From contig NZ_FQZU01000001.1 in assembly GCF_900142135.1 (NCBI RefSeq), positions 161,653 to 225,652 of the forward strand: a DNA stretch of 64,000 nucleotides. Reading direction: 5' to 3'. The position numbers and the translations under genes were made by a program. This stretch comes from Desulfatibacillum alkenivorans DSM 16219. Its GTDB lineage: Bacteria > Desulfobacterota > Desulfobacteria > Desulfobacterales > Desulfatibacillaceae. Below are positions 1-64,000 of this stretch, one piece after another. The notes beneath the pieces are model-generated. The model made no database searches. It was given only the letters and a program-made list of their open reading frames with translations, and was not told the origin of the DNA. Positions within the stretch are counted from its first letter, which is position 1, and each line of letters opens with the position of its first letter.

Positions 1-846
1 GCCGCCGCGGAAAAGAACGCCGCCGAGGAAAAGGCCGCCAAGGAAGCCGCTGAAAAGGCGGAAGCTGAAAGAAAGGCTGCTGAAGAAGCCGCTCAGGCCC
101 AGTATCCTCCCTTTGAGGAAGCCGGAGCGGAAACAGCGGCTGCAGCAGGCGTTTTGGGCAAAGTTCAGAACAGCGCTTTGGCCGCCTACGGCTCTGTGCT
201 TGAAGGATTGGATACCGTCAAGCGGGTGGTCAAATCCCAGCCTGACTTGCCCAAATATCCTGAAGTCCGCATGAGCCTGGTTATTCTGGCCGTGCTCATG
301 GCCTGTGTGGTTTTCGCCTCTTTCCTGAACGCAGGCCATTATCAGTTTGAGCAAAAAGCCCGCGGCGTCATCCTCAAGAAAGGCCGCTTCGCCCCCGCCG
401 GCATGAAAGCTCTGGTCTTCATGCCCGGAATGGTCATGCCTGCAGACGCCAAAGAAGACTACAAAGCTGCGGAAGCAGCCGCGATTACGCGGGATTTTTT
501 CCTGAACAGCTATGAAGAAAGCATGGCGGCTCCCGAGCCGGACGCTGCAGCAGCCAGGGCCGCTTTGGTCGCAGCGGTTCCTTTCTCCTTCACCACGGAA
601 AATCGCAAAATGATCTGGGGCCTGATCAACGCCCTGGATTACAATGTCCTTATGACAGAAGCCGAAGCCGCTATTAATGACGAGGTGGCCGGGCAATTGA
701 AGGTTGCTGAGGAAAAGCTGAATAAGGCCGCCGCCCTGGCCGCTACGGAAGAAGAAGCGGCGGAAGCTGAGGCCCTGCTGGAGCGCGTGGAAGCCATGCA
801 GAAAGCCATGGTGGCGCCGGAAGCCATGGTGGCGCCGAAAGCATAA
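1..846 (+). CDS. Partial membrane protein with Ala/Glu/Lys-rich coiled coil (5' end outside window)
   Basis: The reading frame is open from the first base, so the true start lies upstream of the window; 281 residues are visible. The first 40 or so residues are almost only Ala, Glu and Lys, as in a helical or coiled-coil rod. A single hydrophobic segment (SLVILAVLMACVVFASFL) follows at about residues 92-109, then a mostly helical C-terminal domain with another Ala/Glu-rich stretch. The protein ends in a short duplicated AMVAPEAMVAPKA-like tail. A charged rod, one membrane helix and a distal domain suggest an inner-membrane protein facing the periplasm or cytoplasm, loosely like TolA in composition only. 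I do not recognise the family, and function is unknown. An intrinsic terminator follows about 40 bases downstream, so this is the last gene of its transcript. Confidence 0.75.
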   Translation, partial: AAAEKNAAEEKAAKEAAEKAEAERKAAEEAAQAQYPPFEEAGAETAAAAGVLGKVQNSALAAYGSVLEGLDTVKRVVKSQPDLPKYPEVRMSLVILAVLMACVVFASFLNAGHYQFEQKARGVILKKGRFAPAGMKALVFMPGMVMPADAKEDYKAAEAAAITRDFFLNSYEESMAAPEPDAAAARAALVAAVPFSFTTENRKMIWGLINALDYNVLMTEAEAAINDEVAGQLKVAEEKLNKAAALAATEEEAAEAEALLERVEAMQKAMVAPEAMVAPKA

Positions 847-886
847 CAGGAGCGGCGTTCGTCCGCCCCTGCAAATTATACAATTC

Positions 887-917
887 AAAACCCGGGCTTA
901 ACGGCCCGGGTTTTTTT
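887..917 (+). terminator. Rho-independent terminator
   Basis: A perfect 7-bp GC stem (CCCGGGC at 891-897 with GCCCGGG at 904-910, loop TTAACG) is followed by seven T residues. Upstream A residues can extend the stem with the T tract. It ends the transcript of the membrane protein that stops at 846. Confidence 0.9.
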
Positions 918-970
918 ATCCCATGGCCGTCCTGCTTGCCGCCCCTCAATGTACGCTTTTTTAGGGTGGC

Positions 971-1021
971 CCGGGCAAGGCCGTTTTTTGCCTGGGCGCG
1001 AAGCGCAGTAGGCGCGGCCTG
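971..1021. repeat. GC-rich dispersed element, copy 1
   Basis: This roughly 51-base element is closely matched at 5364-5417. It contains a hairpin (CCCGGGCAA paired with TTGCCTGGG around a T-rich loop) followed by a conserved tail ending GGCGCGGCCTG. A second shared word, CCGATTG followed shortly by TGTAGTTGCGC, lies at about 1074-1092 here and about 5310-5330 in the other copy, so the two parts occur in opposite order. The rest of the 918-1357 spacer shows no supportable gene; short open frames there have atypical composition. Confidence 0.6.
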
Positions 1022-1357
1022 AGTAGATGAAAGAAATCAAAAAGGCTCGGCGGGCGGGTCGCCTGACTTGAAGCCGATTGTATTGTAGTTGCGCGGTCTC
1101 CGCGCCCTTAGTTGCCAGGTTCCTTCGCTGTTGCTGCTTTGCCGAGGCTGCCCATCTATTTTGCGGCGCGCCCTTCCGCGGCGGCAGGCCGCGGGGAGGC
1201 TCTCCTTACGCGTTGCATCCTTGCCAGTTTATTCTCCGTATGGTATATAAAAAAGTGCATGTTAAAGCTCTTAAAATACTGCAGGCCTTGCGGGCTTTAA
1301 CTTGCGCTTACCGTTTGTTTCCCGCCAAAAAATTATCTGATCGGAGGGGGTGCGATA

Positions 1358-4120
1358 ATGATCCTTTGTAAAAAGGGGGCGCTGGCCCTTTTGTTCTGCT
1401 TGTGTCTGACCGGTTTCGCCGGCGCGGACGCCATCTATGACAATTTTGGAGAGGGCGACGCCTTTGTTCCGGACGCCGGACTGGGGATAGGCTATGTCTA
1501 CGGCCCCTTCGGGTTTACCATGGAGCTGGAAAGGTGCATTCCCATCACCGTGACGGCTACGGGCACGGATCATTACCTGGATTACGCGGCTTTGCCGGTG
1601 GTCCGGTACAAGACGATCCAGGACCTGGAGTTAAGCATCCGGGAGGACGCCGGCGGCGTTCCCGGGGATCTGGTGGAGTCCCAGTATTTTCTGGCGGTGC
1701 AGTCCGAGGCGGCCGTGTACACGGTTCCTTTTTCCGGGGTTTCCATTTTGGAGGAGGGCAAAACCTATTGGGCGCACCTTTCCTATGTGGATCCGGACAG
1801 CCGCTTCAACTGGCTGGAGACGGCCAATGTCATCACCGGGACGGTGGCCTCGCGGATTCAAAAGGATCATGCCTGGAGCACGGATGTGCAGGAGTACGCC
1901 GCGCTGCGCCTGACAACCACTCCGCTGGATCCCGCGGGGGATGCGCTCAAGGACTTGTCCGAGGGCGGCGACCTCCACGTGTTCGGCCGGGAGTATCAGG
2001 ACAAGGTGTCGGCCGGGGAGGGCGTGTTCACCGGAGACGTGAACGGCGACAATGTTCCCGACCTGATTCTAACCTCCTGCTACGGGGCTGGCCCGGACAA
2101 TGTGCGTGAAGGCGCGGGCGAAGTCTATGTGTATTTCGGCTCCACCGGCCTGGGGGGAATCCGGGACATCCTGGGCGAAGAAGGCCCTGAGCCGGACCTG
2201 ACCATCTTCGGCGCTTCCGCGAACGACGCTCTGGGCATGGGCCGGGCCGTAGCTGTGGGGGATGTGAACGGAGACCATATTCAGGACCTGGTTTTAGGCG
2301 CCTGGCAGGCGGACGGACCTTTGGGAAACCGGTGCAGCGGAGGCGAGGTTTACGTCATATTCGGGTCCAGCGCGCTCAGCGGAACTTTGGACCTGGATGA
2401 CGGCGGCGCGGACCTGATCGTCTACGGCGCCGGCTGCGGCGACAACCTGGGACGGGACGGCGCCATCCGTCTCGGAGACTTGAACAACGACCGGATCGCC
2501 GACCTGATCCTGGCAGCCCCCGGCGCTGACGGCCCCTCCGGCGCCCGGGATGACTGCGGTGAGATTTATTTCATCCAGGGCGGCGCTGCTTTGTCCGGCA
2601 CAGTGGACCTGGCTCAGGGCCGATGGGCGGGAATCGTCTACGGCGCCTCCATGAACGATCAATTGGGAGCGGACGGAAGCCTTGTTTTGGGAGACTGGAA
2701 CGGGGACGGAATTTTGGATCTCGCAGCAGGCTCGCCTTATGCGGACGGGCCTTCCGATTCCCGCAGCGGCTGCGGCGAGGCCTATATCCTGGCCGGGGCG
2801 GATCAGGCCTTTCCGTCCTTTGATTTAAAATTCACGGCGCCGGCCCTGCGGGTGTACGGCGGAGATTACGGCGACGCTTTGACCCGGTATCAGGCCCTTG
2901 CTTCGGGCGATGTGAACGGAGACGGCGTGGACGATCTGGTTTTGGGCGCGCCCTATGCGGACGGAACGTACAACAATCGCTCCAATTGCGGCGAAGTGCA
3001 CGTGATCTACGGCGCGGACGGCCTTTCCGGAAATCGCGACCTGGATCTGAACGAATCGGACGTTGCGATCCTGGGCGCGGACAGGGGGGATTATCTGGGC
3101 AAGTATCAGGGCGTGGCCGTGGGCGACCTCAACGGCGACGGCCTGGACGACATCGCCATGGCTTCGACCTACGCCGGCGGCCCCAATAACTCCCGCCGGT
3201 CCTGCGGGGAGGCGGCCGTGGTGTTCGGCTCGGCTTCGCTGCCGACCCTGGTGGATCTGGACGCGGAGGAGCAGGATCTGCTGGTTTACGGCGCCACCTA
3301 TGGCGACCGCCTGGGCAATGACGGCGGCCTGCTGGCGGCGGACCTGAACGGCGACGGGGTCAAGGACCTTGTCCTGGCTTCCGCCCTGGCCGACGGCCCG
3401 GGGGAAAGCCGCAGCAATTGCGGCGAAGCCTACATCATCCATGGCGGGGCCGCTCTTTCCGGAACCCTGGACATTTTTTCGGGCGGCCAGGACGTGCTCA
3501 TCTACGGTCCGGGATACAATGATCGCATGACCGACGGCGGCGCCCTGACCGCCGGCGACTTCAACGCCAACGGAGTTCCCGACGCCGTGCTGGGCGCCTT
3601 TCGCGCGGACGGCCCTGACAACGCCCGCACCTGCTCGGGCGAGGTCTTCGGGATTTCCGGCGGCAGGCCTCCCGCCTCCGCCCAAACAAGGCAGACTGAC
3701 CATGCAGGCGACCCCCTGCCCGAGGACTACGGAACGGCCAGAGTCATTATTGACTATGGAACCGGCGACGCCGCCAGCATGACCCGGGCGACCCTCATCC
3801 GCAGCAAAAACAACGTGGACCTGGGCGAAGAAACCAAAACGGCCAACGTCCAATGGATTTTGGAAACGGATCGGGAGAATTTTGCCGCAACCCTGGTCTT
3901 CCACTACCTGGACGCGGAGGTTCAAGGCCTGGACGAAAGCAAACTCCAGGTCTTCGCCGCCCCGGAGCAGGGCGGGGAATACACTCCCCTGGAGTCGGTT
4001 TTGGATCAGGCGAAAAATCTGCTGACCGTGCAGGGGGTGGCCGAATTCGGGCCCTTCGCCATCGCCGAAGGCGAGCCCGCCGCAGATGATGAGGAATGCT
4101 TTATCAAGGCCTTGCGTTAA
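1358..4120 (+). CDS. Secreted FG-GAP repeat beta-propeller protein
   Basis: The 920-residue protein starts with a signal peptide (MILCKKGALALLFCLCLTG). The ATG follows a strong GGAGGGG site at 1343-1349. Eight FG-GAP/integrin-alpha-type repeats start with calcium-loop motifs such as GDVNGDNVPD, GDLNGDGLDD and ADLNGDGVKD at about residues 226, 300, 372, 445, 517, 588, 661 and 733. The regular spacing of about 72 residues fits one blade each, and most blades also carry an R-x-x-CGE motif before a Y/F-I-x-G strand. A separate domain occupies residues 1-200, and a non-repeat C-terminal domain ends in DDEECFIKALR. The family usually folds as an extracellular calcium-binding propeller involved in adhesion or polysaccharide binding; the ligand here is unknown. 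It stands alone before a substrate-binding protein gene. Confidence 0.9.
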   Translation: MILCKKGALALLFCLCLTGFAGADAIYDNFGEGDAFVPDAGLGIGYVYGPFGFTMELERCIPITVTATGTDHYLDYAALPVVRYKTIQDLELSIREDAGGVPGDLVESQYFLAVQSEAAVYTVPFSGVSILEEGKTYWAHLSYVDPDSRFNWLETANVITGTVASRIQKDHAWSTDVQEYAALRLTTTPLDPAGDALKDLSEGGDLHVFGREYQDKVSAGEGVFTGDVNGDNVPDLILTSCYGAGPDNVREGAGEVYVYFGSTGLGGIRDILGEEGPEPDLTIFGASANDALGMGRAVAVGDVNGDHIQDLVLGAWQADGPLGNRCSGGEVYVIFGSSALSGTLDLDDGGADLIVYGAGCGDNLGRDGAIRLGDLNNDRIADLILAAPGADGPSGARDDCGEIYFIQGGAALSGTVDLAQGRWAGIVYGASMNDQLGADGSLVLGDWNGDGILDLAAGSPYADGPSDSRSGCGEAYILAGADQAFPSFDLKFTAPALRVYGGDYGDALTRYQALASGDVNGDGVDDLVLGAPYADGTYNNRSNCGEVHVIYGADGLSGNRDLDLNESDVAILGADRGDYLGKYQGVAVGDLNGDGLDDIAMASTYAGGPNNSRRSCGEAAVVFGSASLPTLVDLDAEEQDLLVYGATYGDRLGNDGGLLAADLNGDGVKDLVLASALADGPGESRSNCGEAYIIHGGAALSGTLDIFSGGQDVLIYGPGYNDRMTDGGALTAGDFNANGVPDAVLGAFRADGPDNARTCSGEVFGISGGRPPASAQTRQTDHAGDPLPEDYGTARVIIDYGTGDAASMTRATLIRSKNNVDLGEETKTANVQWILETDRENFAATLVFHYLDAEVQGLDESKLQVFAAPEQGGEYTPLESVLDQAKNLLTVQGVAEFGPFAIAEGEPAADDEECFIKALR

Positions 4121-4310
4121 GCAAAAAGACGGCTTGCGTTATGGCAGCCCAGGCTGCAGGTTTGTAAGGAGGCTTGGGCCTGTGGTACAATCCGGAAATT
4201 GGTTGAACAACCAGGATCCTGAAACAACCCGCTGAGTCTTGCGGGCTGCTGCAAGGCGGCGCCGCAGCCGGTTTGCAGCCCAAAGGCCGTCAAAAGAAAA
4301 GGAGACATCC

Positions 4311-5279
4311 ATGAAAATGAAAGGCGCTTGCGTCCTCTGTGTATTGATGATTTTTTTGGGAATCGGGTTTAACGCCGCGGCCGGGGAAGGCGATCCCATA
4401 AGCGTGGTGGTGGTCAACTCCTATCATTGGGGCTATCCTTGGAGCGACGGCATCGTCCAAGGGATTGAAGATGTTATGATCGGGTACAATATAGACCTGA
4501 CCCATCTTCAAATGGACACAAAGCGAAACGCCGGTGAACAATTCAAGAAAGAGGCCGCAAAAAAGGTGCAGGCCTGGATCCAGGCGAATAAGCCTGAACT
4601 GATCATCGCCGTGGACGACAACGCCTCCAAATACGTCATCGCTCCCTATTATAAGAACTCGTACTCCCCGGTGGTTTTTTGCGGGGTTAATTGGGACGCC
4701 TCGGAATACGGATTCCCCTGCCGAAACGTCACGGGCATGGTGGAAATCACGCCTGTCACCAAAATTCTCGCCCAGCTAAAGCCCCATGCCAAAGGGTCGA
4801 CCATCGGCTTTCTGGGGCCGGATACCCTCTCTTCCCGCAAAGAGGCGGAAAATATCGAAAAATATTTGAACCTGAAACTGGTGAAATATTTCTCCAAAGA
4901 CGCTTCGGACTGGAAAAAAGGCTTCGCCCAACTGCAGGATAAGGCGGACATGCTGTTGCTGGACAGCGACGGCGGCTTGTACGCTGAAAAGGCCGCGGAA
5001 CTTCGCTCTTTCGCCCTGGCCAATACAAAAATACCCGCAGGAACCGCCTTTGATTTCATGGCCCCGTACGCCCTTATAGCCTATTGCAAGTCCCCTGAAG
5101 AGCAGGGAAGGTGGGCCGCCCAAACCGCGGTGAAAATTCTTAAAGGAGCCTCTCCAAGCAGCATTCCCATAGCCCAAAATCAGGAAGCGGATTTGATCAT
5201 CAACATGCCCATTGCCAAGAAGTTGGGAGTCACGTTCCCCTATGATCTGCTGAGTACTGCAGAGAAGATTATCGAATAG
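4311..5279 (+). CDS. Periplasmic ABC-type substrate-binding protein (ABC_sub_bind-like)
   Basis: The product has 322 residues with a clear signal peptide (MKMKGACVLCVLMIFLG, cleavage near AAAG). I chose the ATG at 4311 because AAGGAG lies just upstream and because the longer in-frame extension is Arg-rich and precedes the signal peptide. The mature start VVVVNSYHWGYPWSDG is typical of the uncharacterised substrate-binding family near PF04392, with two alpha/beta lobes. No permease or ATPase gene is adjacent, so it is either an orphan receptor or serves a distant transporter or sensor kinase. A GGGCTGC/GCAGCCC inverted repeat precedes the ribosome site at about 4243-4280. The ligand cannot be read from sequence. 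Confidence 0.8.
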   Translation: MKMKGACVLCVLMIFLGIGFNAAAGEGDPISVVVVNSYHWGYPWSDGIVQGIEDVMIGYNIDLTHLQMDTKRNAGEQFKKEAAKKVQAWIQANKPELIIAVDDNASKYVIAPYYKNSYSPVVFCGVNWDASEYGFPCRNVTGMVEITPVTKILAQLKPHAKGSTIGFLGPDTLSSRKEAENIEKYLNLKLVKYFSKDASDWKKGFAQLQDKADMLLLDSDGGLYAEKAAELRSFALANTKIPAGTAFDFMAPYALIAYCKSPEEQGRWAAQTAVKILKGASPSSIPIAQNQEADLIINMPIAKKLGVTFPYDLLSTAEKIIE

Positions 5280-5296
5280 GCTAGGCGAGAGAGAAG

Positions 5297-5337
5297 CAGG
5301 GGGGGCGAAACCGATTGCCTGTAGTTGCGCCCCCCTG
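5297..5337. repeat. GC-rich inverted repeat after the substrate-binding protein gene
   Basis: The arms CAGGGGGGGCG (5297-5307) and CGCCCCCCTG (5328-5337) pair with one bulged G around a 20-base loop. The loop holds the CCGATTG/TGTAGTTGCGC word shared with the spacer near 1074. No T run follows at once, so a terminator role is possible but unproven. Confidence 0.5.
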
Positions 5338-5363
5338 TGGGCGCCTGTTTTTCCGTGGGCGCC

Positions 5364-5417
5364 CCAGGCAAGGCCGTTTTTTTGCCTGGGCGCGGCAGCG
5401 CAGCAGGCGCGGCCTGG
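5364..5417. repeat. GC-rich dispersed element, copy 2
   Basis: This is the second copy of the element at 971-1021. The hairpin here is perfect (CCAGGCAA with TTGCCTGG), while copy 1 has one wobble at the corresponding place, and the tail GCGCAGCAGGCGCGGCCTG differs by one base. It lies in the 5280-5688 spacer, which holds only repeats as far as I can see. Confidence 0.6.
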
Positions 5418-5533
5418 GAAGAACGTGGGAATTAGGCGCGCCCGGCGGGCGTAGAAGGATGTTTAAATTTGTATTTTTGGGGTTTGAAAATCCGTATGTG
5501 GTATATCAAATTGATCTATTTTCAGATGCTTAT

Positions 5534-5565
5534 GTATGTATTCCCACGCACAGCATGGGAACTAG
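5534..5565. repeat. ATGGGAAC-type dispersed palindromic repeat, copy 1
   Basis: An imperfect palindrome pairs TTCCCA with TGGGAA around CGCACAGCA. The same word recurs at 13693-13722, 23492-23522 (inverted) and 41797-41834. Copies 1 and 4 are nearly identical over 32 bases. Confidence 0.65.
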
Positions 5566-5588
5566 AACATTCAACCTTTGCGGTTTGT

Positions 5589-5618
5589 AAGGCAATGTAG
5601 CTTCAGGGCTTGCCCTGC
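5589..5618. repeat. CAGGGCTTGCCCTG dispersed repeat, copy 1
   Basis: A 30-base word starting AAGGC and ending in the palindrome CAGGGCTTGCCCTGC is repeated at 7597-7626 with 4 mismatches. Both copies lie just beyond the 3' end of a minus-strand gene. Confidence 0.55.
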
Positions 5619-5688
5619 GTTTATTCGTGCGCCTCTTGTCTGATTCCCCGGCTGCAATTCCCGGTTCGCGGGGAGCAATTCGGAGCAG

Positions 5689-6207
5689 CTATGTTCTTGC
5701 CGCCGCCTTTTCCTGGGCGTCCAGGATGATTTCCACGGCCATTTGAGCGACCTCGCCGGCCAGGGTGGAGCAGCGTTCCAGCATGCCCGCTTCCATGCCG
5801 GCCTTCATGTCTTCGGGATCATAGAGGTTGAAGAACCGGCCGAAAAACGAGGTCTGGAGGTCATGGCAGCGGCAGGTTCCGTATTTTTCCGTAAACCGGG
5901 TATGGAGCTTTTTTGCGAGAATATTCGCAGGAACCAGTTTGGTGATGTCGTCGAAATTTTCCTTGTCCCGGCCGAAAAAATATCCGATGGCAAGCACCCC
6001 CCCGGACAAAGCGCCGCAATGGCCGTCGCCGGTGAGTCCCACGCCGTCGGCCAGGCCTGTGGCGGCCTTGAAGATAGCCGTGTCCTCCACGCCCAGGGCG
6101 TCAAAGATTCCGGCCAGGGAGCATTGGGAGCACCCGCCGCTTTTCTTTTCGTAGCTTTTCGCCAGGGAAAAGGCTTTATCCGCAACTTCCTGCTTGTTCA
6201 TGGTCAT
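5689..6207 (-). CDS. C_GCAxxG_C_C family protein (putative redox protein)
   Basis: The 172-residue cytosolic protein has the cysteine pattern of the C_GCAxxG_C_C family (PF09719/TIGR01909): C26-x2-C29, then GHCGALSGG with C64, a C112-x-C114 pair and C146. The family is common in anaerobes and is thought to bind metal or take part in redox chemistry, but no reaction is firmly established. I chose the first of two nearby ATGs because AGGAG at 6215-6219 is spaced 7 bases from it. It precedes the crotonase on no shared promoter that I can see: the crotonase gene ends upstream at 6382, about 175 bases away, on the same strand. Cofactor and partner are unknown. Confidence 0.85.
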   Translation of the reverse strand: MTMNKQEVADKAFSLAKSYEKKSGGCSQCSLAGIFDALGVEDTAIFKAATGLADGVGLTGDGHCGALSGGVLAIGYFFGRDKENFDDITKLVPANILAKKLHTRFTEKYGTCRCHDLQTSFFGRFFNLYDPEDMKAGMEAGMLERCSTLAGEVAQMAVEIILDAQEKAAART

Positions 6208-6381
6208 GGGTAGGCTCCTGCATTTTGTTCGGGAAGATTATTTGCAATGATTATTTTATCCGATTGATCTGGGTTTCAATAGTAGCACGTATTTATACAT
6301 TCGGCAAACTGTAAAGGGGCGACCATAGCCGTTCCCGCGACCCTATCAAAAAGGAATCCCCCGGCAAAAGCCCGGCCCGGC

Positions 6382-7224
6382 TTATTTCCCCTTGTAAACC
6401 GGCTGGCGCCTCTCTATCCGGGCCATCACTCCTTCGGCGAAATCTTCCGAGCTCCACAATTTATTCAAACCTTCATTTTCAAGGTCCAAAGCCCTGGAGA
6501 CGGCCTCGATGTATGGCTTGTGAAGGATGCGCTTCATTTCCCGGATGGCCAGGCCCGCGCCGCCCGGAGGGAACAGCATTTTGGCCTGCTCCCTGGCGTA
6601 ATCCAGGAGTTCATCATGGGGCAGCACGGCGTTGGCCAGGCCTAGCTCGAGGCAGTCGGCGGCGGTCAGTTTTTTCGAAAAATAGAGAATTTCCTTGGCT
6701 TTTTGGAAGCCCAGCAGCCGGGGCAGAAAAAAGGTGGAAGCCAGTTCGGGAACCACGCCCAGTTTTGAAAAAGGCATCTGGGCCCAGGCGTGTTCGGACA
6801 TGTAGACCAGGTCGCAGCCGGCGATGGTCATGGTATAGGCGCCGCCCATGGCCAAGCCGTTCACGGCCGCAATAATGGGTTTGCAGCAGTCGAACATTCT
6901 CACCGTAAATCTTTTTTGGGCGATATCCGTCAGGTCGATTTGCTGCAAAATCTCTTCGGGCAGCCCTTCCAGGACGTCGGTGGAAAAGTATCCGCCGCTG
7001 CTGTACGCCTCTTTGGTGGGATCGTTGGAGTTAGGGTCCTTGGCGCCGGTTATGATCATCACGCCGGCGTCCGGGTCTTTGTCAAAATGCTCCATGGCCC
7101 AATAGAGCTCCAGAAAGGAATAGGCGCTCAAGGCGTTTTTTCTTTTGGGAGTGTTTAAGGTCAGGGTGACGATGCCGTCATCGCCTTTGTCATAAAGGAT
7201 GTCCTTGAAATCTTCCGTTTGCAT
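6382..7224 (-). CDS. Crotonase-fold enoyl-CoA hydratase/isomerase family protein
   Basis: The 280-residue protein has the crotonase fold that stabilises CoA-ester enolates. The first oxyanion-hole region is YSSGGYFSTD (residues 74-83), the second is NGLAMGGAY (122-130), and the likely catalytic acid is E160 in GVVPELAST. The P-E-x-x-S pattern there resembles delta3-delta2-enoyl-CoA isomerases more than hydratases, which carry a second Glu earlier. An insertion of about ten residues (PNSNDPTKEA) precedes the first oxyanion loop. The likely role is in fatty-acid, hydrocarbon or aromatic CoA-ester degradation in the cytosol, but the substrate cannot be assigned. There are no beta-oxidation partners next to it. 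Confidence 0.85.
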   Translation of the reverse strand: MQTEDFKDILYDKGDDGIVTLTLNTPKRKNALSAYSFLELYWAMEHFDKDPDAGVMIITGAKDPNSNDPTKEAYSSGGYFSTDVLEGLPEEILQQIDLTDIAQKRFTVRMFDCCKPIIAAVNGLAMGGAYTMTIAGCDLVYMSEHAWAQMPFSKLGVVPELASTFFLPRLLGFQKAKEILYFSKKLTAADCLELGLANAVLPHDELLDYAREQAKMLFPPGGAGLAIREMKRILHKPYIEAVSRALDLENEGLNKLWSSEDFAEGVMARIERRQPVYKGK

Positions 7225-7727
7225 GACGCAACTCCAATTCCGGCTTAAAATAGGTCCGCCTATGGGTGTTTTGCATTCCTCGAACGCTGGAAGCGCGCCC
7301 TTTGTCGTCCGGCAAAGCCGGAAAACCGTTTTTCAGGCCTTGCGTTGATTGCAGGACGCAGCATTCGGGCGCAACAGTTTGCGAAATTTGGGGGGATGCC
7401 CATTATCTTGGTCGGTTTTTTCGCAAAAGACAAGCTCAATATGAAAACAATGCAAATACGAGACGCTGGTCCGGCTTTGAAAATTGAGTCGCAAATGCAG
7501 CGGCAGGCTCCCCGCGCCTGCCGGATGACGTGCACGGCGCGTTCAGGCTAGGGCATGCTCCACCCCTGCATGTCAAATGCAACCTTTATTCTCCATAAGG
7601 CGATGCAGCGCCAGGGCTTGCCCTGCTTTTTTTCCGCCGATCATTATGGTTGGTCGGTTTTCGCCTGCGGCGCCCATTTTTCCGGGCCAGCCGCGGCACA
7701 CAATGCCGGGGGCCGGCCTAACCGGAT
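7225..7727. other. 503-base spacer, no supported gene
   Basis: This lies between two minus-strand genes. It contains a GGCAGGC/GCCTGCC hairpin at about 7504-7524 and the dispersed repeat at 7597-7626. Short open frames here lack ribosome sites and recognisable domains. Confidence 0.6.
7597..7626. repeat. CAGGGCTTGCCCTG dispersed repeat, copy 2
   Basis: This is the second copy of the 30-base word at 5589-5618, with 26 of 30 bases identical and the terminal palindrome perfectly kept. It is followed by a run of eight T residues. Confidence 0.55.
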
Positions 7728-8996
7728 TTAAGGCAAAGGTTCTCTGCTGCCGTCTTTGATCAACAGCAGGGCGCCGAAAGCCACCACGGCCATGCCCGCC
7801 ATATATAGGCCGGGGCTGTAGGCCTTGCCGGAAACATCGATGAGCCAGGTGCAGACCATGGGAGTGGTTCCGCCCACCACGCCCAGCCCCAGATTGTAGG
7901 CCACGGAATACCCGGACAACCGGTCCCTGGCGGGAAACAACTCCACGAACATGGCCGGGGCGGAGCCCAAAGGCGCAGCTATCAGGACGGCCAGGATCAA
8001 TTGCCCGATAATGGCGCCGCTTATGCCGGCCGTTTCCAGCCAGACATATAAGGGCCAGGAGACCATGGCGGCGCCCAGCATGGCGGCGGCGATGAATTTG
8101 GTCCTGCGCATGAGCCTGTCGCCGATCATGCCGGAAAAGGGGATGAGAAGGAGCAGCACAGCCGTGCCCGCCGTGTTGATAATCAAGGCGGCGTCCAGTT
8201 TCAGCCCTGCATAGCGATGGAGCCACTCCGGCAGATAAACCAGAGGAATGTAAAAAAGAACCCCATAGGCGGAGGCGAAGATCAGGGCCTTGATCGTCTG
8301 GCTTCTGTTGGTCGTGAAAACTTCGAGCAACGGAGAGGTGGCTTCCCTGTTGTCATGGTGCTGCACAAAATGCTCGGACTGGGGCAGATTGCGCCTCATG
8401 GTTATGGATGCCGCGCCCAATACGCCGCCCAGGAGAAAAGGCGTTCTCCAGGCCCAATCCATAATGGTTGCGTGGGAGAAAAACGATGTGACCACGGCGG
8501 CGGCGCCCGCCCCTAACAGCATTCCGAAGAGGCTGCCTGTGTTGGCCCAACTGCCGGAAAGCCCGCGCTTTTCAGGCGGGGCGGTTTCCACCAGGTAGGT
8601 TACGGAACTGCTGAATTCCCCGCCCACGGACAACCCCTGGACCATCCGGGTGATCACCAAAAGCACAGGCGCCCATATTCCCACAGCGTCAAAAGTGGGC
8701 AGGCATCCCAGGAGAAAGGTGGGAAAGACCATCATGGTGATGGAAACCATCATGGTTTTGCTGCGCCCCAGGGTATCCCCCATCCAGCCGAAAACAAAGG
8801 ACCCGATGGGCCGCATGACAAAGCCCGCGGCGAAAACCCCATAGGTTGCAATCAGGGACGCGACTTCACTTTCATTGGGAAAGAACAGCTTGGACAGGAT
8901 GCCCGCCATGTATCCGTATAAAGCGAAGTCGTACCACTCGATGACGTTTCCGATAAAGCCGGCCAACAGCGTCGTATACCGCTTGCTTATAGACAT
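7728..8996 (-). CDS. MFS transporter of the metabolite:H+ symporter (MHS, ProP-like) type
   Basis: The 422-residue protein has about 12 hydrophobic segments. The N-terminus SISKRYTTLLAGFIGNVIEW followed by YDFALYGY is diagnostic of the MHS family (ProP, KgtP, ShiA). It also has the loop 2-3 motif GWMGDTLGRSKTM and the R-M-V-Q-G-L-S-x-G-G-E-F signature of helix 4. Known members import organic acids, betaine or shikimate with protons across the inner membrane; the substrate here is not evident. I start at the ATG at 8996, with GGAGG just upstream at short spacing, because a 35-residue extension to 9101 precedes the conserved family start. The neighbouring crotonase and the long spacer give no strong pathway link. 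Confidence 0.85.
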   Translation of the reverse strand: MSISKRYTTLLAGFIGNVIEWYDFALYGYMAGILSKLFFPNESEVASLIATYGVFAAGFVMRPIGSFVFGWMGDTLGRSKTMMVSITMMVFPTFLLGCLPTFDAVGIWAPVLLVITRMVQGLSVGGEFSSSVTYLVETAPPEKRGLSGSWANTGSLFGMLLGAGAAAVVTSFFSHATIMDWAWRTPFLLGGVLGAASITMRRNLPQSEHFVQHHDNREATSPLLEVFTTNRSQTIKALIFASAYGVLFYIPLVYLPEWLHRYAGLKLDAALIINTAGTAVLLLLIPFSGMIGDRLMRRTKFIAAAMLGAAMVSWPLYVWLETAGISGAIIGQLILAVLIAAPLGSAPAMFVELFPARDRLSGYSVAYNLGLGVVGGTTPMVCTWLIDVSGKAYSPGLYMAGMAVVAFGALLLIKDGSREPLP

Positions 8997-9487
8997 AAAC
9001 CTCCATGATTTGGATTCAGCATGCAAAGACCGTCGCATGGCGTCGTAGTTTGGATGAAAAATCGTAAAAATTTTCATATTCCATTCAAAAAAACATACCA
9101 TGGAATGCGGATCACATCAAACTCGGGGTAAGAGTTATGTCCTGATTGATTTATACGTCATAAAAACACCTTTGTTATTTCGGAAGGTGGAGAGGGAACC
9201 TTCGGAGTTTCTTTACCGTTTTTTCGGCCGTTACAAAAGGGATCTCTTTTCCGTAGGTATGGGGCCGGGATATACCCGTCTGAAATATAAAAAGGGGGCG
9301 TTATAGAGGATGTTTTGAGGACCTTTGGCTTGTATCCATACTCAGGCATTCACTTTCTAATTTATCCCTCAAATGACGCGCTCCCGCACTCGAAAGCATG
9401 CTTTATTATGGCAGGGGGGCGGGGGGGTACACCATGGGATAGGCCCCCGGTTGTTAATATGAGTAGGTACTTAGGGCACACACTTGT
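8997..9487. other. 490-base spacer, no supported gene
   Basis: The spacer separates GC-rich core genes from the AT-richer island at 9488-10854. It includes a G-rich run at about 9412-9428. I see no gene, terminator or promoter I can support. Confidence 0.5.
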
Positions 9488-10237
9488 TTAGGAACAGCCA
9501 TTGTTAGGTGGTATTTGGCTTCTTAAAAATGACTCGTAGGTTCTTGCCTTGTCAAGTTGAGAAGATGTCATTAATGCCTCAGTCTTATTAAGAATTAATG
9601 AAGATTCTTCCAATCTATGTTCTGAAGCAATGCTCGCCCATGCATGGGCATTGATATAGTCGGCAGGCGTACCTTTGCCTAAAAAATACATTACCCCTAA
9701 TTTTATCTGAGCATCAACATTGCCATTCAATGCAGCCTTTTTAAACCACATAAACGATTTACAGATATCTCTTGGAACCCCAATCCCTTTTAGAAAGCGA
9801 AATCCGAGATTAAATTGTTGTTCAGCATCTCCATTTTCAGCTTTTTCCATTTCACTATTTAAAATGTCACTTTGCCTCTTCTCTCTGTTCTTTGCTACTT
9901 GATCGGCTAATTCCCATGCTTTTGAATTGGACTTTATGGCTAAGCCAACAATCATTCCAATCCAAGCCAAATAATAGACAAAAAGCAGTTCATCTAAGGC
10001 AGATCCAGGCGGTATATAGTAGGCGTCAAAAAACCCCCTTGAATTGCCAACCCATATTCCCAAAACAATCCATATTAACACAGGAAAAATTTTCATAGGA
10101 ATATAAACAATGAGATTACCAAAGACAGCATTTATTCTGTAGGAAGGCAAATGAATAGCAAGAATATCTTGAAAATAATAAATGATGATACATATAGGGT
10201 AAAAAGCCAAGCCGCACAAAATATGAATTATTAACAT
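9488..10237 (-). CDS. Membrane protein with Sel1-like (TPR-type) repeats
   Basis: The 249-residue protein has three hydrophobic segments in its first 110 residues, followed by a soluble domain. That domain carries at least two Sel1-like repeats (AEQQFNLGFRFLKGIGVPRD and AQIKLGVMYFLGKGTPADYI) at about residues 137-205. Sel1 repeats are helical hairpins used as protein-binding scaffolds. The gene is visibly richer in A and T than its neighbours, and its codon choice (ATA, AAT, TTA) differs from the core genes, which suggests horizontal acquisition. It follows the small membrane protein at 10291-10677 by 53 bases and probably shares its transcript. An AAAGGAT site precedes the ATG. No function can be assigned. 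Confidence 0.75.
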   Translation of the reverse strand: MLIIHILCGLAFYPICIIIYYFQDILAIHLPSYRINAVFGNLIVYIPMKIFPVLIWIVLGIWVGNSRGFFDAYYIPPGSALDELLFVYYLAWIGMIVGLAIKSNSKAWELADQVAKNREKRQSDILNSEMEKAENGDAEQQFNLGFRFLKGIGVPRDICKSFMWFKKAALNGNVDAQIKLGVMYFLGKGTPADYINAHAWASIASEHRLEESSLILNKTEALMTSSQLDKARTYESFLRSQIPPNNGCS

Positions 10238-10290
10238 GGCTCTATCCTTTCAGGGCAGTGCCAAGCACTTATGGTAAATCTGTTTTACTT

Positions 10291-10677
10291 CTAATCCCCG
10301 AAAAATAGTTCATTTAAAACTGCAATAATGGGGCTCATGCAAAGCAAAGTACCTGCTAACCCCCTGTTTGAAAGCCAATGAATAAGGACGTCAACCCCGT
10401 CCCAAGTTGTATCAATGGTAGCGGTCCATGGCAGTACATCAACCACTAAGGTTTTTCCCCAAACACCAAATTTTAGCCAGTGAAAGCCCATTTTTACGAA
10501 TAAATAAAGTGAAGCCATGAACATCGTTAAAGCAACAAGAGAACATATGCCATAAGCAATGCTGCGTCCTAAATTGGCAATGAAAATACCTGTCCTCCCA
10601 AAGGGGTATTTATTCCTATCTATCTTTGGCATTGTGGGTCTTGGAGTAGAAAACTGACTGCCTCGGTCCTCATCCAT
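10291..10677 (-). CDS. Small membrane protein of unknown function
   Basis: The 128-residue protein starts at the ATG at 10677, which has AGGTGAG a few bases upstream; a GTG three codons earlier is possible. It has two or three hydrophobic segments, the clearest being IAYGICSLVALTMFMASLYL and a C-terminal LAGTLLCMSPIIAVL. A polar N-terminal 35 residues is rich in Arg, Pro and Ser. I do not recognise the family. It begins only 15 bases after the stop of the ribbon-helix-helix gene, so the two are translationally close and likely co-transcribed. The AT-richer base use matches the rest of the island. Confidence 0.65.
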   Translation of the reverse strand: MDEDRGSQFSTPRPTMPKIDRNKYPFGRTGIFIANLGRSIAYGICSLVALTMFMASLYLFVKMGFHWLKFGVWGKTLVVDVLPWTATIDTTWDGVDVLIHWLSNRGLAGTLLCMSPIIAVLNELFFGD

Positions 10678-10692
10678 AACTCTCACCTAAGA

Positions 10693-10854
10693 TTAAGCCT
10701 TTTCGGGGTCCTGTTTTGCTTCCAGGCCGATTTTTATAAGCCTTCTCATTGCCTCGGATCTTGTGTTTATACGGTTCTCAAAGCGGTAGTCGTCAATCCG
10801 CTTGAGAAGGTCTTCATCAAGTGTCAGTAAAATGCGCGGTTTGTTTGTCGCCAT
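10693..10854 (-). CDS. Ribbon-helix-helix (CopG/Arc-type) DNA-binding protein, 53 residues
   Basis: The 53-residue protein begins MATNKPRILLTLDEDLLKRI and continues through an Arg/Thr-Arg-Ser-Glu-Ala turn and LIKIGLEA. That is the beta strand, helix, turn and helix layout of ribbon-helix-helix regulators: the strand is RILLTLD at residues 7-13 and the turn is NTRSEAMRRL at 30-39. AGGAG at 10866-10870 lies 11 bases before the ATG. Such proteins dimerise and often repress their own operon or act as antitoxins. Here the gene heads a tight row with the two membrane-protein genes downstream, so autoregulation of that operon is a reasonable inference. No toxin-like partner is recognised. Confidence 0.8.
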   Translation of the reverse strand: MATNKPRILLTLDEDLLKRIDDYRFENRINTRSEAMRRLIKIGLEAKQDPEKA

Positions 10855-10897
10855 GGTTTTTGATACTCCTTTAAAGATCGGTTTTCAAGGAAAAAAC

Positions 10898-11032
10898 ATG
10901 CCGAATACAATCAATCAAACCGAGGCTCCGGGCTTACTGGCGGCTTTGTTTCCGCCTCAAATGGATCGGCGGCGCACTTGTGAGCGGCTGGCGTGTTTGG
11001 ATGCGGCCGAAGCCGATTGGTTCGCGGCCTGA
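10898..11032 (+). CDS. Possible small protein of 44 residues, divergent from the RHH gene
   Basis: The frame from ATG 10898 has AAGG about 7 bases upstream and encodes MPNTINQTEAPGLLAALFPP followed by a helix-prone, charged tail ending DWFAA. It is transcribed away from the RHH gene with only 43 bases between the starts. The match of ribosome site and start is decent, but the length is small and no family is recognised. It may equally be the remnant of a larger gene cut by the repeat that begins near 11100. Confidence 0.25.
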   Translation: MPNTINQTEAPGLLAALFPPQMDRRRTCERLACLDAAEADWFAA

Positions 11033-11101
11033 CGCCAATTTGCGGTCATTCGGGAAATTTGCCTGTTCGACTGCCGGGCTTTCAATCAATTTCCGGCCGC
11101 T

Positions 11102-11200
11102 ATTCCACAAAGACACTGGGTCCCCGTTTCCGGGAGTGCGCCAGGATGAATTCAAAAACGCAAACCTCCCGCCGCCTACCTTCACGGGGATGACGGAGAG
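11102..11200 (-). repeat. GTCATCCCCGTG-type dispersed repeat, copy A
   Basis: Read on the minus strand it runs from CTCTCCGTCATCCCCGTGAA through GGCGGCGGGAGGTTTGCG to CCGGAAACGGGGACCCAG. The copy at 13764-13866 matches at both ends with a variable middle. Shorter relatives occur at 23848-23915 and 28299-28385, and a degenerate one near 11265-11315. Confidence 0.65.
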
Positions 11201-11410
11201 CGGCGGCGCCTCGGAACTTGCTCGCGATTTCCGCCCTTTCACCAACCTCAAAAATCGTCACCCCGGCAAGGGGCGGTCTGCTCTTGAAGACCGTCCCGCA
11301 AGCCGGGCCCCTGCGTGCTCCTGGACTTACCCTGGAATATGATTGCTTGTTTGTAGGCTCCTTGGTATGCATTGCGGATTTGGCTTGGAAGGGAGGGTTC
11401 TGTCTCCAGA

Positions 11411-11442
11411 AATAAAAAAGGCCGGTCCGAATGGGACCAGCC
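11411..11442 (-). terminator. Rho-independent terminator after tRNA-Val
   Basis: Read on the minus strand, GGCTGGTCCC and GGACCGGCC form a GC-rich stem with a short loop, followed by six T residues. It lies 14 bases beyond the tRNA 3' end. Confidence 0.85.
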
Positions 11443-11455
11443 TCTTATAATCGTG

Positions 11456-11530
11456 TGGTGGGCGATACTGGGATTGAACCAGTGACTTCTACCGTGTGAA
11501 GGTAGCACTCTCCCGCTGAGTTAATCGCCC
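11456..11530 (-). tRNA. tRNA-Val (anticodon CAC)
   Basis: The minus strand folds as a full cloverleaf. The acceptor stem is GGGCGAT/ATCGCCC, the D arm carries AGCGGGAGA, and the anticodon stem is CTACC/GGTAG with loop TTCACAC, giving anticodon CAC. The T arm is CTGGTTCAATCCCAG, and discriminator A plus an encoded CCA follow. It reads GUG valine codons, which are frequent in this GC-rich genome. It sits 116 bases downstream of scpB on the same strand and is followed by a terminator, so it may be processed from the scpAB transcript or have its own promoter. Confidence 0.97.
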
Positions 11531-11646
11531 CGCGTCTGGTGCTCTGTATAATGGCATATGGTCAGGTCCGTCAAGTCTTTTTTCAGGTTTTACCGCATTT
11601 GATGCAGGAAAACCAAGCCTCTTTGCTGAGGGCCTCGTCTGCCGGC

Positions 11647-12723
11647 CTAATCCTTGTCATCCTCCGGGAGATCATCCTCGTCCAGGGAGTCCTCTTCCCC
11701 GGAATAATCCTCCTCGGAATCGTCAAAATCCTCCTCGAAATCCCGATCCTTGTAGTCGTCCTCCGAAAAATCGTCCATGGGATCTTCGTCGCCGGGTTCG
11801 GAGGAAAAATCGTCTTCTTCGTCCGGGCTAAGCGGAGGCTCATCCCAGGTTTCCTCGTCCTGCTCCCAATCCTCCCTCTCGTCGGCGGCGTCGGATTCGT
11901 GCGGGCCGCTTTCTTCGTCATACTCCTGGTTGGAGTCCCCGGAAAAATCCATGCCTTCCGGATACCGGTCTTCGTCCACGGCGTAATCCTGAGGGCCTTC
12001 CTCACCCTCGCCCTTGTCCCCTTGCTCCTGATCCTCCTGATCCGGCTCCGCAAATTCTACGGGCTCTCCGGCGCCCAGGTTGGGCGGCTCCAGCGGGGTG
12101 AGGTTGCGGCGGTTCCGAAATTCCGCGAATCCCGCAGCGTCCGGCAGGGCCGGGGAGAGATCGTCGGGATCATAGTCGTCTTCGTCCTTTTGCTTTTTGG
12201 ACAGGCCAAGCTCTTCCAGCTCCTTGAGCGTGGGCAGTTCGGACAGGTCCTTCAGGTCGAAGACTTCCAGAAATTTCTTGGTGGTGGAGTATATCATGGG
12301 CCTGCCGGGCTTGTCCGTATCCCTGCCGAGCACCCGGATCAACTGCTTTTCCAAAAGCATTTTCAGAACGCCGCCCGAATCCACGCCGCGGATGTATTCG
12401 ATGTCGCTCCGCAAAACCGGCTGGCGATAGGCGATGATGGCCAGGGTCTCCAGGGCAGGCTTGGACAGGCGCACGGGCTGGCTCTGGTGCAGGCGCTTGA
12501 TCCATTGGGCGTACTCCGGGCGCGTGCGCAGCTGGTATCCTCCGGCCACATGGTGGAGGGCGAAGCCCCCGCCCCGGAGTTCGTACTCCCGGCCCAGGGT
12601 TTCCAGGGCGGCCCGTATCATCTTGGCGTCCGCCTCGGGAATGGACTGGCGCAGCCGCTCCATGGAAAGGGGCGTGGACGAGATGAACAAAAGGGATTCT
12701 ATGATGTATTTTAAGTTATCCAT
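11647..12723 (-). CDS. scpB: Segregation and condensation protein B with long acidic C-terminal tail
   Basis: The product has 358 residues. Residues 1-175 are the two winged-helix domains of ScpB (starting MDNLKYIIESLLFISSTPLS, with LSKPALETLAIIAYRQPVLR near residue 86). ScpB dimers bind ScpA and Smc to form the bacterial condensin that organises and segregates the chromosome. Family members are usually near 200 residues. Here about 150 extra residues follow, dominated by Asp and Glu with few hydrophobics, so the tail is predicted to be disordered and strongly negative. The start is 5 bases after the scpA stop, giving tight coupling. The tail is clearly in frame with typical codon use and not a frameshift artefact. 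Its role is unknown. Confidence 0.93.
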   Translation of the reverse strand: MDNLKYIIESLLFISSTPLSMERLRQSIPEADAKMIRAALETLGREYELRGGGFALHHVAGGYQLRTRPEYAQWIKRLHQSQPVRLSKPALETLAIIAYRQPVLRSDIEYIRGVDSGGVLKMLLEKQLIRVLGRDTDKPGRPMIYSTTKKFLEVFDLKDLSELPTLKELEELGLSKKQKDEDDYDPDDLSPALPDAAGFAEFRNRRNLTPLEPPNLGAGEPVEFAEPDQEDQEQGDKGEGEEGPQDYAVDEDRYPEGMDFSGDSNQEYDEESGPHESDAADEREDWEQDEETWDEPPLSPDEEDDFSSEPGDEDPMDDFSEDDYKDRDFEEDFDDSEEDYSGEEDSLDEDDLPEDDKD

Positions 12724-12728
12724 ATAGT

Positions 12729-13439
12729 TTAGGCGTAAAATATACGAATTATCCCGGAATGTAAATGCTGCGCTATCTTGATAATGCTTAATTTGGTCAT
12801 TTCCAGCAAGGCCAGGAAGGTGACGATCATGTCCATCTTGGTGTAATCTTCGTCAAAGAGCTCCGTAAAGGTGACGGTTTGCTTTTCCTCCAAGATATCG
12901 GCGATCTGGTTGATCCGCTCCTTGACGGACACGGTTTCGGCGGTGACGGTGACAAGCTCCTCCTGCTTGACGTTCTCTAATATTTTCGCGAAAGCGTCGA
13001 TGAGCTCGAACAGCCCCACCATGATGACCTCGTCCTCCCGGTCGTCGAACTCCATGGGCTCCGGGCTGCGGGCGAAAACCGAATCCCCCAGAAGGTGCCG
13101 GGTCCCAATGGATTCGGCCGCCTCCTTGAGCTGGAGATATTCGGCCAACGGCCGCACGATTTCCATACGGGGATCTTCGTCGTCGTCTTCATCGTCAAAA
13201 TGCCGGGGCAGGAGCATGCGGGACTTGATTTGCATCAAGGTGGCGGCCATGAGCAAAAAGTCGCCGGCCAAATCCACGTTCATGGCTTGCATCTGCTCCA
13301 CATACTCCAAGTATTGATCCGCAATGACCGCTATGGGGATGTCGTAGATGTCCACCTCGTTCTTGCGAATCAGGTGGACCAGAAGGTCCATGGGGCCTTC
13401 AAAGACGTCCAGATGAATGTGATAGCGATCCTCTTGCAT
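12729..13439 (-). CDS. scpA: Segregation and condensation protein A
   Basis: The 236-residue kleisin starts MQEDRYHIHLDVFEGPMDLL, the conserved ScpA N-terminus that contacts the Smc neck. It keeps the DLAGDFLLMAATLMQIKSRM helix near residue 58 and ends in a C-terminal winged helix (FTELF at about residue 190) that contacts the Smc head. ScpA bridges the two heads of the Smc dimer and recruits ScpB. The central linker has an acidic run (DDEDDDEDP). It directly precedes scpB with a 5-base gap. Upstream lies a 465-base repeat-filled spacer before trpS, so the pair may have its own promoter. Confidence 0.95.
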   Translation of the reverse strand: MQEDRYHIHLDVFEGPMDLLVHLIRKNEVDIYDIPIAVIADQYLEYVEQMQAMNVDLAGDFLLMAATLMQIKSRMLLPRHFDDEDDDEDPRMEIVRPLAEYLQLKEAAESIGTRHLLGDSVFARSPEPMEFDDREDEVIMVGLFELIDAFAKILENVKQEELVTVTAETVSVKERINQIADILEEKQTVTFTELFDEDYTKMDMIVTFLALLEMTKLSIIKIAQHLHSGIIRIFYA

Positions 13440-13692
13440 GAGCCCTCAGGCCTGTTGAATTGCCAAATGGAATTGAAGCGTCAAACACATCCCCCCCACG
13501 TTTTTCTTGGGTTGGGAAGTCCGGCTATACGTTTCGCCCCGGCTAATACGGGGTGGACTTTGAACCCAACATCAACCAGCAAAGCGAGGGAACCTCGCAA
13601 CTGCCGGGCGCAGCAAGCGGCGCCCCTACGGCGAGGGAGCACCGCGACTGCAAGGCGAAAAGGAGGCAGTCGCCCTTAAAACGGACCCCGCA

Positions 13693-13722
13693 TGCATTCC
13701 AACGCCGGAGCATGGGAACGAG
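13693..13722. repeat. ATGGGAAC-type dispersed palindromic repeat, copy 2
   Basis: TGCATTCCAACGCCGGAGCA followed by TGGGAACGAG forms an imperfect palindrome. Related copies are at 5534, 23492 and 41797. It lies in the 13440-13904 spacer, which holds three repeat types and no supported gene. Confidence 0.6.
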
Positions 13723-13763
13723 TTTTTAGGGCAGCCAAAACCTAAATGCTGCCATTACCGTCG

Positions 13764-13866
13764 CTCTCCGTCATCCCCGTGGAGGAAGGCGGCGGGAGGT
13801 TTGCGGCGGTTATGCAATCATCATCACGCCTTTCCGGAAACGGGGAACCAGCGTCTTTTGGAATGC
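13764..13866 (+). repeat. GTCATCCCCGTG-type dispersed repeat, copy B
   Basis: This is a close match of copy A (11102-11200) in the opposite orientation. The first half CTCTCCGTCATCCCCGTG through GGCGGCGGGAGGTTTGCG and the last part CCGGAAACGGGGAACCAG are conserved. The inner 30 bases differ. Confidence 0.65.
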
Positions 13867-13873
13867 GTTCCGA

Positions 13874-13904
13874 TTCTCAAACGTCAAACGTAGATTTGAC
13901 CCCA
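13874..13904 (+). repeat. 31-base repeat abutting the trpS stop codon
   Basis: Thirty-one bases ending in TAGATTTGACCCCA are identical, in inverted orientation, to 23048-23078. A diverged copy is at 23437-23468. The repeat ends at the base next to the trpS stop codon. Confidence 0.75.
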
Positions 13905-14888
13905 TTAGATTTTCACTGCCGCGCGCACTTCCTCCATGGTGGCGCGGGCCACTTCCCGGGCTTTGTCGCTGCCGGTTTTGATGATGTCCCGGACTTCGTC
14001 CCTGTTTTTTTCAAAATGGACGCGCTTTTCGTAAATGGGCTCCAACTGAGCTGTCAGGTTGGCGGCCATGAGCTTTTTGCACTGCACGCAGCCGATTTCC
14101 GCAGCCCGGCATTCCTTGTTCACCTGCTCCACCATTTCCGGCGGGCTGTAAATCTTGTGGAAGGAATACACGTTGCAGATGTCCGGGTCTCCCGGGTCTT
14201 TTTTCCGCATCCTCTGGGGGTCTGTGATCATTACCGAAACCTTTTGCGAAACCACGTCCGGGGGATCCGCCAGGTTGATGGCGTTCTGGTAGCTCTTGCT
14301 CATTTTCCGGTTGTCGCTGCCCAGCAGTTTGGGGGTTTCCGTCAGGATCGCCTTGGGCTCCACAAAGACATCGCCGTACATATAGTTAAAACGGCGGACG
14401 ATTTCGCGAGTCAGCTCCACGTGGGGCACCTGGTCGATGCCCACGGGCACGCCGTGCGCTTTATACATGATGATGTCCGCGGCCTGGAGCACGGGGTATC
14501 CCAAAAATCCGAAGGTGGAGAGGTCCTTGTTCTCCATCTGGACAATTTGGTCTTTATACGTGGGGTTTCTTTCCAGCCAGGGTACGGGCGTAATCATGGA
14601 CAATATCAGAAACAGCTCCGCATGCTCCTTCACCTCGGACTGGACGAAAAAGGTGCTCTTGGCCGGATCCAGGCCTACGGAAAGCCAGTCTATCATCATT
14701 TCGGTCCTAAAGGCGGCGGTGTTGCTGGTGTCTTCGTAATTGGTGGTGAGGGCGTGCCAGTCGGCTATAAAAAAAAAGCAGTCGTACTTGTCCTGCATAT
14801 CTTTCCAGTTGGCCAGGGCGCCGTGAAGGTGGCCCAGGTGCAGGGGGCCGGTGGGCCGCATACCGCTAAGAATTCTCTGTTTGCTCAT
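13905..14888 (-). CDS. trpS: Tryptophanyl-tRNA synthetase
   Basis: The 327-residue class I aminoacyl-tRNA synthetase activates tryptophan with ATP and loads it on tRNA-Trp. The HIGH-type motif is PLHLGHLHG (about residues 15-23) after the conserved ILSGMRPTGP, and the KMSKS loop is RKMSKSYQNA (about residues 193-202). The length is normal for a bacterial TrpRS. An AGGATAGG site precedes the ATG. The gene starts 34 bases after the site-2 protease stop and is probably the last of the ppdK-led minus-strand block. A dispersed 31-base repeat touches its stop codon. Confidence 0.97.
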   Translation of the reverse strand: MSKQRILSGMRPTGPLHLGHLHGALANWKDMQDKYDCFFFIADWHALTTNYEDTSNTAAFRTEMMIDWLSVGLDPAKSTFFVQSEVKEHAELFLILSMITPVPWLERNPTYKDQIVQMENKDLSTFGFLGYPVLQAADIIMYKAHGVPVGIDQVPHVELTREIVRRFNYMYGDVFVEPKAILTETPKLLGSDNRKMSKSYQNAINLADPPDVVSQKVSVMITDPQRMRKKDPGDPDICNVYSFHKIYSPPEMVEQVNKECRAAEIGCVQCKKLMAANLTAQLEPIYEKRVHFEKNRDEVRDIIKTGSDKAREVARATMEEVRAAVKI

Positions 14889-14922
14889 GTTGCCTATCCT
14901 ATGTTGTTACAAGTTTATAAAA

Positions 14923-15573
14923 TCATCCGCCGTAAAGGATCCTGGCCAGGTCTCCCAAGGCGATTTTGCAGATGGGCTGGATAAAGAAATCCATGACCTT
15001 CCACAGTACGCCCGTGGCCAGAAGGATGAAAAGAATTATTATACCATAAGGTTGCAGTTGTTGATACCGCAGGCTTAAATCCCGGGGCAGGGTCAGACGC
15101 AAAACGTGGCTGCCGTCCAAGGGGGGCATGGGAATCATGTTGAACACCGCCAGCACGCTGTTGATGATCACGCTGTACAAAAAAAACAGGGGGATGAAAC
15201 CCGCCTTGTCCACCCATTGGTTCGCCCAGAGAATTTGGAAAAGAAATCCCAAAATCATTGCCAGGCCCAGGTTGACCGCCACGCCGGCCAGGGAGACCAG
15301 AATGGCGTCCTGCCTGGTTTTTAAAAAACGCTCATCCACAGGCACAGGCTTGGCCCAGCCGAACAGGAAACCGGCGTTGGTAATCAATAGGACGGCGGGA
15401 AGGATTACCGTCCCCACCGGGTCTATGTGTTTGAGCGGATTCAAGGTCAGTCTGCCCGCCAATTTAGCGGTGGGATCCCCCAGGCTGTAGGCCATGCCTG
15501 CATGGGCGGCTTCATGAGCGGCCATGGCCAGGGCCAGGGCCGCAACTTGTGCGGCGGCGTTAAGCATTTGCAT
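14923..15573 (-). CDS. Site-2 protease family (M50) intramembrane metalloprotease
   Basis: The 216-residue membrane protein has the two zinc-site signatures of site-2 proteases. These are HEAAH at about residues 19-23 inside the first helix, and NMIPMPPLDGS at about residues 140-150, which supplies the third ligand. There are about five or six membrane segments and no PDZ or CBS domain, so it is a minimal M50 protein like many trpS-adjacent homologues. The family cleaves membrane-bound regulators within the bilayer; the substrate here is unknown. Its start overlaps the end of the upstream nucleotidyltransferase gene by 14 bases, which points to coupled translation. Confidence 0.9.
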   Translation of the reverse strand: MQMLNAAAQVAALALAMAAHEAAHAGMAYSLGDPTAKLAGRLTLNPLKHIDPVGTVILPAVLLITNAGFLFGWAKPVPVDERFLKTRQDAILVSLAGVAVNLGLAMILGFLFQILWANQWVDKAGFIPLFFLYSVIINSVLAVFNMIPMPPLDGSHVLRLTLPRDLSLRYQQLQPYGIIILFILLATGVLWKVMDFFIQPICKIALGDLARILYGG

Positions 15574-18250
15574 TATTAATTAACCTCACGGCCAAAGCCA
15601 TTTCATCTTCAAAGGTAAAAACCTTCCCGTCCAGCCGAGCGTCCAGGACGGCGTCCAGGACCTTTTTGTATATGGGGCCGGGCTTGATTCCCATCTGCTT
15701 GAGGGTCTTGCCGGAAAGCAGGCACGCCACGCCTTTCAACTCCGTCAGAAACCTGGTTAACCTGCGTTTGGCATTTTTGCTTTTGGCCCGGGCCAGCAGA
15801 AAAAGCAGCATTTCCGTGGGCAGGAGTCTCAACATGCGATAGAGTTCGCTGTTGATGATTTTCTCCTCCCGCTCCAGCCTGTACAAGCATTGGCGTCCGT
15901 ACTGGCGGTGCTCGTAGAACAGGTCGTGAAATTTGGGGGCGATTTCCAATCGCAAAAGCGCGGCGTCCACCTGATCCTGATCAAAACCGTGAAACAGGGC
16001 CAGGAATTGAACGGCCCATTTCATATAGGAATCGTCCATAAATTGCAAATCATGCCAGGTGAGCACTTCCTTGACCGACTCGAACAAGTCCTGTTTTTCA
16101 GGCCCGAAATCCAGGTCCGGATGAATGAAGGGCAGTAGGTTGTACCCTGCCATGCGATCCACGGCGCCAATGGGGTTTTCGTCTTCCAGGATGAGCTTCA
16201 GTTCGGAAAACAGGCGCCGGCCGGACAGGTGCCGGAAAAAATCCATTTTGACCGCGTTCTTGATCAGATTGGACGTCAGCTTGCCTATGCTGAACCCGTA
16301 GCGCTGCTCAAAACGGATGGCCCGAAACACCCGGGTGGGGTCTTCCACAAAGCTCAGGTTGTGCAGCACCCGGATGGCTTTGGCCTTGATGTCCCGCTGG
16401 GCGCCGAAATAATCGATGAGCGTTCCAAAGGATTTTTCGTTGATCTGGATGGCCATGGTGTTGACCGTAAAATCCCTCCGGTACAGGTCCATTTTCAGGG
16501 AGCTTGTCTCCACCACGGGCAGGGACGCGGGCGAGGCGTAATACTCGAAACGGGCCGAGGCCACGTCGATTTTGAACCCGTCTTCCATGATGATCACGGC
16601 GGTCCCGAACTCGGAATGAGAGTGCACGCGACATCCGTGAACCTGGGCGAAGCGGCGGGCGAAGGCGATGCCGTCCCCTTCCACCACCACGTCGAAATCC
16701 TCGTTTTTGTGGCTCATGACCAGGTCCCGGACGAAGCCGCCCACCAAAAAGGCTTCCAGGCCCATGGCATCGGCGATTTTGCCCAACTCCCGGACCAGTT
16801 CCAGGTATCCCGGGGACAGCCGGTCCCGCATCATTTTGGAAGCGCTGCGGATATACGCCCTGGACGAGTCGGAGCGGACCCCGTCTTCTTTTCCGTCATG
16901 CTGATGGTTGCGGCTTATGAGCAGGTTCAACAGGTCCGTGCGGGTGATCACGCCCACAATATGGCCGTCGTCCATGACCGGGAGGATGCGTTGCTTGTTT
17001 TCTATGACCAGCTTTTGGATTTCCGGCAGGTCCGCGTCCTTGGGGACGGTCATGGGGTCCGAGGTCATGTATTCCAGCACCGGCACCTCGGACAGGTTGT
17101 GGTGCATGGCCTTTTCCACCACCTGCCGGGAGATGAAGCCCCGCAACTCCTTGTTTCCCTCCTCGTCCGGAGGGTCTGTGATGAGCAGGGCGTTGATGTT
17201 GTATTGAGTCAGCAGGGCCGCCGCTTTTTTTATGCTGACGTCCACGGTGGTGGAGATGGCCGGCGTGCTCATGACGTCCCGGGCTTTTTGCCGGGGCTCC
17301 ACATGCTTGTGCAGCAGGGCCAGCACTTCCGCCTCCAACTGAGCCAGGGTCCGGTCCTTGACCGTGGCTGCGGCTGCAAAGGAATGGCCGCCTCCGCCCA
17401 GGGCCTTGATCACCTTGCCCACGTTGACTTCGGGCAGCCGGCTTCGGCCCACCACATGGATGCGGTCCCCCATCTGCCCTAAAGCGATGAGGGCGTCCAT
17501 GTTCTCCATTTTCATGAGCTTGTGGACCAGCACGGCGAAGTCGGCGAAATAATTCTCCATGGAAATGGTGCTGACCGCCACCTCAATGCCGTGCACCGGG
17601 TGGAACACGCTGGAGCGGATCAGGTCGTTCAATGCGGAAATCTGCTCCGGGCTGTATTCCCGGGCCAGGAGGCTGGACACAATGTTCAGGTTGGCGCCTT
17701 GCTCCATGAGGTAGGCGGCGGCCAGAAAATCCTCCTTGGTGGTGGAGGAAAAGGTGAACGACCCCGTATCCTCATGAATTCCCAGGCAGAACAAGGTGGC
17801 CTCGTCCGCGGTGATGGGGATGTTTTTTTCCCGGAGAATTTCCGTCAGGATCGTGACCGTGGCGCCCGTGGGGCGGCAAATCTCCCTATCCCCCTCCACG
17901 TCTCCGTTGGACGAGGGATGATGGTCGTATACGTGGATCTCCACTCCCGGCTTGCCCACGGCCTTGGCCAGACGGCCGATGCGGGATTTTTTTTTGGTGT
18001 CCACCAGAACCAGGGTGGACACGCTGTTGATGTCGATATTGGACATCTGCTCCAGGTTCATCATGTAAACGATGGACTGGATAAAGAAATGGCGCAGGTT
18101 GGACTCCTTGGTTCCGGGCAGGACGACCACGGAGTTGGGATACAGCTTTTGGGCCGCCAGCAGGGACGCAAAGGCGTCGTAATCCGCGTTATTATGAGTG
18201 GTGATGACCGTGAGATTTTCACGGTTTTTGGCTGATTTACGTTTTCCCAT
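15560..18250 (-). CDS. DHH phosphoesterase-CBS-tRNA nucleotidyltransferase fusion (A-adding/CCA-type)
   Basis: This is an 896-residue multidomain protein. Residues 10-315 form a DHH phosphoesterase unit with THNNADYDA (18-26), YDHH (108-111) and a DHHA1 glycine motif GGGGHSFAAAA near 290. Two CBS domains follow at about 325-380 and 390-445. The C-terminal half is a class II poly(A) polymerase/tRNA nucleotidyltransferase with head motif FLVGGFVRDLV near 497, the ED-x-D-x-V metal motif soon after, and RRDFTVNTMA. Fused enzymes of this layout include the A-adding enzyme of Aquifex, which finishes the tRNA CCA end with a separate CC-adding enzyme. Whether this one adds A only or CCA is not decidable here. 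The start is uncertain: the ATG at 18250 is used, and a TTG at 18274 is possible. Confidence 0.9.
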   Translation of the reverse strand: MGKRKSAKNRENLTVITTHNNADYDAFASLLAAQKLYPNSVVVLPGTKESNLRHFFIQSIVYMMNLEQMSNIDINSVSTLVLVDTKKKSRIGRLAKAVGKPGVEIHVYDHHPSSNGDVEGDREICRPTGATVTILTEILREKNIPITADEATLFCLGIHEDTGSFTFSSTTKEDFLAAAYLMEQGANLNIVSSLLAREYSPEQISALNDLIRSSVFHPVHGIEVAVSTISMENYFADFAVLVHKLMKMENMDALIALGQMGDRIHVVGRSRLPEVNVGKVIKALGGGGHSFAAAATVKDRTLAQLEAEVLALLHKHVEPRQKARDVMSTPAISTTVDVSIKKAAALLTQYNINALLITDPPDEEGNKELRGFISRQVVEKAMHHNLSEVPVLEYMTSDPMTVPKDADLPEIQKLVIENKQRILPVMDDGHIVGVITRTDLLNLLISRNHQHDGKEDGVRSDSSRAYIRSASKMMRDRLSPGYLELVRELGKIADAMGLEAFLVGGFVRDLVMSHKNEDFDVVVEGDGIAFARRFAQVHGCRVHSHSEFGTAVIIMEDGFKIDVASARFEYYASPASLPVVETSSLKMDLYRRDFTVNTMAIQINEKSFGTLIDYFGAQRDIKAKAIRVLHNLSFVEDPTRVFRAIRFEQRYGFSIGKLTSNLIKNAVKMDFFRHLSGRRLFSELKLILEDENPIGAVDRMAGYNLLPFIHPDLDFGPEKQDLFESVKEVLTWHDLQFMDDSYMKWAVQFLALFHGFDQDQVDAALLRLEIAPKFHDLFYEHRQYGRQCLYRLEREEKIINSELYRMLRLLPTEMLLFLLARAKSKNAKRRLTRFLTELKGVACLLSGKTLKQMGIKPGPIYKKVLDAVLDARLDGKVFTFEDEMALAVRLINNANA

Positions 18251-18320
18251 GATCCTGATGCAAGGATATCCCAAGGCTTGGGCGAAAACAAGGCCCGCGT
18301 TAAGGGATTTTACAATAAAA

Positions 18321-19448
18321 TCATGGCCGGGTCATTTTTTCGTAAGCGTTGGCTATGAGTTTGGCCGCTTTTTCGATCTCCGTTTGATTGGTGTGGATGC
18401 CCAGGGAAAGGCGCACCGTGCCCTTGGCCTGCTCCGCGGGCACGCCCATGGCCGCCAGCACATGACTGACCGCCGCGGACCTGTCATGGCAGGCCGCTCC
18501 TGTGGACGCACGCACCTCGGGGACTGCAGCCAGCAAATCCGCTCCGGTGACTACGGGAAAGGAAACGCTCAGGCAGTTGGGCAGGCGTTGGTCCGGATGG
18601 CCGTTCAGCACAAGGCCTTCTATGCGTTCGGATAAAAGCTCGAACAAGAGGGCGGTCAAGCGGGAAAGGCGCTCGGTGACGCGGGTCATGTCGCCTGTGA
18701 AAAATTCGCAGGCGGTGCCCAGACCCACAGCCATGGGCACGTTTTCCGTGCCGGCCCGGCGTCCGCTTTCCTGGCCGCCGCCCAGGATCATGGGCTCCAA
18801 TTCCACGCCTTCCCGGATATACAAGAGGCCTATGCCTTTGGGGGCGTACACCTTGTGGCCGGCCACGGACAAAAAGTCCACGCCCATGGCGTTGACGTCC
18901 ACGGGGATTTTGCCCAGGGTCTGGGCTGCGTCCGAGTGGAGCAGGGCGCCGGCCTTTTTGGCGATTCGGGAAATTTCGGAGATGGGTTGGATCACGCCGG
19001 TTTCGTTGTTGGCGTGCATGACCGAAATCAGGAATGTGTCGGGACGCACGGCTTTTTCGATCTCCTCCACGTCCACCACGCCTTGGGAGTCCACTCCCGC
19101 AAAGGTGACGTCATATCCCCGCTCCATAAAATACAGGCAGGGGTTCAGGACCGAAGGATGTTCGATGGCCGTGGTGATGATATGACCCTTGCCGGGCCTG
19201 GACCCGGCAAGGCTCTTAATCACCCAATTATTGGATTCACTGCCGCCGCTGGTAAAGACGATTTCCTGCGGTTTGGCGCCAAGCGCCTTGGCCGCTTTCT
19301 CCCTGGCGTTTTCTACGGAGCGTTTGGCGTCAAGGCCTTCCTGGTAACTGCTGGAAGGATTGCCGAAAGCGGAGCGGAAAAAAGGCTCCATCACCCTGGC
19401 TACCCGTTCGTCCACAGCCGTGGTGGCGTTATGATCCAAATATATCAT
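18321..19448 (-). CDS. Cysteine desulfurase (NifS/IscS family)
   Basis: The 375-residue PLP enzyme takes sulfur from cysteine to give alanine and an enzyme persulfide for Fe-S clusters, thiolated tRNA or molybdenum cofactor. It starts MIYLDHNATT, as the family does. The PLP lysine is K199 in SVAGHK, and the persulfide cysteine is C320 in ASTGAAC, within a short loop typical of the longer-loop IscS/NifS group being replaced by a variant sequence. GGGAG lies 5 bases before the ATG. It starts 9 bases after the ppdK stop. No iscU or nifU gene is adjacent, so the sulfur acceptor is unknown; the downstream tRNA enzyme makes a tRNA thiolation role possible but unproven. Confidence 0.92.
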   Translation of the reverse strand: MIYLDHNATTAVDERVARVMEPFFRSAFGNPSSSYQEGLDAKRSVENAREKAAKALGAKPQEIVFTSGGSESNNWVIKSLAGSRPGKGHIITTAIEHPSVLNPCLYFMERGYDVTFAGVDSQGVVDVEEIEKAVRPDTFLISVMHANNETGVIQPISEISRIAKKAGALLHSDAAQTLGKIPVDVNAMGVDFLSVAGHKVYAPKGIGLLYIREGVELEPMILGGGQESGRRAGTENVPMAVGLGTACEFFTGDMTRVTERLSRLTALLFELLSERIEGLVLNGHPDQRLPNCLSVSFPVVTGADLLAAVPEVRASTGAACHDRSAAVSHVLAAMGVPAEQAKGTVRLSLGIHTNQTEIEKAAKLIANAYEKMTRP

Positions 19449-19457
19449 AAAGGCTCC

Positions 19458-22175
19458 CTATTCCACCGAGTGTCCGTTGGCCAGGGCCGCATGGGCGGCC
19501 GCCAAACGCGCAATAGGCACCCGGTAAGGGGAACAACTTACATAGTCGAGTCCAATGGAATTGCAGAACCAGACGGACTTGGGATCGCCGCCGTGCTCGC
19601 CGCAGATTCCGATTTTCAGCTTGGGACGCGTGGTGCGGCCGCGTTCCGTGCCGATTTTCATGAGCTCGCCCACGCCGGTCTGATCCACGGATTGGAAAGG
19701 ATCGTGGGCAAGAATCTTGCTCTCCAGGTAATGGGGCAGGAAGGTGCCTGCGTCGTCCCTGGAGTAGCCGAAGGTCAACTGGGTCAGGTCGTTGGTTCCA
19801 AAGGAGAAGAACTCGGCCTGCTGAGCGATCTGGTCGGCGATGAGGCAGGCCCTGGGGATTTCGATCATGGTGCCTACCATGTATTTAAAGGTAATGCCTT
19901 TTTCGTCCATGACCTTGGCGGCCTGCTGGTCGATGATGGCCTTTTGATTTTCAAATTCGCCCACGGTCCCCACCAGGGGCACCATGACTTCGGGCTTGAC
20001 CTTGATGTCTTCGGCCCAGCAGTCGGCCGCCGCCTCAAAGATAGCCCTGGCCTGCATGGCCGTGATTTCAGGATAGATGGTTCCCAGACGGCAGCCCCGG
20101 TGTCCCAGCATGGGGTTGAACTCGGTCAGGGATTCGGCCTTGGCGGCGATCCTTCTTTCCGTGGTGTTTAAGCGGGAGGCCATTTCCTTCTGGGCTTCGT
20201 CGTCGTGGGGCAGGAATTCGTGCAGGGGCGGATCAAGCAGGCGGATGGTCACGGGACGGTTGCCCATGGCCTTGAAGATGCCTGTGAAATCCTGGCGCTG
20301 CATGGGCAGGAGCTTCCTGAGCGCCGCCTTGCGGCCTTCGATGTCTTCCGCCATGATCATTTCGCGCATGGCCCAGATGCGGTCGCCGAAGAACATGTGC
20401 TCGGTGCGGGTCAGGCCGATGCCCTGGGCGCCGAAGGCCACGGCCGCGGCCGCATCTTCGGGAGTGTCCGCATTGGTGCGGATCTTCAGGGTCCGGACTT
20501 TGTCGGCCCAAGTCATGAGGGTGCGGTATTCCTTGTGGCTCAGGGGATCCACTTCCACCAGGTCCAACTGGCCTTCGTAGATCACGCCCTTGGTGCCGTT
20601 CATGGTAATCCAGTCGCCTTCTTTGAGGACTTTGTCCCCAAAGGTTACGGTCTTGGCCTTAGTATCGATTTCCATGGCCGAGCAGCCTACGATGCAGCAC
20701 TTGCCCCAGCCGCGGGCGACCAAAGCCGCATGGCTGGTCATGCCGCCCTTGGAGGTCAGGATAGCCTGGGCGGGCTTCATGCCGTGCACGTCTTCGGGGG
20801 AGGTCTCTTCCCTGACCAGGATGACCCGTTTGCCCTGTTCACCCAGCTCCATGGCTTTGTCCGCCGTCAGGACGATCTTGCCGATGGCGCCGCCGGGACC
20901 GGCCGGAAGGCCTTTGCCCAGCTTTTCAGCGAGTTTTTCCGCTTCCGGGTCCACCATGGGGTGAAGCAATTCCTCCACCTGCTCAGGCTTGACCCTCTTG
21001 AGTGCGGTGTCTTTGTCGATAAGGCCGGATTTGGCCATGTCCACGGCCATTTTGATGGCCGCCGGACCGTTGCGCTTGCCCACACGGGTTTGCAACATAT
21101 ATAAAACGTTGTCTTCGATGGTGAATTCCAGGTCCTGCATGTCGCGGTAATGGGTCTCCAGCTTTTCGCGGATGTCCATCAGGTCCTGGTACAGCTTGGG
21201 CATGGCTTCTTCCAGGGTGGGAAGATCCTTGTTGGCGTCGGTTTTTGCCAGCTTGTTGATGGCGTAAGGAGTACGGATGCCCGCCACCACGTCTTCGCCC
21301 TGGGCGTTAATCAGCCATTCGCCGTAGAGATTGTTGTCGCCCGTGGCGGGGTTGCGGGTGAAAGCCACGCCGGTGGCGGATTTGTCGCCGGTGTTTCCGA
21401 ACACCATGGCCTGCACATTGACCGCCGTTCCCCAATCGTCGGGGAGGTTTTCAATCCGGCGGTATGCCACGGCGCGCTTCCCGTTCCAGGACAGAAAGAC
21501 CGCTCCGATGGCGCCCCAAAGCTGCTTCATGGGATCGTCCGGGAATTCGGCGCCCAGAACTTCCTTTACCTTTACTTTATAGGCTGCGCAAAGCTCCTTC
21601 AGGTCGTTTTCGGAAAGCTCCGTGTCATTCACATACCCGTTTTTCTTTTTGACGGCTTCCAGCATGTGCTCAAGCTGGTTGCGAATGCTGTCGCCGTCTT
21701 CCGGCTCAATGCCTTCGGCTTTTTCCATGACCACGTCGGAGTACATGGCGATGAGCCTGCGGTAGGCGTCGTATACAAAACGGGGATTCTGGGTTTTGGC
21801 GATCATCCCCGGAATGGTTCCTTCGGTCAGGCCCACATTCAGCACGGTTTCCATCATGCCGGGCATGGAAGCGCGAGCGCCGGAGCGTACGCTTACGAGC
21901 AGGGGATCAACTGGGTCCCCAAATTTCTTCTTGGCCAGCTCTTCCAGCCGGCGGAGGTTCACTTCCACTTCCTTTTCCAAAGACTTGGGGTACTCGCGGT
22001 TGCGCTTGTTAAACTCGTTACATAATTCGGTGGTCAAGGTAAAACCAGGCGGCACGGGAAGGCCGAGATTAACCATTTCGGCGATGTTGGCTCCCTTGCC
22101 GCCTAAGAGGTTGTTCATGTCGGCGCGCCCTTGCGCCATGCCTCCCCCGAAAAAGTATACGTATTGCTGCTTCAT
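19458..22175 (-). CDS. ppdK: Pyruvate, phosphate dikinase
   Basis: The 905-residue enzyme interconverts pyruvate, ATP and Pi with PEP, AMP and PPi. An N-terminal ATP-grasp domain starts with GGKGANIAEMVNLGLPVPPG. The swivelling phosphohistidine domain carries GGMTSHAALVARGWGKCC at about residues 475-492, and the C-terminal PEP/pyruvate barrel includes FGTNDLTQLTFGYSRDD near 800 and the catalytic GICGEHGGDP near 857. The length and domain order are those of full bacterial PPDK. AAGGAG sits about 8 bases before the ATG. Together with the PPi-type phosphofructokinase at 29.4 kb it suggests PPi-linked glycolysis or gluconeogenesis. It heads the minus-strand row ending in trpS. Confidence 0.97.
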   Translation of the reverse strand: MKQQYVYFFGGGMAQGRADMNNLLGGKGANIAEMVNLGLPVPPGFTLTTELCNEFNKRNREYPKSLEKEVEVNLRRLEELAKKKFGDPVDPLLVSVRSGARASMPGMMETVLNVGLTEGTIPGMIAKTQNPRFVYDAYRRLIAMYSDVVMEKAEGIEPEDGDSIRNQLEHMLEAVKKKNGYVNDTELSENDLKELCAAYKVKVKEVLGAEFPDDPMKQLWGAIGAVFLSWNGKRAVAYRRIENLPDDWGTAVNVQAMVFGNTGDKSATGVAFTRNPATGDNNLYGEWLINAQGEDVVAGIRTPYAINKLAKTDANKDLPTLEEAMPKLYQDLMDIREKLETHYRDMQDLEFTIEDNVLYMLQTRVGKRNGPAAIKMAVDMAKSGLIDKDTALKRVKPEQVEELLHPMVDPEAEKLAEKLGKGLPAGPGGAIGKIVLTADKAMELGEQGKRVILVREETSPEDVHGMKPAQAILTSKGGMTSHAALVARGWGKCCIVGCSAMEIDTKAKTVTFGDKVLKEGDWITMNGTKGVIYEGQLDLVEVDPLSHKEYRTLMTWADKVRTLKIRTNADTPEDAAAAVAFGAQGIGLTRTEHMFFGDRIWAMREMIMAEDIEGRKAALRKLLPMQRQDFTGIFKAMGNRPVTIRLLDPPLHEFLPHDDEAQKEMASRLNTTERRIAAKAESLTEFNPMLGHRGCRLGTIYPEITAMQARAIFEAAADCWAEDIKVKPEVMVPLVGTVGEFENQKAIIDQQAAKVMDEKGITFKYMVGTMIEIPRACLIADQIAQQAEFFSFGTNDLTQLTFGYSRDDAGTFLPHYLESKILAHDPFQSVDQTGVGELMKIGTERGRTTRPKLKIGICGEHGGDPKSVWFCNSIGLDYVSCSPYRVPIARLAAAHAALANGHSVE

Positions 22176-23047
22176 CCCTTAGCTCCTTATTTTTATTTGG
22201 CTTTCGTAGCCAGAAATACAGGTTGATCTATGTGGCATATAAGTAGGCTTTTTTCAACCAAAATGGTCTGTGTCAAGCCCTTGACCCGAACATCCTTTTC
22301 AGACCCCCATTTCAATCATTGGAAAAGATATGGACAACCATTTAATTTTTATTAGAAAAAAGTTTCACGACCGTAAATGGCGCCAATCCGGCAAGCCGCC
22401 GGGAAAACCTGCAAGCAGGTTCCGTAATTCTGTTTTTTCCACGCCCGGGTTAAAAAATCAAAACAGAGGGCCGGTTTAAAGCCGAAACTCATCCCTAAAG
22501 AAATGGGTAAAATAATCCCCAAAAAATCCTGAAAAAACCTGAATTGGCCGATTAATTATTCTTTATGCGTATATTCGCCGCACGAGTCAAGCGCTGATCC
22601 ATTTTTTAAAAAAAACTCCTTGACGCCATCCTGAAAGCAGGGTATTAGATTATTCAAACTTTGATTGTGTATGCTATTTGATCGGCGGGCGATCAAGGTT
22701 TCATGAATTAATCCGTTCCGGCGGTCTTTTTTTTAATCAGGCCTCCGGAATATTTTTGGGCCCTCAAGTTAGAAATGGCTAACTTGTGCGTAAAAGCAGA
22801 GTCGGAAGGGACATGACAAAATCGCTCCATGAGAGCCTCGGAGGTTTTGTTTTTATGAAAAAACCGTTACCTGATTCAAGCGTTTTTAATGGCGAAAATT
22901 CGTGCAGCGACCCTTTTAGCCGGGCGTGGCCGGACCAACGCGGCGCCGTTAATTGCGGATCCCGGTTAAGGCGCCGCAGGATATTCCCCATGGGAGAAGC
23001 CAAGCCGGAAGCAGCGCCATCTCCACAGTCCAAATAGCCCCCCGGCT

Positions 23048-23078
23048 TGGGGTCAAATCTACGTTTGACGTTTGAGAA
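23048..23078 (-). repeat. 31-base repeat, inverted copy
   Basis: Its reverse complement is identical over 31 bases to 13874-13904 next to trpS. The two exact copies are about 9.1 kb apart in opposite orientation. Confidence 0.75.
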
Positions 23079-23128
23079 GCAGCCCGCAAACCCAAAGGCC
23101 AGACCCGGGTTTGATCCCATTGCTTGAT

Positions 23129-23293
23129 TTCCCCTGATTTCTACGGCTATTCAGGGGAATGTCAGAACCGCCGTATCCGGTCAATGCGGCGTATTGGCTG
23201 TGCCCGCCCCGGAGCCCCCCTGCTCTTCTGCACAGCCCCAAGCCCCTGCCGGCCGCGTGAGCCCCCGAATCAGCGGCCTGCAGGGGCTTTTTT
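23129..23293 (+). ncRNA. Candidate structured RNA: four consecutive hairpins ending in an intrinsic terminator
   Basis: Four hairpins follow each other on the plus strand. Hairpin 1 pairs TTCCCCTGA (23129-23137) with TCAGGGGAA (23151-23159), 9 bp. Hairpin 2 pairs CGCCGTAT (23169-23176) with ATGCGGCG (23184-23191), with one G-U. Hairpin 3 pairs GGCTGTGC (23196-23203) with GCACAGCC (23230-23237). Hairpin 4 pairs AAGCCCCTGC (23240-23249) with GCAGGGGCTT (23280-23289), plus an inner GGCCGC/GCGGCC stem, and runs into six T residues. No plus-strand protein gene lies upstream that would need this terminator, so a small RNA of about 165-190 bases is the simplest reading. No known RNA family is recognised and the 5' end and promoter are not defined. 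Confidence 0.5.
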
Positions 23294-23436
23294 GTGTTGA
23301 CCATGCTCGCTTGTTCCTCTGGTGCGCCATATCAAAAAAAATCAAACCACGGAAAGCACGGAAGCCACTGAAAACACTATTGCTGTGCGTGCCGTCCTTA
23401 TTGCGACAAAAATCGTATTAATCAAGAGGGTTATAT

Positions 23437-23468
23437 TTCAAACGCCAAGCGTGGATTTGGCTCCATGC
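23437..23468 (+). repeat. Diverged copy of the 31-base repeat
   Basis: TTCAAACGCCAAGCGTGGAT followed by TTGGCTCCATG aligns with the repeat at 13874-13904 with several substitutions and no gaps. Confidence 0.5.
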
Positions 23469-23491
23469 TGCTACTTCGGCGCCGCTGCCCT

Positions 23492-23522
23492 CTCGTTCCC
23501 ATGGTCCCCGTGGGAATGCATA
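23492..23522 (-). repeat. ATGGGAAC-type dispersed palindromic repeat, copy 3 (inverted)
   Basis: The plus strand reads CTCGTTCCCATGGTCCCCGT and then GGGAATGCATA, the reverse orientation of the copies at 5534, 13693 and 41797. Confidence 0.6.
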
Positions 23523-23578
23523 CCAGAGTAACAAGTATCGAAGCTATAACTAATTGTTGGTACGGCAGGAAAGGATTT

Positions 23579-23653
23579 CGGGGACATGACCTGATCTCGG
23601 GCGCAGTATTCAAACAGGAACAGCGCTTAATGAGATCAGGATCGTGTCCCCTG
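23579..23653. repeat. MITE/REP-like long inverted repeat
   Basis: The left arm CGGGGACATGACCTGATCTC (23579-23598) pairs with the right arm GAGATCAGG plus ATCGTGTCCCCTG (23632-23653) with one bulge and one mismatch. The loop is 33 bases. The CGGGGACA ends resemble REP-type elements mobilised in trans by Y1 transposases; no transposase gene is present here. Confidence 0.55.
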
Positions 23654-23847
23654 AATTCCGGACGAATTACCAAACGCTTGAAATCGGTGTCATCCCCTGA
23701 AAACCCTGTTCGCTGGGTTTCCCTGCGGCGATACAGGCCCTATTGTGCGTATAGGCAAAAGGCATTTTTATCAATTCAACGCGCTGTTTCAGCGCTCTAC
23801 CCAACAAACGCTTTTTGCCTAAAAAAACAATTTTCACCCCTGAAGAT

Positions 23848-23915
23848 CGTCATCCCCGCATGGGCGATTGGCTGTTTCATGATCGCCCGCAAACGGGGAT
23901 CCAGTGTCGTACCGG
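23848..23915 (+). repeat. GTCATCCCCG-type dispersed repeat, copy D (short)
   Basis: It begins CGTCATCCCCGCATGGGCGA and ends CAAACGGGGATCCAGTGTCG, matching the ends of copies A-C but with a shorter middle. Confidence 0.55.
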
Positions 23916-23976
23916 CCTATATATAGGGAATTTTTCTTGTTTATGGTACATTAACAGGGCGCGCCTATGCGCTCTT

Positions 23977-24768
23977 TTACAAGTGGCGGTCCCCTAAGAA
24001 TTTTCTAATCGCCCCAACCACCTCATCCGTTTTTTCCAAATGGGGCATGTGGCCGCAGTTTTTCAGGATGAGCATTTGGGAGGGGCCGGCGGCTTTGCCT
24101 GCGATGAATTCGGGAAAGGCCCGGGAGCCGTACTCGTCCTTGTCTCCGTGGATGGCCAGCACGGGGCAGGAGACTTTTTTCATGCAATCTTCCAGGCTCC
24201 AATCCGCGAAATCGGGCGAAAGCCATGTATCGGTCCAGGCCCTCAATACCCACAGGGCCTTTTCGCCGTGCCATTTTTCCAGGCGCTCCATCTGGCCGGG
24301 CTTTTCAAAGCCCTTTTGCACTTCGATGATGCCCTGCCTGGTGAGATCCTCCACAAAAGCCTGGGAGGCCGCCGTCGCCACGCCCAGGCAGTCAGCGTCT
24401 TGGGCTGCGATGTTGCAGGCCATGCCCCCGCCCACGCTGTGGCCGAACAGGACGTATTTTTTGATGGACAGCCCGGATTTGACATGCGGGAAATAGATTT
24501 CCCCCTCCTCCTCGATGAATCTCAGGGACGGCGGTTCCCGGCGGGCGTCCGACTTGCCGAAGCCCAGGCGGTCGTAGGCGATGACTTTGCGATTCAGTTT
24601 TTCCGCCAGGATTTCGGGAAAACCCCGCCACAAATCCACGCTGCCCAGGGAGTCGTGGAGCAGAATCACGGGGACCTCGGAGCCCCCACCCTCCGGCATC
24701 CAAGCCTTGGCGTATATGCTCCCGCCGGGAGCCTCTATTTTATATTCCTCAGTCTTGATTTCTTTCAT
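23977..24768 (-). CDS. Alpha/beta hydrolase
   Basis: The 263-residue soluble protein has the alpha/beta-hydrolase triad. The nucleophile is S111 in FGHSVGG, the acid is D209 or D211 in IHGDKDEYG, and the histidine is H240 in NCGHMPHLE. An oxyanion-region HDSLGS follows strand 3 at about residues 39-43. The lid segment between strand 6 and helix D is helical. The family covers esterases, lipases, C-C hydrolases and dehalogenases. The motif set is closest to esterase or C-C hydrolase types, and no substrate can be named. The gene stands alone, with repeat-rich DNA on its 3' side and a 647-base spacer on its 5' side. The ribosome site is weak. Confidence 0.85.
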   Translation of the reverse strand: MKEIKTEEYKIEAPGGSIYAKAWMPEGGGSEVPVILLHDSLGSVDLWRGFPEILAEKLNRKVIAYDRLGFGKSDARREPPSLRFIEEEGEIYFPHVKSGLSIKKYVLFGHSVGGGMACNIAAQDADCLGVATAASQAFVEDLTRQGIIEVQKGFEKPGQMERLEKWHGEKALWVLRAWTDTWLSPDFADWSLEDCMKKVSCPVLAIHGDKDEYGSRAFPEFIAGKAAGPSQMLILKNCGHMPHLEKTDEVVGAIRKFLGDRHL

Positions 24769-25415
24769 GGCGTTTCCACTACATTAAAAATAGGAGAGGC
24801 GGATGCCGATTTTATTCCCGCTTTTTCACATTATCAGATTAGCGGCTTCAATTCCATGCTTTGAGCCTTATTGCGTTCGGCCTTTTTTAGTGATTAACGG
24901 CATGTTTTTTATGTTGGCATGTTTTATATTGACGTGGAGGATTTTGGGCTGATAAAATTTACAAATCCTATCGGTTGAAACGCCCTTACGCATCGCTATG
25001 TAAACGCACCGAAATGGCTTGACACGGTGCGGCTTTTGATTTATCCTTGCCGAAGGATAGGGACCGCATTCACTCATTTAGGATTAGGACCAAATCAAAA
25101 GGGTAAATTTAAGGCCTCATAACAAGTCACATAGTAATCCTTCACAATACGCCAACAGTAGGTAACTACCCCCTGTTTGTAAGATTCTGATATCGGAGAC
25201 TGCGCCAACATTCAGTTCTGGAATTTTTCCTCGGCGCCCGCCCGTTTATCCCGCAAACGGGGTCGGCAGACGGCCTTATAATTTAATGCACCCGGGGGGG
25301 ACGCTGTTATTGATTGACGCCTTTTCCGGACGCGGCGCTGTTCTGTATTTGAAAATATAATCACCGCCCCCGATAACCCAGATCTTGCAATCTGAATATT
25401 TTGAGGAAAAAACAT
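24769..25415. other. 647-base spacer between divergent genes, rho leader region
   Basis: The spacer lies between the divergently transcribed hydrolase and rho. It holds a TATAAT -10-like box at 25356-25361, 55 bases before the rho ATG, without a clear -35. A possible TTGACA occurs near 25019. No gene is supported. Confidence 0.4.
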
Positions 25416-26684
25416 ATGGAACAAGACTTCGCCCCAATGAACCTTGGAGCACTAAAAGACAAGAAAATCAATGAGCTCGCGGCCATCGGAAAGTCCTTCA
25501 ATATTGAAGCCGCCGCCGGCATGCGCAAGCAGGAACTCATTTTCGCCATCCTCCGGGCCCAGACCGAAAAGAACGGCATGATCCACGGAGAAGGCACTCT
25601 GGAGATCCTTCCTGACGGATTCGGGTTCCTGAGAGCCCCGGACTACAACTACCTGCCCGGACCGGACGACATCTACGTGTCTCCCTCTCAGATCCGCCGT
25701 TTCAACCTGCGCACGGGCGACACCGTGGCCGGCCAGATCCGCCAGCCCAAGGAGTCGGAGCGCTACTTCGCCCTGTTGAAGGTGGAATCCGTCAACTTTG
25801 AAGACCCCGAGGTCTCCCGCGACAAGATTCTCTTCGACAACCTGACGCCCTTGTATCCCAACGATCGCATGAACATGGAGCGGGAGGCGGACAATTATTC
25901 GGTCAGGATCATCAACCTGCTCACGCCCATCGGATTCGGCCAGCGCGGACTCATCGTGTCTCCTCCCAGAAGCGGCAAGACCATGCTTCTGCAGAATATC
26001 GCCAACTCCATCAACGCCAACCATAAGGACGTCTTCCTCATCGTGCTGCTCATCGACGAACGGCCCGAGGAAGTGACGGACATGCAGCGTTCGGTCAAGG
26101 CCGAGGTCATCTCCTCCACCTTTGACGAGCCGGCCCAGCGCCATGTGCAGGTGGCCGAAATGGTCATTGAAAAGGCTAAACGCCTGGTTGAGCATAAAAA
26201 AGACGTGGTCATCCTGCTGGACAGCATCACCCGTCTGGCCCGGGCCTACAACACCGTGGTGCCCCCCAGCGGAAAAATTCTTTCCGGCGGCGTGGACTCC
26301 AACGCTTTGCATCGTCCCAAGCGCTTTTTCGGCGCGGCCAGAAACGTGGAGGAAGGCGGCAGCCTGACCATCATCGCCACGGCTCTGATCGACACCGGAA
26401 GCCGCATGGACGAAGTCATCTTTGAGGAATTCAAGGGCACGGGCAACTTGGAACTGCAACTGGATCGCCGTCTGGCGGACAAGCGGACCTTCCCGGCCAT
26501 CGATATCAACCGTTCCGGCACGCGCAAGGAAGAGCTCCTGCTGCCTCCGGAAACCCTCAACCGCGTGTGGATACTCAGAAAACTGCTTTCTTCCCTCAAT
26601 CCCATCGATTCCATGGAATTTTTACTTGAAAAAATGAAAGGAACGAGCGATAATGAGGATTTCTTGCAGTCGATGAACGGCTGA
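25416..26684 (+). CDS. rho: Transcription termination factor Rho
   Basis: The 422-residue hexameric RNA helicase ends untranslated or non-coding transcripts. Residues 1-50 form the N-terminal helical domain, followed by the cold-shock RNA-binding domain with the primary-site motif PDGFGFLRA near 65. The ATPase core has Walker [12 protein letters not shown] near 183-193, Walker [17 protein letters not shown] near 266-281, and the Q/R-loop region. GAGG lies 9 bases before the ATG at 25416; a TTG 15 bases earlier lies within that site and is not used. Rho is often autoregulated by its leader, and the long spacer upstream leaves room for this. rpmE follows after 35 bases, an arrangement common in bacteria. 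Confidence 0.97.
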
Positions 26685-26719
26685 CGGGTTGATCAAGGCA
26701 TTTTAAGGAGCCAGGAAAT

Positions 26720-26950
26720 ATGAAAAAAGACATCCATCCCAAATACGAAACTACTGTTATCCGCTGCGCCTGCGGCGCCACCGTGGAAGCGGGTTCCACC
26801 GTCGATGACCTGACCGTGGAAATCTGCTCCCAGTGCCATCCTTTCTTCACCGGCAAGCAAAAGCTGGTGGATACGGCCGGACGCATCGAGCGCTTCCGCA
26901 GGAAGTACGCTGCGTTCAATCAGGCTCAGGAAGCCAAAAAGGATCAGTAG
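26720..26950 (+). CDS. rpmE: 50S ribosomal protein L31 (zinc-binding type)
   Basis: The 76-residue protein starts [20 protein letters not shown] and keeps the C-x-C and CSQCHPF zinc motifs, so it is the cysteine-containing C+ form. L31 sits at the bridge between the subunits and can be released under zinc shortage in species that carry a second, zinc-free form. AGGA is 5 bases before the ATG. It follows rho by 35 bases and is ended by a strong terminator, so rho and rpmE form one short transcript. Confidence 0.97.
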
Positions 26951-27002
26951 GTCGCAGGCTTGAGCTTTGCTTTGCAAGGCTGCAAGGTGAATACGCCAAA
27001 AT

Positions 27003-27037
27003 CCCGGGGAGCTTTTTCGCCCCCCGGGCATTTTTTT
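27003..27037 (+). terminator. Rho-independent terminator after rpmE
   Basis: CCCGGGG (27003-27009) pairs with CCCCGGG (27022-27028), and seven T residues follow after CA. A second inverted repeat, CCGTCCGC (27062-27069) with GCGGACGG (27092-27099) followed by a pyrimidine tract, lies further on in the prfA leader. Confidence 0.9.
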
Positions 27038-27194
27038 GGCCCTGACGCGGGGAGCCGAACCCCGTCCGCCGCCGCTCTTATGCAGGGAGGCGCGGACGGC
27101 CTTCTTCTTCGCGTCCCGCTCGGAGTTTATTTATTGTAAATTATTCCGGGCTGTTAACGACCTATTGAAACCAAAAGAGGCTAACCGAAGAGTC

Positions 27195-28262
27195 ATGTTA
27201 GACAGGCTGGAAGGTGTTGAACAGCGTTTTCTGGAAGTGGAATCCCTGTTGAGCGACCCCAAAATCGTGGGCGATCAAAAGGTCTACCAGAAATATGTCC
27301 GGGAGCACGCCGATCTTTCCAAGGTGGTGGAGGCTTACAGGGAATACAAACAGGTTCTGGAAGGACTGGAGGAGAGCAGGGAACTGCTCAAGGACCCGGA
27401 CCCGGACATCAAGGACCTGGCCAAAGAGGAGATCGACCGGCTCGACAAGGAACAGGTCCGCCTGGAAGACGAGCTGAAAATCCTCCTGCTTCCCAAGGAC
27501 CCCAACGACGATAAAAACGTCATCCTGGAAATCCGCGCCGGAACCGGCGGGGACGAAGCCGGACTCTTTGCGGCCGATCTTTTTCGCATGTACTCCCGGT
27601 TCGCAGAAAGTCAGGGCTGGAAAGTGGAAACCCTTTCCGAGCACCTTACCGGCGTGGGCGGCATCAAGGAAATCGCAGCCATGGTCACGGGCCAGGGCGT
27701 CTACAGCGCCTTCAAGTTCGAAAGCGGAACCCATCGCGTGCAGCGCGTGCCCGTCACCGAAGCCCAGGGCCGCATTCATACCTCCGCCTGCACCGTGGCC
27801 GTGCTGCCGGAAGCCGAGGAAGTGGACATCCAGATCGATCCTTCGGAAATCCGGGTGGACGTATACCGCTCTCAGGGCGCGGGCGGCCAGCACGTAAACA
27901 CCACCGACTCGGCCGTGCGCCTCACCCACTTGCCCACGGGCGTGGTGGTGACCTGCCAGGACGAAAAATCCCAGCATAAAAACAAGGCCAAGGCCATGAA
28001 GGTCCTGCGGGCGCGTCTTTTGGACCACGCCGTCCAGGAGCAGAACGCCTCCATCAGCGCGGAACGCAAAAGCCAGGTGGGGTCCGGGGACCGGAGCGAA
28101 CGTATTCGCACCTACAACTATCCCCAGGGCCGGGTGACCGACCACCGCATCGGCTTGACTCTGTACAAGCTGGAAAGCATCATGACCGGCCAGATTCAGG
28201 AAATCGTGGACGCCCTGACCACCCATTACAATGCGGAGGCCCTCCAGGAAGGGGGCTTGTAA
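27195..28262 (+). CDS. prfA: Peptide chain release factor 1
   Basis: The 355-residue factor reads UAA and UAG and triggers peptide release. The tripeptide anticodon site is P-V-T in [10 protein letters not shown] (near 185), the P-x-T form of RF1 and not the SPF of RF2. The GGQ catalytic loop is GAGGQHVN near residue 229. I start at ATG 27195 ([12 protein letters not shown]), the normal family start; the frame is open further upstream through the terminator region, but that extension is Arg-rich and unlike the family. prmC, whose product methylates the GGQ glutamine, follows after a 134-base repeat-bearing gap. Confidence 0.97.
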
Positions 28263-28275
28263 GCCAAGAGGACGG

Positions 28276-28298
28276 GCGCGCATGCGCCGCATTTTTTC
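28276..28298 (+). terminator. Possible intrinsic terminator after prfA
   Basis: GGCGC (28276-28280) and GCGCC (28285-28289) form a short stem, followed three bases later by six T residues. The stem is short, so some transcription into prmC is likely. Confidence 0.4.
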
Positions 28299-28385
28299 GT
28301 CATCCCCGTGAAGGGAAGCGGCGGGATGATTGCTTTTTTGGGGAATCATCATGACGCTGCGCCCGAAACAGGGACCCAGCGTCTT
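28299..28385 (+). repeat. GTCATCCCCGTG-type dispersed repeat, copy C, upstream of the prmC ribosome site
   Basis: It begins CGTCATCCCCGTGAAGG and ends CAGGGACCCAGCGTCTT, aligning with copies A and B at both ends. The AAGGA ribosome site of prmC begins directly at its right edge. Confidence 0.65.
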
Positions 28386-28396
28386 AAGGAAATGGA

Positions 28397-29266
28397 ATGG
28401 CCCCGGAAACCTGGACAATCCAGAAAATCCTGAAATGGACCACGGATTTTTTTTCGGAAAAACAGGTGGAGGCCCCCAGGCTTTCCGCTGAAATTCTCCT
28501 GTCCCATTGCCTGGACTACCCCCGAATCCATTTGTACACCCGGCACGACCAGCCTTTAAACCCGGAGGAGTTAGGCCGCTTTCGCGGGCTTGTAAAACGC
28601 CGCGCCGCCCGGGAGCCCGTGGCTTACATCGTGGGAAATCGGGATTTTTGGACCCTGGAGCTGGACGTCAATCCCTCGGTGCTCATTCCCCGGCCGGAAA
28701 CCGAAACCCTGGTGGAAACCGCCCTGGAAGTTTTAAGCGAGGCTCCGGCGCCCATGCGGGTCCTGGACCTGGGAACCGGCTCCGGCGCCATTATTCTGGC
28801 TTTGGCTGCGGAAAAGCCCGAACATCATTACATGGCCGTGGACTATTCGCCCCAGGCCCTGGAAACGGCCAAGGCCAACGCCCAAAAGCATAATCTCAAC
28901 GTGGATTTTTATAAAGGCTCCTGGTTCGAGGCCGTCCGGTGCCTGGATCGCTTTGACCTGGTGGTCTCCAATCCTCCCTACATCCCCTCCCGGGACATCC
29001 CCGGCCTCATGCCCGAAGTGGCCCGTTACGAGCCCATGTCCGCCCTGGACGGCGGTCCCCAAGGCATGGACCATCTGGCTCTCATTATTGAACGGGCGCC
29101 CGAGCACCTGAAACCCGGCGGCTGGCTTATGCTGGAAATGGGTTTTGACCAAAAGGACTTGGTGGAGCAGGTTGCGCTGGAAACCCAGGCATACGAGAAC
29201 TTGAGATTCGTCCGGGACCTTGCCGGGCATTATCGCACGGCCGTCATGCAGCGGCCGGCCGCATAA
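28397..29266 (+). CDS. prmC: Release factor glutamine methyltransferase
   Basis: The 289-residue S-adenosylmethionine-dependent enzyme methylates the glutamine of the GGQ motif in RF1 and RF2. The N-terminal helical domain (about 1-90) recognises the factor. The Rossmann core has the SAM-binding VLDLGTGSGAI near 117 and the catalytic NPPY (SNPPYIPS near 191). Preceding IPRPETE matches the family motif. AAGGA lies 6 bases before ATG 28397; another ATG 5 bases earlier is out of frame. Its place after prfA is the classical arrangement. Confidence 0.96.
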   Translation: MAPETWTIQKILKWTTDFFSEKQVEAPRLSAEILLSHCLDYPRIHLYTRHDQPLNPEELGRFRGLVKRRAAREPVAYIVGNRDFWTLELDVNPSVLIPRPETETLVETALEVLSEAPAPMRVLDLGTGSGAIILALAAEKPEHHYMAVDYSPQALETAKANAQKHNLNVDFYKGSWFEAVRCLDRFDLVVSNPPYIPSRDIPGLMPEVARYEPMSALDGGPQGMDHLALIIERAPEHLKPGGWLMLEMGFDQKDLVEQVALETQAYENLRFVRDLAGHYRTAVMQRPAA

Positions 29267-29411
29267 CCCGCTTTCCAACCTCTTTATACATCCTTTTTGC
29301 CCTTGACCGATACCTTTGCTTTTATTACACTTCACAGGATGCGACCCGCTAATTGTTAACCGAATAAAAGCCTATGACTTAAGGCGCTTATATAGACTCA
29401 GGAGGCCCCAC

Positions 29412-31520
29412 GTGACTGAAAAGGACCTGATCAGCCTTGATTCCCTCATGAAACACCCCGACGTTGTGAAGGTTACCGACAAGGAAAACCAACAACTGAT
29501 CGACCGGCGTGAATGCATCCCGCCAAGCTGCAAGGTGTTTGAAAACGCCTGCATCGCCTTGGAGGACCGGGAGCAATACGGCTTTGAAATCGACCCGGAA
29601 GCGGCCAGAAAGCTGCCTGACATCATCCATAACAAGGTGCAGGCGGTGGTGGGCGTGGAACGCCCCTCCGGGGAAGAGGCGGCGGAGCACGGAAAGGCCA
29701 GGGCCATTGGCGTGGTCTTCTCCGGGGGCCCTGCGCCCGGCGGCCATAACGTGATTGCAGGCATCTACGACGCCGCCGTCAAGGCCAATCCGGACACCAA
29801 GGTATTGGGCTTTCTCATGGGGCCGGACGGCGTGATCGAAAACGAATACACGGTTCTGACCAAAGAAATCGTAGACTCCTACCGGAACCTGGGCGGCTTC
29901 GGCATGATCAAGACCGGCCGCACCAAAATCGATTCCGTTAAGAAAGTTTCCAGCGCCCGCCAGACCTGTAAGGATCTGGGCCTGGACGCCCTGGTGATTA
30001 TCGGCGGGGACGACTCCAACACCAACGCGGCCTTTCTGGCCCAGGAGCTGAAGGACGACGGCGTTCAGGTCATCGGCGTTCCCAAGACCATTGACGGCGA
30101 CATCCAGGTTCGGGACAAATCAGGCAATGTTCTGTGCGCCATGTCCTTTGGGTTTCATACCGCTGCCCGGGCCTTTGCCACGGAAATCAGCAACCTGTGC
30201 ACCGACGCCTCCAGCGACGTCAAATACTGGCACATCTGCAAGGTCATGGGCAGGGTGGCCAGCCACCTGGCCCTGGAAGTGGCCCTCCAGACTCACGCCA
30301 ACCTAACCCTCATCGGCGAAGAACTTTCCGAATACGTGGATTACGAACGCATTCAAAAGGCCGAGAAAACCGGCCAGACCGATTACACGGCCTTTGGCAT
30401 GACTATTCGCCACCTGTCCCGCGTGATCTGCAACGGCATCGTGCGCAGGGCGGCCGTGGGCAAGAATTACGGCGTCATGGTCATCCCGGAAGGCGTGCTG
30501 GAGTTCATCAATGAAATCCAGACCTTTATCATCAAGCTGAACACCATCATCGCCGACTTCAACGAAATGCACGACCGGCCTTTCCACCTGGAATTCCAGA
30601 GATTGGAGGAAAAGCTGGAGTACCTCCGCAGGCTGGCCCGCAGGTCCCGCGAGGACGATTCCTTCACCCTGTGGAACACCCGGGACGACGACCTGTTTTC
30701 CGACCTGCCCATTTTTTTCCAGGAAGGCCTGCTTATGGAGCGGGACAGCCACGGAAACTTTCCTTTTTCCCAGGTGGAGACGGACAAGGTCATCATGGGC
30801 CTAGTCCAGGACTACCTGGCCTGGCTGCGGGATCAGGGCAAATACAAGGTGGGGCTTACCCGGGATTACTATGAAAAGACCATGAAAAAGGGCGGCGCCG
30901 ATCCTCAGCTTTACGGCCCCGCACTCTTCCGAAATTACCAGGACGGCGAGTTCCTGCTCATGAAAGAGGAAATCATGAGCCTCAAGACCCTCACCCAGGA
31001 AATGATTCGCTGCAATGTGCTGAAAGAAGGGGAGTCCATTCCGTCCGCCGTGCAGGCCATTTATAAAAAGAGCATTCCCAGCTTTAAAACCCAGGTCCAC
31101 TTTTACGGCTACGACGGCCGGGGCAGCGATCCCACGTGGTTTGACTGCACCTACACCTACAACCTGGGCCTGACCGTGTTCGCTTTGATTGCAGCCGGCG
31201 CCACCGGCCAGATGGCGGCTATCCGCAACCTGGAGCGGGATTTCGACACCTGGGAGCCCATCGGCATTCCCATCGGCCCCCTGATGCATTTGGAAGAGCG
31301 CAAGGGCAAGTTGACCCTGGTCATTGAAAAAAGCACGGTCCAGCTTAACTCCGCCTCTTTCCAAGTGGTTAAAAACCTGCGGGAAAAATGGCTGGCCGCC
31401 CATCCCGGCCCGGACGACTTCCGCAGGCCCGGCCCCATTAACATGGGCGATCCCCGGTCCGAAGACCGGCCCATCACCCTGGCTTTGAACGCCCTGGGCT
31501 CCACCCCGCCGGAGGAATAA
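29412..31520 (+). CDS. PPi-type 6-phosphofructokinase (diphosphate--fructose-6-phosphate 1-phosphotransferase)
   Basis: The 702-residue protein is of the long, plant- and spirochaete-like PFK group. It contains FSGGPAPGGHNVIAG near 100, GGDDSNTNAA near 197, VPKTIDGD near 223, and MGRVASHLALE for fructose-6-phosphate binding near 280. The second Asp of GGDD and the K of PKTIDGD are the residues that favour PPi over ATP as phosphoryl donor. The reaction is reversible and can serve glycolysis and gluconeogenesis. I start at GTG 29412 because AGGAGG lies 6 bases upstream; the open frame extends further up but precedes this site. A strong terminator follows. It pairs in metabolism with ppdK at 19.5 kb. 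Confidence 0.93.
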   Translation: MTEKDLISLDSLMKHPDVVKVTDKENQQLIDRRECIPPSCKVFENACIALEDREQYGFEIDPEAARKLPDIIHNKVQAVVGVERPSGEEAAEHGKARAIGVVFSGGPAPGGHNVIAGIYDAAVKANPDTKVLGFLMGPDGVIENEYTVLTKEIVDSYRNLGGFGMIKTGRTKIDSVKKVSSARQTCKDLGLDALVIIGGDDSNTNAAFLAQELKDDGVQVIGVPKTIDGDIQVRDKSGNVLCAMSFGFHTAARAFATEISNLCTDASSDVKYWHICKVMGRVASHLALEVALQTHANLTLIGEELSEYVDYERIQKAEKTGQTDYTAFGMTIRHLSRVICNGIVRRAAVGKNYGVMVIPEGVLEFINEIQTFIIKLNTIIADFNEMHDRPFHLEFQRLEEKLEYLRRLARRSREDDSFTLWNTRDDDLFSDLPIFFQEGLLMERDSHGNFPFSQVETDKVIMGLVQDYLAWLRDQGKYKVGLTRDYYEKTMKKGGADPQLYGPALFRNYQDGEFLLMKEEIMSLKTLTQEMIRCNVLKEGESIPSAVQAIYKKSIPSFKTQVHFYGYDGRGSDPTWFDCTYTYNLGLTVFALIAAGATGQMAAIRNLERDFDTWEPIGIPIGPLMHLEERKGKLTLVIEKSTVQLNSASFQVVKNLREKWLAAHPGPDDFRRPGPINMGDPRSEDRPITLALNALGSTPPEE

Positions 31521-31549
31521 ACGCCCCAAAACATGCTTAACGATTACCG

Positions 31550-31585
31550 GCAGGGCTTTTCCTTGAGGAGAGCCCTGCTTTTTTT
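31550..31585 (+). terminator. Rho-independent terminator after the PFK gene
   Basis: GCAGGGCT (31550-31557) pairs with AGCCCTGC (31571-31578), followed by seven T residues. Confidence 0.92.
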
Positions 31586-31666
31586 GTTTAAAAATTGCCG
31601 ATAGCCCAACTAAAGGCATACAATGCAGTTTGAAGAGCACGAAACATAATTTCCGGAGACTGATTC

Positions 31667-32596
31667 ATGAACCCCATCCACATACACACCCCTCTTTTGG
31701 AACACCGCCTGTTGGGCGAGGCTATAGGCCGGAAAATTCTCCTAAAAATGGAATGCCTGCAGCCGCCGGGATCGTTCAAGATCCGCGGCGTGGGATATCT
31801 TTGTCAAAAAGCCGTGGAACGGGGCGTGACTCACCTGATCTCATCCTCTGCGGGCAACGCTGGCTACGCCACGGCCTATGCGGGGCGAAAACTGGGCGTG
31901 AAAGTCACCGTCGTCGCGCCGGAAAGCTCTTCCCCGCGGGCCAGGGAACTGATTCAATCGGAGAAAGCGGAACTCATCATCCACGGCAAGGCCTGGGACG
32001 ACGCCCATGTCCGCGCCCAGGAATGCCTGTTGGATGAAACATGCGCCTATGTGCCTCCTTTTGACCACCCGGACCTATGGACCGGCCATTCCTCTTTGGT
32101 GGACGAACTGGCCGGGCAATGCGGCAAGCCCGACGCCGTGGTTCTTTCCGTGGGAGGGGGCGGGCTTTTGTGCGGGGTCCTGGAAGGCATGGAGCGCCAT
32201 GAGTGGAAGGACGTTCCGGTGATAGCCGCGGAAACCAAAGGCGCGGACTCCTTCGCCCAATCCGTGGCGCAAGGCTCGCTGGTGCACCTGGACGCCATCA
32301 CTTCCATCGCCCAAAGCCTGGGCGCCAAGACAGCCTCTCAGGCAGCCCTGGACTGGACCTTTCGCCATGAAGTGAGGCCGATCGTGGTCTCGGATAAGGA
32401 CGCGGTCAAGGCTTGCCTGGCCTTTGCGGAAGACCGGAAAGTATTGGTGGAGCCTGCGTGCGGAGCGTCTTTGGCGGTTGTTTATGACGATCTGCCGCCT
32501 TTGCAGGATGCGGAAAAAATTGTGGTTATCGTGTGCGGGGGGATTGGCGTGACTTTGAACCGGATGTGGGCGTGGAAAAAGGAGTTCGGGCTGTAA
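31667..32596 (+). CDS. PLP-dependent serine/threonine dehydratase-like enzyme
   Basis: The 309-residue fold-type II PLP enzyme has the PLP lysine at K38 in PGSFKIRG, the substrate loop SSSAGNAGYA at about 59-68, and the phosphate-binding loop SVGGGGLLCG near 160. The sequence and length resemble the short L-serine dehydratases (eukaryote-like SDH) that turn serine into pyruvate and ammonia; a threonine dehydratase or racemase activity is also possible. There is no C-terminal ACT regulatory domain, so a catabolic role is more likely than isoleucine synthesis. GGAG stands about 10 bases before the ATG. It has its own transcription unit between two terminators. Confidence 0.88.
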   Translation: MNPIHIHTPLLEHRLLGEAIGRKILLKMECLQPPGSFKIRGVGYLCQKAVERGVTHLISSSAGNAGYATAYAGRKLGVKVTVVAPESSSPRARELIQSEKAELIIHGKAWDDAHVRAQECLLDETCAYVPPFDHPDLWTGHSSLVDELAGQCGKPDAVVLSVGGGGLLCGVLEGMERHEWKDVPVIAAETKGADSFAQSVAQGSLVHLDAITSIAQSLGAKTASQAALDWTFRHEVRPIVVSDKDAVKACLAFAEDRKVLVEPACGASLAVVYDDLPPLQDAEKIVVIVCGGIGVTLNRMWAWKKEFGL

Positions 32597-32633
32597 TACG
32601 ACGCGTTGCCGGGGCCTTTCGCTCGATCTGGCG

Positions 32634-32671
32634 AACAGGGCCCGGCCGGGTGATCAGCCAGGCCCTGTTTT
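32634..32671 (+). terminator. Terminator between convergent genes
   Basis: AACAGGGCC (32634-32642) pairs perfectly with GGCCCTGTT (32661-32669), with four T residues at the end on the plus strand. It may also act on the minus-strand gene ending at 32682. Confidence 0.7.
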
Positions 32672-32681
32672 CAAGGAAACA

Positions 32682-33170
32682 TTAAAATTGCTGGGGAATG
32701 TCCCCGCCGGCCGTTAAGCAGGTTACGGTGATTACCAGATTGTCCCCGTCTCCCGGGGTCAGCCCCGTGCAGTCGCAGTATGTGGGATCGCCGTGCAATA
32801 TATCCGCAATTGCCCTTTGCCTGTTGGTTTTTCCGCGGCAAATGGCTTTGGAAACCGTAAGAAAGGCTCCGATGGCATCGCCTTGAATTGCTACCGAGGG
32901 GTCAGAGCTTCCGTCCGAGACGCCCACTACGCGAAATGAAAGGCGTTGCCCCGGTCCAATTCCTAGTAGATTGAAGGTCCATGCCGTATCAGTCGCCGCG
33001 GAGGGAGGAAGTGTTATGCCATCAAGGGAGGCTATGACTCTTTTGATGGTCCCTCCGTTCAGTGAGACAATCACGGAGTCGCCGACCGGAACGGGGGCTC
33101 CAACCGACCCCGTCACGGGCAAGCCAATGCAAGCCGCAAAAACCAACAGCCCTAACAATACTTTTTTCAT
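32682..33170 (-). CDS. Secreted four-cysteine protein, paralog 1
   Basis: The 162-residue protein has a signal peptide (MKKVLLGLLVFAACIGLPV). The ATG at 33170 follows AGGAGGGG at 33177-33183. The mature part is a predicted beta-rich domain of about 140 residues. Its C-terminal block ICRGKTNRQR, ADILHG, YCDCTGLTPGDGDNLVITV is shared with the proteins at 33832 and 34730. The cysteine that follows RQR in the two paralogs is Ala here, and an extra Cys appears near the C-terminus (VTC), so the mature protein still has four. I know no named family. The paired cysteines suggest disulfides in the periplasm or outside the cell. It is the most diverged of the three. Confidence 0.8.
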   Translation of the reverse strand: MKKVLLGLLVFAACIGLPVTGSVGAPVPVGDSVIVSLNGGTIKRVIASLDGITLPPSAATDTAWTFNLLGIGPGQRLSFRVVGVSDGSSDPSVAIQGDAIGAFLTVSKAICRGKTNRQRAIADILHGDPTYCDCTGLTPGDGDNLVITVTCLTAGGDIPQQF

Positions 33171-33525
33171 GATTACCCCTCCTGCATGATAGGAAATGTC
33201 AACCGCCATGTGCGAGTTCTCTTTAAAAAAAGACGTATGCAGACAATTATGCGGCCTATATTCCTGAAAAACAGAATGGGGTCAATTGAAATGAACAGGC
33301 GGACGAAAAAACTTGAAAAAGTGCTTTTAATGTCATTATGGCTTGTAAATAATTTGCTATTTAATGATTTTTTATTGGTGTAATCCCATGCAGCCCGAGA
33401 AAACGGCTTTTTTTAAAAGGAAAAGAGGGACGAGGGGCCGCCTCTGCTAGAAGGGGCGGAAATCGCGGAGACGACTCTTAATGCCTTTTTGTGAAGAGTA
33501 CGCCGGCGAACGGAAGATCAAGGGC
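33171..33525. other. 355-base spacer upstream of paralog 1
   Basis: This spacer is rich in A and T and lies between the zinc-ribbon gene and paralog 1, both on the minus strand. A TTGACA occurs at about 33194-33199 on the minus strand, too close to the ribosome site to be a -35 box. I see no gene. Confidence 0.5.
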
Positions 33526-33768
33526 TTACCCGTTGGAGGGATGGACGATAGCGCCAGTGCGTTCATTCCATCGGCGGCCGCAGGCCTTGCAATGCCAGTC
33601 GGGCGAGGATTTGTTCCGGCGGCATTCGCCGAGAATCACCTCGCCCTTTAAATGCAGAAGATAGACAGCTATGGGCGGGGATCCGTAAATGATGCGGATC
33701 CCCGCCTTTTTTGCGCAGAAGGGGCAATGGCGCTGGCCGATCATTGATTGGTCTTCGGTCATGGCCAT
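33526..33768 (-). CDS. Small zinc-ribbon protein
   Basis: The 80-residue cytosolic protein has two C-x2-C pairs, CPFC near residue 15 and CKAC near 60, the second within WHCKACGRRWNE. This is a zinc ribbon, like those of small nucleic-acid-binding or adaptor proteins. AAAGGTGG precedes the ATG. It lies between paralogs 1 and 2 of the four-cysteine proteins on the same strand, 63 bases after paralog 2, but has no signal peptide. Its coding sequence contains a perfect 12-bp inverted repeat that looks like a terminator on the other strand. The exact role is unknown. Confidence 0.75.
   Translation of the reverse strand: MAMTEDQSMIGQRHCPFCAKKAGIRIIYGSPPIAVYLLHLKGEVILGECRRNKSSPDWHCKACGRRWNERTGAIVHPSNG
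33674..33712 (+). terminator. Terminator-like hairpin on the plus strand inside the zinc-ribbon gene
   Basis: GGCGGGGATCCG (33674-33685) pairs perfectly with CGGATCCCCGCC (33695-33706), with a 9-base loop and six T residues directly after. It points opposite to the gene that contains it. The ends match the hairpin at 34591-34626. Confidence 0.6.
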
Positions 33769-33831
33769 ATTCCACCTTTAGGAGGATTTGCCTGATTTTG
33801 TCAGTCCCGGCATTACCGTGCAGTCGCCGCC

Positions 33832-34314
33832 CTAAAAAACATCGTTGGGGATGCTGGATATGGCGCCAAGCACTTCGCCGACCACCCGGATGACCAGCTT
33901 GTCCCCGGCGGAAGGAGTCATGCCGGTGCAGTCGCAATAATCCGTAACTCCGTTAAGGATATCTGCGTTGCAGCGCTGCCTGTTGGACTTGTCCCGGCAG
34001 ACGCCTTTGGAAACGTCCACATCGCCGCTTACTTCCACGGCAGGGGCTCCGGCGCCGTCCGCCGCGCCTAAAATGCGTACGCTCACGGGAACTCCTGCAG
34101 GCGCCCCGCCCAGGTCGTAGGTCCATGAGGTGGGGGAGGTGGAAGTCGGGCTGATGGTGGCGCCGCCAACTTGGGCCACCGCTTTGGTGATGGTTGCATT
34201 AACCGTATCAATGGTTAATGAACCGCTTCCCGGGGCGGATGCCGCCCAAACAATGGGGGCCGCAATAATGGCGCACCCAAGCAGAACAATTGCCATGTTC
34301 ATCAACTTCTTCAT
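33832..34314 (-). CDS. Secreted four-cysteine protein, paralog 2
   Basis: The 160-residue protein has a signal peptide (MKKLMNMAIVLLGCAIIAAP) and a GGAGGG site before its ATG. The mature domain starts with a Thr/Ser-rich stretch, and carries VSGDVDVSKGVCRDKSNRQR, then a Cys, ADILNG, YCDCTGMTPSAGDKLVIRV. Four mature cysteines are present, all in the C-terminal half. The block from VCRDK to LVIRV is almost identical to that of paralog 3, which suggests a recent duplication or gene conversion, while the N-terminal half has diverged. No established domain is recognised; secretion and disulfide bonding are inferred. Confidence 0.8.
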   Translation of the reverse strand: MKKLMNMAIVLLGCAIIAAPIVWAASAPGSGSLTIDTVNATITKAVAQVGGATISPTSTSPTSWTYDLGGAPAGVPVSVRILGAADGAGAPAVEVSGDVDVSKGVCRDKSNRQRCNADILNGVTDYCDCTGMTPSAGDKLVIRVVGEVLGAISSIPNDVF

Positions 34315-34729
34315 GACTACCCTCCTTTTTATGTAAGATGCAAAATAAGTATGGAAAAAACCTTCTCAACCAAAGTCGATAGGATTGTTTTTCAAAGGCT
34401 TCCCACGGAGTATATTGGAGTTTCGAATATGTTTAAATAATTGCGAACATGGGGGGGGGAGTCAAGAGAAAAGGTGAAAACCGGCCTAAAAACGCCAAGG
34501 CGCCGGGATTTTAAGCTGCCTAACGGCGATAGTTTTCAAGCAGGGGGCTTTCGGGGACAGCCGGGAGGTCGTTTTTGGAAGGGAGAGATGGGCGGGGAGC
34601 CGCAATTGGAATCCCCGCCTTTTTTTCACAAGTATTTTGGATGCTGAGCGGCTTTCTTACGGCTTTCCATCCCCTTTTCAGAGGGACGGTGCAGCGATGG
34701 AAGCCTGGCCCTATCGTTCTTCCATTGTG
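34315..34729. other. 415-base spacer between paralogs 2 and 3
   Basis: The upstream part is AT-rich and may hold the paralog 2 promoter. The part from 34441 on is GC-richer and ends in a strong plus-strand terminator at 34591-34626. An open plus-strand frame runs through it but has no recognisable product. Confidence 0.5.
34591..34626 (+). terminator. Strong plus-strand terminator between two minus-strand genes
   Basis: GGCGGGGA (34591-34598) pairs with TCCCCGCC (34612-34619), followed by seven T residues. No plus-strand gene is known upstream, so it may end an antisense or small RNA. Confidence 0.75.
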
Positions 34730-35215
34730 TTAAAAGACATCACGAGGAACATCGGACTCCGCGCCTGCAACTTCTCCCATAACCCGAATGACCAGCTTGT
34801 CCCCGGCGGATGGGGTCATGCCGGCGCAGTCGCAATAATCCGTTGCTCCGTCAAGGATGTCTGCATTGCAGCGTTGCCTGTTGGATTTATCCCGGCAGAC
34901 GCCCTTGGTCACGTCAACATCTCCCGTTACAGAAACACTGGGCTCTCCGGCGCCGTCAGCCACGGCAAGTACACGCAGATTCACGGGAGTTCCAGCGCCG
35001 GCTCCATCCAGGTCGAAAGTCCACTGCGTGTCGGAATCCTGAACCCCGCTGGCGTTGGCGCCGCCGACTTTGGCCACGACCTTGGTGATGACGGCGTTAT
35101 TGGAAGATACAACAAAGGAGTCGCCTCCACCAATAGCGCTAGCGGTTATGGCGACGGGCGCCGCCAAAATGGCGCAGCCCAGCAATACTATGAGTAAATT
35201 CAACAGCTTTTTCAT
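34730..35215 (-). CDS. Secreted four-cysteine protein, paralog 3
   Basis: The 161-residue protein starts at ATG 35215 after a GAGGAG site, with signal peptide MKKLLNLLIVLLGCAILAAP, itself very like that of paralog 2. The mature part has GDSFVVSSNNAVITKVVAKV and the shared block VTKGVCRDKSNRQRC, ADILDG, YCDCAGMTPSAGDKLVIRV. Four mature cysteines match paralog 2 in position. With paralogs 1 and 2 it forms a local family expansion. The function is unknown; a surface, periplasmic or pilus-associated role would fit but nothing in the sequence decides it. Confidence 0.8.
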   Translation of the reverse strand: MKKLLNLLIVLLGCAILAAPVAITASAIGGGDSFVVSSNNAVITKVVAKVGGANASGVQDSDTQWTFDLDGAGAGTPVNLRVLAVADGAGEPSVSVTGDVDVTKGVCRDKSNRQRCNADILDGATDYCDCAGMTPSAGDKLVIRVMGEVAGAESDVPRDVF

Positions 35216-35417
35216 GAAACTCTCCTCTTTGGGCATTACGGGAACCAATAGAATGGCATTGATTCAATAAACGGCACGTTTTTGTTCTTAACGCAGTAAT
35301 AGCGAAAAGTTATGCGGACGCACAAGAATAGGATAATCCTTGTCCAAATTGACAAAAAAAGCAATCTTAAAAGGAATTTTTTTGGGATTTTGTTCTAAGA
35401 AGGGCAGGGGGATGTCA

Positions 35418-37091
35418 TTAGACAACCCATACCGAGTGTATATAACGAGAATCCAATGCTTCCAGGCGAACCCTGCCGTACTGCTCCTCCAGGGAGTCAA
35501 ACAGTCCGGTCAGGGCATGGCCCCAGGTCCGGCCGATTTCCTCCGGCGATCTTTTGGTTTGCAAAGCCAGCCATTCCAGGAATTTGTGCTTCATGGAATC
35601 CCGGACCATGTGCTCCGCCGGGTCGAAAAGCTCCTGGAAAAACGCCTTTAAGCCTTCCAGGGACAAAGGCTCAACCACGGAGCCCTTTCCGAGGAGATCG
35701 TTGGCCCATGGCGTCAAAAGCAGGTTCTCGCAATTCAGTTTTTTTGAATCGGGCAGGCTTTTGAGGCAATTCATGCGGGCGAAGAGGCCGTCCAGGGCGA
35801 TGATGCCGTCCAGGATTTTTTCGCAGTCCTCCACGTCCTTGCGGCTTGAAAAATCGCGGTACAGGGCGCCGGATTGATAGTTGTCGTAGACCAGGGGCTT
35901 GTCCAAAAGCAAACCGCCCAGTACGCCCAGGCGCTCTTCACCCCAGAAGGACAAAGGCAGGCCGTTTTTTTGGAACCAGGAATCCCTGCGCCATTTCTGC
36001 GCCTTGAACTTCAGGTTTAAGGCCAGGCCGAACCCCGCCTGAAAGATTTCCGTAAGGGGATGATTGCGGATGGATGCCGCCGGCGCCTCGCCGGTTTTCT
36101 CCCGGATTTCCTCCAGACCCATATTCAGGTAGCCGCTGGTTTTCTTGACGAATTTTTGCAGATCCTCCCGGGAGTGCAGCTTCACCTTATCCGCGGCGAT
36201 GACCTGATTGCACAGGGCCGCAAACTCCGACTGAATGAGCCGGGCTATGTTCGGATCGTCCACGGCGGCCAGGGATTGGGAAAACCGGTTTTCCCCCTTG
36301 GCGAAATGATTGGACAAAAAGGGCTGGGCGTAGCCGGGCCCGTCCTGGGCGGCCAGAATTTTTTTCGGCCGATGGGCAAGGGTCTCGGCGTCCAGCTTCT
36401 GGTAGATGGCCGCCGCCTCGTGAGGCGGGGTGAATCCCCGTTCCGCCAGACGCACATTGCGGATGCGAAAAAGGTTCTCCTCGGTCTCCGAAGGAATCAC
36501 CCCGTGGAGTTCAAACATCATCTTGTGGAAATAGGTGTAATCCATCTCCGCCATGAGCTTGAGGATTTCCCGGGTCATGTCGTCCAGGTCGGGCAGGTTT
36601 TTATCTTCCGTCAGCTCCGAATCCTTGATCTTGATGTAAATAGCGCCGTCCAAAGAAAAGTAGCCTTCCGGCAATTCGCTGGGGTCCTGGTCGTGCTCCA
36701 GGAAAAGCACGGAAACGTTTTCGTACATCCACATTTCCAGAAGATCGGCTTCCACCGTGGCCATCCACTTGACCAGCCTTTCCGGATCGGCGGCCAGCAT
36801 TTTATCCATCCAGGACACCAGGGCTTTCTGGTCGACCCGGTCGTTTTTCCAGATGTCCACGTCCATGAGGTATTGCCATTGGCGGGTGGAAGCCAGGGAC
36901 AGGACGGGCAAGCAGTCGTCCAGGCCGATTTCATGGATTAAAAAATACAGATCCTGGGCGGAAAAGGATTTCACCAGGGCGCCGGCTTTGGGATGGGAAA
37001 TAATGGCGTCCAGGGCCTCCTGGGCCGGCATTTCCAGGATTTGCTCCCGGGTGTTTTCAAGGGACAGGGGCTGTTTTTTTTCTATATCCAT
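35418..37091 (-). CDS. DUF6178 family protein
   Basis: The 557-residue soluble protein lacks a signal peptide and membrane segments. I recognise it as a DUF6178 protein, a family found mainly in sulfate-reducing and related deltaproteobacteria; its function is unknown. Visible parts are an N-terminal region with LENTREQILEMPAQEALDAI, a repeated pattern of helices, and conserved stretches such as HKMMFELHGVIPSETEENLF. I start at ATG 37091 (MDIEKKQPLS) with GGTGA upstream, because the frame upstream runs through a dispersed repeat. An in-frame ATG at 37112 is also possible. The gene stands alone, convergent to nothing and downstream of an AmpG-like gene. Confidence 0.75.
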   Translation of the reverse strand: MDIEKKQPLSLENTREQILEMPAQEALDAIISHPKAGALVKSFSAQDLYFLIHEIGLDDCLPVLSLASTRQWQYLMDVDIWKNDRVDQKALVSWMDKMLAADPERLVKWMATVEADLLEMWMYENVSVLFLEHDQDPSELPEGYFSLDGAIYIKIKDSELTEDKNLPDLDDMTREILKLMAEMDYTYFHKMMFELHGVIPSETEENLFRIRNVRLAERGFTPPHEAAAIYQKLDAETLAHRPKKILAAQDGPGYAQPFLSNHFAKGENRFSQSLAAVDDPNIARLIQSEFAALCNQVIAADKVKLHSREDLQKFVKKTSGYLNMGLEEIREKTGEAPAASIRNHPLTEIFQAGFGLALNLKFKAQKWRRDSWFQKNGLPLSFWGEERLGVLGGLLLDKPLVYDNYQSGALYRDFSSRKDVEDCEKILDGIIALDGLFARMNCLKSLPDSKKLNCENLLLTPWANDLLGKGSVVEPLSLEGLKAFFQELFDPAEHMVRDSMKHKFLEWLALQTKRSPEEIGRTWGHALTGLFDSLEEQYGRVRLEALDSRYIHSVWVV

Positions 37092-37133
37092 GGTTGATTC
37101 ACCAATTTGCATAAAGACTGTTTCACGGCTTTT

Positions 37134-37192
37134 GTTGGGTTTCACAGGCTCAACCCAACCTACGTTTTGTACAGAAAGATAGCAGGTTGGGT
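37134..37192. repeat. GTTGGGT/ACCCAAC dispersed palindromic repeat
   Basis: GTTGGGT (37134-37140) pairs with ACCCAAC (37153-37159), and a further GGTTGGGT lies at 37185-37192. The CAACCCAACCTAC word is a widespread short repeat in Proteobacteria. It lies in the leader of the DUF6178 gene. Confidence 0.55.
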
Positions 37193-37310
37193 GGCTCTGC
37201 AGGACGCTTTGCAACCAAAAATTGCGGTGCGATTTTGCGCCCATATACATTGGGAATTCCGGAAGATCGTCCGCAGGTTCACCCAACAATGAAGATGTAT
37301 AAATAATAAC

Positions 37311-38573
37311 TCAGCTTGGATGATTGGCAAGCCCGTTTTGTCGAGGGCCGTTCCATGGCGCGAACTTGATAAGCATCATCAGGCCGGGAATGGCGACAAC
37401 CGTGCAGGTAATGAAAAAAGGCTCCCAACCGAACCATTTTGCAAGATATCCGGTGGGCATGGACGCCAGAACCCGGGGGATTCCCATGAGGCTGGTCAGC
37501 AGGGCGTATTGGGTGGCCGTGAATTTCTTGTTGGTAATGCTGGCCATAAAAGCCATGTAGGCGGCCGTGCCCATGCCGGAGCTCAGGTTTTCAAACGCGA
37601 TCACTCCTGCAAGAACCTCAATGCTGGGCCCGGTTTTTGTGAGGATGGCGAAGCATGCCGTGGACGCGGCCTGGAGCACGCCGAAAATCCACAGGCTTTT
37701 GTTGATGCCCGTGCGCAGCATAATCACGCCGCCCAGGATGGTTCCGCCTATGGTGGCCCAAAACCCGAACAACTTGACCACGCTGCCGATTTCCGTTTTG
37801 GTAAAGCCCACGTCCAGATAAAAAGGCGTTGTCATGGCGCCTGCCATGGAGTCGCCCAGCTTGTAAAACAGGATGAACGCCAGCATCCATAAGGCGTTTT
37901 TCCTGCTGAAATACTCAATCAGGGGATTGATTCCCGCTTCCAGCATGTTGACAGGCAAGGGTTCGGAAACCTTCGGCTCTTTGGCCAGCAAGGTCACGGC
38001 GATGCACGGCAGCATGCAGGCCGCCATGATCAGGTAAACCTGGGAGTAGGACATGTGATCGGCCATGATCAAACCGCCGCCCGAGGCCAGCAGCATGCCC
38101 ACCCGGTATCCGTTCACATACAGGGACGAGCCCAGACCCAGTTCTTCGTCGCTCAGGTCCTCGCGCCGGTACGCGTCCACCACAATATCCTGGGAGGCGG
38201 AGAAGAACGCCACCAAAATGGCGGCCATGGCCATGACCATGGGGCGCGCCGCAGGCTGGCTCATTCCCAACCCGGCGATGGCGACCATCAGGCACACCTG
38301 GGCGGCCAACAGCCACCCGCGCCTCCTTCCCAACAAAGGCAAAGTGAATCGGTCCAGAAAAGGCGCCCATAAAAATTTCAAGGTATAGGGCAGCCCCACA
38401 AAGCTCATGAGCCCGATCACGCCCAGATCCACGCCTTCTTCTTTCATCCAGGCCTGGAGTACGGTGATTGTAAGCAGCAAAGGCAGGCCGCAGGCAAAGC
38501 CCATGAGCATGCTGACCAGCATTCGGGGCGTACCGATCTGGCTGATGAGGGATTTCTTTTGATTGTCGGTCAA
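37311..38573 (-). CDS. AmpG-like MFS permease
   Basis: The 420-residue protein has about 12 membrane segments and the AmpG-type start SLISQIGTPRMLVSMLMGFA followed by CGLPLLLTITVLQAWMKEEG. AmpG imports anhydro-muropeptides for cell-wall recycling in Gram-negative bacteria; related permeases of this group can have other substrates. I use a TTG start at 38573, because GAGGA lies 6 bases upstream and the family alignment begins there; the open frame upstream is a non-homologous 79-residue extension. It is transcribed divergently from the glycosyltransferase gene at 38776. No other recycling genes are nearby. Confidence 0.8.
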   Translation of the reverse strand: MTDNQKKSLISQIGTPRMLVSMLMGFACGLPLLLTITVLQAWMKEEGVDLGVIGLMSFVGLPYTLKFLWAPFLDRFTLPLLGRRRGWLLAAQVCLMVAIAGLGMSQPAARPMVMAMAAILVAFFSASQDIVVDAYRREDLSDEELGLGSSLYVNGYRVGMLLASGGGLIMADHMSYSQVYLIMAACMLPCIAVTLLAKEPKVSEPLPVNMLEAGINPLIEYFSRKNALWMLAFILFYKLGDSMAGAMTTPFYLDVGFTKTEIGSVVKLFGFWATIGGTILGGVIMLRTGINKSLWIFGVLQAASTACFAILTKTGPSIEVLAGVIAFENLSSGMGTAAYMAFMASITNKKFTATQYALLTSLMGIPRVLASMPTGYLAKWFGWEPFFITCTVVAIPGLMMLIKFAPWNGPRQNGLANHPS

Positions 38574-38775
38574 GGCGCGTCCTCGCAGGAAAGAAAAGGA
38601 TTGTGAACCCAAGCGAAACAATTCCCTATCATGTCCGGCCCTTGTTTTACAAGCGCGGGGCTTGCAAATTTCCCGGGTTTGGAATAGTTTTATGAATTCG
38701 GTGCATTGAACGCTTCGGCCTTGAAACGGGAAAACCCTTTTCGTCACCATAATAAAAAAGCAGGAATCAATCCCC

Positions 38776-39681
38776 ATGGATTCGGTAAAAATCTCCGTCA
38801 TCCTGTGCACCCGGGCCGCCTCCGCTCACCTGGAGGCGCTCATTTACAGCCTGGCTGAGCAGGATTTTCCGGCCCAGGAATATGAAATCCTCATTGTGGA
38901 CAACAGCCCCGACGGCGCGGCCAGGGGCCTTGCCGGCAAAGCCGTCCAAGCCGCTCCGGATCGAAAGATCCGGTATGTGCATGAGCCCGTCCCCGGAAAA
39001 ACCCGCGCCTTGAACGCGGGGGTAAAAAGCGCCCAAGGGGGGATCGTCGCCTTTTTGGACGACGACGTTTCCCTGGATTCGGGCTGGCTGGCCGCCATGA
39101 TTCAAGCCTTTGACGATCCTGAGACGGGCGGCGCCGGCGGAAAAATTACGCCCCAGTGGCCGGGCAAGGCGCCGGGATGGTTCACTCCGGCAGTTGCAGG
39201 CTTCACCCCGGTCCATGATTTTGGAGACAAGCCCCTGGCCTATGACGCGGCCGGGGCCTGCCCGGTGGGCGCCAACATGGCCTTTCGTAAGCTGGCCGTG
39301 GAGCAGGCCGGGCTGTTTGACGTCAACCTGGGCCATTGCGGGGCAGCCAAGCTGGGGGGGGAAGAGTGGGACCTGTGCCGCCGCGTCCGGCGCATTGGGT
39401 ACAAGCTCATGTATCAGCCCCAGGCCGGGGTTAAGCATCATTTCACCAGCGAGGAGGCTTTAAAATCCCATTGGCGGGGCAGGGCCTTCACCCAGGGCCG
39501 GGTTGCGGCGTACATTTTGTTCAAGGACGATGCGCCTTTGCTGAACCGGGCCAAGGCCGAACCCGAAGGGACGGCTTTGCATAAAAATCAGCCCGGAAAG
39601 AACCTTTTTTATTTTCAACTAAAAGCCGCTTTTGCGGCGGGATTCGCCTGTGGACTCGTATTCGGACTTCCCAATAAATAA
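38776..39681 (+). CDS. Glycosyltransferase family 2
   Basis: The 301-residue protein has a GT-A fold. It begins VKISVILCTRAASAHLEALI and has the metal-binding DDD in VAFLDDDVSL near 94-97 and the acceptor-side GGEEWDLCRR near 197, a variant of the ED motif. It transfers a sugar from a nucleotide sugar to a surface polysaccharide or lipid acceptor, with the acceptor unknown. A short hydrophobic C-terminal segment (AAFAAGFACGLVFGL) may anchor it to the membrane. AGGA is about 10 bases before the ATG. The next gene, also a glycosyltransferase, starts inside its 3' end, so both likely modify the same glycan. Confidence 0.88.
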   Translation: MDSVKISVILCTRAASAHLEALIYSLAEQDFPAQEYEILIVDNSPDGAARGLAGKAVQAAPDRKIRYVHEPVPGKTRALNAGVKSAQGGIVAFLDDDVSLDSGWLAAMIQAFDDPETGGAGGKITPQWPGKAPGWFTPAVAGFTPVHDFGDKPLAYDAAGACPVGANMAFRKLAVEQAGLFDVNLGHCGAAKLGGEEWDLCRRVRRIGYKLMYQPQAGVKHHFTSEEALKSHWRGRAFTQGRVAAYILFKDDAPLLNRAKAEPEGTALHKNQPGKNLFYFQLKAAFAAGFACGLVFGLPNK

Positions 39682-41680
39682 CCCGGATTGCGCGGAGGCC
39701 GGTTTTCCCGCTTTGGACGAAAACCGTCTGCCGCCCAAATCCATCCGCCACTTGCTGATTACGGCGGAACACGCCGGGTTTCAGTATCGCGGCGGCATAG
39801 GGTCTTACGCCCAGGAAATGGAAAACCTGCTTGGCGGCGACCGTTTGGGGGTCTTTTTTGTGGGCGAAAAGGAATACGCCCCGGCAAAGTTCCCGTCCGA
39901 ACAGTTCTTGAGGCGAAATCGCTGGATCGTCCCTTCCCTTGTCGTAGGTCCGGATCAATGCGCTTTTTTGCCCAAGGAGGACCTGATCTACCAATGCTTC
40001 AAGCGCATTCTGCCCTTGTACCCCGGCCTGGAAACCGTGGAAATCCAGGATTGCGACGGCTGGGGCGTGCGCATCGCCCAGGCCAAGCGGGCTGGGCTGC
40101 TGCCGGACAATCTCGCCATCAAGATTCGCTGCCACGGAACCTACGTGTACCTGGAGCAGGCCCATGGAAAATGGTGGGCCGATCAATACCATTTAAGGCT
40201 CATGGCCCGGGAAAAGCAGGCCATTGAACAGGCCGGCTGCGTGAGCTTTCCCACGGATTTTCTCCGCGACTTGTATTTGAAATCCGGGTACAGCATCAAC
40301 CCGGACCGGATGGAAAAGCTCCGCTATCCCTTGGCCTTGCCCGCCGCGCCCGAGCCGGTGGAATTCCGGCGGGCCGATTCCTTGATTTTTATGGGCGCAC
40401 GCACTCCCATGAAAGGCTTTCCGGTCTTTGTAGAGGCTTTGAAAAAATTGCTGGCCGGTCCTAAAGGTCAGGCCGTCCGCCGAATTTACGTTTTGGGTTC
40501 GAAGGACCCGGCCATGGCGCGGGAAAACGCCTGCATCAAGGCTTTGGGAAAACGGCTGAAGGTCATGGAAGCGGCCCTGCCGCGCCGCAAGCTCCTGAAA
40601 ACCCTGACCCTGCTTCGGGGCAGGGCGGTCTGCGTGCTGCCCTACCTGGGGGACAACCACCCCAACGCGGTGCTGGAAGCCATGGCCTGCGGATGCCCCA
40701 TGTTGGCTGCAGATCGCGGCGGAATTCCCGAACTGGTCCCCGAGGACTATCACGATCAATGTCTTTGCACGCCTGATCCCGATTCCCTGGCTGAAAGCAT
40801 GGCCCGGCTCCTGTCCATGAAACCCAAGGATCGCCAGGCCCTGGCCCAGGGCGTGCGCCGAGAGTATCTGGCCGCGCAGCAGGCCATCAATCAGGCGCAT
40901 TGGAGCACGGAGTCCCAGGTAAAGCCCGAGCCTGCTCTGGAGGCTAAACCTCGGGAAATCGTGCTGATGGTCCTGGCTGAAAAACCGGAGGAAGACTTGC
41001 TGCAGGCCCTGGAAAAGCAAACCCGCAAGCCGGACCGGACCTTATATATTTCCTCCGACGCCTTTGGGAAAGCCCTGCAGGAAGAAAACAAGGAGGCGAT
41101 TGTAATCGCCCTGGAGGAAGATTACCGCCCCGCCCCGGAATTCATCCAAACCCATGCCCGATATCTGGAGCAAAATCCCGGGACAGGCGCCGTCTCGGCC
41201 TATTGTAAAGAAGAGGGCGGCCGGGTTATCCGTCCTATGGGGGACGGGCTTTTGTTGAATATGGCGGAGGATTGCCTGGGACACGGGGGCGCGGCGTTTT
41301 CCCTTTTCCATTTGCGCGAGGTCGATTTGTTGAGCCGGGATAGAATAAAGGCGCCGGAGAGTATTTTTCCCGTGCTCTTGGGTTCAGGAGGAAAAATTGG
41401 GGTGATCCCAGAGGTCCTTTCCCAAAGAAAGGCCCGCCCGGTTGCTGACAGAGACTTTTCCCGTGGTCTGGCTTTGGGGTTTGCGTCGGACAAGCTGCCC
41501 CGGTTTGAAGCCCTGCGCCTGGCCGGCGTGATGCAGGATTATGCGGCCATGCAGCAAACCCCGGCCATCGCCATTGCCCGGGAGCTGGAAAACTATCCTT
41601 TCCTGCTTCGCCTGGGCCGGACCGCCCTGGAAAAGGCCGCCAGGATTTATTTTAAAATGAAGCCGCATAAAGACGCGTGA
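39650..41680 (+). CDS. Glycosyltransferase family 4 with C-terminal degenerate GT2-like domain
   Basis: The protein has about 676 residues. Residues 25-400 are a GT-B glycosyltransferase: EHAGFQYRGGIGSYAQEM at the N-terminus is the acceptor-domain glycine loop, and the donor-site motif is GDNHPNAVLEAMACGCPMLA (near 340) followed by GGIPELV. The C-terminal part from about 430 (PREIVLMVLAEKPEEDLLQA) looks like a GT2-type fold without a clear metal triad and is probably inactive or binding only. The start is uncertain: no ATG precedes the conserved glycine loop, so a GTG at 39650 or TTG at 39632, overlapping the previous gene, must be used. The product probably acts on the same glycan as its neighbour. 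Confidence 0.8.
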   Translation: MDSYSDFPINNPDCAEAGFPALDENRLPPKSIRHLLITAEHAGFQYRGGIGSYAQEMENLLGGDRLGVFFVGEKEYAPAKFPSEQFLRRNRWIVPSLVVGPDQCAFLPKEDLIYQCFKRILPLYPGLETVEIQDCDGWGVRIAQAKRAGLLPDNLAIKIRCHGTYVYLEQAHGKWWADQYHLRLMAREKQAIEQAGCVSFPTDFLRDLYLKSGYSINPDRMEKLRYPLALPAAPEPVEFRRADSLIFMGARTPMKGFPVFVEALKKLLAGPKGQAVRRIYVLGSKDPAMARENACIKALGKRLKVMEAALPRRKLLKTLTLLRGRAVCVLPYLGDNHPNAVLEAMACGCPMLAADRGGIPELVPEDYHDQCLCTPDPDSLAESMARLLSMKPKDRQALAQGVRREYLAAQQAINQAHWSTESQVKPEPALEAKPREIVLMVLAEKPEEDLLQALEKQTRKPDRTLYISSDAFGKALQEENKEAIVIALEEDYRPAPEFIQTHARYLEQNPGTGAVSAYCKEEGGRVIRPMGDGLLLNMAEDCLGHGGAAFSLFHLREVDLLSRDRIKAPESIFPVLLGSGGKIGVIPEVLSQRKARPVADRDFSRGLALGFASDKLPRFEALRLAGVMQDYAAMQQTPAIAIARELENYPFLLRLGRTALEKAARIYFKMKPHKDA

Positions 41681-41796
41681 ACGTGGCTGTGCTTTTTAAG
41701 ATACTCGATTGAAGGATAACTTGTCCAAGGTCAGATAAAACGAGGCGTCAACCAGCCCGCAGCATGATGAATATCGCAAGAATTCAATAACTTTTA

Positions 41797-41834
41797 GTAT
41801 GTATTTTCCACGCACAGCATGGGAACGAGTTTTT
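41797..41834. repeat. ATGGGAAC-type dispersed palindromic repeat, copy 4
   Basis: GTATGTATTTTCCACGCACA followed by GCATGGGAACGAG is nearly identical to copy 1 at 5534-5565. It lies in the 41681-42014 spacer between convergent genes, where I see no gene. Confidence 0.65.
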
Positions 41835-42014
41835 AACCAAGACCTTCCGCCCGCCCTTTTGCCTTGGCTCCGATAACCTTTCCCGGCCGTGGCTTTTGAC
41901 CTCCGGCCCCTGGTGTTTCATGCCTGGGCCGCCCAACTACTTTTTTTATCGCCGGGATGGTCGCCATAATTACAAGATCTGACTCACACTGCATCTCCTA
42001 CGGCAACTTTGGGG

Positions 42015-42488
42015 TTATTCTTCCTTTTTTTCCCCCGCCGGGCTCAGGCCGATGTTTTTCAGGATGAGGATCATGGGCAGAAAGCCGAGAATCAGGGAGA
42101 TTCCGGCCGTGACAGGCCCAAGGGCGCCGGACGTGTAAAAATGCGCGTACACAAATCCGGCGGCCGGCGCGTTGAAAAACGCGCCTGTGATCACGCCGGG
42201 GGAGTACTTCTTATAGGCCAGGGTGGTTGCGGCGTGGTATATGAAGTTAAACACGATGTAGCTGGCGGTGGACAAGCCCAGGGCCAATGTCCACTTGCCG
42301 GGCAGAAACACGGCCAGCCCCACGGCAATGAGCATGTATGCGCCGATCACCGCGTTTCCCAGGAGAAATTGCCGCCGGTCAAAATCCGGTTGAAAGGTTT
42401 TGGCCCACTCCACAAAACGGGGATTTTCCTCGATCCCCACGTGAATCAACTGGGCGATGATGATCAGCCATAATACGTTTAGGTTCAT
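42015..42488 (-). CDS. HXXEE domain membrane protein
   Basis: The 157-residue protein has four hydrophobic segments and begins with the HXXEE signature (LIHVGIEENPRFVEWA, H16 and E20-E21). The HXXEE family is a group of small polytopic membrane proteins of unknown function; conserved His and Glu in the first membrane helix hint at metal binding or catalysis. It starts 12 bases after the DUF2959 lipoprotein gene stop, so the two are co-transcribed. The C-terminus is a charged GEKKEE. Confidence 0.8.
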   Translation of the reverse strand: MNLNVLWLIIIAQLIHVGIEENPRFVEWAKTFQPDFDRRQFLLGNAVIGAYMLIAVGLAVFLPGKWTLALGLSTASYIVFNFIYHAATTLAYKKYSPGVITGAFFNAPAAGFVYAHFYTSGALGPVTAGISLILGFLPMILILKNIGLSPAGEKKEE

Positions 42489-42500
42489 AAAAAGCCTTTT

Positions 42501-43172
42501 CTATTTAACCTGAAATTCCTGGATGAACTGGTTGGAGGACTCGATAGCCGCATTCATGTTTTTGATCAGTACGTCGATTTCTCCCTTCAGGGAGGAGAAC
42601 TCCGAACGCAGGGAGCTGATGGCCTGGGCGTTCAGGTTATGCTTGAGGAACAGGACGTTGTCCTGGAAGGTTTCCAGGATGGGGGTCATGCTTTTTTCAG
42701 CGCGGTGCATGCTGGCCAGCATTTTGTTGTAATGGGATTTGGTGGCCGCAAGCTGCTTTTGGCTTTGAGCGCGAAGGTCGGCGCGTTTGTAAAGCGCCAG
42801 TTCGCCTTCCCATTCCTCGAACAAGGCGTCGGCCACGGACTCGATGCCGTCGATCCGGTCGGACACCCGTTCGGCGGCCTTTTTGCTGTCCTCGTATTCC
42901 GCGTTCAAGCGGTCGTAGGCTTCGCTCAGGTCGCTTGTGGGGACGTGGACCACGCTTCTGAACTGCTCCAGGGCGGACTTGAATTGCTCCTGGGCGTCGG
43001 TCTGGGCGTCCCGGGCGTCCTCCACCCTGTCCACCAGGATGTCCCGCTTATGGATGCCGACTTTTTCCATGGCGTTGTAATAAGTGGACTGGCAGGCGGC
43101 CAAAACCGTCAATAGCAGCGCCGCGGCAAAAAGAATTGCGTATTTTTTTAGGGGTTGATCTTTATGCAGCAT
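42501..43172 (-). CDS. DUF2959 family lipoprotein
   Basis: The 223-residue protein has a signal peptide with lipobox VLAAC (C27), so it is predicted to be lipid-anchored in the periplasm. The mature part is almost entirely helical and coiled coil: SALEQFRSVVHVPTSDLSEA and YDRLNAEYEDSKKAAERVSD are typical of the DUF2959 family. The function is unknown. AGGAG precedes the ATG. It lies between a secreted protein gene (48 bases away) and the HXXEE gene, forming a three-gene envelope operon. Confidence 0.85.
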   Translation of the reverse strand: MLHKDQPLKKYAILFAAALLLTVLAACQSTYYNAMEKVGIHKRDILVDRVEDARDAQTDAQEQFKSALEQFRSVVHVPTSDLSEAYDRLNAEYEDSKKAAERVSDRIDGIESVADALFEEWEGELALYKRADLRAQSQKQLAATKSHYNKMLASMHRAEKSMTPILETFQDNVLFLKHNLNAQAISSLRSEFSSLKGEIDVLIKNMNAAIESSNQFIQEFQVK

Positions 43173-43220
43173 TTCGCGCTCTCCTAAAGCATCAAATAAT
43201 TGATTGATCCAAAAAACTAG

Positions 43221-44159
43221 CTACTGGCCGGGCATGGGCTGCAGAATTCTTACGGAATCCCATTCCCATATTCCGCCCTGATTGGCCAGGGCGAAGCCGG
43301 TGAAGGAATCTCTATAAAACAACTCCACGGTGCGAATCAGGGTTTTTCCATCCACCATGACCAGCATATTGCCGTTCATGTCCCTGCTCCACTGAATCCG
43401 ATGCAACCGGCCGTCTTCCAGCATAGGATATTCGCCGGCCATGTCAATGACATAACTGCGGCCGCCTTTTTCCCGGATGATCTGGATGGGCCGGTCCGCG
43501 GACGGCGACGCGTTGTATACAAGCCGGTACAGGGCCCGGGCCGGGCTTCCGCCCATTAATACCATTTCCATAGCCCCCTGGGAAGGCTCCGCCGCAAAGG
43601 AAACGTCGGCTTCAAAGGCCGCCGGGATGGAGCAGGCGGTTCTGATGACGGCCGGGGTTTCATATTCCTTCACGCTTTGGGTCGCGGCGCCCTGCTGGGA
43701 GCCTTGGTCGTTCGTGGCCGCGTCCAGCATGCCTTTCAACAGGATGTTGAAAACCTCCTCCCCCTGGTTGGAACTGCCGCCTTGCTTGGCGGCGGCTTTC
43801 TTTTCGTTCACCTGGCTGCGAAGGCGCTTGCCTGGGGTGACCAGAAAAAAGCCCGAGTCCACGGTCCAACGGGGGGATAATTTGTAATTGCCGTCCGAAA
43901 AATCGTCCGAAAAAAACACGGTGCGGATTTTAGCCTTGTAGGCTTCCACCAATCCCCGCAGCTCGTCCAGAAAGCTGGGATGGGCGATCATTCTTTTGTC
44001 CGCGCTTTCTATGGCTTTTTCCAGGTCCGAAATCATGGATTGCAGAGTCTGGACGCCGGAGTCGCCGTCGTCCGCTGCAATGGAAGCCGCCGGCATGGCG
44101 AATAATAACCCTGCAATCAGGACGCATGCGGCCAATTTTTTTAAAGTATGATCCAACAT
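43221..44159 (-). CDS. Secreted protein with LamG/DUF1080-like jelly-roll domain
   Basis: The 312-residue protein has a signal peptide ending near ASIAA. A short helical region (residues 35-75) is followed by a domain beginning FFSDDFSDGNYKLSPRWTVD. Domains of this type (concanavalin-like, DUF1080/LamG) are beta-sandwiches that often bind sugars. A Lys/Ala/Gln/Ser-rich linker at about 115-165 interrupts it, and the second part resumes with FEADVSFAAEPSQGAMEMVL and ends WEWDSVRI, a typical jelly-roll closing strand. AGGAGG lies 9 bases before the ATG. It heads the operon with the DUF2959 and HXXEE genes. The ligand is unknown. Confidence 0.7.
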   Translation of the reverse strand: MLDHTLKKLAACVLIAGLLFAMPAASIAADDGDSGVQTLQSMISDLEKAIESADKRMIAHPSFLDELRGLVEAYKAKIRTVFFSDDFSDGNYKLSPRWTVDSGFFLVTPGKRLRSQVNEKKAAAKQGGSSNQGEEVFNILLKGMLDAATNDQGSQQGAATQSVKEYETPAVIRTACSIPAAFEADVSFAAEPSQGAMEMVLMGGSPARALYRLVYNASPSADRPIQIIREKGGRSYVIDMAGEYPMLEDGRLHRIQWSRDMNGNMLVMVDGKTLIRTVELFYRDSFTGFALANQGGIWEWDSVRILQPMPGQ

Positions 44160-44418
44160 AAAAAGTCCTCCTGCACCAGGCGTTATGGCCGAACCAGCAA
44201 GTCAGGGCGCTAAAGGGCTGCTCTTCCCTGCGAAACGGGCTTAAGGGCGGTCCCTGAAACGCGTTCCTGTTCCGGCGGAAATTTTGGTTGCTGATGGTAC
44301 TGGGGAAACCATACCAAATCAGGTTATTGCATGGCAATGTCCTGTTTCACATGGTCTTTAAGATTGACTAAATATTATTAAGGTGATTTACTTTCGCTGC
44401 TTCAAGAGGGGGAGTGCA

Positions 44419-44742
44419 TTGCCGCAATATATCGAAATTTTTCAGCCGAAAACCCAGGCGGAGTCCGCCATAGTGCAGAGTTTTCTCCGCGCGGAGGGCG
44501 TGGATTGCATTGAGAAGCGCCCGCAGCATGAGGGCGCCCAAAAGCCGCGCCCGGAGAAAGGCCTTCCCGCGCCTTTATGGGCGCCCGCGGACCAGGCCGA
44601 ACAAGCCCGTGAAATCGTCGCCGCCTATCTGGAGGAAGCCTCCCTGTCCGAGGAAGAATGGGCCGTCAAGCCGCCGAAAGGCTCCGGCTCCTTTTTGCAG
44701 AAAATCCGAAGCCTGCTTATCAGGATTCTGTCCGGCCCCTGA
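44419..44742 (+). CDS. Small DUF2007-like protein
   Basis: The 107-residue protein begins PQYIEIFQPKTQAESAIVQS followed by FLRAEGVDC, which resembles the DUF2007 putative signal-transducing domain, a small alpha/beta fold. A helical, charged C-terminus ends IRSLLIRILSG. I use TTG 44419 as start, because GAGGGGGAG lies just upstream at 44406-44414 and the similarity begins there; a GTG at 44383 lies before that site. It is transcribed away from the minus-strand envelope operon and precedes a membrane-protein gene by 62 bases. The exact function is unknown. Confidence 0.65.
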   Translation: MPQYIEIFQPKTQAESAIVQSFLRAEGVDCIEKRPQHEGAQKPRPEKGLPAPLWAPADQAEQAREIVAAYLEEASLSEEEWAVKPPKGSGSFLQKIRSLLIRILSGP

Positions 44743-44804
44743 CGGGTTGCGGCTTCGGTCCCATTGTTTCTTTTTGCAATCCTTAAAAGCACAGGAGGTA
44801 AGCC

Positions 44805-45437
44805 ATGACCCCGAATTCCCAGGCCACCCAGGCCATATTGAGAGACCCCAGCAATTTCCAGTGGTATATTATTCCCTTGCTGCTGCTCGTTCTGTACGTC
44901 TACGCCAATGAGGTCCAGCACAAGCGATGGAGCGTCATCCTTGGCGGTCTGGCTTTGTGGGGCATGGACTGGTTCAACGAAATCTGGAACAGCCTGTTCT
45001 TGCACTTCACCAATTTCGCCCCATGCTGGGGCCTGGCCAAGAACTCCTGCTTTATCATCCTTACCGGTCTGAACATAGAAATCTGCTTTATGTTCGCAAT
45101 CATGGGCATTGTGTTTTTAAAGCAATTGCCCGAGGACAAGGACATGAAAATCCTGGGCGTGAACAACCGCTGGTTCATGTCTGTTGTCTTTTCCCTGCTG
45201 GCCGTGTTTGTGGAGATCCTGCTTAATCTGGCCGGCGCTTTGGTCTGGGAGTGGGGTTTCTGGAACATCAAGTTTCCTGTGTTCATCTTTTTACTGGGCT
45301 ATTTTCCGTTTTTTGTTGTTGCCTTTAAGGTGCATGATATGGAAAACAGAAAGAATCAGATCAGGGCCGTTTTGGGGATCCTGGGATTTGACCTGGCCTG
45401 CCTTGTCGTGTTCGGAGGCGTCCTGGGTTGGATTTAA
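44805..45437 (+). CDS. Conserved integral membrane protein of unknown function
   Basis: The 210-residue protein has six hydrophobic segments, for example WYIIPLLLLVLYVYA, FMFAIMGIVFL, VVFSLLAVFVEILLNLAGAL and VFIFLLGYFPFFVVAF. Conserved-looking polar residues within membrane segments (WGMDWFNEIWNSL, NIEICFMF) suggest a functional core. GGAGG lies 7 bases before the ATG. It resembles uncharacterised membrane proteins but I cannot name a family. The next gene, an aldolase, follows after 73 bases. Confidence 0.7.
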   Translation: MTPNSQATQAILRDPSNFQWYIIPLLLLVLYVYANEVQHKRWSVILGGLALWGMDWFNEIWNSLFLHFTNFAPCWGLAKNSCFIILTGLNIEICFMFAIMGIVFLKQLPEDKDMKILGVNNRWFMSVVFSLLAVFVEILLNLAGALVWEWGFWNIKFPVFIFLLGYFPFFVVAFKVHDMENRKNQIRAVLGILGFDLACLVVFGGVLGWI

Positions 45438-45510
45438 CCCCCGTCCTGATTATAACGGCGTTTTTACGCGCGAAATCCATGCACGGATTTCGCCGGCGGG
45501 AGGATAGTAC

Positions 45511-46317
45511 GTGTCCAACATAGGAAAAGATATTCGGATGGAAAGGCTCATGGACCGCAACACCGGCAGGATGGTTGTGGTTCCCATGGATCACGGCGTG
45601 ACGGTCGGCCCCATATTCGGGCTGGTGGATATCGGACAGGCCGTGAACACAATCGCCGAGGGCGGCGCCAATGCGGTCATCGGACACATCGGCCTGCCGC
45701 GTTGGGGCCATCGCAAGGGCGGCAAGGACATCGGGCTGATTCTGCATTTGTCCGCGTCCACCATGGTCTCTCCCAGGCCCAACAAAAAGGTTTTGGTCAA
45801 TACCGTGGAAAACGCCCTCCGTATGGGCGCTGACGGGGTTTCCGTGCATGTGAACCTCGGGGACGACGACGAGCCCGCCATGCTGCAGGCTTTGGGCGAG
45901 GTGGCCGTGGAATGCAACTACTGGGGCATGCCTTTGCTGGCCATGATGTATCCCCGGGGCCGGAACATCGAAAACGAAACCGATCCTGAAATGGTGCGGC
46001 TGGCCGCCCGGGTGGGCGCGGAGTTGGGCGCGGATTTCGTCAAGGTAAGCTACACAGGCGATCCGGAATCCTTTGCCAGGGTGGTGGAGGGATGCCCGGC
46101 GCCTATCCTCATCGCCGGGGGCAGCAAACTCTCGGCCGAAGAAATGTTCGTGACCATTGAAAACGCCATGAAGGCCGGCGCCAAAGGGCTTTCCGTTGGC
46201 CGCAACGTGTTTCAGAGCAAGGACCCTGTGGCCTTTCTGCAGTACGCCTGCTCCATTGTGCACGATGGCATGACAGCCCAAGAGGCTGCAGAGAAATACC
46301 GGGAAAAAGCCGGCTGA
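45511..46317 (+). CDS. DhnA-type class I aldolase / 2-amino-3,7-dideoxy-D-threo-hept-6-ulosonate synthase-like
   Basis: The 268-residue (beta/alpha)8 enzyme has VVVPMDHGVTVGP near 22-34, VSVHVNLGDDDE near 111-122 and the Schiff-base lysine in DFVKVSYTG near 174. It belongs to the DhnA/LacD/DeoC group that includes archaeal-type fructose-bisphosphate aldolase and ADH synthase, the first enzyme of the alternative route to 3-dehydroquinate. In sulfate reducers such enzymes are often the ADH synthase, but the companion AroB' gene is not in this window, so either role is possible. The GTG start follows GGGAGG at 45499-45504. A bidirectional terminator follows. Confidence 0.8.
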   Translation: MSNIGKDIRMERLMDRNTGRMVVVPMDHGVTVGPIFGLVDIGQAVNTIAEGGANAVIGHIGLPRWGHRKGGKDIGLILHLSASTMVSPRPNKKVLVNTVENALRMGADGVSVHVNLGDDDEPAMLQALGEVAVECNYWGMPLLAMMYPRGRNIENETDPEMVRLAARVGAELGADFVKVSYTGDPESFARVVEGCPAPILIAGGSKLSAEEMFVTIENAMKAGAKGLSVGRNVFQSKDPVAFLQYACSIVHDGMTAQEAAEKYREKAG

Positions 46318-46346
46318 TACATTTCATTTCCCATCGCCAAAAAAAG

Positions 46347-46390
46347 TAAACGCCATTCCGGGGGTTCCCGTTCCCGGAATGGCGTTTTTA
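46347..46390. terminator. Bidirectional terminator between convergent genes
   Basis: AAACGCCATTCCGGG pairs with CCCGGAATGGCG over 12 bp, with T residues after it on the plus strand (46385-46389) and A residues before it that form a T tract on the minus strand. It serves the aldolase gene and the YVTN propeller gene. Confidence 0.85.
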
Positions 46391-46479
46391 TTGTCAGGAG
46401 GCGGGATGACCTTGCCATCGGCCGCTTCCGCCAGGGCCTTGCCAGTGACCCTCTGTCCCCGACAAACCGAATTTACTTC

Positions 46480-47832
46480 TTAGTGAAACAGGCTTCCGAT
46501 AAAACAGTCGTTGTTGCTGTCATCGTCGTCATCGTCCTCGCTTTCGTCGGTTGACGCCGAGGCTGAGGTGGAAAAGCCGGAGTCGGCCCCCTCTGTATAT
46601 GCAGCCAGCCGGACATTGTATGTGATGCCGTCGTTCAGGCCAGTAACCCAATAGCTTTCTTCGCTTTCATCAATGAGCGCCCAAATTTTGTATTCCGCTT
46701 CATCCTGGGCTTCTTGTTTGATTTCCAGTTTGAAGCCGTCTTCCGTATTGGAGTTGTCGTTCCATGTGATTTTAAAGCTCGTCTCCCCCACATTGCTGAC
46801 TGTGAGATCGTCCGGAGCATCCGGAGCGTCTCCCCCGATAAAGCAACCCAGACCCATGGGGCCGTTCAGATCGACGATATTGGAAGTGTTGAGATAGGCG
46901 TTGTCCATGGTGGTAACGTTTCCATCCAGGTCCACGATGCTCAGGGTGTTGTCCGTGGAATCGGTTACATAAGCGTCGGAGCCGTTAAGCGGAACGGACA
47001 GGCCGGAAGGCGAGGAGCCCACGGCGACGCCTTCTTCCAACACGGAGAATGTGACGGCGTTGATGATGCTGACGGTTCCGTCGGCCTGGTTGGCCGCATA
47101 CAAGTAGCTGCCCCAGGAGGCCAGGGCCAGGGCGCAGGGGCCGGAGCCTACGGTGATGGTTTTCACCACTTCCAGTTCTTCCCCGTCAATGACTGAAATG
47201 GCGCCGTCCCCCTCGTTGGCTACGTATACGTAATCGTTGTATCTGCCGGCTACGATTCCGCCGGGGGAGTCCCCCACATCGATTGTGGATGCGCCGCCGT
47301 TGCTGATAACCGTTACGGTGTCGTCATCGGCGTTGGTTACAAAAACCGTCTCGCCGTCGCGGAAAACCGCCACGCCCCGGGGATTGTCGCCAACGCTAAT
47401 GGTGGTTGTTTGAATATTATCCATGTCCGAGAGATCCAGTTTGGCGGCCTTGTTCGTGGACGAAGATACAACCCACAAGGCTTTATTGTCCCTGTCAAGA
47501 GCCATCCCCCCCAATTCCCCGCCAATGTTGACAGTGCATATGACGTCGTCCTGGGAGGTGGATATGTGGCTGGTTTGTATGACGGAAACCGTCCCGCTAT
47601 TGGAATTTGCAACAAAAACGTATTGGCCGTCTGAGGTGACGGCCACAGCCTGGGGGCTGTCTTCCACAGCAATTTCCGCGGCAATTTCATCCGTGTCAAA
47701 GTCCACCACGGCTATGGAGTTCGAGCCTGTGTTGGGAATGTATGCGTACATGCCGGCAAAAGCGGCGCCTGAGCCTAAACACAAAAAAATGGCTGCAATG
47801 GTAAAAGTGACTGCCGAATCAACGATTTTCAT
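46480..47832 (-). CDS. Secreted YVTN/YncE-type beta-propeller with fibronectin type III domain
   Basis: The 450-residue protein has a signal peptide ending near AAFA. Residues 25-335 carry YVTN-type propeller repeats, seen in pieces such as VGDNPRGVAVFRDGETVFVT and VGSGPCALALASWGSYLYAA. A fibronectin type III domain follows at about 338-430 (APDDLTVSNVGETSFKITWN, then ITYNVRLAAY). A Ser/Asp-rich linker leads to the terminal CFIGSLFH, similar in type to the end of the FG-GAP protein at 1358-4120. Such propellers often bind proteins or polysaccharides at the surface. CAGGAG precedes the ATG. It is divergent from the GT39-like gene. Confidence 0.88.
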   Translation of the reverse strand: MKIVDSAVTFTIAAIFLCLGSGAAFAGMYAYIPNTGSNSIAVVDFDTDEIAAEIAVEDSPQAVAVTSDGQYVFVANSNSGTVSVIQTSHISTSQDDVICTVNIGGELGGMALDRDNKALWVVSSSTNKAAKLDLSDMDNIQTTTISVGDNPRGVAVFRDGETVFVTNADDDTVTVISNGGASTIDVGDSPGGIVAGRYNDYVYVANEGDGAISVIDGEELEVVKTITVGSGPCALALASWGSYLYAANQADGTVSIINAVTFSVLEEGVAVGSSPSGLSVPLNGSDAYVTDSTDNTLSIVDLDGNVTTMDNAYLNTSNIVDLNGPMGLGCFIGGDAPDAPDDLTVSNVGETSFKITWNDNSNTEDGFKLEIKQEAQDEAEYKIWALIDESEESYWVTGLNDGITYNVRLAAYTEGADSGFSTSASASTDESEDDDDDDSNNDCFIGSLFH

Positions 47833-48008
47833 TTTTTCTCCTGGTCTAAGGGGCCGCGCAATGGCGCCCTCCGCAATGTTGTTTCGCTAAGGGAGTCGGC
47901 GCCAGACAAGGTTTGGTTACAAAGTCTGCAGAAGTATCAATTTTTTTTTGGGTGTGCTATAAAAGCAGTAAATAGACACGATATTCTGCTGGAAAGAGAT
48001 CCGTTTTG

Positions 48009-49496
48009 ATGAGAATTTCACCCTATGCGGCAAGCTTGGCCGGAGCCCTTTTGATCCTTTACGCCCAGGGAGGCTTAGTTCCCGGCTACTCGCCGGATTC
48101 CGTGCAATACCTTGCCTGCGCAAATAATCTCATGGACGGAAACGGCTTCTACTCCTTTGACGGCTTGCCTTATACCGGCTGGGCGCCCTTGCAGCCGCTT
48201 ATCATCGCCTTCATGGGCGTTCTGGGAATGAACCTCGTTACAGCGCCTTTTTGGATTAACCTGCTCAGTTTGGCGGGTATCGTCTTTACCGTACATTATC
48301 TTTTGGAACGGAACCTGAGCAGCCGGCCTTTCATAATTATGGGAACCCTTTCCATGCTCATGCCGGCCATGTTCGCCTTTTATTACATGGCTTGGTCCGA
48401 GCCGCTCTTTTGCCTTTTGGCCCTGTGGCTGGTTATTTTTTTTCACGAATACCTGGAGCGGGAGAAAACCGCGCTTTTGGCTGCGGCCGGGATCATGGCG
48501 GGGCTGGCTTGTTTGCAGCGTTATATCGGCGCCAGCCTTGTGATGGCGGCGGTCTTTCTTTTGCTGGTTCGGCCGGGCCGGGCGGGTTTTTTTCAAAGGA
48601 TCAAAGAATGCCTGCTTTTCGGGACCATCGCCTCCACCCCGGTTTTTGCGTGGATGGCCAGAAACTATCTTACCGTCTCGTATCTTACCGGGCCGCGCAA
48701 GCCATCCGGCCACAACCTTTTTGAAGTCCTCAATACATTCGGCGCCACGGCCGCCTATTTGATTTATCCCTGGGATATGGCCAAACCGCTTAAGGCGCTT
48801 CTGATTTTTGCGGCGGCTGGATTTATGGGATTTGCACTCAAAAAAGCCGGCGGCGTTTCTATGGCCGTCAATTCCTTCAAAAAGTGGACCTTTCCCTGGA
48901 CTCTGGGAGTGATGACCGCCGCTTACATCAGCGCCATCTTTTTTACGTATTTGAACACCCTTCTCGACGACTCCGCAACCCGTTACATAGCTGTTTTATA
49001 TTTCGGAATCATCATTTTGGCCTTTTGGCTCTTTGACCGGGCTTCGTCGGCAAAGGACGGTAAATCCCCGGAGCAGACAAAACAAATCATAATTACCGTG
49101 TGCGCAGCGTGGCTGGCGGCGGGGCTTGTTGGGTCGGTGCAGAATGCCGCGGATTTGCACAATGCCGGCGTTGGCAACTACCATGAAAAAAAATGGGCGG
49201 ACTCGGGGACGGCGCAATGGATAACGCAAAACCCTCCCACAGGGAAGGCGTACAGCAACCTCGCCCGTTTTGTCTATTACAAGACAGGCGCCGAGTGCCG
49301 CCTGTTGCCGAAAGAGCAGTCAAAGCTCGACAGGCTTCACGCCGACGTGCTTGAAGACGGCTCCGTGCAGGTGATCTGGTTCAACGCTTCCAATCGAAAG
49401 CCTGACTATAACCTGGATTTATTTATGAATAAATACCGGGTTGTTGCCAATGCGGCGCTCAATGACGGAAAAGTCGTAACTCTTTTTCCGTCATGA
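48009..49496 (+). CDS. GT39/ArnT-like polyprenol-sugar glycosyltransferase, membrane
   Basis: The 495-residue protein has about 11 membrane segments. The first periplasmic loop contains PGYSPDSVQYLACANNLMDG, where the acidic D-S-x-x-Y motif matches the catalytic loop of ArnT/PMT-type transferases, followed by GLPYTGWAPLQPLIIAFMG. These enzymes use polyprenyl-phosphate sugars to glycosylate proteins or lipids outside the inner membrane. A short periplasmic C-terminal domain follows from about 395. The acceptor and donor are unknown. The ribosome site is weak, and the promoter region is shared with the divergent propeller gene, where a TATAAA lies at about 47958. Confidence 0.75.
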   Translation: MRISPYAASLAGALLILYAQGGLVPGYSPDSVQYLACANNLMDGNGFYSFDGLPYTGWAPLQPLIIAFMGVLGMNLVTAPFWINLLSLAGIVFTVHYLLERNLSSRPFIIMGTLSMLMPAMFAFYYMAWSEPLFCLLALWLVIFFHEYLEREKTALLAAAGIMAGLACLQRYIGASLVMAAVFLLLVRPGRAGFFQRIKECLLFGTIASTPVFAWMARNYLTVSYLTGPRKPSGHNLFEVLNTFGATAAYLIYPWDMAKPLKALLIFAAAGFMGFALKKAGGVSMAVNSFKKWTFPWTLGVMTAAYISAIFFTYLNTLLDDSATRYIAVLYFGIIILAFWLFDRASSAKDGKSPEQTKQIIITVCAAWLAAGLVGSVQNAADLHNAGVGNYHEKKWADSGTAQWITQNPPTGKAYSNLARFVYYKTGAECRLLPKEQSKLDRLHADVLEDGSVQVIWFNASNRKPDYNLDLFMNKYRVVANAALNDGKVVTLFPS

Positions 49497-49713
49497 CGGC
49501 GGCGCCGGTGTTTTAAAGCCGGCGTCCACTTAGTCCGCCTCCGTCTTCAAACCCTATCTGCGGTGCGCCTCCTCCTGCGGTCACTTTTCTTGTCATGCTG
49601 ATTTCCTTGTGATATCATATTTCTATACAGTTGTACGATCGGATGAAATATTGCGTTTTTTAATTCTGTTCAGGTTGGATGGAAAAACCGCCTCACGGAC
49701 TTGCGGATATTCT

Positions 49714-50661
49714 ATGCTCAAAGACGATGAATACGGCTTTTTGGAAGGAAGGCATGAACCGACTGACGATCCGTTTTGGCAGGAGTCCTGGTATTTCAAT
49801 TTTGCAGATTCTGAAACCGGCGCTTACGGGCTGACCCGTATTGCGTATTGCCCTTATAAGGGCAAAGCGGACGGATTGTTGCTGGCTTCCATAAATGGGC
49901 GGCCCGCCATATTATACCCGGCAGTGGGCAAATCTTTGCAATCCAGGGAGGTTTCCATCAACCCGCCTGAGAGCCTGAAAACTAAAGGCCTGGAGTTTGT
50001 TTGCCGCTCTCCCATGGACCATTGGGAATTGAGGTTAAAAACCCGAAACGTGGAAATGAACCTGGCTTTCAAAGCGATAACCCCCATGCACATGTTTCCG
50101 GAAGTGATTACCGCGGAAGGGAAGTCCGCCGCCGCCAGGCATTATGAACAAGGCGGCAAGGCGACCGGCGTGATTCGCCGTAAAGGAAGGAAAATCAAGA
50201 TCAACGGCATGGGGCAGCGCGATCACTCCTGGGGTCCCAGGCATTGGTCCGGGGTGGGATCGTGGACCTGGATAAGCGCGCAATTCTCCTCGGGCTGGGC
50301 TTTTAATTACTGGAACCTGGGCGAGGGGCCGCCGGCGAAAACCTGCGGGTTTCTGGGCGACGCCAAAGGAAGCGTGGATTTGATTCAGGGAGAGGCGGAA
50401 TGGGAAAAAAAGGACGGCTCCGGCTTGAATCTTACCATAACCCCGCAAGGACAGCCAGGAAGGCAAATTGCCTTTCAGGGAAGAACCCGCTGGTCTTTGT
50501 TCAAAGACGGAGCAATCATTAATGAGAATTTCGGCGTTTTTTCCTGCAACGGCGAGCAAGGCGTCGGCGTGGTGGAGCGTCTGTATAAACCCCGTTTCGG
50601 CCTGGCGAGTTACCTGCCGGAAGTCCCCAAAATGGTCGCACTCGGCCTGCAAAGCCTGTAA
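49714..50661 (+). CDS. CrtC/DUF7064-DUF7065-like lipocalin-type protein
   Basis: The 315-residue protein begins MLKDDEYGFLEGRHEPTDDP followed by FWQESWYFNF and carries KINGMGQRDHSWGPRHW near 200, the core signature of the DUF7064/DUF7065 pair. These form a double lipocalin-like barrel related to hydratases of the CrtC type, which act on hydrophobic terpenoids, and to AttH proteins. I start at ATG 49714, where the family alignment begins; the frame upstream is open to a GTG at 49609 but unrelated. The gene is 10 bases before a phosphotransferase gene and surely co-transcribed with it. The substrate is unknown but is probably a hydrophobic small molecule. Confidence 0.7.
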   Translation: MLKDDEYGFLEGRHEPTDDPFWQESWYFNFADSETGAYGLTRIAYCPYKGKADGLLLASINGRPAILYPAVGKSLQSREVSINPPESLKTKGLEFVCRSPMDHWELRLKTRNVEMNLAFKAITPMHMFPEVITAEGKSAAARHYEQGGKATGVIRRKGRKIKINGMGQRDHSWGPRHWSGVGSWTWISAQFSSGWAFNYWNLGEGPPAKTCGFLGDAKGSVDLIQGEAEWEKKDGSGLNLTITPQGQPGRQIAFQGRTRWSLFKDGAIINENFGVFSCNGEQGVGVVERLYKPRFGLASYLPEVPKMVALGLQSL

Positions 50662-50671
50662 GAGAAGAGTT

Positions 50672-53146
50672 ATGGCGCTTATATCCAAACCCTTATGGAC
50701 GCCCATCTCCAAGCGAGCCAAACCGTCTATAGAACTTCACGGCGGAAAAGGCGCCAACCTGGTGCGTCTGGCAAGGGCCGGATTTGCCGTTCCGGGCGGA
50801 GTGGTTCTAACCGCCAGGCTGCTGCAAAACGCCGATCAAAGCAATTTGTCCCGCCTGCAAAACCTGATTTGCAAAGCCTTGTCCTCCTATCCCCCCCGGA
50901 CTCAATGGGCGGTGCGTTCGTCAGGGACCTCAGAGGACGGCCGTCAGGCCTCGTTTGCGGGCCAGCACGACACCTTTTTAAACGTCCCGCGGGATGAACT
51001 GGCTTCCCGGGTTCTGGACTGCCTGGACTCCGCGCGATCCCTCCATGCAGACGTTTATCGCGATAAAATGGAGCAGTCTTCCTCATCCTCCATGGCGGTG
51101 GTGATTCAGGCCATGGTCAACGCCCAATGCGCCGGTGTGTTGTTTACGAGGCACCCTGTCCTGCCCGATGTGGATTGCATTGTGGTGGAAGGCATTCCCG
51201 GCCTGGGCGAGGACTTGGTTTCCGGGCGAAAAAATCCCGACCGGCTGGAATTATCCCGTTCTGGAAGGCGTTTGGAGGCTGTGTTTCACGATCAAAACAA
51301 ACAATGCCTGGACGCCGTGGGCGATGTTTTTTTCTGCGAAGCCGCAAATAATATAGAAAAAGCCATGGCCGCCCCCCAGGATGTGGAATGGGCTTATGAC
51401 GGCCAAAAATTGTGGATTCTCCAAACCCGGCCCATAACCACCCTAAAGCGCCCCTCCAAAGTGTGGACCCGGGCCTGGGGCGACGAGTTCTGGGCCGAGG
51501 CCACCACGGATTTGCAATACACGCTCATGGGGCGATGGATCAGGGACGATTACATCAGGGACCTTGGCCGCATTTGCGGGTGGAATTTTTTATCTCAGGT
51601 GGAGCCCTTTGAACGCATTAACAGCCACGTGTATTTCAATCCCGAATACATGCGCAGGCTGCTGCGCCTGGTTCATCCGGCCATGCGCATGGAGCGGCAG
51701 TTGAACTGGATGCCGCCTTATTGGCGGGCCGAAGCCTCTTCCATAGAATTCCGTCCCGCCGCGCTTGCGCTGAGCCTGCTTCGGTCCTCCCTGTCGGACA
51801 AAAACTCGGGCATGCTCTCCCATTACAAAAGATTGCCCAAGTACCTTAAGCAAGTGCAGGACGCGCTTATTCCCGAGCTTGGGCGGGATCTCTCCCCCCT
51901 GAGCGACCAGGATTTATGGCAACGGCTTATGCGGAACGACCGCATGGGCAGGGCGCATTTTAAGTTCGTGCGATGGGGCCTTGGCTCCTATTTGGCGCCT
52001 ACCCGGATGATTTGCGCCTGGATTTGCGAAAACTGGACCTCCCGCACCCAGACGGCCGACCCGGAAGGCCACTATTTTGAAATGCTTCTCACCAGCCCGC
52101 GGGGCAACAGCACCACCCAGGTCAATGAGGAAATTGAGCAGCTAAGCCGCTTGGCCGCAAAGATTCCCGGCCTGCGGGAGCGCCTGATTTGTTCGCCTGA
52201 CTCGCCCTCCCTGGAAGACATCGCCGCCATGCCGGAGTCAAAATCTTTTGTTTCGGAATTCAAAGGCTTTATCCAACGGCACGGGCATCGCGGCAGTTCC
52301 CGGGAAACCCGCCTTCCCCGGTGGATGGACGACCCCGGCCTGATTCTCAACAACATTCTGGCTTTTGCCGCATCCGGCATGGAAGGAAACAAAGCCGGGA
52401 AAACAAAGGATCAAAAAGACTCCTGGCTGCAAGAGGTGAGGCGGCAGCCCGGCGGCTGGTGGAAAAGGGCTATTGCGGAAAAGTCTTTGTCCCTGGCCAG
52501 GGAATACGTTAGATACAGGGAGAATCAGCGCTACGCTCTGGACTACATCCTGGCGGACATGCGCCGCGTCATCCTGGAGATGGCGGCAAGACTACAAACA
52601 AAAGGCCTGCTTAAGCAGGAAGACGACATATTTTTTGTAACTTATAACGAGTTGAAATCCTTATGGGACGGCTCCGCCTCAAAGCCTCCGGAAGTGGAAG
52701 CCAGACGGGCGGCTTTTATAAAGGATTCCTCCCGGCTTCCTCCTGAATGGATTCTGGATGGAGAGCCTTTTCCCCAAAAAAGGGTTGCGGTGAAAAACGG
52801 CTTCCGCGGAACTCCAGCCTCGCCCGGCGCCGCCAAAGGAACGGCCCGGGTCGTAATGCGGGCGGAGGATTTACGGAACGTTCGCCAGGGGGACATCCTG
52901 GTGGCGCCCAATACGGACCCCGGCTGGACCCCGGTTTTCGGGCTGATCTCCGGCCTGGTCGTTCAGACGGGCGGCATGCTTTCCCATGCGGCCATCGTAG
53001 CCAGGGAATACGGCATCCCGGCCGTAACCGGCGTGGCGGAAGCCTGCCGCAATATCAATACAAACGATTATCTTGAGGTCAACGGCCGGGACGGGACCGT
53101 TGCAATATTGAATTTCACCGGGGATGAGCAAGCCCGGGCCATGTAA
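50672..53146 (+). CDS. Dikinase of the PEP synthase/rifampicin phosphotransferase (RPH) type
   Basis: The 824-residue protein has an N-terminal ATP-grasp module starting GGKGANLVRLARAGFAVPGG (residues 24-43) and VRSSGTSEDG with SFAGQHDTFLNV near 84-105, and WILQTRPIT near 252. A middle region of about 450 residues (280-725) is not shared with PEP synthase and corresponds to the substrate-binding insertion of RPH-like enzymes. A C-terminal swivelling domain carries the phosphohistidine H772 in GGMLSHAAIVAREYGIPAVT. There is no PEP/pyruvate barrel, so it does not make PEP; it more likely phosphorylates an organic substrate using the beta-phosphate of ATP, as RPH does with rifampicin. It lies between the lipocalin-like gene and a histidine kinase gene. 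Confidence 0.8.
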   Translation: MALISKPLWTPISKRAKPSIELHGGKGANLVRLARAGFAVPGGVVLTARLLQNADQSNLSRLQNLICKALSSYPPRTQWAVRSSGTSEDGRQASFAGQHDTFLNVPRDELASRVLDCLDSARSLHADVYRDKMEQSSSSSMAVVIQAMVNAQCAGVLFTRHPVLPDVDCIVVEGIPGLGEDLVSGRKNPDRLELSRSGRRLEAVFHDQNKQCLDAVGDVFFCEAANNIEKAMAAPQDVEWAYDGQKLWILQTRPITTLKRPSKVWTRAWGDEFWAEATTDLQYTLMGRWIRDDYIRDLGRICGWNFLSQVEPFERINSHVYFNPEYMRRLLRLVHPAMRMERQLNWMPPYWRAEASSIEFRPAALALSLLRSSLSDKNSGMLSHYKRLPKYLKQVQDALIPELGRDLSPLSDQDLWQRLMRNDRMGRAHFKFVRWGLGSYLAPTRMICAWICENWTSRTQTADPEGHYFEMLLTSPRGNSTTQVNEEIEQLSRLAAKIPGLRERLICSPDSPSLEDIAAMPESKSFVSEFKGFIQRHGHRGSSRETRLPRWMDDPGLILNNILAFAASGMEGNKAGKTKDQKDSWLQEVRRQPGGWWKRAIAEKSLSLAREYVRYRENQRYALDYILADMRRVILEMAARLQTKGLLKQEDDIFFVTYNELKSLWDGSASKPPEVEARRAAFIKDSSRLPPEWILDGEPFPQKRVAVKNGFRGTPASPGAAKGTARVVMRAEDLRNVRQGDILVAPNTDPGWTPVFGLISGLVVQTGGMLSHAAIVAREYGIPAVTGVAEACRNINTNDYLEVNGRDGTVAILNFTGDEQARAM

Positions 53147-53161
53147 TGCGGAGGCGTGAGA

Positions 53162-55567
53162 ATGGACCCTAACAGTCCCAGGAAAGAGCAAAAGCCTTTT
53201 GATCAGAGCATACGCTATAAGTTGATGCTCATCCAATCGGTCATTTTCGTCATTCCCGCTTTTGCCATCGCCTATTTTTTGTATGAAAAAAAGATTCTGC
53301 TCGATTATTACAATGCGCTTATCTTCATCTTTGTTCTGGCTCTTATTTTGGGAGGGTTCATCCTGCTGCGCCAGATTCTGGACCGCGTGGCGGATCTGGC
53401 CGAATTCGGAAAAAAAGTGGAGCAGGGAGACTCGACAGCCCTGGCGGCGGCGAAATTCGAAGACGATGAGCTTGGCGACATTTCCGGAACCATAAACAGC
53501 CTGATTGCCAAGCTGGAAAAAACTACGGACAGGGCCAATCAGAGAGTCATAGAGCTTTTGTGCATTAAGGAGTTCGCCGACGCGGTGCGGGAGGAGCGCA
53601 ACAAGACCAAGCTCATGCATCTGCTTTTGGAAAAAGCCATGGCGGCCACGGGGGCAGCCTCCGGGGCTGTGTTTATCAGGGACGAGAGAGGGTCCAATTT
53701 TTCCTTGGTGGATTCCCGGGGCGTGGATCCCGTCCTCGCCCTGGACTCCGGCGCCCAGATGATGGAACTGGTGAAATCCGGCGAGATGGGGCCTGGCAGT
53801 CCAACTTTTGTCGCCCCCTTGATTGAGCAGGATCGAATGATCGGCGTCATTGCGTTGGGCGCCAAGCAGGGCGGGGCGCTTTTCACCGAGCAGGACCAAA
53901 ACGTGCTCTCCATTATGAAGGACCACCTTTCTTCAGGGTGCGAGGCCGGATACCTGGACAGCGAACTGCAGGACCGGATTCGGGAATTGAACAAGCGCAC
54001 CGAAGACCTGGAAGAGGAGATTAGAATACGCCAGGAGACGGAGGACAAGCTCCGAAGCATTTTGGAAAGCTCCTCGGCCATATCCATTGTATCCACGGAC
54101 CTGGATCAAATCATTCGGTACTGGAATAAGGGCGCTGAAAATATTTTCGGATTCTCGGCCGAAGAAATGGTCGGTGAGAAAATCACCAAAATTTATGTGG
54201 ACGATCCCCAATCCAGGGAGATTCTGTCCCAGGCCAGGAATCATGTCATAGAAAACAAGGACGCCACGTCCTGCGAAGTCCGGGAGCTTTCCAAAGAAGG
54301 CTCGGACAAGTGGGTCAGACTCAACCTTTCCGCCAGGATGGACCAGGACAATGAAGTCATAGGACTTTTGGGAATAGGGGAGGACATCACCGAGCGCAAG
54401 CAGCTTGAACAGATGCTCCTGCACGCCCAAAAAATGAAAGCCATCGGCGCCCTTGCCGGCGGCGTGGCCCATGACTTCAATAATATCCTCACCAGCGTCA
54501 GGGCCTACACCGAACTGGCCCAGTTCCGCATTGACAACAAGGGCGCGGTGCAGGAAAGCCTGGACCAGATCATGAATGCCACGGACCGGGCCAAGGAGAT
54601 GGTCAAGCAAATCCTGAATTTCAGCAGGCAGACGGGGGAAGAGAAAAAGCCCGTGCAACTCGGGCCGGTGATAAAGGAAGCCGTCACCCTTTTAAAGGCC
54701 GCCCTTCCTTCCACCATTGAAGTCGTCATGGCGCTTAAGGAGTGGGAAATCATCATTCACGCCGACGCCACCCAGGTGCACCAGATCATCATGAATCTTG
54801 GAACAAACGCGGCCCACGCCATGGCTCAGAGCGGCGGGATTCTGCATTTTTCCATGATCCGCGAGGAAGTGGACAGAAAAACCGCGGCAAAGATTCCCGA
54901 GCTGCAAGTCGGGAACTATATCAAATTGCGGGTTCAGGACACCGGCTGCGGCATGGAGCCCGAGGTCATGAAGCATATTTTTGACCCCTACTACACCACC
55001 CGGGAAACCGGAAAAGGCTCGGGCATGGGGCTGGCTGTGGTTTACGGAATCGTCAAACAGCACGGCGGCGCCATTGTCGTTAAAAGCAAGCCCGGAAAAG
55101 GGACTTTGTTCGACGTTTATTTTCCCATCGTGTCCGAGCGTCCCAAAAGCAGCCCCAGAAAAGCAACGGACATTCCTCACGGGACGGAGTCCATTTTGTT
55201 CGTGGACGATGAACTGGCGGTTACCGAGCCCTATCTGCGCATCCTGGAGGATTTGGGATATACGGTGACCGGGTTTACGGACGGCTTGGAGGCCCTGACG
55301 ACCTTTAAGGCAAACCCAACCCATTACGACCTGATCATTTGCGACATGACCATGCCCAAAATCACCGGAGAAATGCTGGCGCAAAGAGCCAAGGATGTCC
55401 GCAGCGACATCCCCGTAATCATTTGCACAGGGTATTCCGACGCCATGAGCGAAGAAAAAGCCGGGGAAATGGGAATCCAGGCCATGCTGCCTAAGCCTTT
55501 GGCCGTGGAGGAGCTTGCCTCGGCGATTCGAATGGTTTTGGAGGGCAAATCTTACAACGCAGCCTAA
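53162..55567 (+). CDS. Hybrid sensor histidine kinase (TM-HAMP-GAF-PAS-HisKA-HATPase-REC)
   Basis: The 801-residue protein has two membrane segments at about 25-40 and 50-70, with a very short periplasmic loop. A HAMP-like linker, a GAF domain (about 125-270), a coiled coil and a PAS domain (about 300-410) follow. The HisKA box GGVAHDFNNILTSV places the phosphorylated H at 437; the ATPase has NLGTNAAHAM near 544, DTGCGMEPE near 595 and GSGMGLAVV near 620. The receiver domain has its phospho-Asp at D728 in ICDMTMPK. GGAGG lies 7 bases before ATG 53162; a GTG 6 bases earlier is too close to that site. It follows the dikinase gene by 15 bases. The signal is probably sensed in the cytosol or membrane. 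Confidence 0.9.
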   Translation: MDPNSPRKEQKPFDQSIRYKLMLIQSVIFVIPAFAIAYFLYEKKILLDYYNALIFIFVLALILGGFILLRQILDRVADLAEFGKKVEQGDSTALAAAKFEDDELGDISGTINSLIAKLEKTTDRANQRVIELLCIKEFADAVREERNKTKLMHLLLEKAMAATGAASGAVFIRDERGSNFSLVDSRGVDPVLALDSGAQMMELVKSGEMGPGSPTFVAPLIEQDRMIGVIALGAKQGGALFTEQDQNVLSIMKDHLSSGCEAGYLDSELQDRIRELNKRTEDLEEEIRIRQETEDKLRSILESSSAISIVSTDLDQIIRYWNKGAENIFGFSAEEMVGEKITKIYVDDPQSREILSQARNHVIENKDATSCEVRELSKEGSDKWVRLNLSARMDQDNEVIGLLGIGEDITERKQLEQMLLHAQKMKAIGALAGGVAHDFNNILTSVRAYTELAQFRIDNKGAVQESLDQIMNATDRAKEMVKQILNFSRQTGEEKKPVQLGPVIKEAVTLLKAALPSTIEVVMALKEWEIIIHADATQVHQIIMNLGTNAAHAMAQSGGILHFSMIREEVDRKTAAKIPELQVGNYIKLRVQDTGCGMEPEVMKHIFDPYYTTRETGKGSGMGLAVVYGIVKQHGGAIVVKSKPGKGTLFDVYFPIVSERPKSSPRKATDIPHGTESILFVDDELAVTEPYLRILEDLGYTVTGFTDGLEALTTFKANPTHYDLIICDMTMPKITGEMLAQRAKDVRSDIPVIICTGYSDAMSEEKAGEMGIQAMLPKPLAVEELASAIRMVLEGKSYNAA

Positions 55568-55575
55568 GGGAAGCC

Positions 55576-55604
55576 TTGACAAAATCCCGGGCTTGGAACA
55601 TATT
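55576..55604 (+). promoter_or_regulatory. Candidate sigma-70 promoter of the ceramidase-like gene
   Basis: TTGACA at 55576-55581, a 17-base spacer and CATATT at 55599-55604 match the sigma-70 consensus at 6 and 4 of 6 positions. It lies 82 bases before the GTG start at 55686. Confidence 0.5.
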
Positions 55605-55685
55605 CCTACGAGTGGTCAATTCGGAGGGGCCTGACGGCCCCTTTCTTGCCTCTGCCTGTCCAATCAAACATTCAAGGGGGGTACT

Positions 55686-57710
55686 GTGCGGCGATTGCTT
55701 AAATGCCTTTTGGGGGGGATTATGGGAATGGCTTTGCTTTCCGGCTTGGGAGGATGCGCTGCAAAGCATCTGGCGATTAGCGCCGAAAACATCCGGCCGG
55801 ATGTCCAAATGGAAAATCAAACAATGACGGCCGGGTTCGCGAGGGTGGACATCACCCCCGGCCCGGGCATGCCCATGGGCGGCTATTCCATGATGGGCAA
55901 GCAGGGTATGGGGTATCGCACCAAGTTGTACGCCCGGGCTGTTTACATCAAGCCGAAGCATGGCAGGCCCGTCTGCTTGGTGCAGTGCGATCTGCTTGCC
56001 GGCTCTTTGGCCGTGCATCATAAGGCCGCCGAGATTGTTGCGCAAAAAACGGATGTGGAGCCCGCCGGCTTTGTGATGGCCGGAACTCACACCCACAGCG
56101 CGCCCGCCAATTTTTTCGGCAGCAATTTCTATAATAAATTCGCTTCCGCTAAAAAGGGGCTGGAGCCGGATTTTTTTGAGTTTCTTTGCGACCGCATAGC
56201 CATGGCGGCCGTCCAGGCTTATGAAAACCGGCGTCCTGCAAAAATCGCCATGGGCTCTGTAGACGTATACGGCGCCACCCGAAACCGCAGCCTGCCGGCG
56301 TATTGGCGGAACGCCAACGTGACGGACGAGCCTCCGGCCGACCAGGCGGTCAATCCTTTGCTGCACATGATCCGGGTAGACTGTCTTGCGGACGACGGCG
56401 CCTATCACCCGGCCGGGGCGTTTACGAATTTTTCCATCCATCCCACGGCCATCAGCACGGGCAACAAATTGTATAACGGGGACGTGTTCGCGTACATCGA
56501 ACGGGAAGTGGAGTGGGGGATCAAAAAGGCTTACAAAACGCCCTTTGAACCGGTTCACGCCGCCTGCAACATGACCCACGGGGACAACACCCCGGAAATC
56601 CCGCCGGAAATCGACGAAGGCTTTATCGAAGCCAAACGGGTGGGGAAGATCGTGGGGCGGGCCGCCATGGATTTGTTCACATCTCTGGACGGCGAACTCA
56701 AAGACGATGTTCCGGTCGGCTTTTTCGCCAAGGAGCTGGACGTGCTGGAAAGTCCAACCAAGGCGGACGCCGCCGTCTGCAGCCGGGCGGTGGTGGGATG
56801 CGCCCTTACTGCGGGCGCCACCTCCCGGTACACGCCGGTCCTGCACAAAATGCCTCTTTTCGCCCCTGGATGGCCGCGCAAGGTTTTCACCCACGGATGC
56901 CAGGCGGAAAAACGGGTGGTTGGCGGCCCGTTTCAATACCTGATTTTACCCCGAGAGGATTTTCCCCACGTCCTTTTCCTGCAGGCTATCCGGATCGGGG
57001 ATGTTGTCATCATGCCCATTCCTTTTGAAACGTGCATGGAGCAAGGGGCGCGGATCGCCGCATCGGTGAAGGAAAGCGCCGAAAACGCAGGCTTAAAAGG
57101 CGTAAACCAATATTATGTCATGAGCTGCTCCAATGGTTATTGGGGATACGTAACCACGCCCGAGGAATACTCCCTGCAATATTACGAAGGCGGCCACACC
57201 TTGTACGGCCCCGGGACGGGCGCATTTTTAGCGGCCCACCTTTCGGATATGGTCAAAAGCCTGGCTTCCGGAGATCAGGCCCCGGAATTGCCATCCTCGT
57301 GGGCCTTTGACTTAAAAACAAAGCATTATCTGATAAAAAAGGAGGCTCCGGCGGAGGAACGAAAGATCGTCGGCCAGCCGGTCTATGAGCCTGAAGGCGA
57401 CAACCTGGAGGCCTGCTGGACAATGTCCTGGGAGGACCTGCCGCCCGGCATGATGGCGTTCGACCGCCCTATTGCCTCCGTGCAGGAGATGGACGGCGAT
57501 CAATGGCGCGTTCTGACAAAGGAGGGAGAGCCCATTGACGATTCGGGCTACGATATTTCAGTCCAATTTGTTAAGATGAATTCCAGGACCGGCATGGGAA
57601 TATACCAGGCGACCTGGCATGATCCGGTTCAGGAAAGCGGCAAGAAATTTCGCTTTGCCATTGCGCCGGGTGAACAGGGAGAGTATATTTTCTCCGACAC
57701 CTTTAACTGA
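55686..57710 (+). CDS. Neutral/alkaline ceramidase-like lipoprotein
   Basis: The 674-residue protein has a lipoprotein signal peptide (LSGLGGC, C24), so it should be anchored in the cell envelope. The N-terminal domain has the family start AGFARVDITPGPGMPMGGYS, the zinc ligand motif GTHTHSAP (H135, H137) and SIHPTA near 251. In characterised ceramidases the nucleophilic serine lies in N-x-G-D-x-S-P; here the corresponding stretch is NMTHGDNTPEI near 295-304, with Thr in place of Ser. A C-terminal immunoglobulin-like domain follows from about 540. Known enzymes cut ceramide to sphingosine and fatty acid. The altered nucleophile means a different amide or ester substrate, or loss of activity, is possible. 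The GTG start follows AAGGGGGG. Confidence 0.85.
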   Translation: MRRLLKCLLGGIMGMALLSGLGGCAAKHLAISAENIRPDVQMENQTMTAGFARVDITPGPGMPMGGYSMMGKQGMGYRTKLYARAVYIKPKHGRPVCLVQCDLLAGSLAVHHKAAEIVAQKTDVEPAGFVMAGTHTHSAPANFFGSNFYNKFASAKKGLEPDFFEFLCDRIAMAAVQAYENRRPAKIAMGSVDVYGATRNRSLPAYWRNANVTDEPPADQAVNPLLHMIRVDCLADDGAYHPAGAFTNFSIHPTAISTGNKLYNGDVFAYIEREVEWGIKKAYKTPFEPVHAACNMTHGDNTPEIPPEIDEGFIEAKRVGKIVGRAAMDLFTSLDGELKDDVPVGFFAKELDVLESPTKADAAVCSRAVVGCALTAGATSRYTPVLHKMPLFAPGWPRKVFTHGCQAEKRVVGGPFQYLILPREDFPHVLFLQAIRIGDVVIMPIPFETCMEQGARIAASVKESAENAGLKGVNQYYVMSCSNGYWGYVTTPEEYSLQYYEGGHTLYGPGTGAFLAAHLSDMVKSLASGDQAPELPSSWAFDLKTKHYLIKKEAPAEERKIVGQPVYEPEGDNLEACWTMSWEDLPPGMMAFDRPIASVQEMDGDQWRVLTKEGEPIDDSGYDISVQFVKMNSRTGMGIYQATWHDPVQESGKKFRFAIAPGEQGEYIFSDTFN

Positions 57711-57781
57711 GCCGGTTTGCGCATCACTCAACGGGGGAACGTCGGCGCGCGCATTCCGGCAGCTAAGGAAATCATCGGATT

Positions 57782-60232
57782 ATGGCGGATTTTATAGCAA
57801 CCAGCCGGAAAGCCCACCTTCTGATTTTATGTTGCCTGACTATTGCGGTTTTCGCCAATTCTTTGGAAAGCCCGTTTATTTGGGATGACGAAAGGCTGAT
57901 TCAGGAAAACCCATGGATAACCGACGCGGGGAACATCCCCGCCTTTTTTTCTCCGGACTATTGGGACCAGCTTCACCCCATAAAGAGTTCGTCCCAATAC
58001 CGTCCCGTGCGGGTATCCTCCTTTGCCCTGGATTACGCCATCTGGGGCGAAAATCCCACGGGCTACCATTTGACCAATCTGCTGCTGCATCTGGCCAACG
58101 TCGTGCTGCTGTATTTTGCGGTCTTTTGGCTTTTGGGCGGAAAAAAGGAGGAGCAAGACAAGGGCGCCTTGCTGATTCCCTTTGTCTGCGCGCTGCTTTT
58201 CGCCGTCCATCCCATCCACAGCGAAGCATTGAACCTGATTAAAAACCGGTCCGAACTTTTGGCCTTTTTATTTGTGCTGAGCGCCTTGGCTCTCTTTGCA
58301 AAGGCAAAGGACAGGGATGGGCTTCCGTACGTGCTTTACTTGACCGGGGCACTGGCCTGTTTCTTTTTGGCCCTGGCTTCCAAGGAAACCGCGCTTGTAC
58401 TTCCGTTTTTGGCCCTTTGGCTTCTTTGGGTGTTTGAACGGGAAAAAGGCTTTTTGTCCAACGGATTTCAGGTCCTGCCCATGTTCGTGCTGCTGGCGGG
58501 ATTCGCGGCTTTTCGCTTATTGGTTTTTGAATCGCCGGAGGCGGAGCCGCAGACTGCATTGGGGTTGGCGGCGCAGGCGTCCATTATATTCAAGACAATC
58601 GGCGCTTACGTTTTCATGCTGGTTTTGCCCGTAAATCAGACCGTGGACATCCCCATGCCCGCCAGCCTGGCCTCTCCGGACGTGTTGATCGGCTGGGCAT
58701 TCTTGATCGCTGCTGTGGCCTACGGAGTCAAAACATGGAGGAAGAATCCCGAGTACCTGTTTGCCTTGGGATGGATCGCCTTCACCCTGGCGCCCGCCTC
58801 CAACCTGCAATATTTGGAGTCCCGGCCCCTGGCCGAGCAACGCTTGTACATGCCTTCCGCCGGCTATTGCCTGATTTTGGGGATTTTGCTCGTCCGCCTT
58901 ATGAGCATGGACCGCAGAGCCCTGAAAAATCTGGGCGTGGGGCTGACAGTCGCGCTTGCCGCGGTTTATGCATGGGGAACGTTTTTTCAAAACAGCTTAT
59001 GGAGAGAGCCCGTCAAGCTATGGACCAGGGCTTTGAAGCATGTGCCGGACAGCCCCCGCCCCTGGTACAATCTGGGCAACGCCTATATGGCGAAAAGAAT
59101 GTACACCGATGCGGTTGCGGCCTTTGAAAAAACGCTTGAACTCGACCCTGGAGACCCCGACGCCCTGAACAACCTGGCCTGCGCCCAGGTCAGCCTTGGC
59201 CTTTTGGACGAGGCCACGGCAAACGTCCGGGAAGCCCTGAAAACCGATCCGAACAGCGCGGTCGCCTATTACAACCTTGGCAACGCCATGGCCAAAAGCA
59301 ATCGGTTGTCCGAGGCGGTCATGTATTACGACATGGCCGTAAGCCTTAAGCCGGACTTCCCCATGGCCCAATGCAATTTGGGCTATCTGCTTTTCAAAAT
59401 GGGCAACCCTGAAAAAGCCAGGGAGCGTTTGTCCATTGCCTTGGCTTTGGACCCGGAAAACGCGCTCATCCGGACTGTCATGGCTAATGTGCTGTCCGCC
59501 GAGGGAGACCTGGAGCAGGCCCGGGTCCATTATCAAAAGGCCCTGGAACTGGAGCCTGATCAATCCCAGATTCATTACGCATACGGCAACCTGCTTTCCA
59601 AGCTCGGGGAGGTGGACCAGGCCGAAGAACAGCACCGGGCGGCCCTGGAAAACGACCCGGAAGACCCCAGGTTCCACGCCAACATGGCCAACACCCTTTC
59701 CCGCCAGGGAAGGTACGGCGAGGCCATGACCCATTACGAAAAAGCCTTGGAGCTGGAACCCGGCAACGCCATGATTCACACAAACATGGGCATCGCCCTG
59801 GCGGACCAGGGCAAGGTGAAAGAAGCGGCCTCTCATTTTAAGGCGGCCATGAAAAGCCAGCCGGATTTCGCCCCCGCCTATTACAACATGGGGTATGTCC
59901 TGGCCAAGCAGGGACGGCATCAGGAAGCCCTGGATTATTTGGGCAAGGCCGTGGAGATCAAGCCGGATTACGGCCAGGCTTACTATGAGGCGGGCAACTC
60001 CCTGGCTCATACGGGGCATTTGAACGAAGCCGTGCAAAGCTATAAAAAGGCCCTGGAGCAAGAGCCGGACAACCCGAAGATCCTTCATAACCTGGGCATT
60101 GTCTACGCCCAGGGCGGCGAATTGGAAACCGCCGTGGATTATTTTGAAAAGGCCCTGGCCCTGCAGCCAAATTACCACGAGGCCGCCAAGCATCTGGAAC
60201 AGGCTAAGCAGCTTATGGAGTCGCAAAAATGA
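57782..60232 (+). CDS. TMTC-like membrane protein with 11 TPR repeats
   Basis: The 816-residue protein has about 9-10 membrane segments in residues 10-410. The first periplasmic loop FIWDDERLIQENPWITD holds the acidic pair typical of GT-C O-mannosyltransferases and TMTC proteins, and AVHPIHSEALNLIKNRSELL is a TMTC hallmark. Eleven TPR units of 34 residues follow from about 418 to 790, from DSPRPWYNLGNAYMAKRMYT to NPKILHNLGIVYAQGGELET. It probably transfers a sugar from a polyprenyl carrier to proteins captured by the TPR scaffold; the acceptor is unknown. Its stop overlaps the ATG of the next gene in an ATGA junction, giving translational coupling. Confidence 0.85.
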   Translation: MADFIATSRKAHLLILCCLTIAVFANSLESPFIWDDERLIQENPWITDAGNIPAFFSPDYWDQLHPIKSSSQYRPVRVSSFALDYAIWGENPTGYHLTNLLLHLANVVLLYFAVFWLLGGKKEEQDKGALLIPFVCALLFAVHPIHSEALNLIKNRSELLAFLFVLSALALFAKAKDRDGLPYVLYLTGALACFFLALASKETALVLPFLALWLLWVFEREKGFLSNGFQVLPMFVLLAGFAAFRLLVFESPEAEPQTALGLAAQASIIFKTIGAYVFMLVLPVNQTVDIPMPASLASPDVLIGWAFLIAAVAYGVKTWRKNPEYLFALGWIAFTLAPASNLQYLESRPLAEQRLYMPSAGYCLILGILLVRLMSMDRRALKNLGVGLTVALAAVYAWGTFFQNSLWREPVKLWTRALKHVPDSPRPWYNLGNAYMAKRMYTDAVAAFEKTLELDPGDPDALNNLACAQVSLGLLDEATANVREALKTDPNSAVAYYNLGNAMAKSNRLSEAVMYYDMAVSLKPDFPMAQCNLGYLLFKMGNPEKARERLSIALALDPENALIRTVMANVLSAEGDLEQARVHYQKALELEPDQSQIHYAYGNLLSKLGEVDQAEEQHRAALENDPEDPRFHANMANTLSRQGRYGEAMTHYEKALELEPGNAMIHTNMGIALADQGKVKEAASHFKAAMKSQPDFAPAYYNMGYVLAKQGRHQEALDYLGKAVEIKPDYGQAYYEAGNSLAHTGHLNEAVQSYKKALEQEPDNPKILHNLGIVYAQGGELETAVDYFEKALALQPNYHEAAKHLEQAKQLMESQK

Positions 60233-60711
60233 TTTGTCCCAACTGCGCCCAGGCCATGGAAGAGGTCTTGGTGCAATCAACGGCCGTGGACGTGTGCACA
60301 AAAGGGTGCGGCGGCATGTTTTTTAATTATCGGGAACTGGAAAAAGCCGGGCGCGCCAGAAAAAAAGATCCCATGGTGTTGCACGAGGCGGGCGGCCTTG
60401 CCGCAAGGTATAAAAAGAATCTGCAATGCCCTTTTTGCAAGGCTAAAATGAACGCCCGGAGAATAAGCCGGGACATTGAGGTGGTTGTGGATGTCTGCTC
60501 CCATTGCGGGGGCTTATGGCTGGACAAAGGCGAGTTCGACGGCATTTGCCGGGCGGCCGAGCAAGGCGCGCCTTTTCCTTCGGGCTGGAAGCCTATGGAA
60601 AATAAAGCCGCAAGCTGGATGAAAAACTCCCAAAACTCAGGCGCCTTGGAATTTATTGCTGATTTTTCGTTTGATGCTGTTTTGGATATATTTTTGGGGC
60701 TGCTTGATTAG
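60229..60711 (+). CDS. TFIIB-type zinc-ribbon (zf-TFIIB) protein
   Basis: The 160-residue protein has two zinc ribbons of the zf-TFIIB kind. The first is MICPNCAQAM with CTKGCGGMFF, the second CPFCKAKMNA with VCSHCGGLWLDKGEFD near 87-105; the C-C-GG-W/F-x-D/N pattern is diagnostic. Such proteins are small and usually of unknown function, perhaps metal carriers or nucleic-acid-binding. The start overlaps the TPR protein stop (ATGA), so the pair is translated together. The C-terminal 30 residues (FIADFSFDAVLDIFLGLL) form a hydrophobic helix. A bidirectional terminator follows. Confidence 0.85.
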   Translation: MICPNCAQAMEEVLVQSTAVDVCTKGCGGMFFNYRELEKAGRARKKDPMVLHEAGGLAARYKKNLQCPFCKAKMNARRISRDIEVVVDVCSHCGGLWLDKGEFDGICRAAEQGAPFPSGWKPMENKAASWMKNSQNSGALEFIADFSFDAVLDIFLGLLD

Positions 60712-60734
60712 GGACCCACAAAAGACATAATCAA

Positions 60735-60781
60735 CAAAAACGCCAAAGGATCTATGCACATGCATCCCTTGGCGTTTTGTT
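60735..60781. terminator. Bidirectional terminator between convergent genes
   Basis: AACGCCAAAGGAT pairs with ATCCCTTGGCGTT around a loop containing GCACATGC, with one mismatch. A residues before and T residues after make it usable from either strand. Confidence 0.8.
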
Positions 60782-60802
60782 TAACGATTATCTTGTAGCG
60801 GC

Positions 60803-61174
60803 CTATTTCTGATACCACTGGCCTTCGGCGTTTTGGAGCCAATGGCCCGGGTCGGCCCTTTCGGCCAGTTGGATGGCCCGGCGCTGGCCCACCAGTTCGG
60901 GCGTGGTTCCCTGCTTTTGGGCGATGTATGCATAAACCTGCTGGCGGTCTGCGTTTTCCGCGTTCACCAAATCCTGGCCTTCCCTGGAAGATCCTCTGAA
61001 CTCCAGATAGCCTTGATTGTTCTCGCCGATAATTCCCTTGGCTTTTAATTGCTCCAGGGCGGGCAATCGCGAGGCCATGCGCTCCTTGATGCCTTCTCCA
61101 AAGCTGGCGCCTGCAAAGGCGAAAGCCGTAACCAGAAACATGGCTATGAACGCTGCAAAAATCCTTTTATTCAT
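60803..61174 (-). CDS. ydbL: YdbL-like (DUF1318) periplasmic protein
   Basis: The 123-residue protein has a signal peptide ending near AFA and a helical mature domain of the DUF1318/YdbL family (LEQLKAKGIIGENNQGYLEF, then VYAYIAQKQG and GHWLQNAEGQWYQK at the end). In Escherichia coli the ydbH-ynbE-ydbL operon builds a trans-envelope bridge for phospholipid transport to the outer membrane, and YdbL modulates the YdbH-YnbE complex. The same three genes occur here in the same order. AGGAGG precedes the ATG. It is the last gene of the operon, 21 bases after ynbE. Confidence 0.85.
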   Translation of the reverse strand: MNKRIFAAFIAMFLVTAFAFAGASFGEGIKERMASRLPALEQLKAKGIIGENNQGYLEFRGSSREGQDLVNAENADRQQVYAYIAQKQGTTPELVGQRRAIQLAERADPGHWLQNAEGQWYQK

Positions 61175-61195
61175 AATGCTTCCTCCTGTGCATTT

Positions 61196-61414
61196 TTATT
61201 CCGTGATTTTGGTCGTGGGGGAGGCGGAATCCTGCTTGGCCTCCATGTTGTCCAGGTCGCCGAAGAAGTCGTCCAACGCCTTGTCCACCTTGACGTTTAC
61301 GTTGACATTCAGGTTGACTTCCATGGGCGCCACCTCAATGCGATGTTCGGTCCTGCATCCTGCTGTGATCAGAAGCAGGGCCGCCGCCGTAAAGATAAAA
61401 ACGTGTTTGATCAT
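61196..61414 (-). CDS. ynbE: YnbE-like outer-membrane lipoprotein
   Basis: The 72-residue lipoprotein has a lipobox ITAGC (C20) after a short signal peptide. The mature part begins RTEHRIEVAPMEVNLNVNVN, with alternating hydrophobic residues that form one strand or short beta structure. In E. coli YnbE multimers stack on the C-terminal end of YdbH to join it to the outer membrane. The acidic C-terminus here is longer than in E. coli. It lies 51 bases after ydbH and 21 bases before ydbL. Confidence 0.85.
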   Translation of the reverse strand: MIKHVFIFTAAALLLITAGCRTEHRIEVAPMEVNLNVNVNVKVDKALDDFFGDLDNMEAKQDSASPTTKITE

Positions 61415-61465
61415 TTTGCTTTCTCCCGGCCTGTTAAGTCGCGGCGCAGTGCGATTTCCTGCGCC

Positions 61466-64000
61466 CTAAAAGTAATCCTTCAGTTTAATGCCGTATTTCA
61501 ATATCAGGTCCAAAGGCAGTTTGATGTTCAGATTGAGCTTAATGCCCTGGAATACGGCTCCTTTTTCCGGGTTATCCACCTTTTGGAAGTTTCCGGTTTT
61601 GGGGTCCGGGACCAAAGGCAGCGGTCCCGAAGGCTTGCCGTCAAGCTGGAGTTTGAGCATCAGGTTTTCGCCTTCTGAATTGATTTCCAGCTTGGCCCAT
61701 TCGTATTGATAATCCTCCAACGCCAGCCTGGCAAGGGCTATCTGCCCGGCCTGGGGCGTGCCGGAGCTGATTCCGTTCATGAAGTCGTCCCCGCCCTTGA
61801 TCTTCAAAGCGCCGCCGTCTCCGGGCGTGGAGTACAAATGGCCGCGGTCAAAGCGGAAATTGCCGTCCGTAATGCGTACGGGCACGATGCCGTTCAGGCT
61901 GCCCGATCCGTTGGCGCTGGGCGCTCCAAGCTGCTTGAGAAGCTCCACAAAGTCCAGCCTGTCGCAAAACAAAAGGAGTTCATAGTCCGAAACCCCGGCC
62001 TGCAAGTGGATGGCGGGGCTGTACACCCGGCCTTTGCACCAGCTAAAGCTGCTTCGCTCGACAAAAAAAGACTGGGGGCTTTCCACGATGAACTCCACCC
62101 GGCCCTTGTTCATCTGAATACTGCCGGCCTTGACGGAGTCAAAGGAAAAGACCTGCCTGGGTGCGCTGCGCACCGCAACCAGATCCTCCATGTTCAGGGA
62201 CAGGCTGATGCCGTTCATTTCCATCTGGTATTCGGGCGCCTGGATCTTTCCGCCCGACAACGAGGCTTCCATGCCGGTTTCCAGCTTTCCCCTGTTGAAC
62301 GAAGCAAAACCTTTGACCGTTAGCAGCCCGTCAAAGGTGTAGCCTTTTAACCCGTCGGCGAAACGCTTCATGTCCAGGCCGGAAATCTGATGGCCATCCA
62401 CCCCGAAGTGGGAATTGAGCTGAAACTCTCCGTTATCATCCAGGCCCGCATTGCCTCCGAACTCGATATTTAGCCCGGGAATCAAGAGGTCCGGATGATT
62501 TCCGGCCAGGGACAGAAACATATCCTTGCGCTCCAGGGTCATGGAGGCGGAGCCGAGTCTTTTTCCGGCTACGCTGATGGCCCTGATGGAAAGGCTTCCC
62601 CGGTCCGTCTGTGATGGATAAGTAAACGGCATTTTTCCCTGTATCCCGGAAGCCTGGAATTTAGGGCTGATGCCCCAAACCCTGGCGTCTTTAAACTCGG
62701 TTACGGCGTTTACAACAGGCTCTTTGCCGGGGGCCAACACCACTTTACCCGTGCAGGCCAAGCCCGGAATTGTCGCCTGGGCGACGCCTGTTTCTACATT
62801 TATGACGGGCAGGGACGCAAAAAAGTCTACAACCAATGCTCCTTTGTCGTCGGTCTCGCCATGGACTTTCCATTCCGGCTGGGCGACAAATGCGATGGCT
62901 GCTTCATGTATTAAGGTGATGTCCTTTTTGGGAGGAGCGTTTTTTATGGAAAATGCCAGCTCGCCGTTGCTCGACCTGGCCGCCGTAAACTCCACCTTTG
63001 CCTGGGCGGGGGTTTCCATGGAAAAGGGCAGGTCGGGCAGCGCCCGTACTTTGTAATCAAACTCTCCGGACGCCGTCAGGCCTCCATCTTTCAATAGGAC
63101 GGTCGTTTGCAGGGCCGGAATCTCCACGTTGACCGGCAGGGAAATATGAATGTTTTCCAAGGCCAGGTCGGCTTGATTTTTCCGGAACGAGGCCTTTAAG
63201 GTCAGGGGCTTTTCCTGGGTGGAGACAATCTTTATCGGGCCGGACAGGATTTGCCCCTGGGTAAAAGCCGCCGAACCGGATACGGGCGTCAATTCCGCCT
63301 CCTTCCAGCCTCCTTGGGCGTCCAACTTAACCCCACCCTGCACCAATACGCCGGAGAAACGATGGATGAGGTCGCCGAATCGCCCAGCGTCCAATACTTC
63401 TGATGCCAAGCGAACTTTTATATTCCGGGCCGGAAGATTGATTGCGGCTTTGCAGGCGACCTCCTGCCCTCGCGGGAAGACTTTCACATTGCAGTCAAAC
63501 ACCCCGGCGCCGCGAGTGACAAGGTCCGCGGCCAATGCCAAGCGATAGGCCTTGCCGTCCCAATCCAGGTTAACGGACGCGCTGTCCAGGCTGATGGCGC
63601 CGATTTCCGCCGGCAGCGTTTCCGGCAGGGCTGGAGGGGCGCTTTCCGCCTGGGATTCGGAAGCGGGAAGCTCCAATCCTCTTAAGGAGACGGCCTCTCC
63701 GTCAAATTGGGCGTAAACCTGCACGCCGGCTATTTTAATGGATTTGACTTTTTTGTGGATGAGGTCCCAGGGGGAGTAATCCGCCTGCACGGATGCAATG
63801 GTTGCGGCGGGCGCCGCAGGATCGCCTATTACAACGGAGCCTATGTCGGCCCGGAACAGGCTGATGTTTCTGACTTCCAGGCTCAGGCTGCCGATCCCGG
63901 CTTCTCCGGCGTAAAAAGGCAGTTGCTTCTCCACCATGCCCGGCAAAGCCCACCACAGGCCCAGGCCTGTGCCAATGACCGCCAGCAGCAGAATCCACAA
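61466..64000 (-). CDS. ydbH: YdbH-like AsmA-family intermembrane lipid transport protein (5' end outside window)
   Basis: The frame is open to the window edge, so the start is missing; 844 residues are visible. It opens with a membrane helix (WILLLAVIGTGLGLWWAL), followed by a long run of beta-strand repeats rich in Gly, Asp and Leu without other motifs, as expected for the long hydrophobic groove of AsmA-like proteins. The C-terminal part (GDDFMNGISSGTPQAGQIAL and ending LPLDLILKYGIKLKDY) matches the conserved YdbH end. The protein is anchored in the inner membrane and spans the periplasm. The downstream ynbE and ydbL genes support the assignment. It would carry phospholipids to the outer membrane. 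Confidence 0.85.
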   Translation of the reverse strand: MWILLLAVIGTGLGLWWALPGMVEKQLPFYAGEAGIGSLSLEVRNISLFRADIGSVVIGDPAAPAATIASVQADYSPWDLIHKKVKSIKIAGVQVYAQFDGEAVSLRGLELPASESQAESAPPALPETLPAEIGAISLDSASVNLDWDGKAYRLALAADLVTRGAGVFDCNVKVFPRGQEVACKAAINLPARNIKVRLASEVLDAGRFGDLIHRFSGVLVQGGVKLDAQGGWKEAELTPVSGSAAFTQGQILSGPIKIVSTQEKPLTLKASFRKNQADLALENIHISLPVNVEIPALQTTVLLKDGGLTASGEFDYKVRALPDLPFSMETPAQAKVEFTAARSSNGELAFSIKNAPPKKDITLIHEAAIAFVAQPEWKVHGETDDKGALVVDFFASLPVINVETGVAQATIPGLACTGKVVLAPGKEPVVNAVTEFKDARVWGISPKFQASGIQGKMPFTYPSQTDRGSLSIRAISVAGKRLGSASMTLERKDMFLSLAGNHPDLLIPGLNIEFGGNAGLDDNGEFQLNSHFGVDGHQISGLDMKRFADGLKGYTFDGLLTVKGFASFNRGKLETGMEASLSGGKIQAPEYQMEMNGISLSLNMEDLVAVRSAPRQVFSFDSVKAGSIQMNKGRVEFIVESPQSFFVERSSFSWCKGRVYSPAIHLQAGVSDYELLLFCDRLDFVELLKQLGAPSANGSGSLNGIVPVRITDGNFRFDRGHLYSTPGDGGALKIKGGDDFMNGISSGTPQAGQIALARLALEDYQYEWAKLEINSEGENLMLKLQLDGKPSGPLPLVPDPKTGNFQKVDNPEKGAVFQGIKLNLNIKLPLDLILKYGIKLKDYF

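Follow-up and report, generated by a model that had tools for sequence, protein, structure and literature searches.

Gene content of the locus

The window analysed here is a 64,000-nucleotide stretch of the Desulfatibacillum alkenivorans DSM 16219 genome. It carries three minus-strand genes, named p1, p2 and p3, whose reading frames are intact and whose lengths and coordinates had been given correctly in a preliminary description of this DNA (Table 1). A purine-rich, SD-like stretch is found close upstream of each ATG (GGAGG for p1 and p2, GAGGAG for p3). The N-termini of all three products are basic and then hydrophobic, so that, judged by eye, the proposed signal peptides are probable. A zinc-ribbon gene is indeed located between p1 and p2 on the same strand, 63 bp from the end of p2. 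The start codon of the DUF6178 gene at 37121 is not settled, as the ORF extends to 37289.

Table 1 Genes at the locus, with positions in the window
Gene	Position	Strand	Description
Paralog 1 (p1)	32682..33170	minus	162 aa, ATG, apparently exported; most diverged copy
Paralog 2 (p2)	33832..34314	minus	160 aa, ATG, apparently exported
Paralog 3 (p3)	34730..35215	minus	161 aa, ATG, apparently exported; next downstream of DUF6178
Zinc-ribbon gene	33526..33768	minus	80 aa; no signal peptide seen
DUF6178 gene	35418..37121	minus	PF19676, E 1.5e-171; conserved upstream neighbour
PALP (pyridoxal-phosphate dependent enzyme)	31667..32596	plus	PF00291, E 1.9e-70; converging neighbour

A consensus scan of the region revealed four promoter-like sites (2.2 expected) and three terminator-like sites (4.2 expected). 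An inverted repeat of 15 pairs, with a T run after it on the plus strand, was detected at 33673-33707 within the zinc-ribbon coding region, over the codons for IRIIYGSPP. This repeat could be a terminator for plus-strand transcription, or it may simply follow from the codons, since the count of terminator-like sites does not exceed that in shuffled sequences.

Three full-length paralogs and one homologue in a second Desulfatibacillum genome

When p1 was used as query against its own genome, p3 was matched at E 5.0e-31 and p2 at E 2.6e-28; p2 in turn matched p3 at E 1.4e-66. Identity over the full length was 69% for p2-p3, 45% for p1-p3 and 40% for p1-p2 (p3 entered the multiple alignments and family scans without Met1; these identities and the codon-level comparisons used its full 161 aa). 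The three proteins are thus homologous along their entire length, well beyond chance, and neither the p1 query nor a profile of the family found more than these three copies in the genome.

Outside the window's genome, one homologue was found, a single-copy gene with an intact frame in a Desulfatibacillum MAG (G001), encoding 157 aa with 53% identity to p2. Matches were obtained in 2 of 59 related genomes, both from Desulfatibacillum, and the profile search of these two genomes returned the known copies and one further G001 match at E 0.58. The class and phylum genome sets were samples that overlap. At E <= 0.1, matches occurred in nine of the 389 genomes of the class sample, two of them the genus members; the other seven had E values of 0.012-0.094 per single genome, of which several are expected by chance over 389 genomes. 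The one of these seven that was inspected (E 0.033), a 186-codon stop-to-stop frame, was taken as a chance match because it is overlapped by a 469-codon frame and has no CxC pair. In the phylum sample of 395 genomes, four had a match at E <= 0.01, again including the two genus members. The remaining two (E 0.0045 and 0.0092 per genome, corresponding to ~1.8 and ~3.6 expected matches over 395 genomes) were rejected as relatives, because they are proteins of 557-584 aa matching only the first 90 profile positions.

As a side observation, these faint matches to the family profile lie in the N-terminal part of two exported-looking proteins of 584 and 557 aa (L039, 85-1839; L040, 88-1761; both minus), which come from two phylum genomes of different families and both end in QSPQF.

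Short peptide patterns, which can miss distant relatives, were also used to scan genome_contigs (28 stretches) and viral_contigs (40 stretches), and no relative was found; a second genome_contigs scan yielded 35 stretches with one relative, the G001 contig itself (G001:C90). With p2 alone as query, tblastn returned no match from phages or plasmids, and literature searches on Desulfatibacillum brought up no description of such a family. Altogether, homologues do exist outside the locus, in the form of the G001 gene, but no credible member was detected beyond the genus; so far as searched, the family is narrow and confined to two Desulfatibacillum genomes.

Genomic neighbourhood and the zinc-ribbon gene

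The surroundings of the G001 gene match those in the window, with the order MFS transporter, DUF6178, family gene and zinc ribbon, followed on the opposite strand by PALP and phosphofructokinase. The syntenic place holds three copies in the D. alkenivorans window vs one in G001, where no counterpart of p1 lies between zinc ribbon and PALP. Of nine genomes from the taxonomic family, all had DUF6178, and the two genus members alone had PALP (at E <= 1e-20); the surroundings of p1, p2 and p3 are thus in part peculiar to the genus as well.

Both genus members have the zinc ribbon next to and downstream of a family gene and, given the 63 bp gap, p2 and the zinc-ribbon gene may be co-transcribed. 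Its product resembles Zn_ribbon_11 (PF11682) in the cysteine knuckles, with a score of 17.6 bits that does not reach the gathering cut-off of 24 bits. In G001 the start of the zinc-ribbon gene is not settled, and extra N-terminal residues in the alignment may be unreal. Relatives of the zinc ribbon were detected in five further genomes among 291 in the class, with other neighbours, and the flanks of these genes (loci of 1.7-3.2 kb) contained no family member.

These data bear on one reading of the locus, according to which exported proteins with two disulfides form a system with the zinc ribbon and had their 3' halves homogenized by gene conversion. Of the recurrent clustering with the zinc ribbon that this reading involves, the adjacency in both genus members was found, but the absence of the family from the examined flanks in five class genomes speaks against it, and a system of zinc ribbon and family protein beyond the genus is not indicated. 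Together with the results on gene conversion and cysteines given below, we consider this reading quite improbable.

We also inspected 254 ATG-started ORFs of at least 40 aa from DUF6178 loci (seven, all outside the genus) and zinc-ribbon loci (six, of which two represent one place), and none matched the profile better than E 1.4. When eight of these loci were viewed with less stringent criteria, for hydrophobic N-termini or a CxC, nothing was taken as a member. Near DUF6178, two other genomes of one genus within the taxonomic family (G004, G007) encode exported-looking proteins of 229 and 265 aa (L030, 681-1370, minus; L031, 3291-4088, plus), the sequences of which are unrelated to the family.

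Divergence of the copies and conservation of the C-terminal block

Pairwise dN/dS values within the family ranged from 0.22 to 0.38, and the frames are therefore under constraint by purifying selection. At the same time, the family changes faster than its neighbour genes: dN was 0.43 between p2 and the G001 homologue, compared with 0.13 for PALP and 0.21 for DUF6178 between the same species. The dS of p2-p3 (1.14) is like that of the neighbour genes between the species (1.10 and 1.14). Thus, the p2/p3 duplication is approximately as old as the species split, and the idea of a recent duplication was not borne out. For p1, dS reached 2.1-2.5, near saturation, which suggests that p1 either is an older copy, since lost from the other species, or has changed faster.

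A C-terminal block, for which we chose residues 98-147 of p2 as boundaries, was compared with the part preceding it. Identity was higher in the block in all three pairs, with 30/49 vs 28/97 for p1-p2, 28/49 vs 36/97 for p1-p3 and 45/50 vs 57/97 for p2-p3, confirming that the N-terminal part has diverged more. The block is present in all three proteins as proposed, but its motifs VCRDKSNRQR and PSAGDKLVIRV occur verbatim only in p2 and p3; the equivalents in p1 are ICRGKTNRQR and PGDGDNLVITV. Eleven positions are invariant in all four sequences, i.e. the three paralogs and the G001 homologue (in p2 numbering, C106, R107, K109, N111, R112, Q113, R114, D118, I119, C127 and C129).

The likeness of p2 and p3 in the block could in principle reflect gene conversion of the 3' halves, and the evidence for this is divided (all p values below are uncorrected). 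The two proteins differ at 5/50 block residues, and p2 and p3 differ from the homologue at 21/50 and 22/50, respectively; before the block, the differences amount to 40/97 for p2-p3 and to 46/96 and 51/96 for the pairs with the homologue. The excess of p2-p3 block sharing was pronounced when all nucleotides were counted (p 0.0003), and codon identity at shared residues was higher in the block (31/44) than before it (29/63, p 0.017); of the run tests, the best-segment test gave p 0.043. On the other hand, no excess was seen at third codon positions (p 0.34), and the longest-run test gave p 0.10. Block codon identity was likewise raised between p3 and the homologue (17/27 vs 17/47, p 0.032), a pair for which exchange between paralogs offers no explanation; the corresponding values for p2 and the homologue were 18/28 vs 22/50 (p 0.10), and no increase was observed in the p1 pairs. 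Selection on the protein is thus a simpler cause of the block pattern than gene conversion.

Domain searches and predicted fold

No significant match to the family came from Pfam, NCBIfam, PHROGs or PDB sequences, and the view that the block belongs to no known family holds for Pfam and NCBIfam, where nothing exceeded the cut-offs. The weak matches were to DUF7363 (PF24063; p3 residues 26-98, 13.1 bits against a cut-off of 28.3 bits), found with one of four family members, and to Ig_like_ice (NF012196; p1 residues 18-51, 14.1 bits against a cut-off of 50 bits). The latter was seen with p1 alone of the three paralogs, which were the sequences covered by the NCBIfam scan. Four PHROGs families appeared with one member each (best E 0.036), and the profile search of PDB sequences returned four matches, the best of which was a designed filament (E 0.26).

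AlphaFold models were calculated for p2 (mean pLDDT 71.8, pTM 0.63) and p1 (mean pLDDT 62.1, pTM 0.60), both from one and the same set of four sequences, so that they are not independent. The p2 model is a beta-sandwich of moderate confidence, with pLDDT values of 84-92 by block over residues 31-100, and the p1 model repeats its strands except in the cysteine segment. The first six strands comprise identical residue numbers in both models (32-38, 40-49, 52-54, 56-59, 63-67 and 76-85); the seventh is predicted at 92-96/97 and the last at 139-148 in p2 and 144-153 in p1. Between the last two long strands comes the cysteine segment, which takes the form of short strands in the p2 model and includes a helix (115-124) in that of p1; pLDDT falls below 50 in this loop (p2 118-122, p1 114-135). 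Hence, of the consistent fold with two disulfides that had been anticipated, the models provide the beta-sandwich, but the cysteine segment is poorly modelled and differs between them.

In structure comparisons of the p2 model with VIA-align 2, the highest Z score, 6.1, was obtained for L,D-transpeptidase chains (70-71 residues, 2.1-2.6 A) and tied with the unrelated myeloid-derived growth factor (Z 6.0); values below 8 may reflect a common arrangement alone. The alignment covers the N-terminal part of these chains, which we take to be an Ig-like domain. With Foldseek, neither model had a hit at E <= 0.001. The top of the p2 list consisted mostly of M1 aminopeptidases and not of Ig domains, with L,D-transpeptidase chains at E 0.24 or worse; for p1, these chains formed the top rows at E 0.02. 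Viral structures gave no match at E <= 0.001. The mycobacterial L,D-transpeptidases LdtMt2 and LdtMt5 (PDB 5d7h, 4zfq) resemble the family proteins in the arrangement of the beta-sandwich at 6-7% identity. A match of this strength is within the reach of a common arrangement, and there is no sequence similarity between these chains and the family. Unlike them, the family proteins of 160-162 aa, which have no Pfam match above cut-off, lack the catalytic domain. The predicted fold is tentatively read as an Ig-like arrangement, which need not reflect common descent.

Cysteines, export and possible function

The mature parts of p1, p2 and p3 contain four cysteines each, as previously described, but only three of the positions are common. 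These are C111, C132 and C134 in p1, C106, C127 and C129 in p2, and C107, C128 and C130 in p3. The fourth is non-homologous: C151 in p1 is placed elsewhere than C115 of p2 and C116 of p3, which both stand at the RQRC position. The first shared cysteine directly precedes the RxKxNRQR run and the CxC pair follows 21 residues later in all four sequences; the G001 homologue has just the three shared mature cysteines. Judged from these four sequences, possession of four cysteines is not a defining trait of the family. Two conserved disulfides are unsupported, because the fourth cysteine is non-homologous and missing in the other species, and one disulfide is possible.

Our tentative reading, to which we give slightly less than an even chance, is that the family comprises exported proteins with a single Ig-like beta-sandwich and a disulfide-pinned charged loop that have a binding role in the cell envelope or at the cell surface. 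Such a protein would be synthesized with a signal peptide and leave the cytoplasm, presumably through Sec, with cleavage by signal peptidase I most likely behind an AxA- or VxA-type site around residue 25-27. The mature protein would then fold into the sandwich. Its CRxKxNRQRxxxDI...CxC segment would form a loop that connects the last two long strands, and one disulfide, linking the first cysteine with either cysteine of CxC, would pin this loop to the sandwich. The conserved charged loop might serve as the shared working face, through which the copies bind an envelope partner or ligand that is common to them. The faster-changing sandwich would vary between copies, and every copy in the window has one extra cysteine.

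The signal peptide also allows another reading. Cys14 is invariant in all four sequences, although signal peptides usually vary, and its context (LLGC in three, FAAC in p1) is one that we take to be lipobox-like. Cys14 might thus be lipidated and anchor the proteins in the membrane. Yet the hydrophobic stretch continues beyond Cys14 to about residue 25, where it ends in AxA- or VxA-like sites, and residue 14 falls one short of the range of 15-35 in which the PROSITE lipoprotein rule expects the lipidated cysteine. Four related sequences are also too few to take the invariance of Cys14 as constraint, and we regard a lipoprotein as unlikely.

A similarly small chance is given to a metal-binding envelope protein, in which the first cysteine, CxC and nearby acidic residues (YCDC, ECEC) would form a metal site instead of a disulfide, with the fourth cysteine as a movable, optional extra ligand. 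The three cysteines common to all members, and the only ones in the homologue, are an odd number for disulfides and would fit such a site. However, His (0-1) and Met (0-2) are scarce in the mature proteins, in contrast to typical copper or zinc sites. The searches matched no family of metal proteins, and the cysteine loop is not reliably modelled.

Implications

Desulfatibacillum are hydrocarbon-degrading sulfate reducers, and lineage-restricted exported families are common in general. The family described here carries no name in the searched libraries, is limited to one genus as far as searched, and offers a contrast of one copy vs three copies at one syntenic place. It is conceivable, if highly doubtful at present, that a genus-born envelope family combines an Ig-like sandwich with a conserved, charged three-cysteine loop at which binding is sensitive to redox state or metals, and that its copies cross-link differently via the fourth cysteine. 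The significance of the family would rise if the cysteine loop were a metal or redox site.
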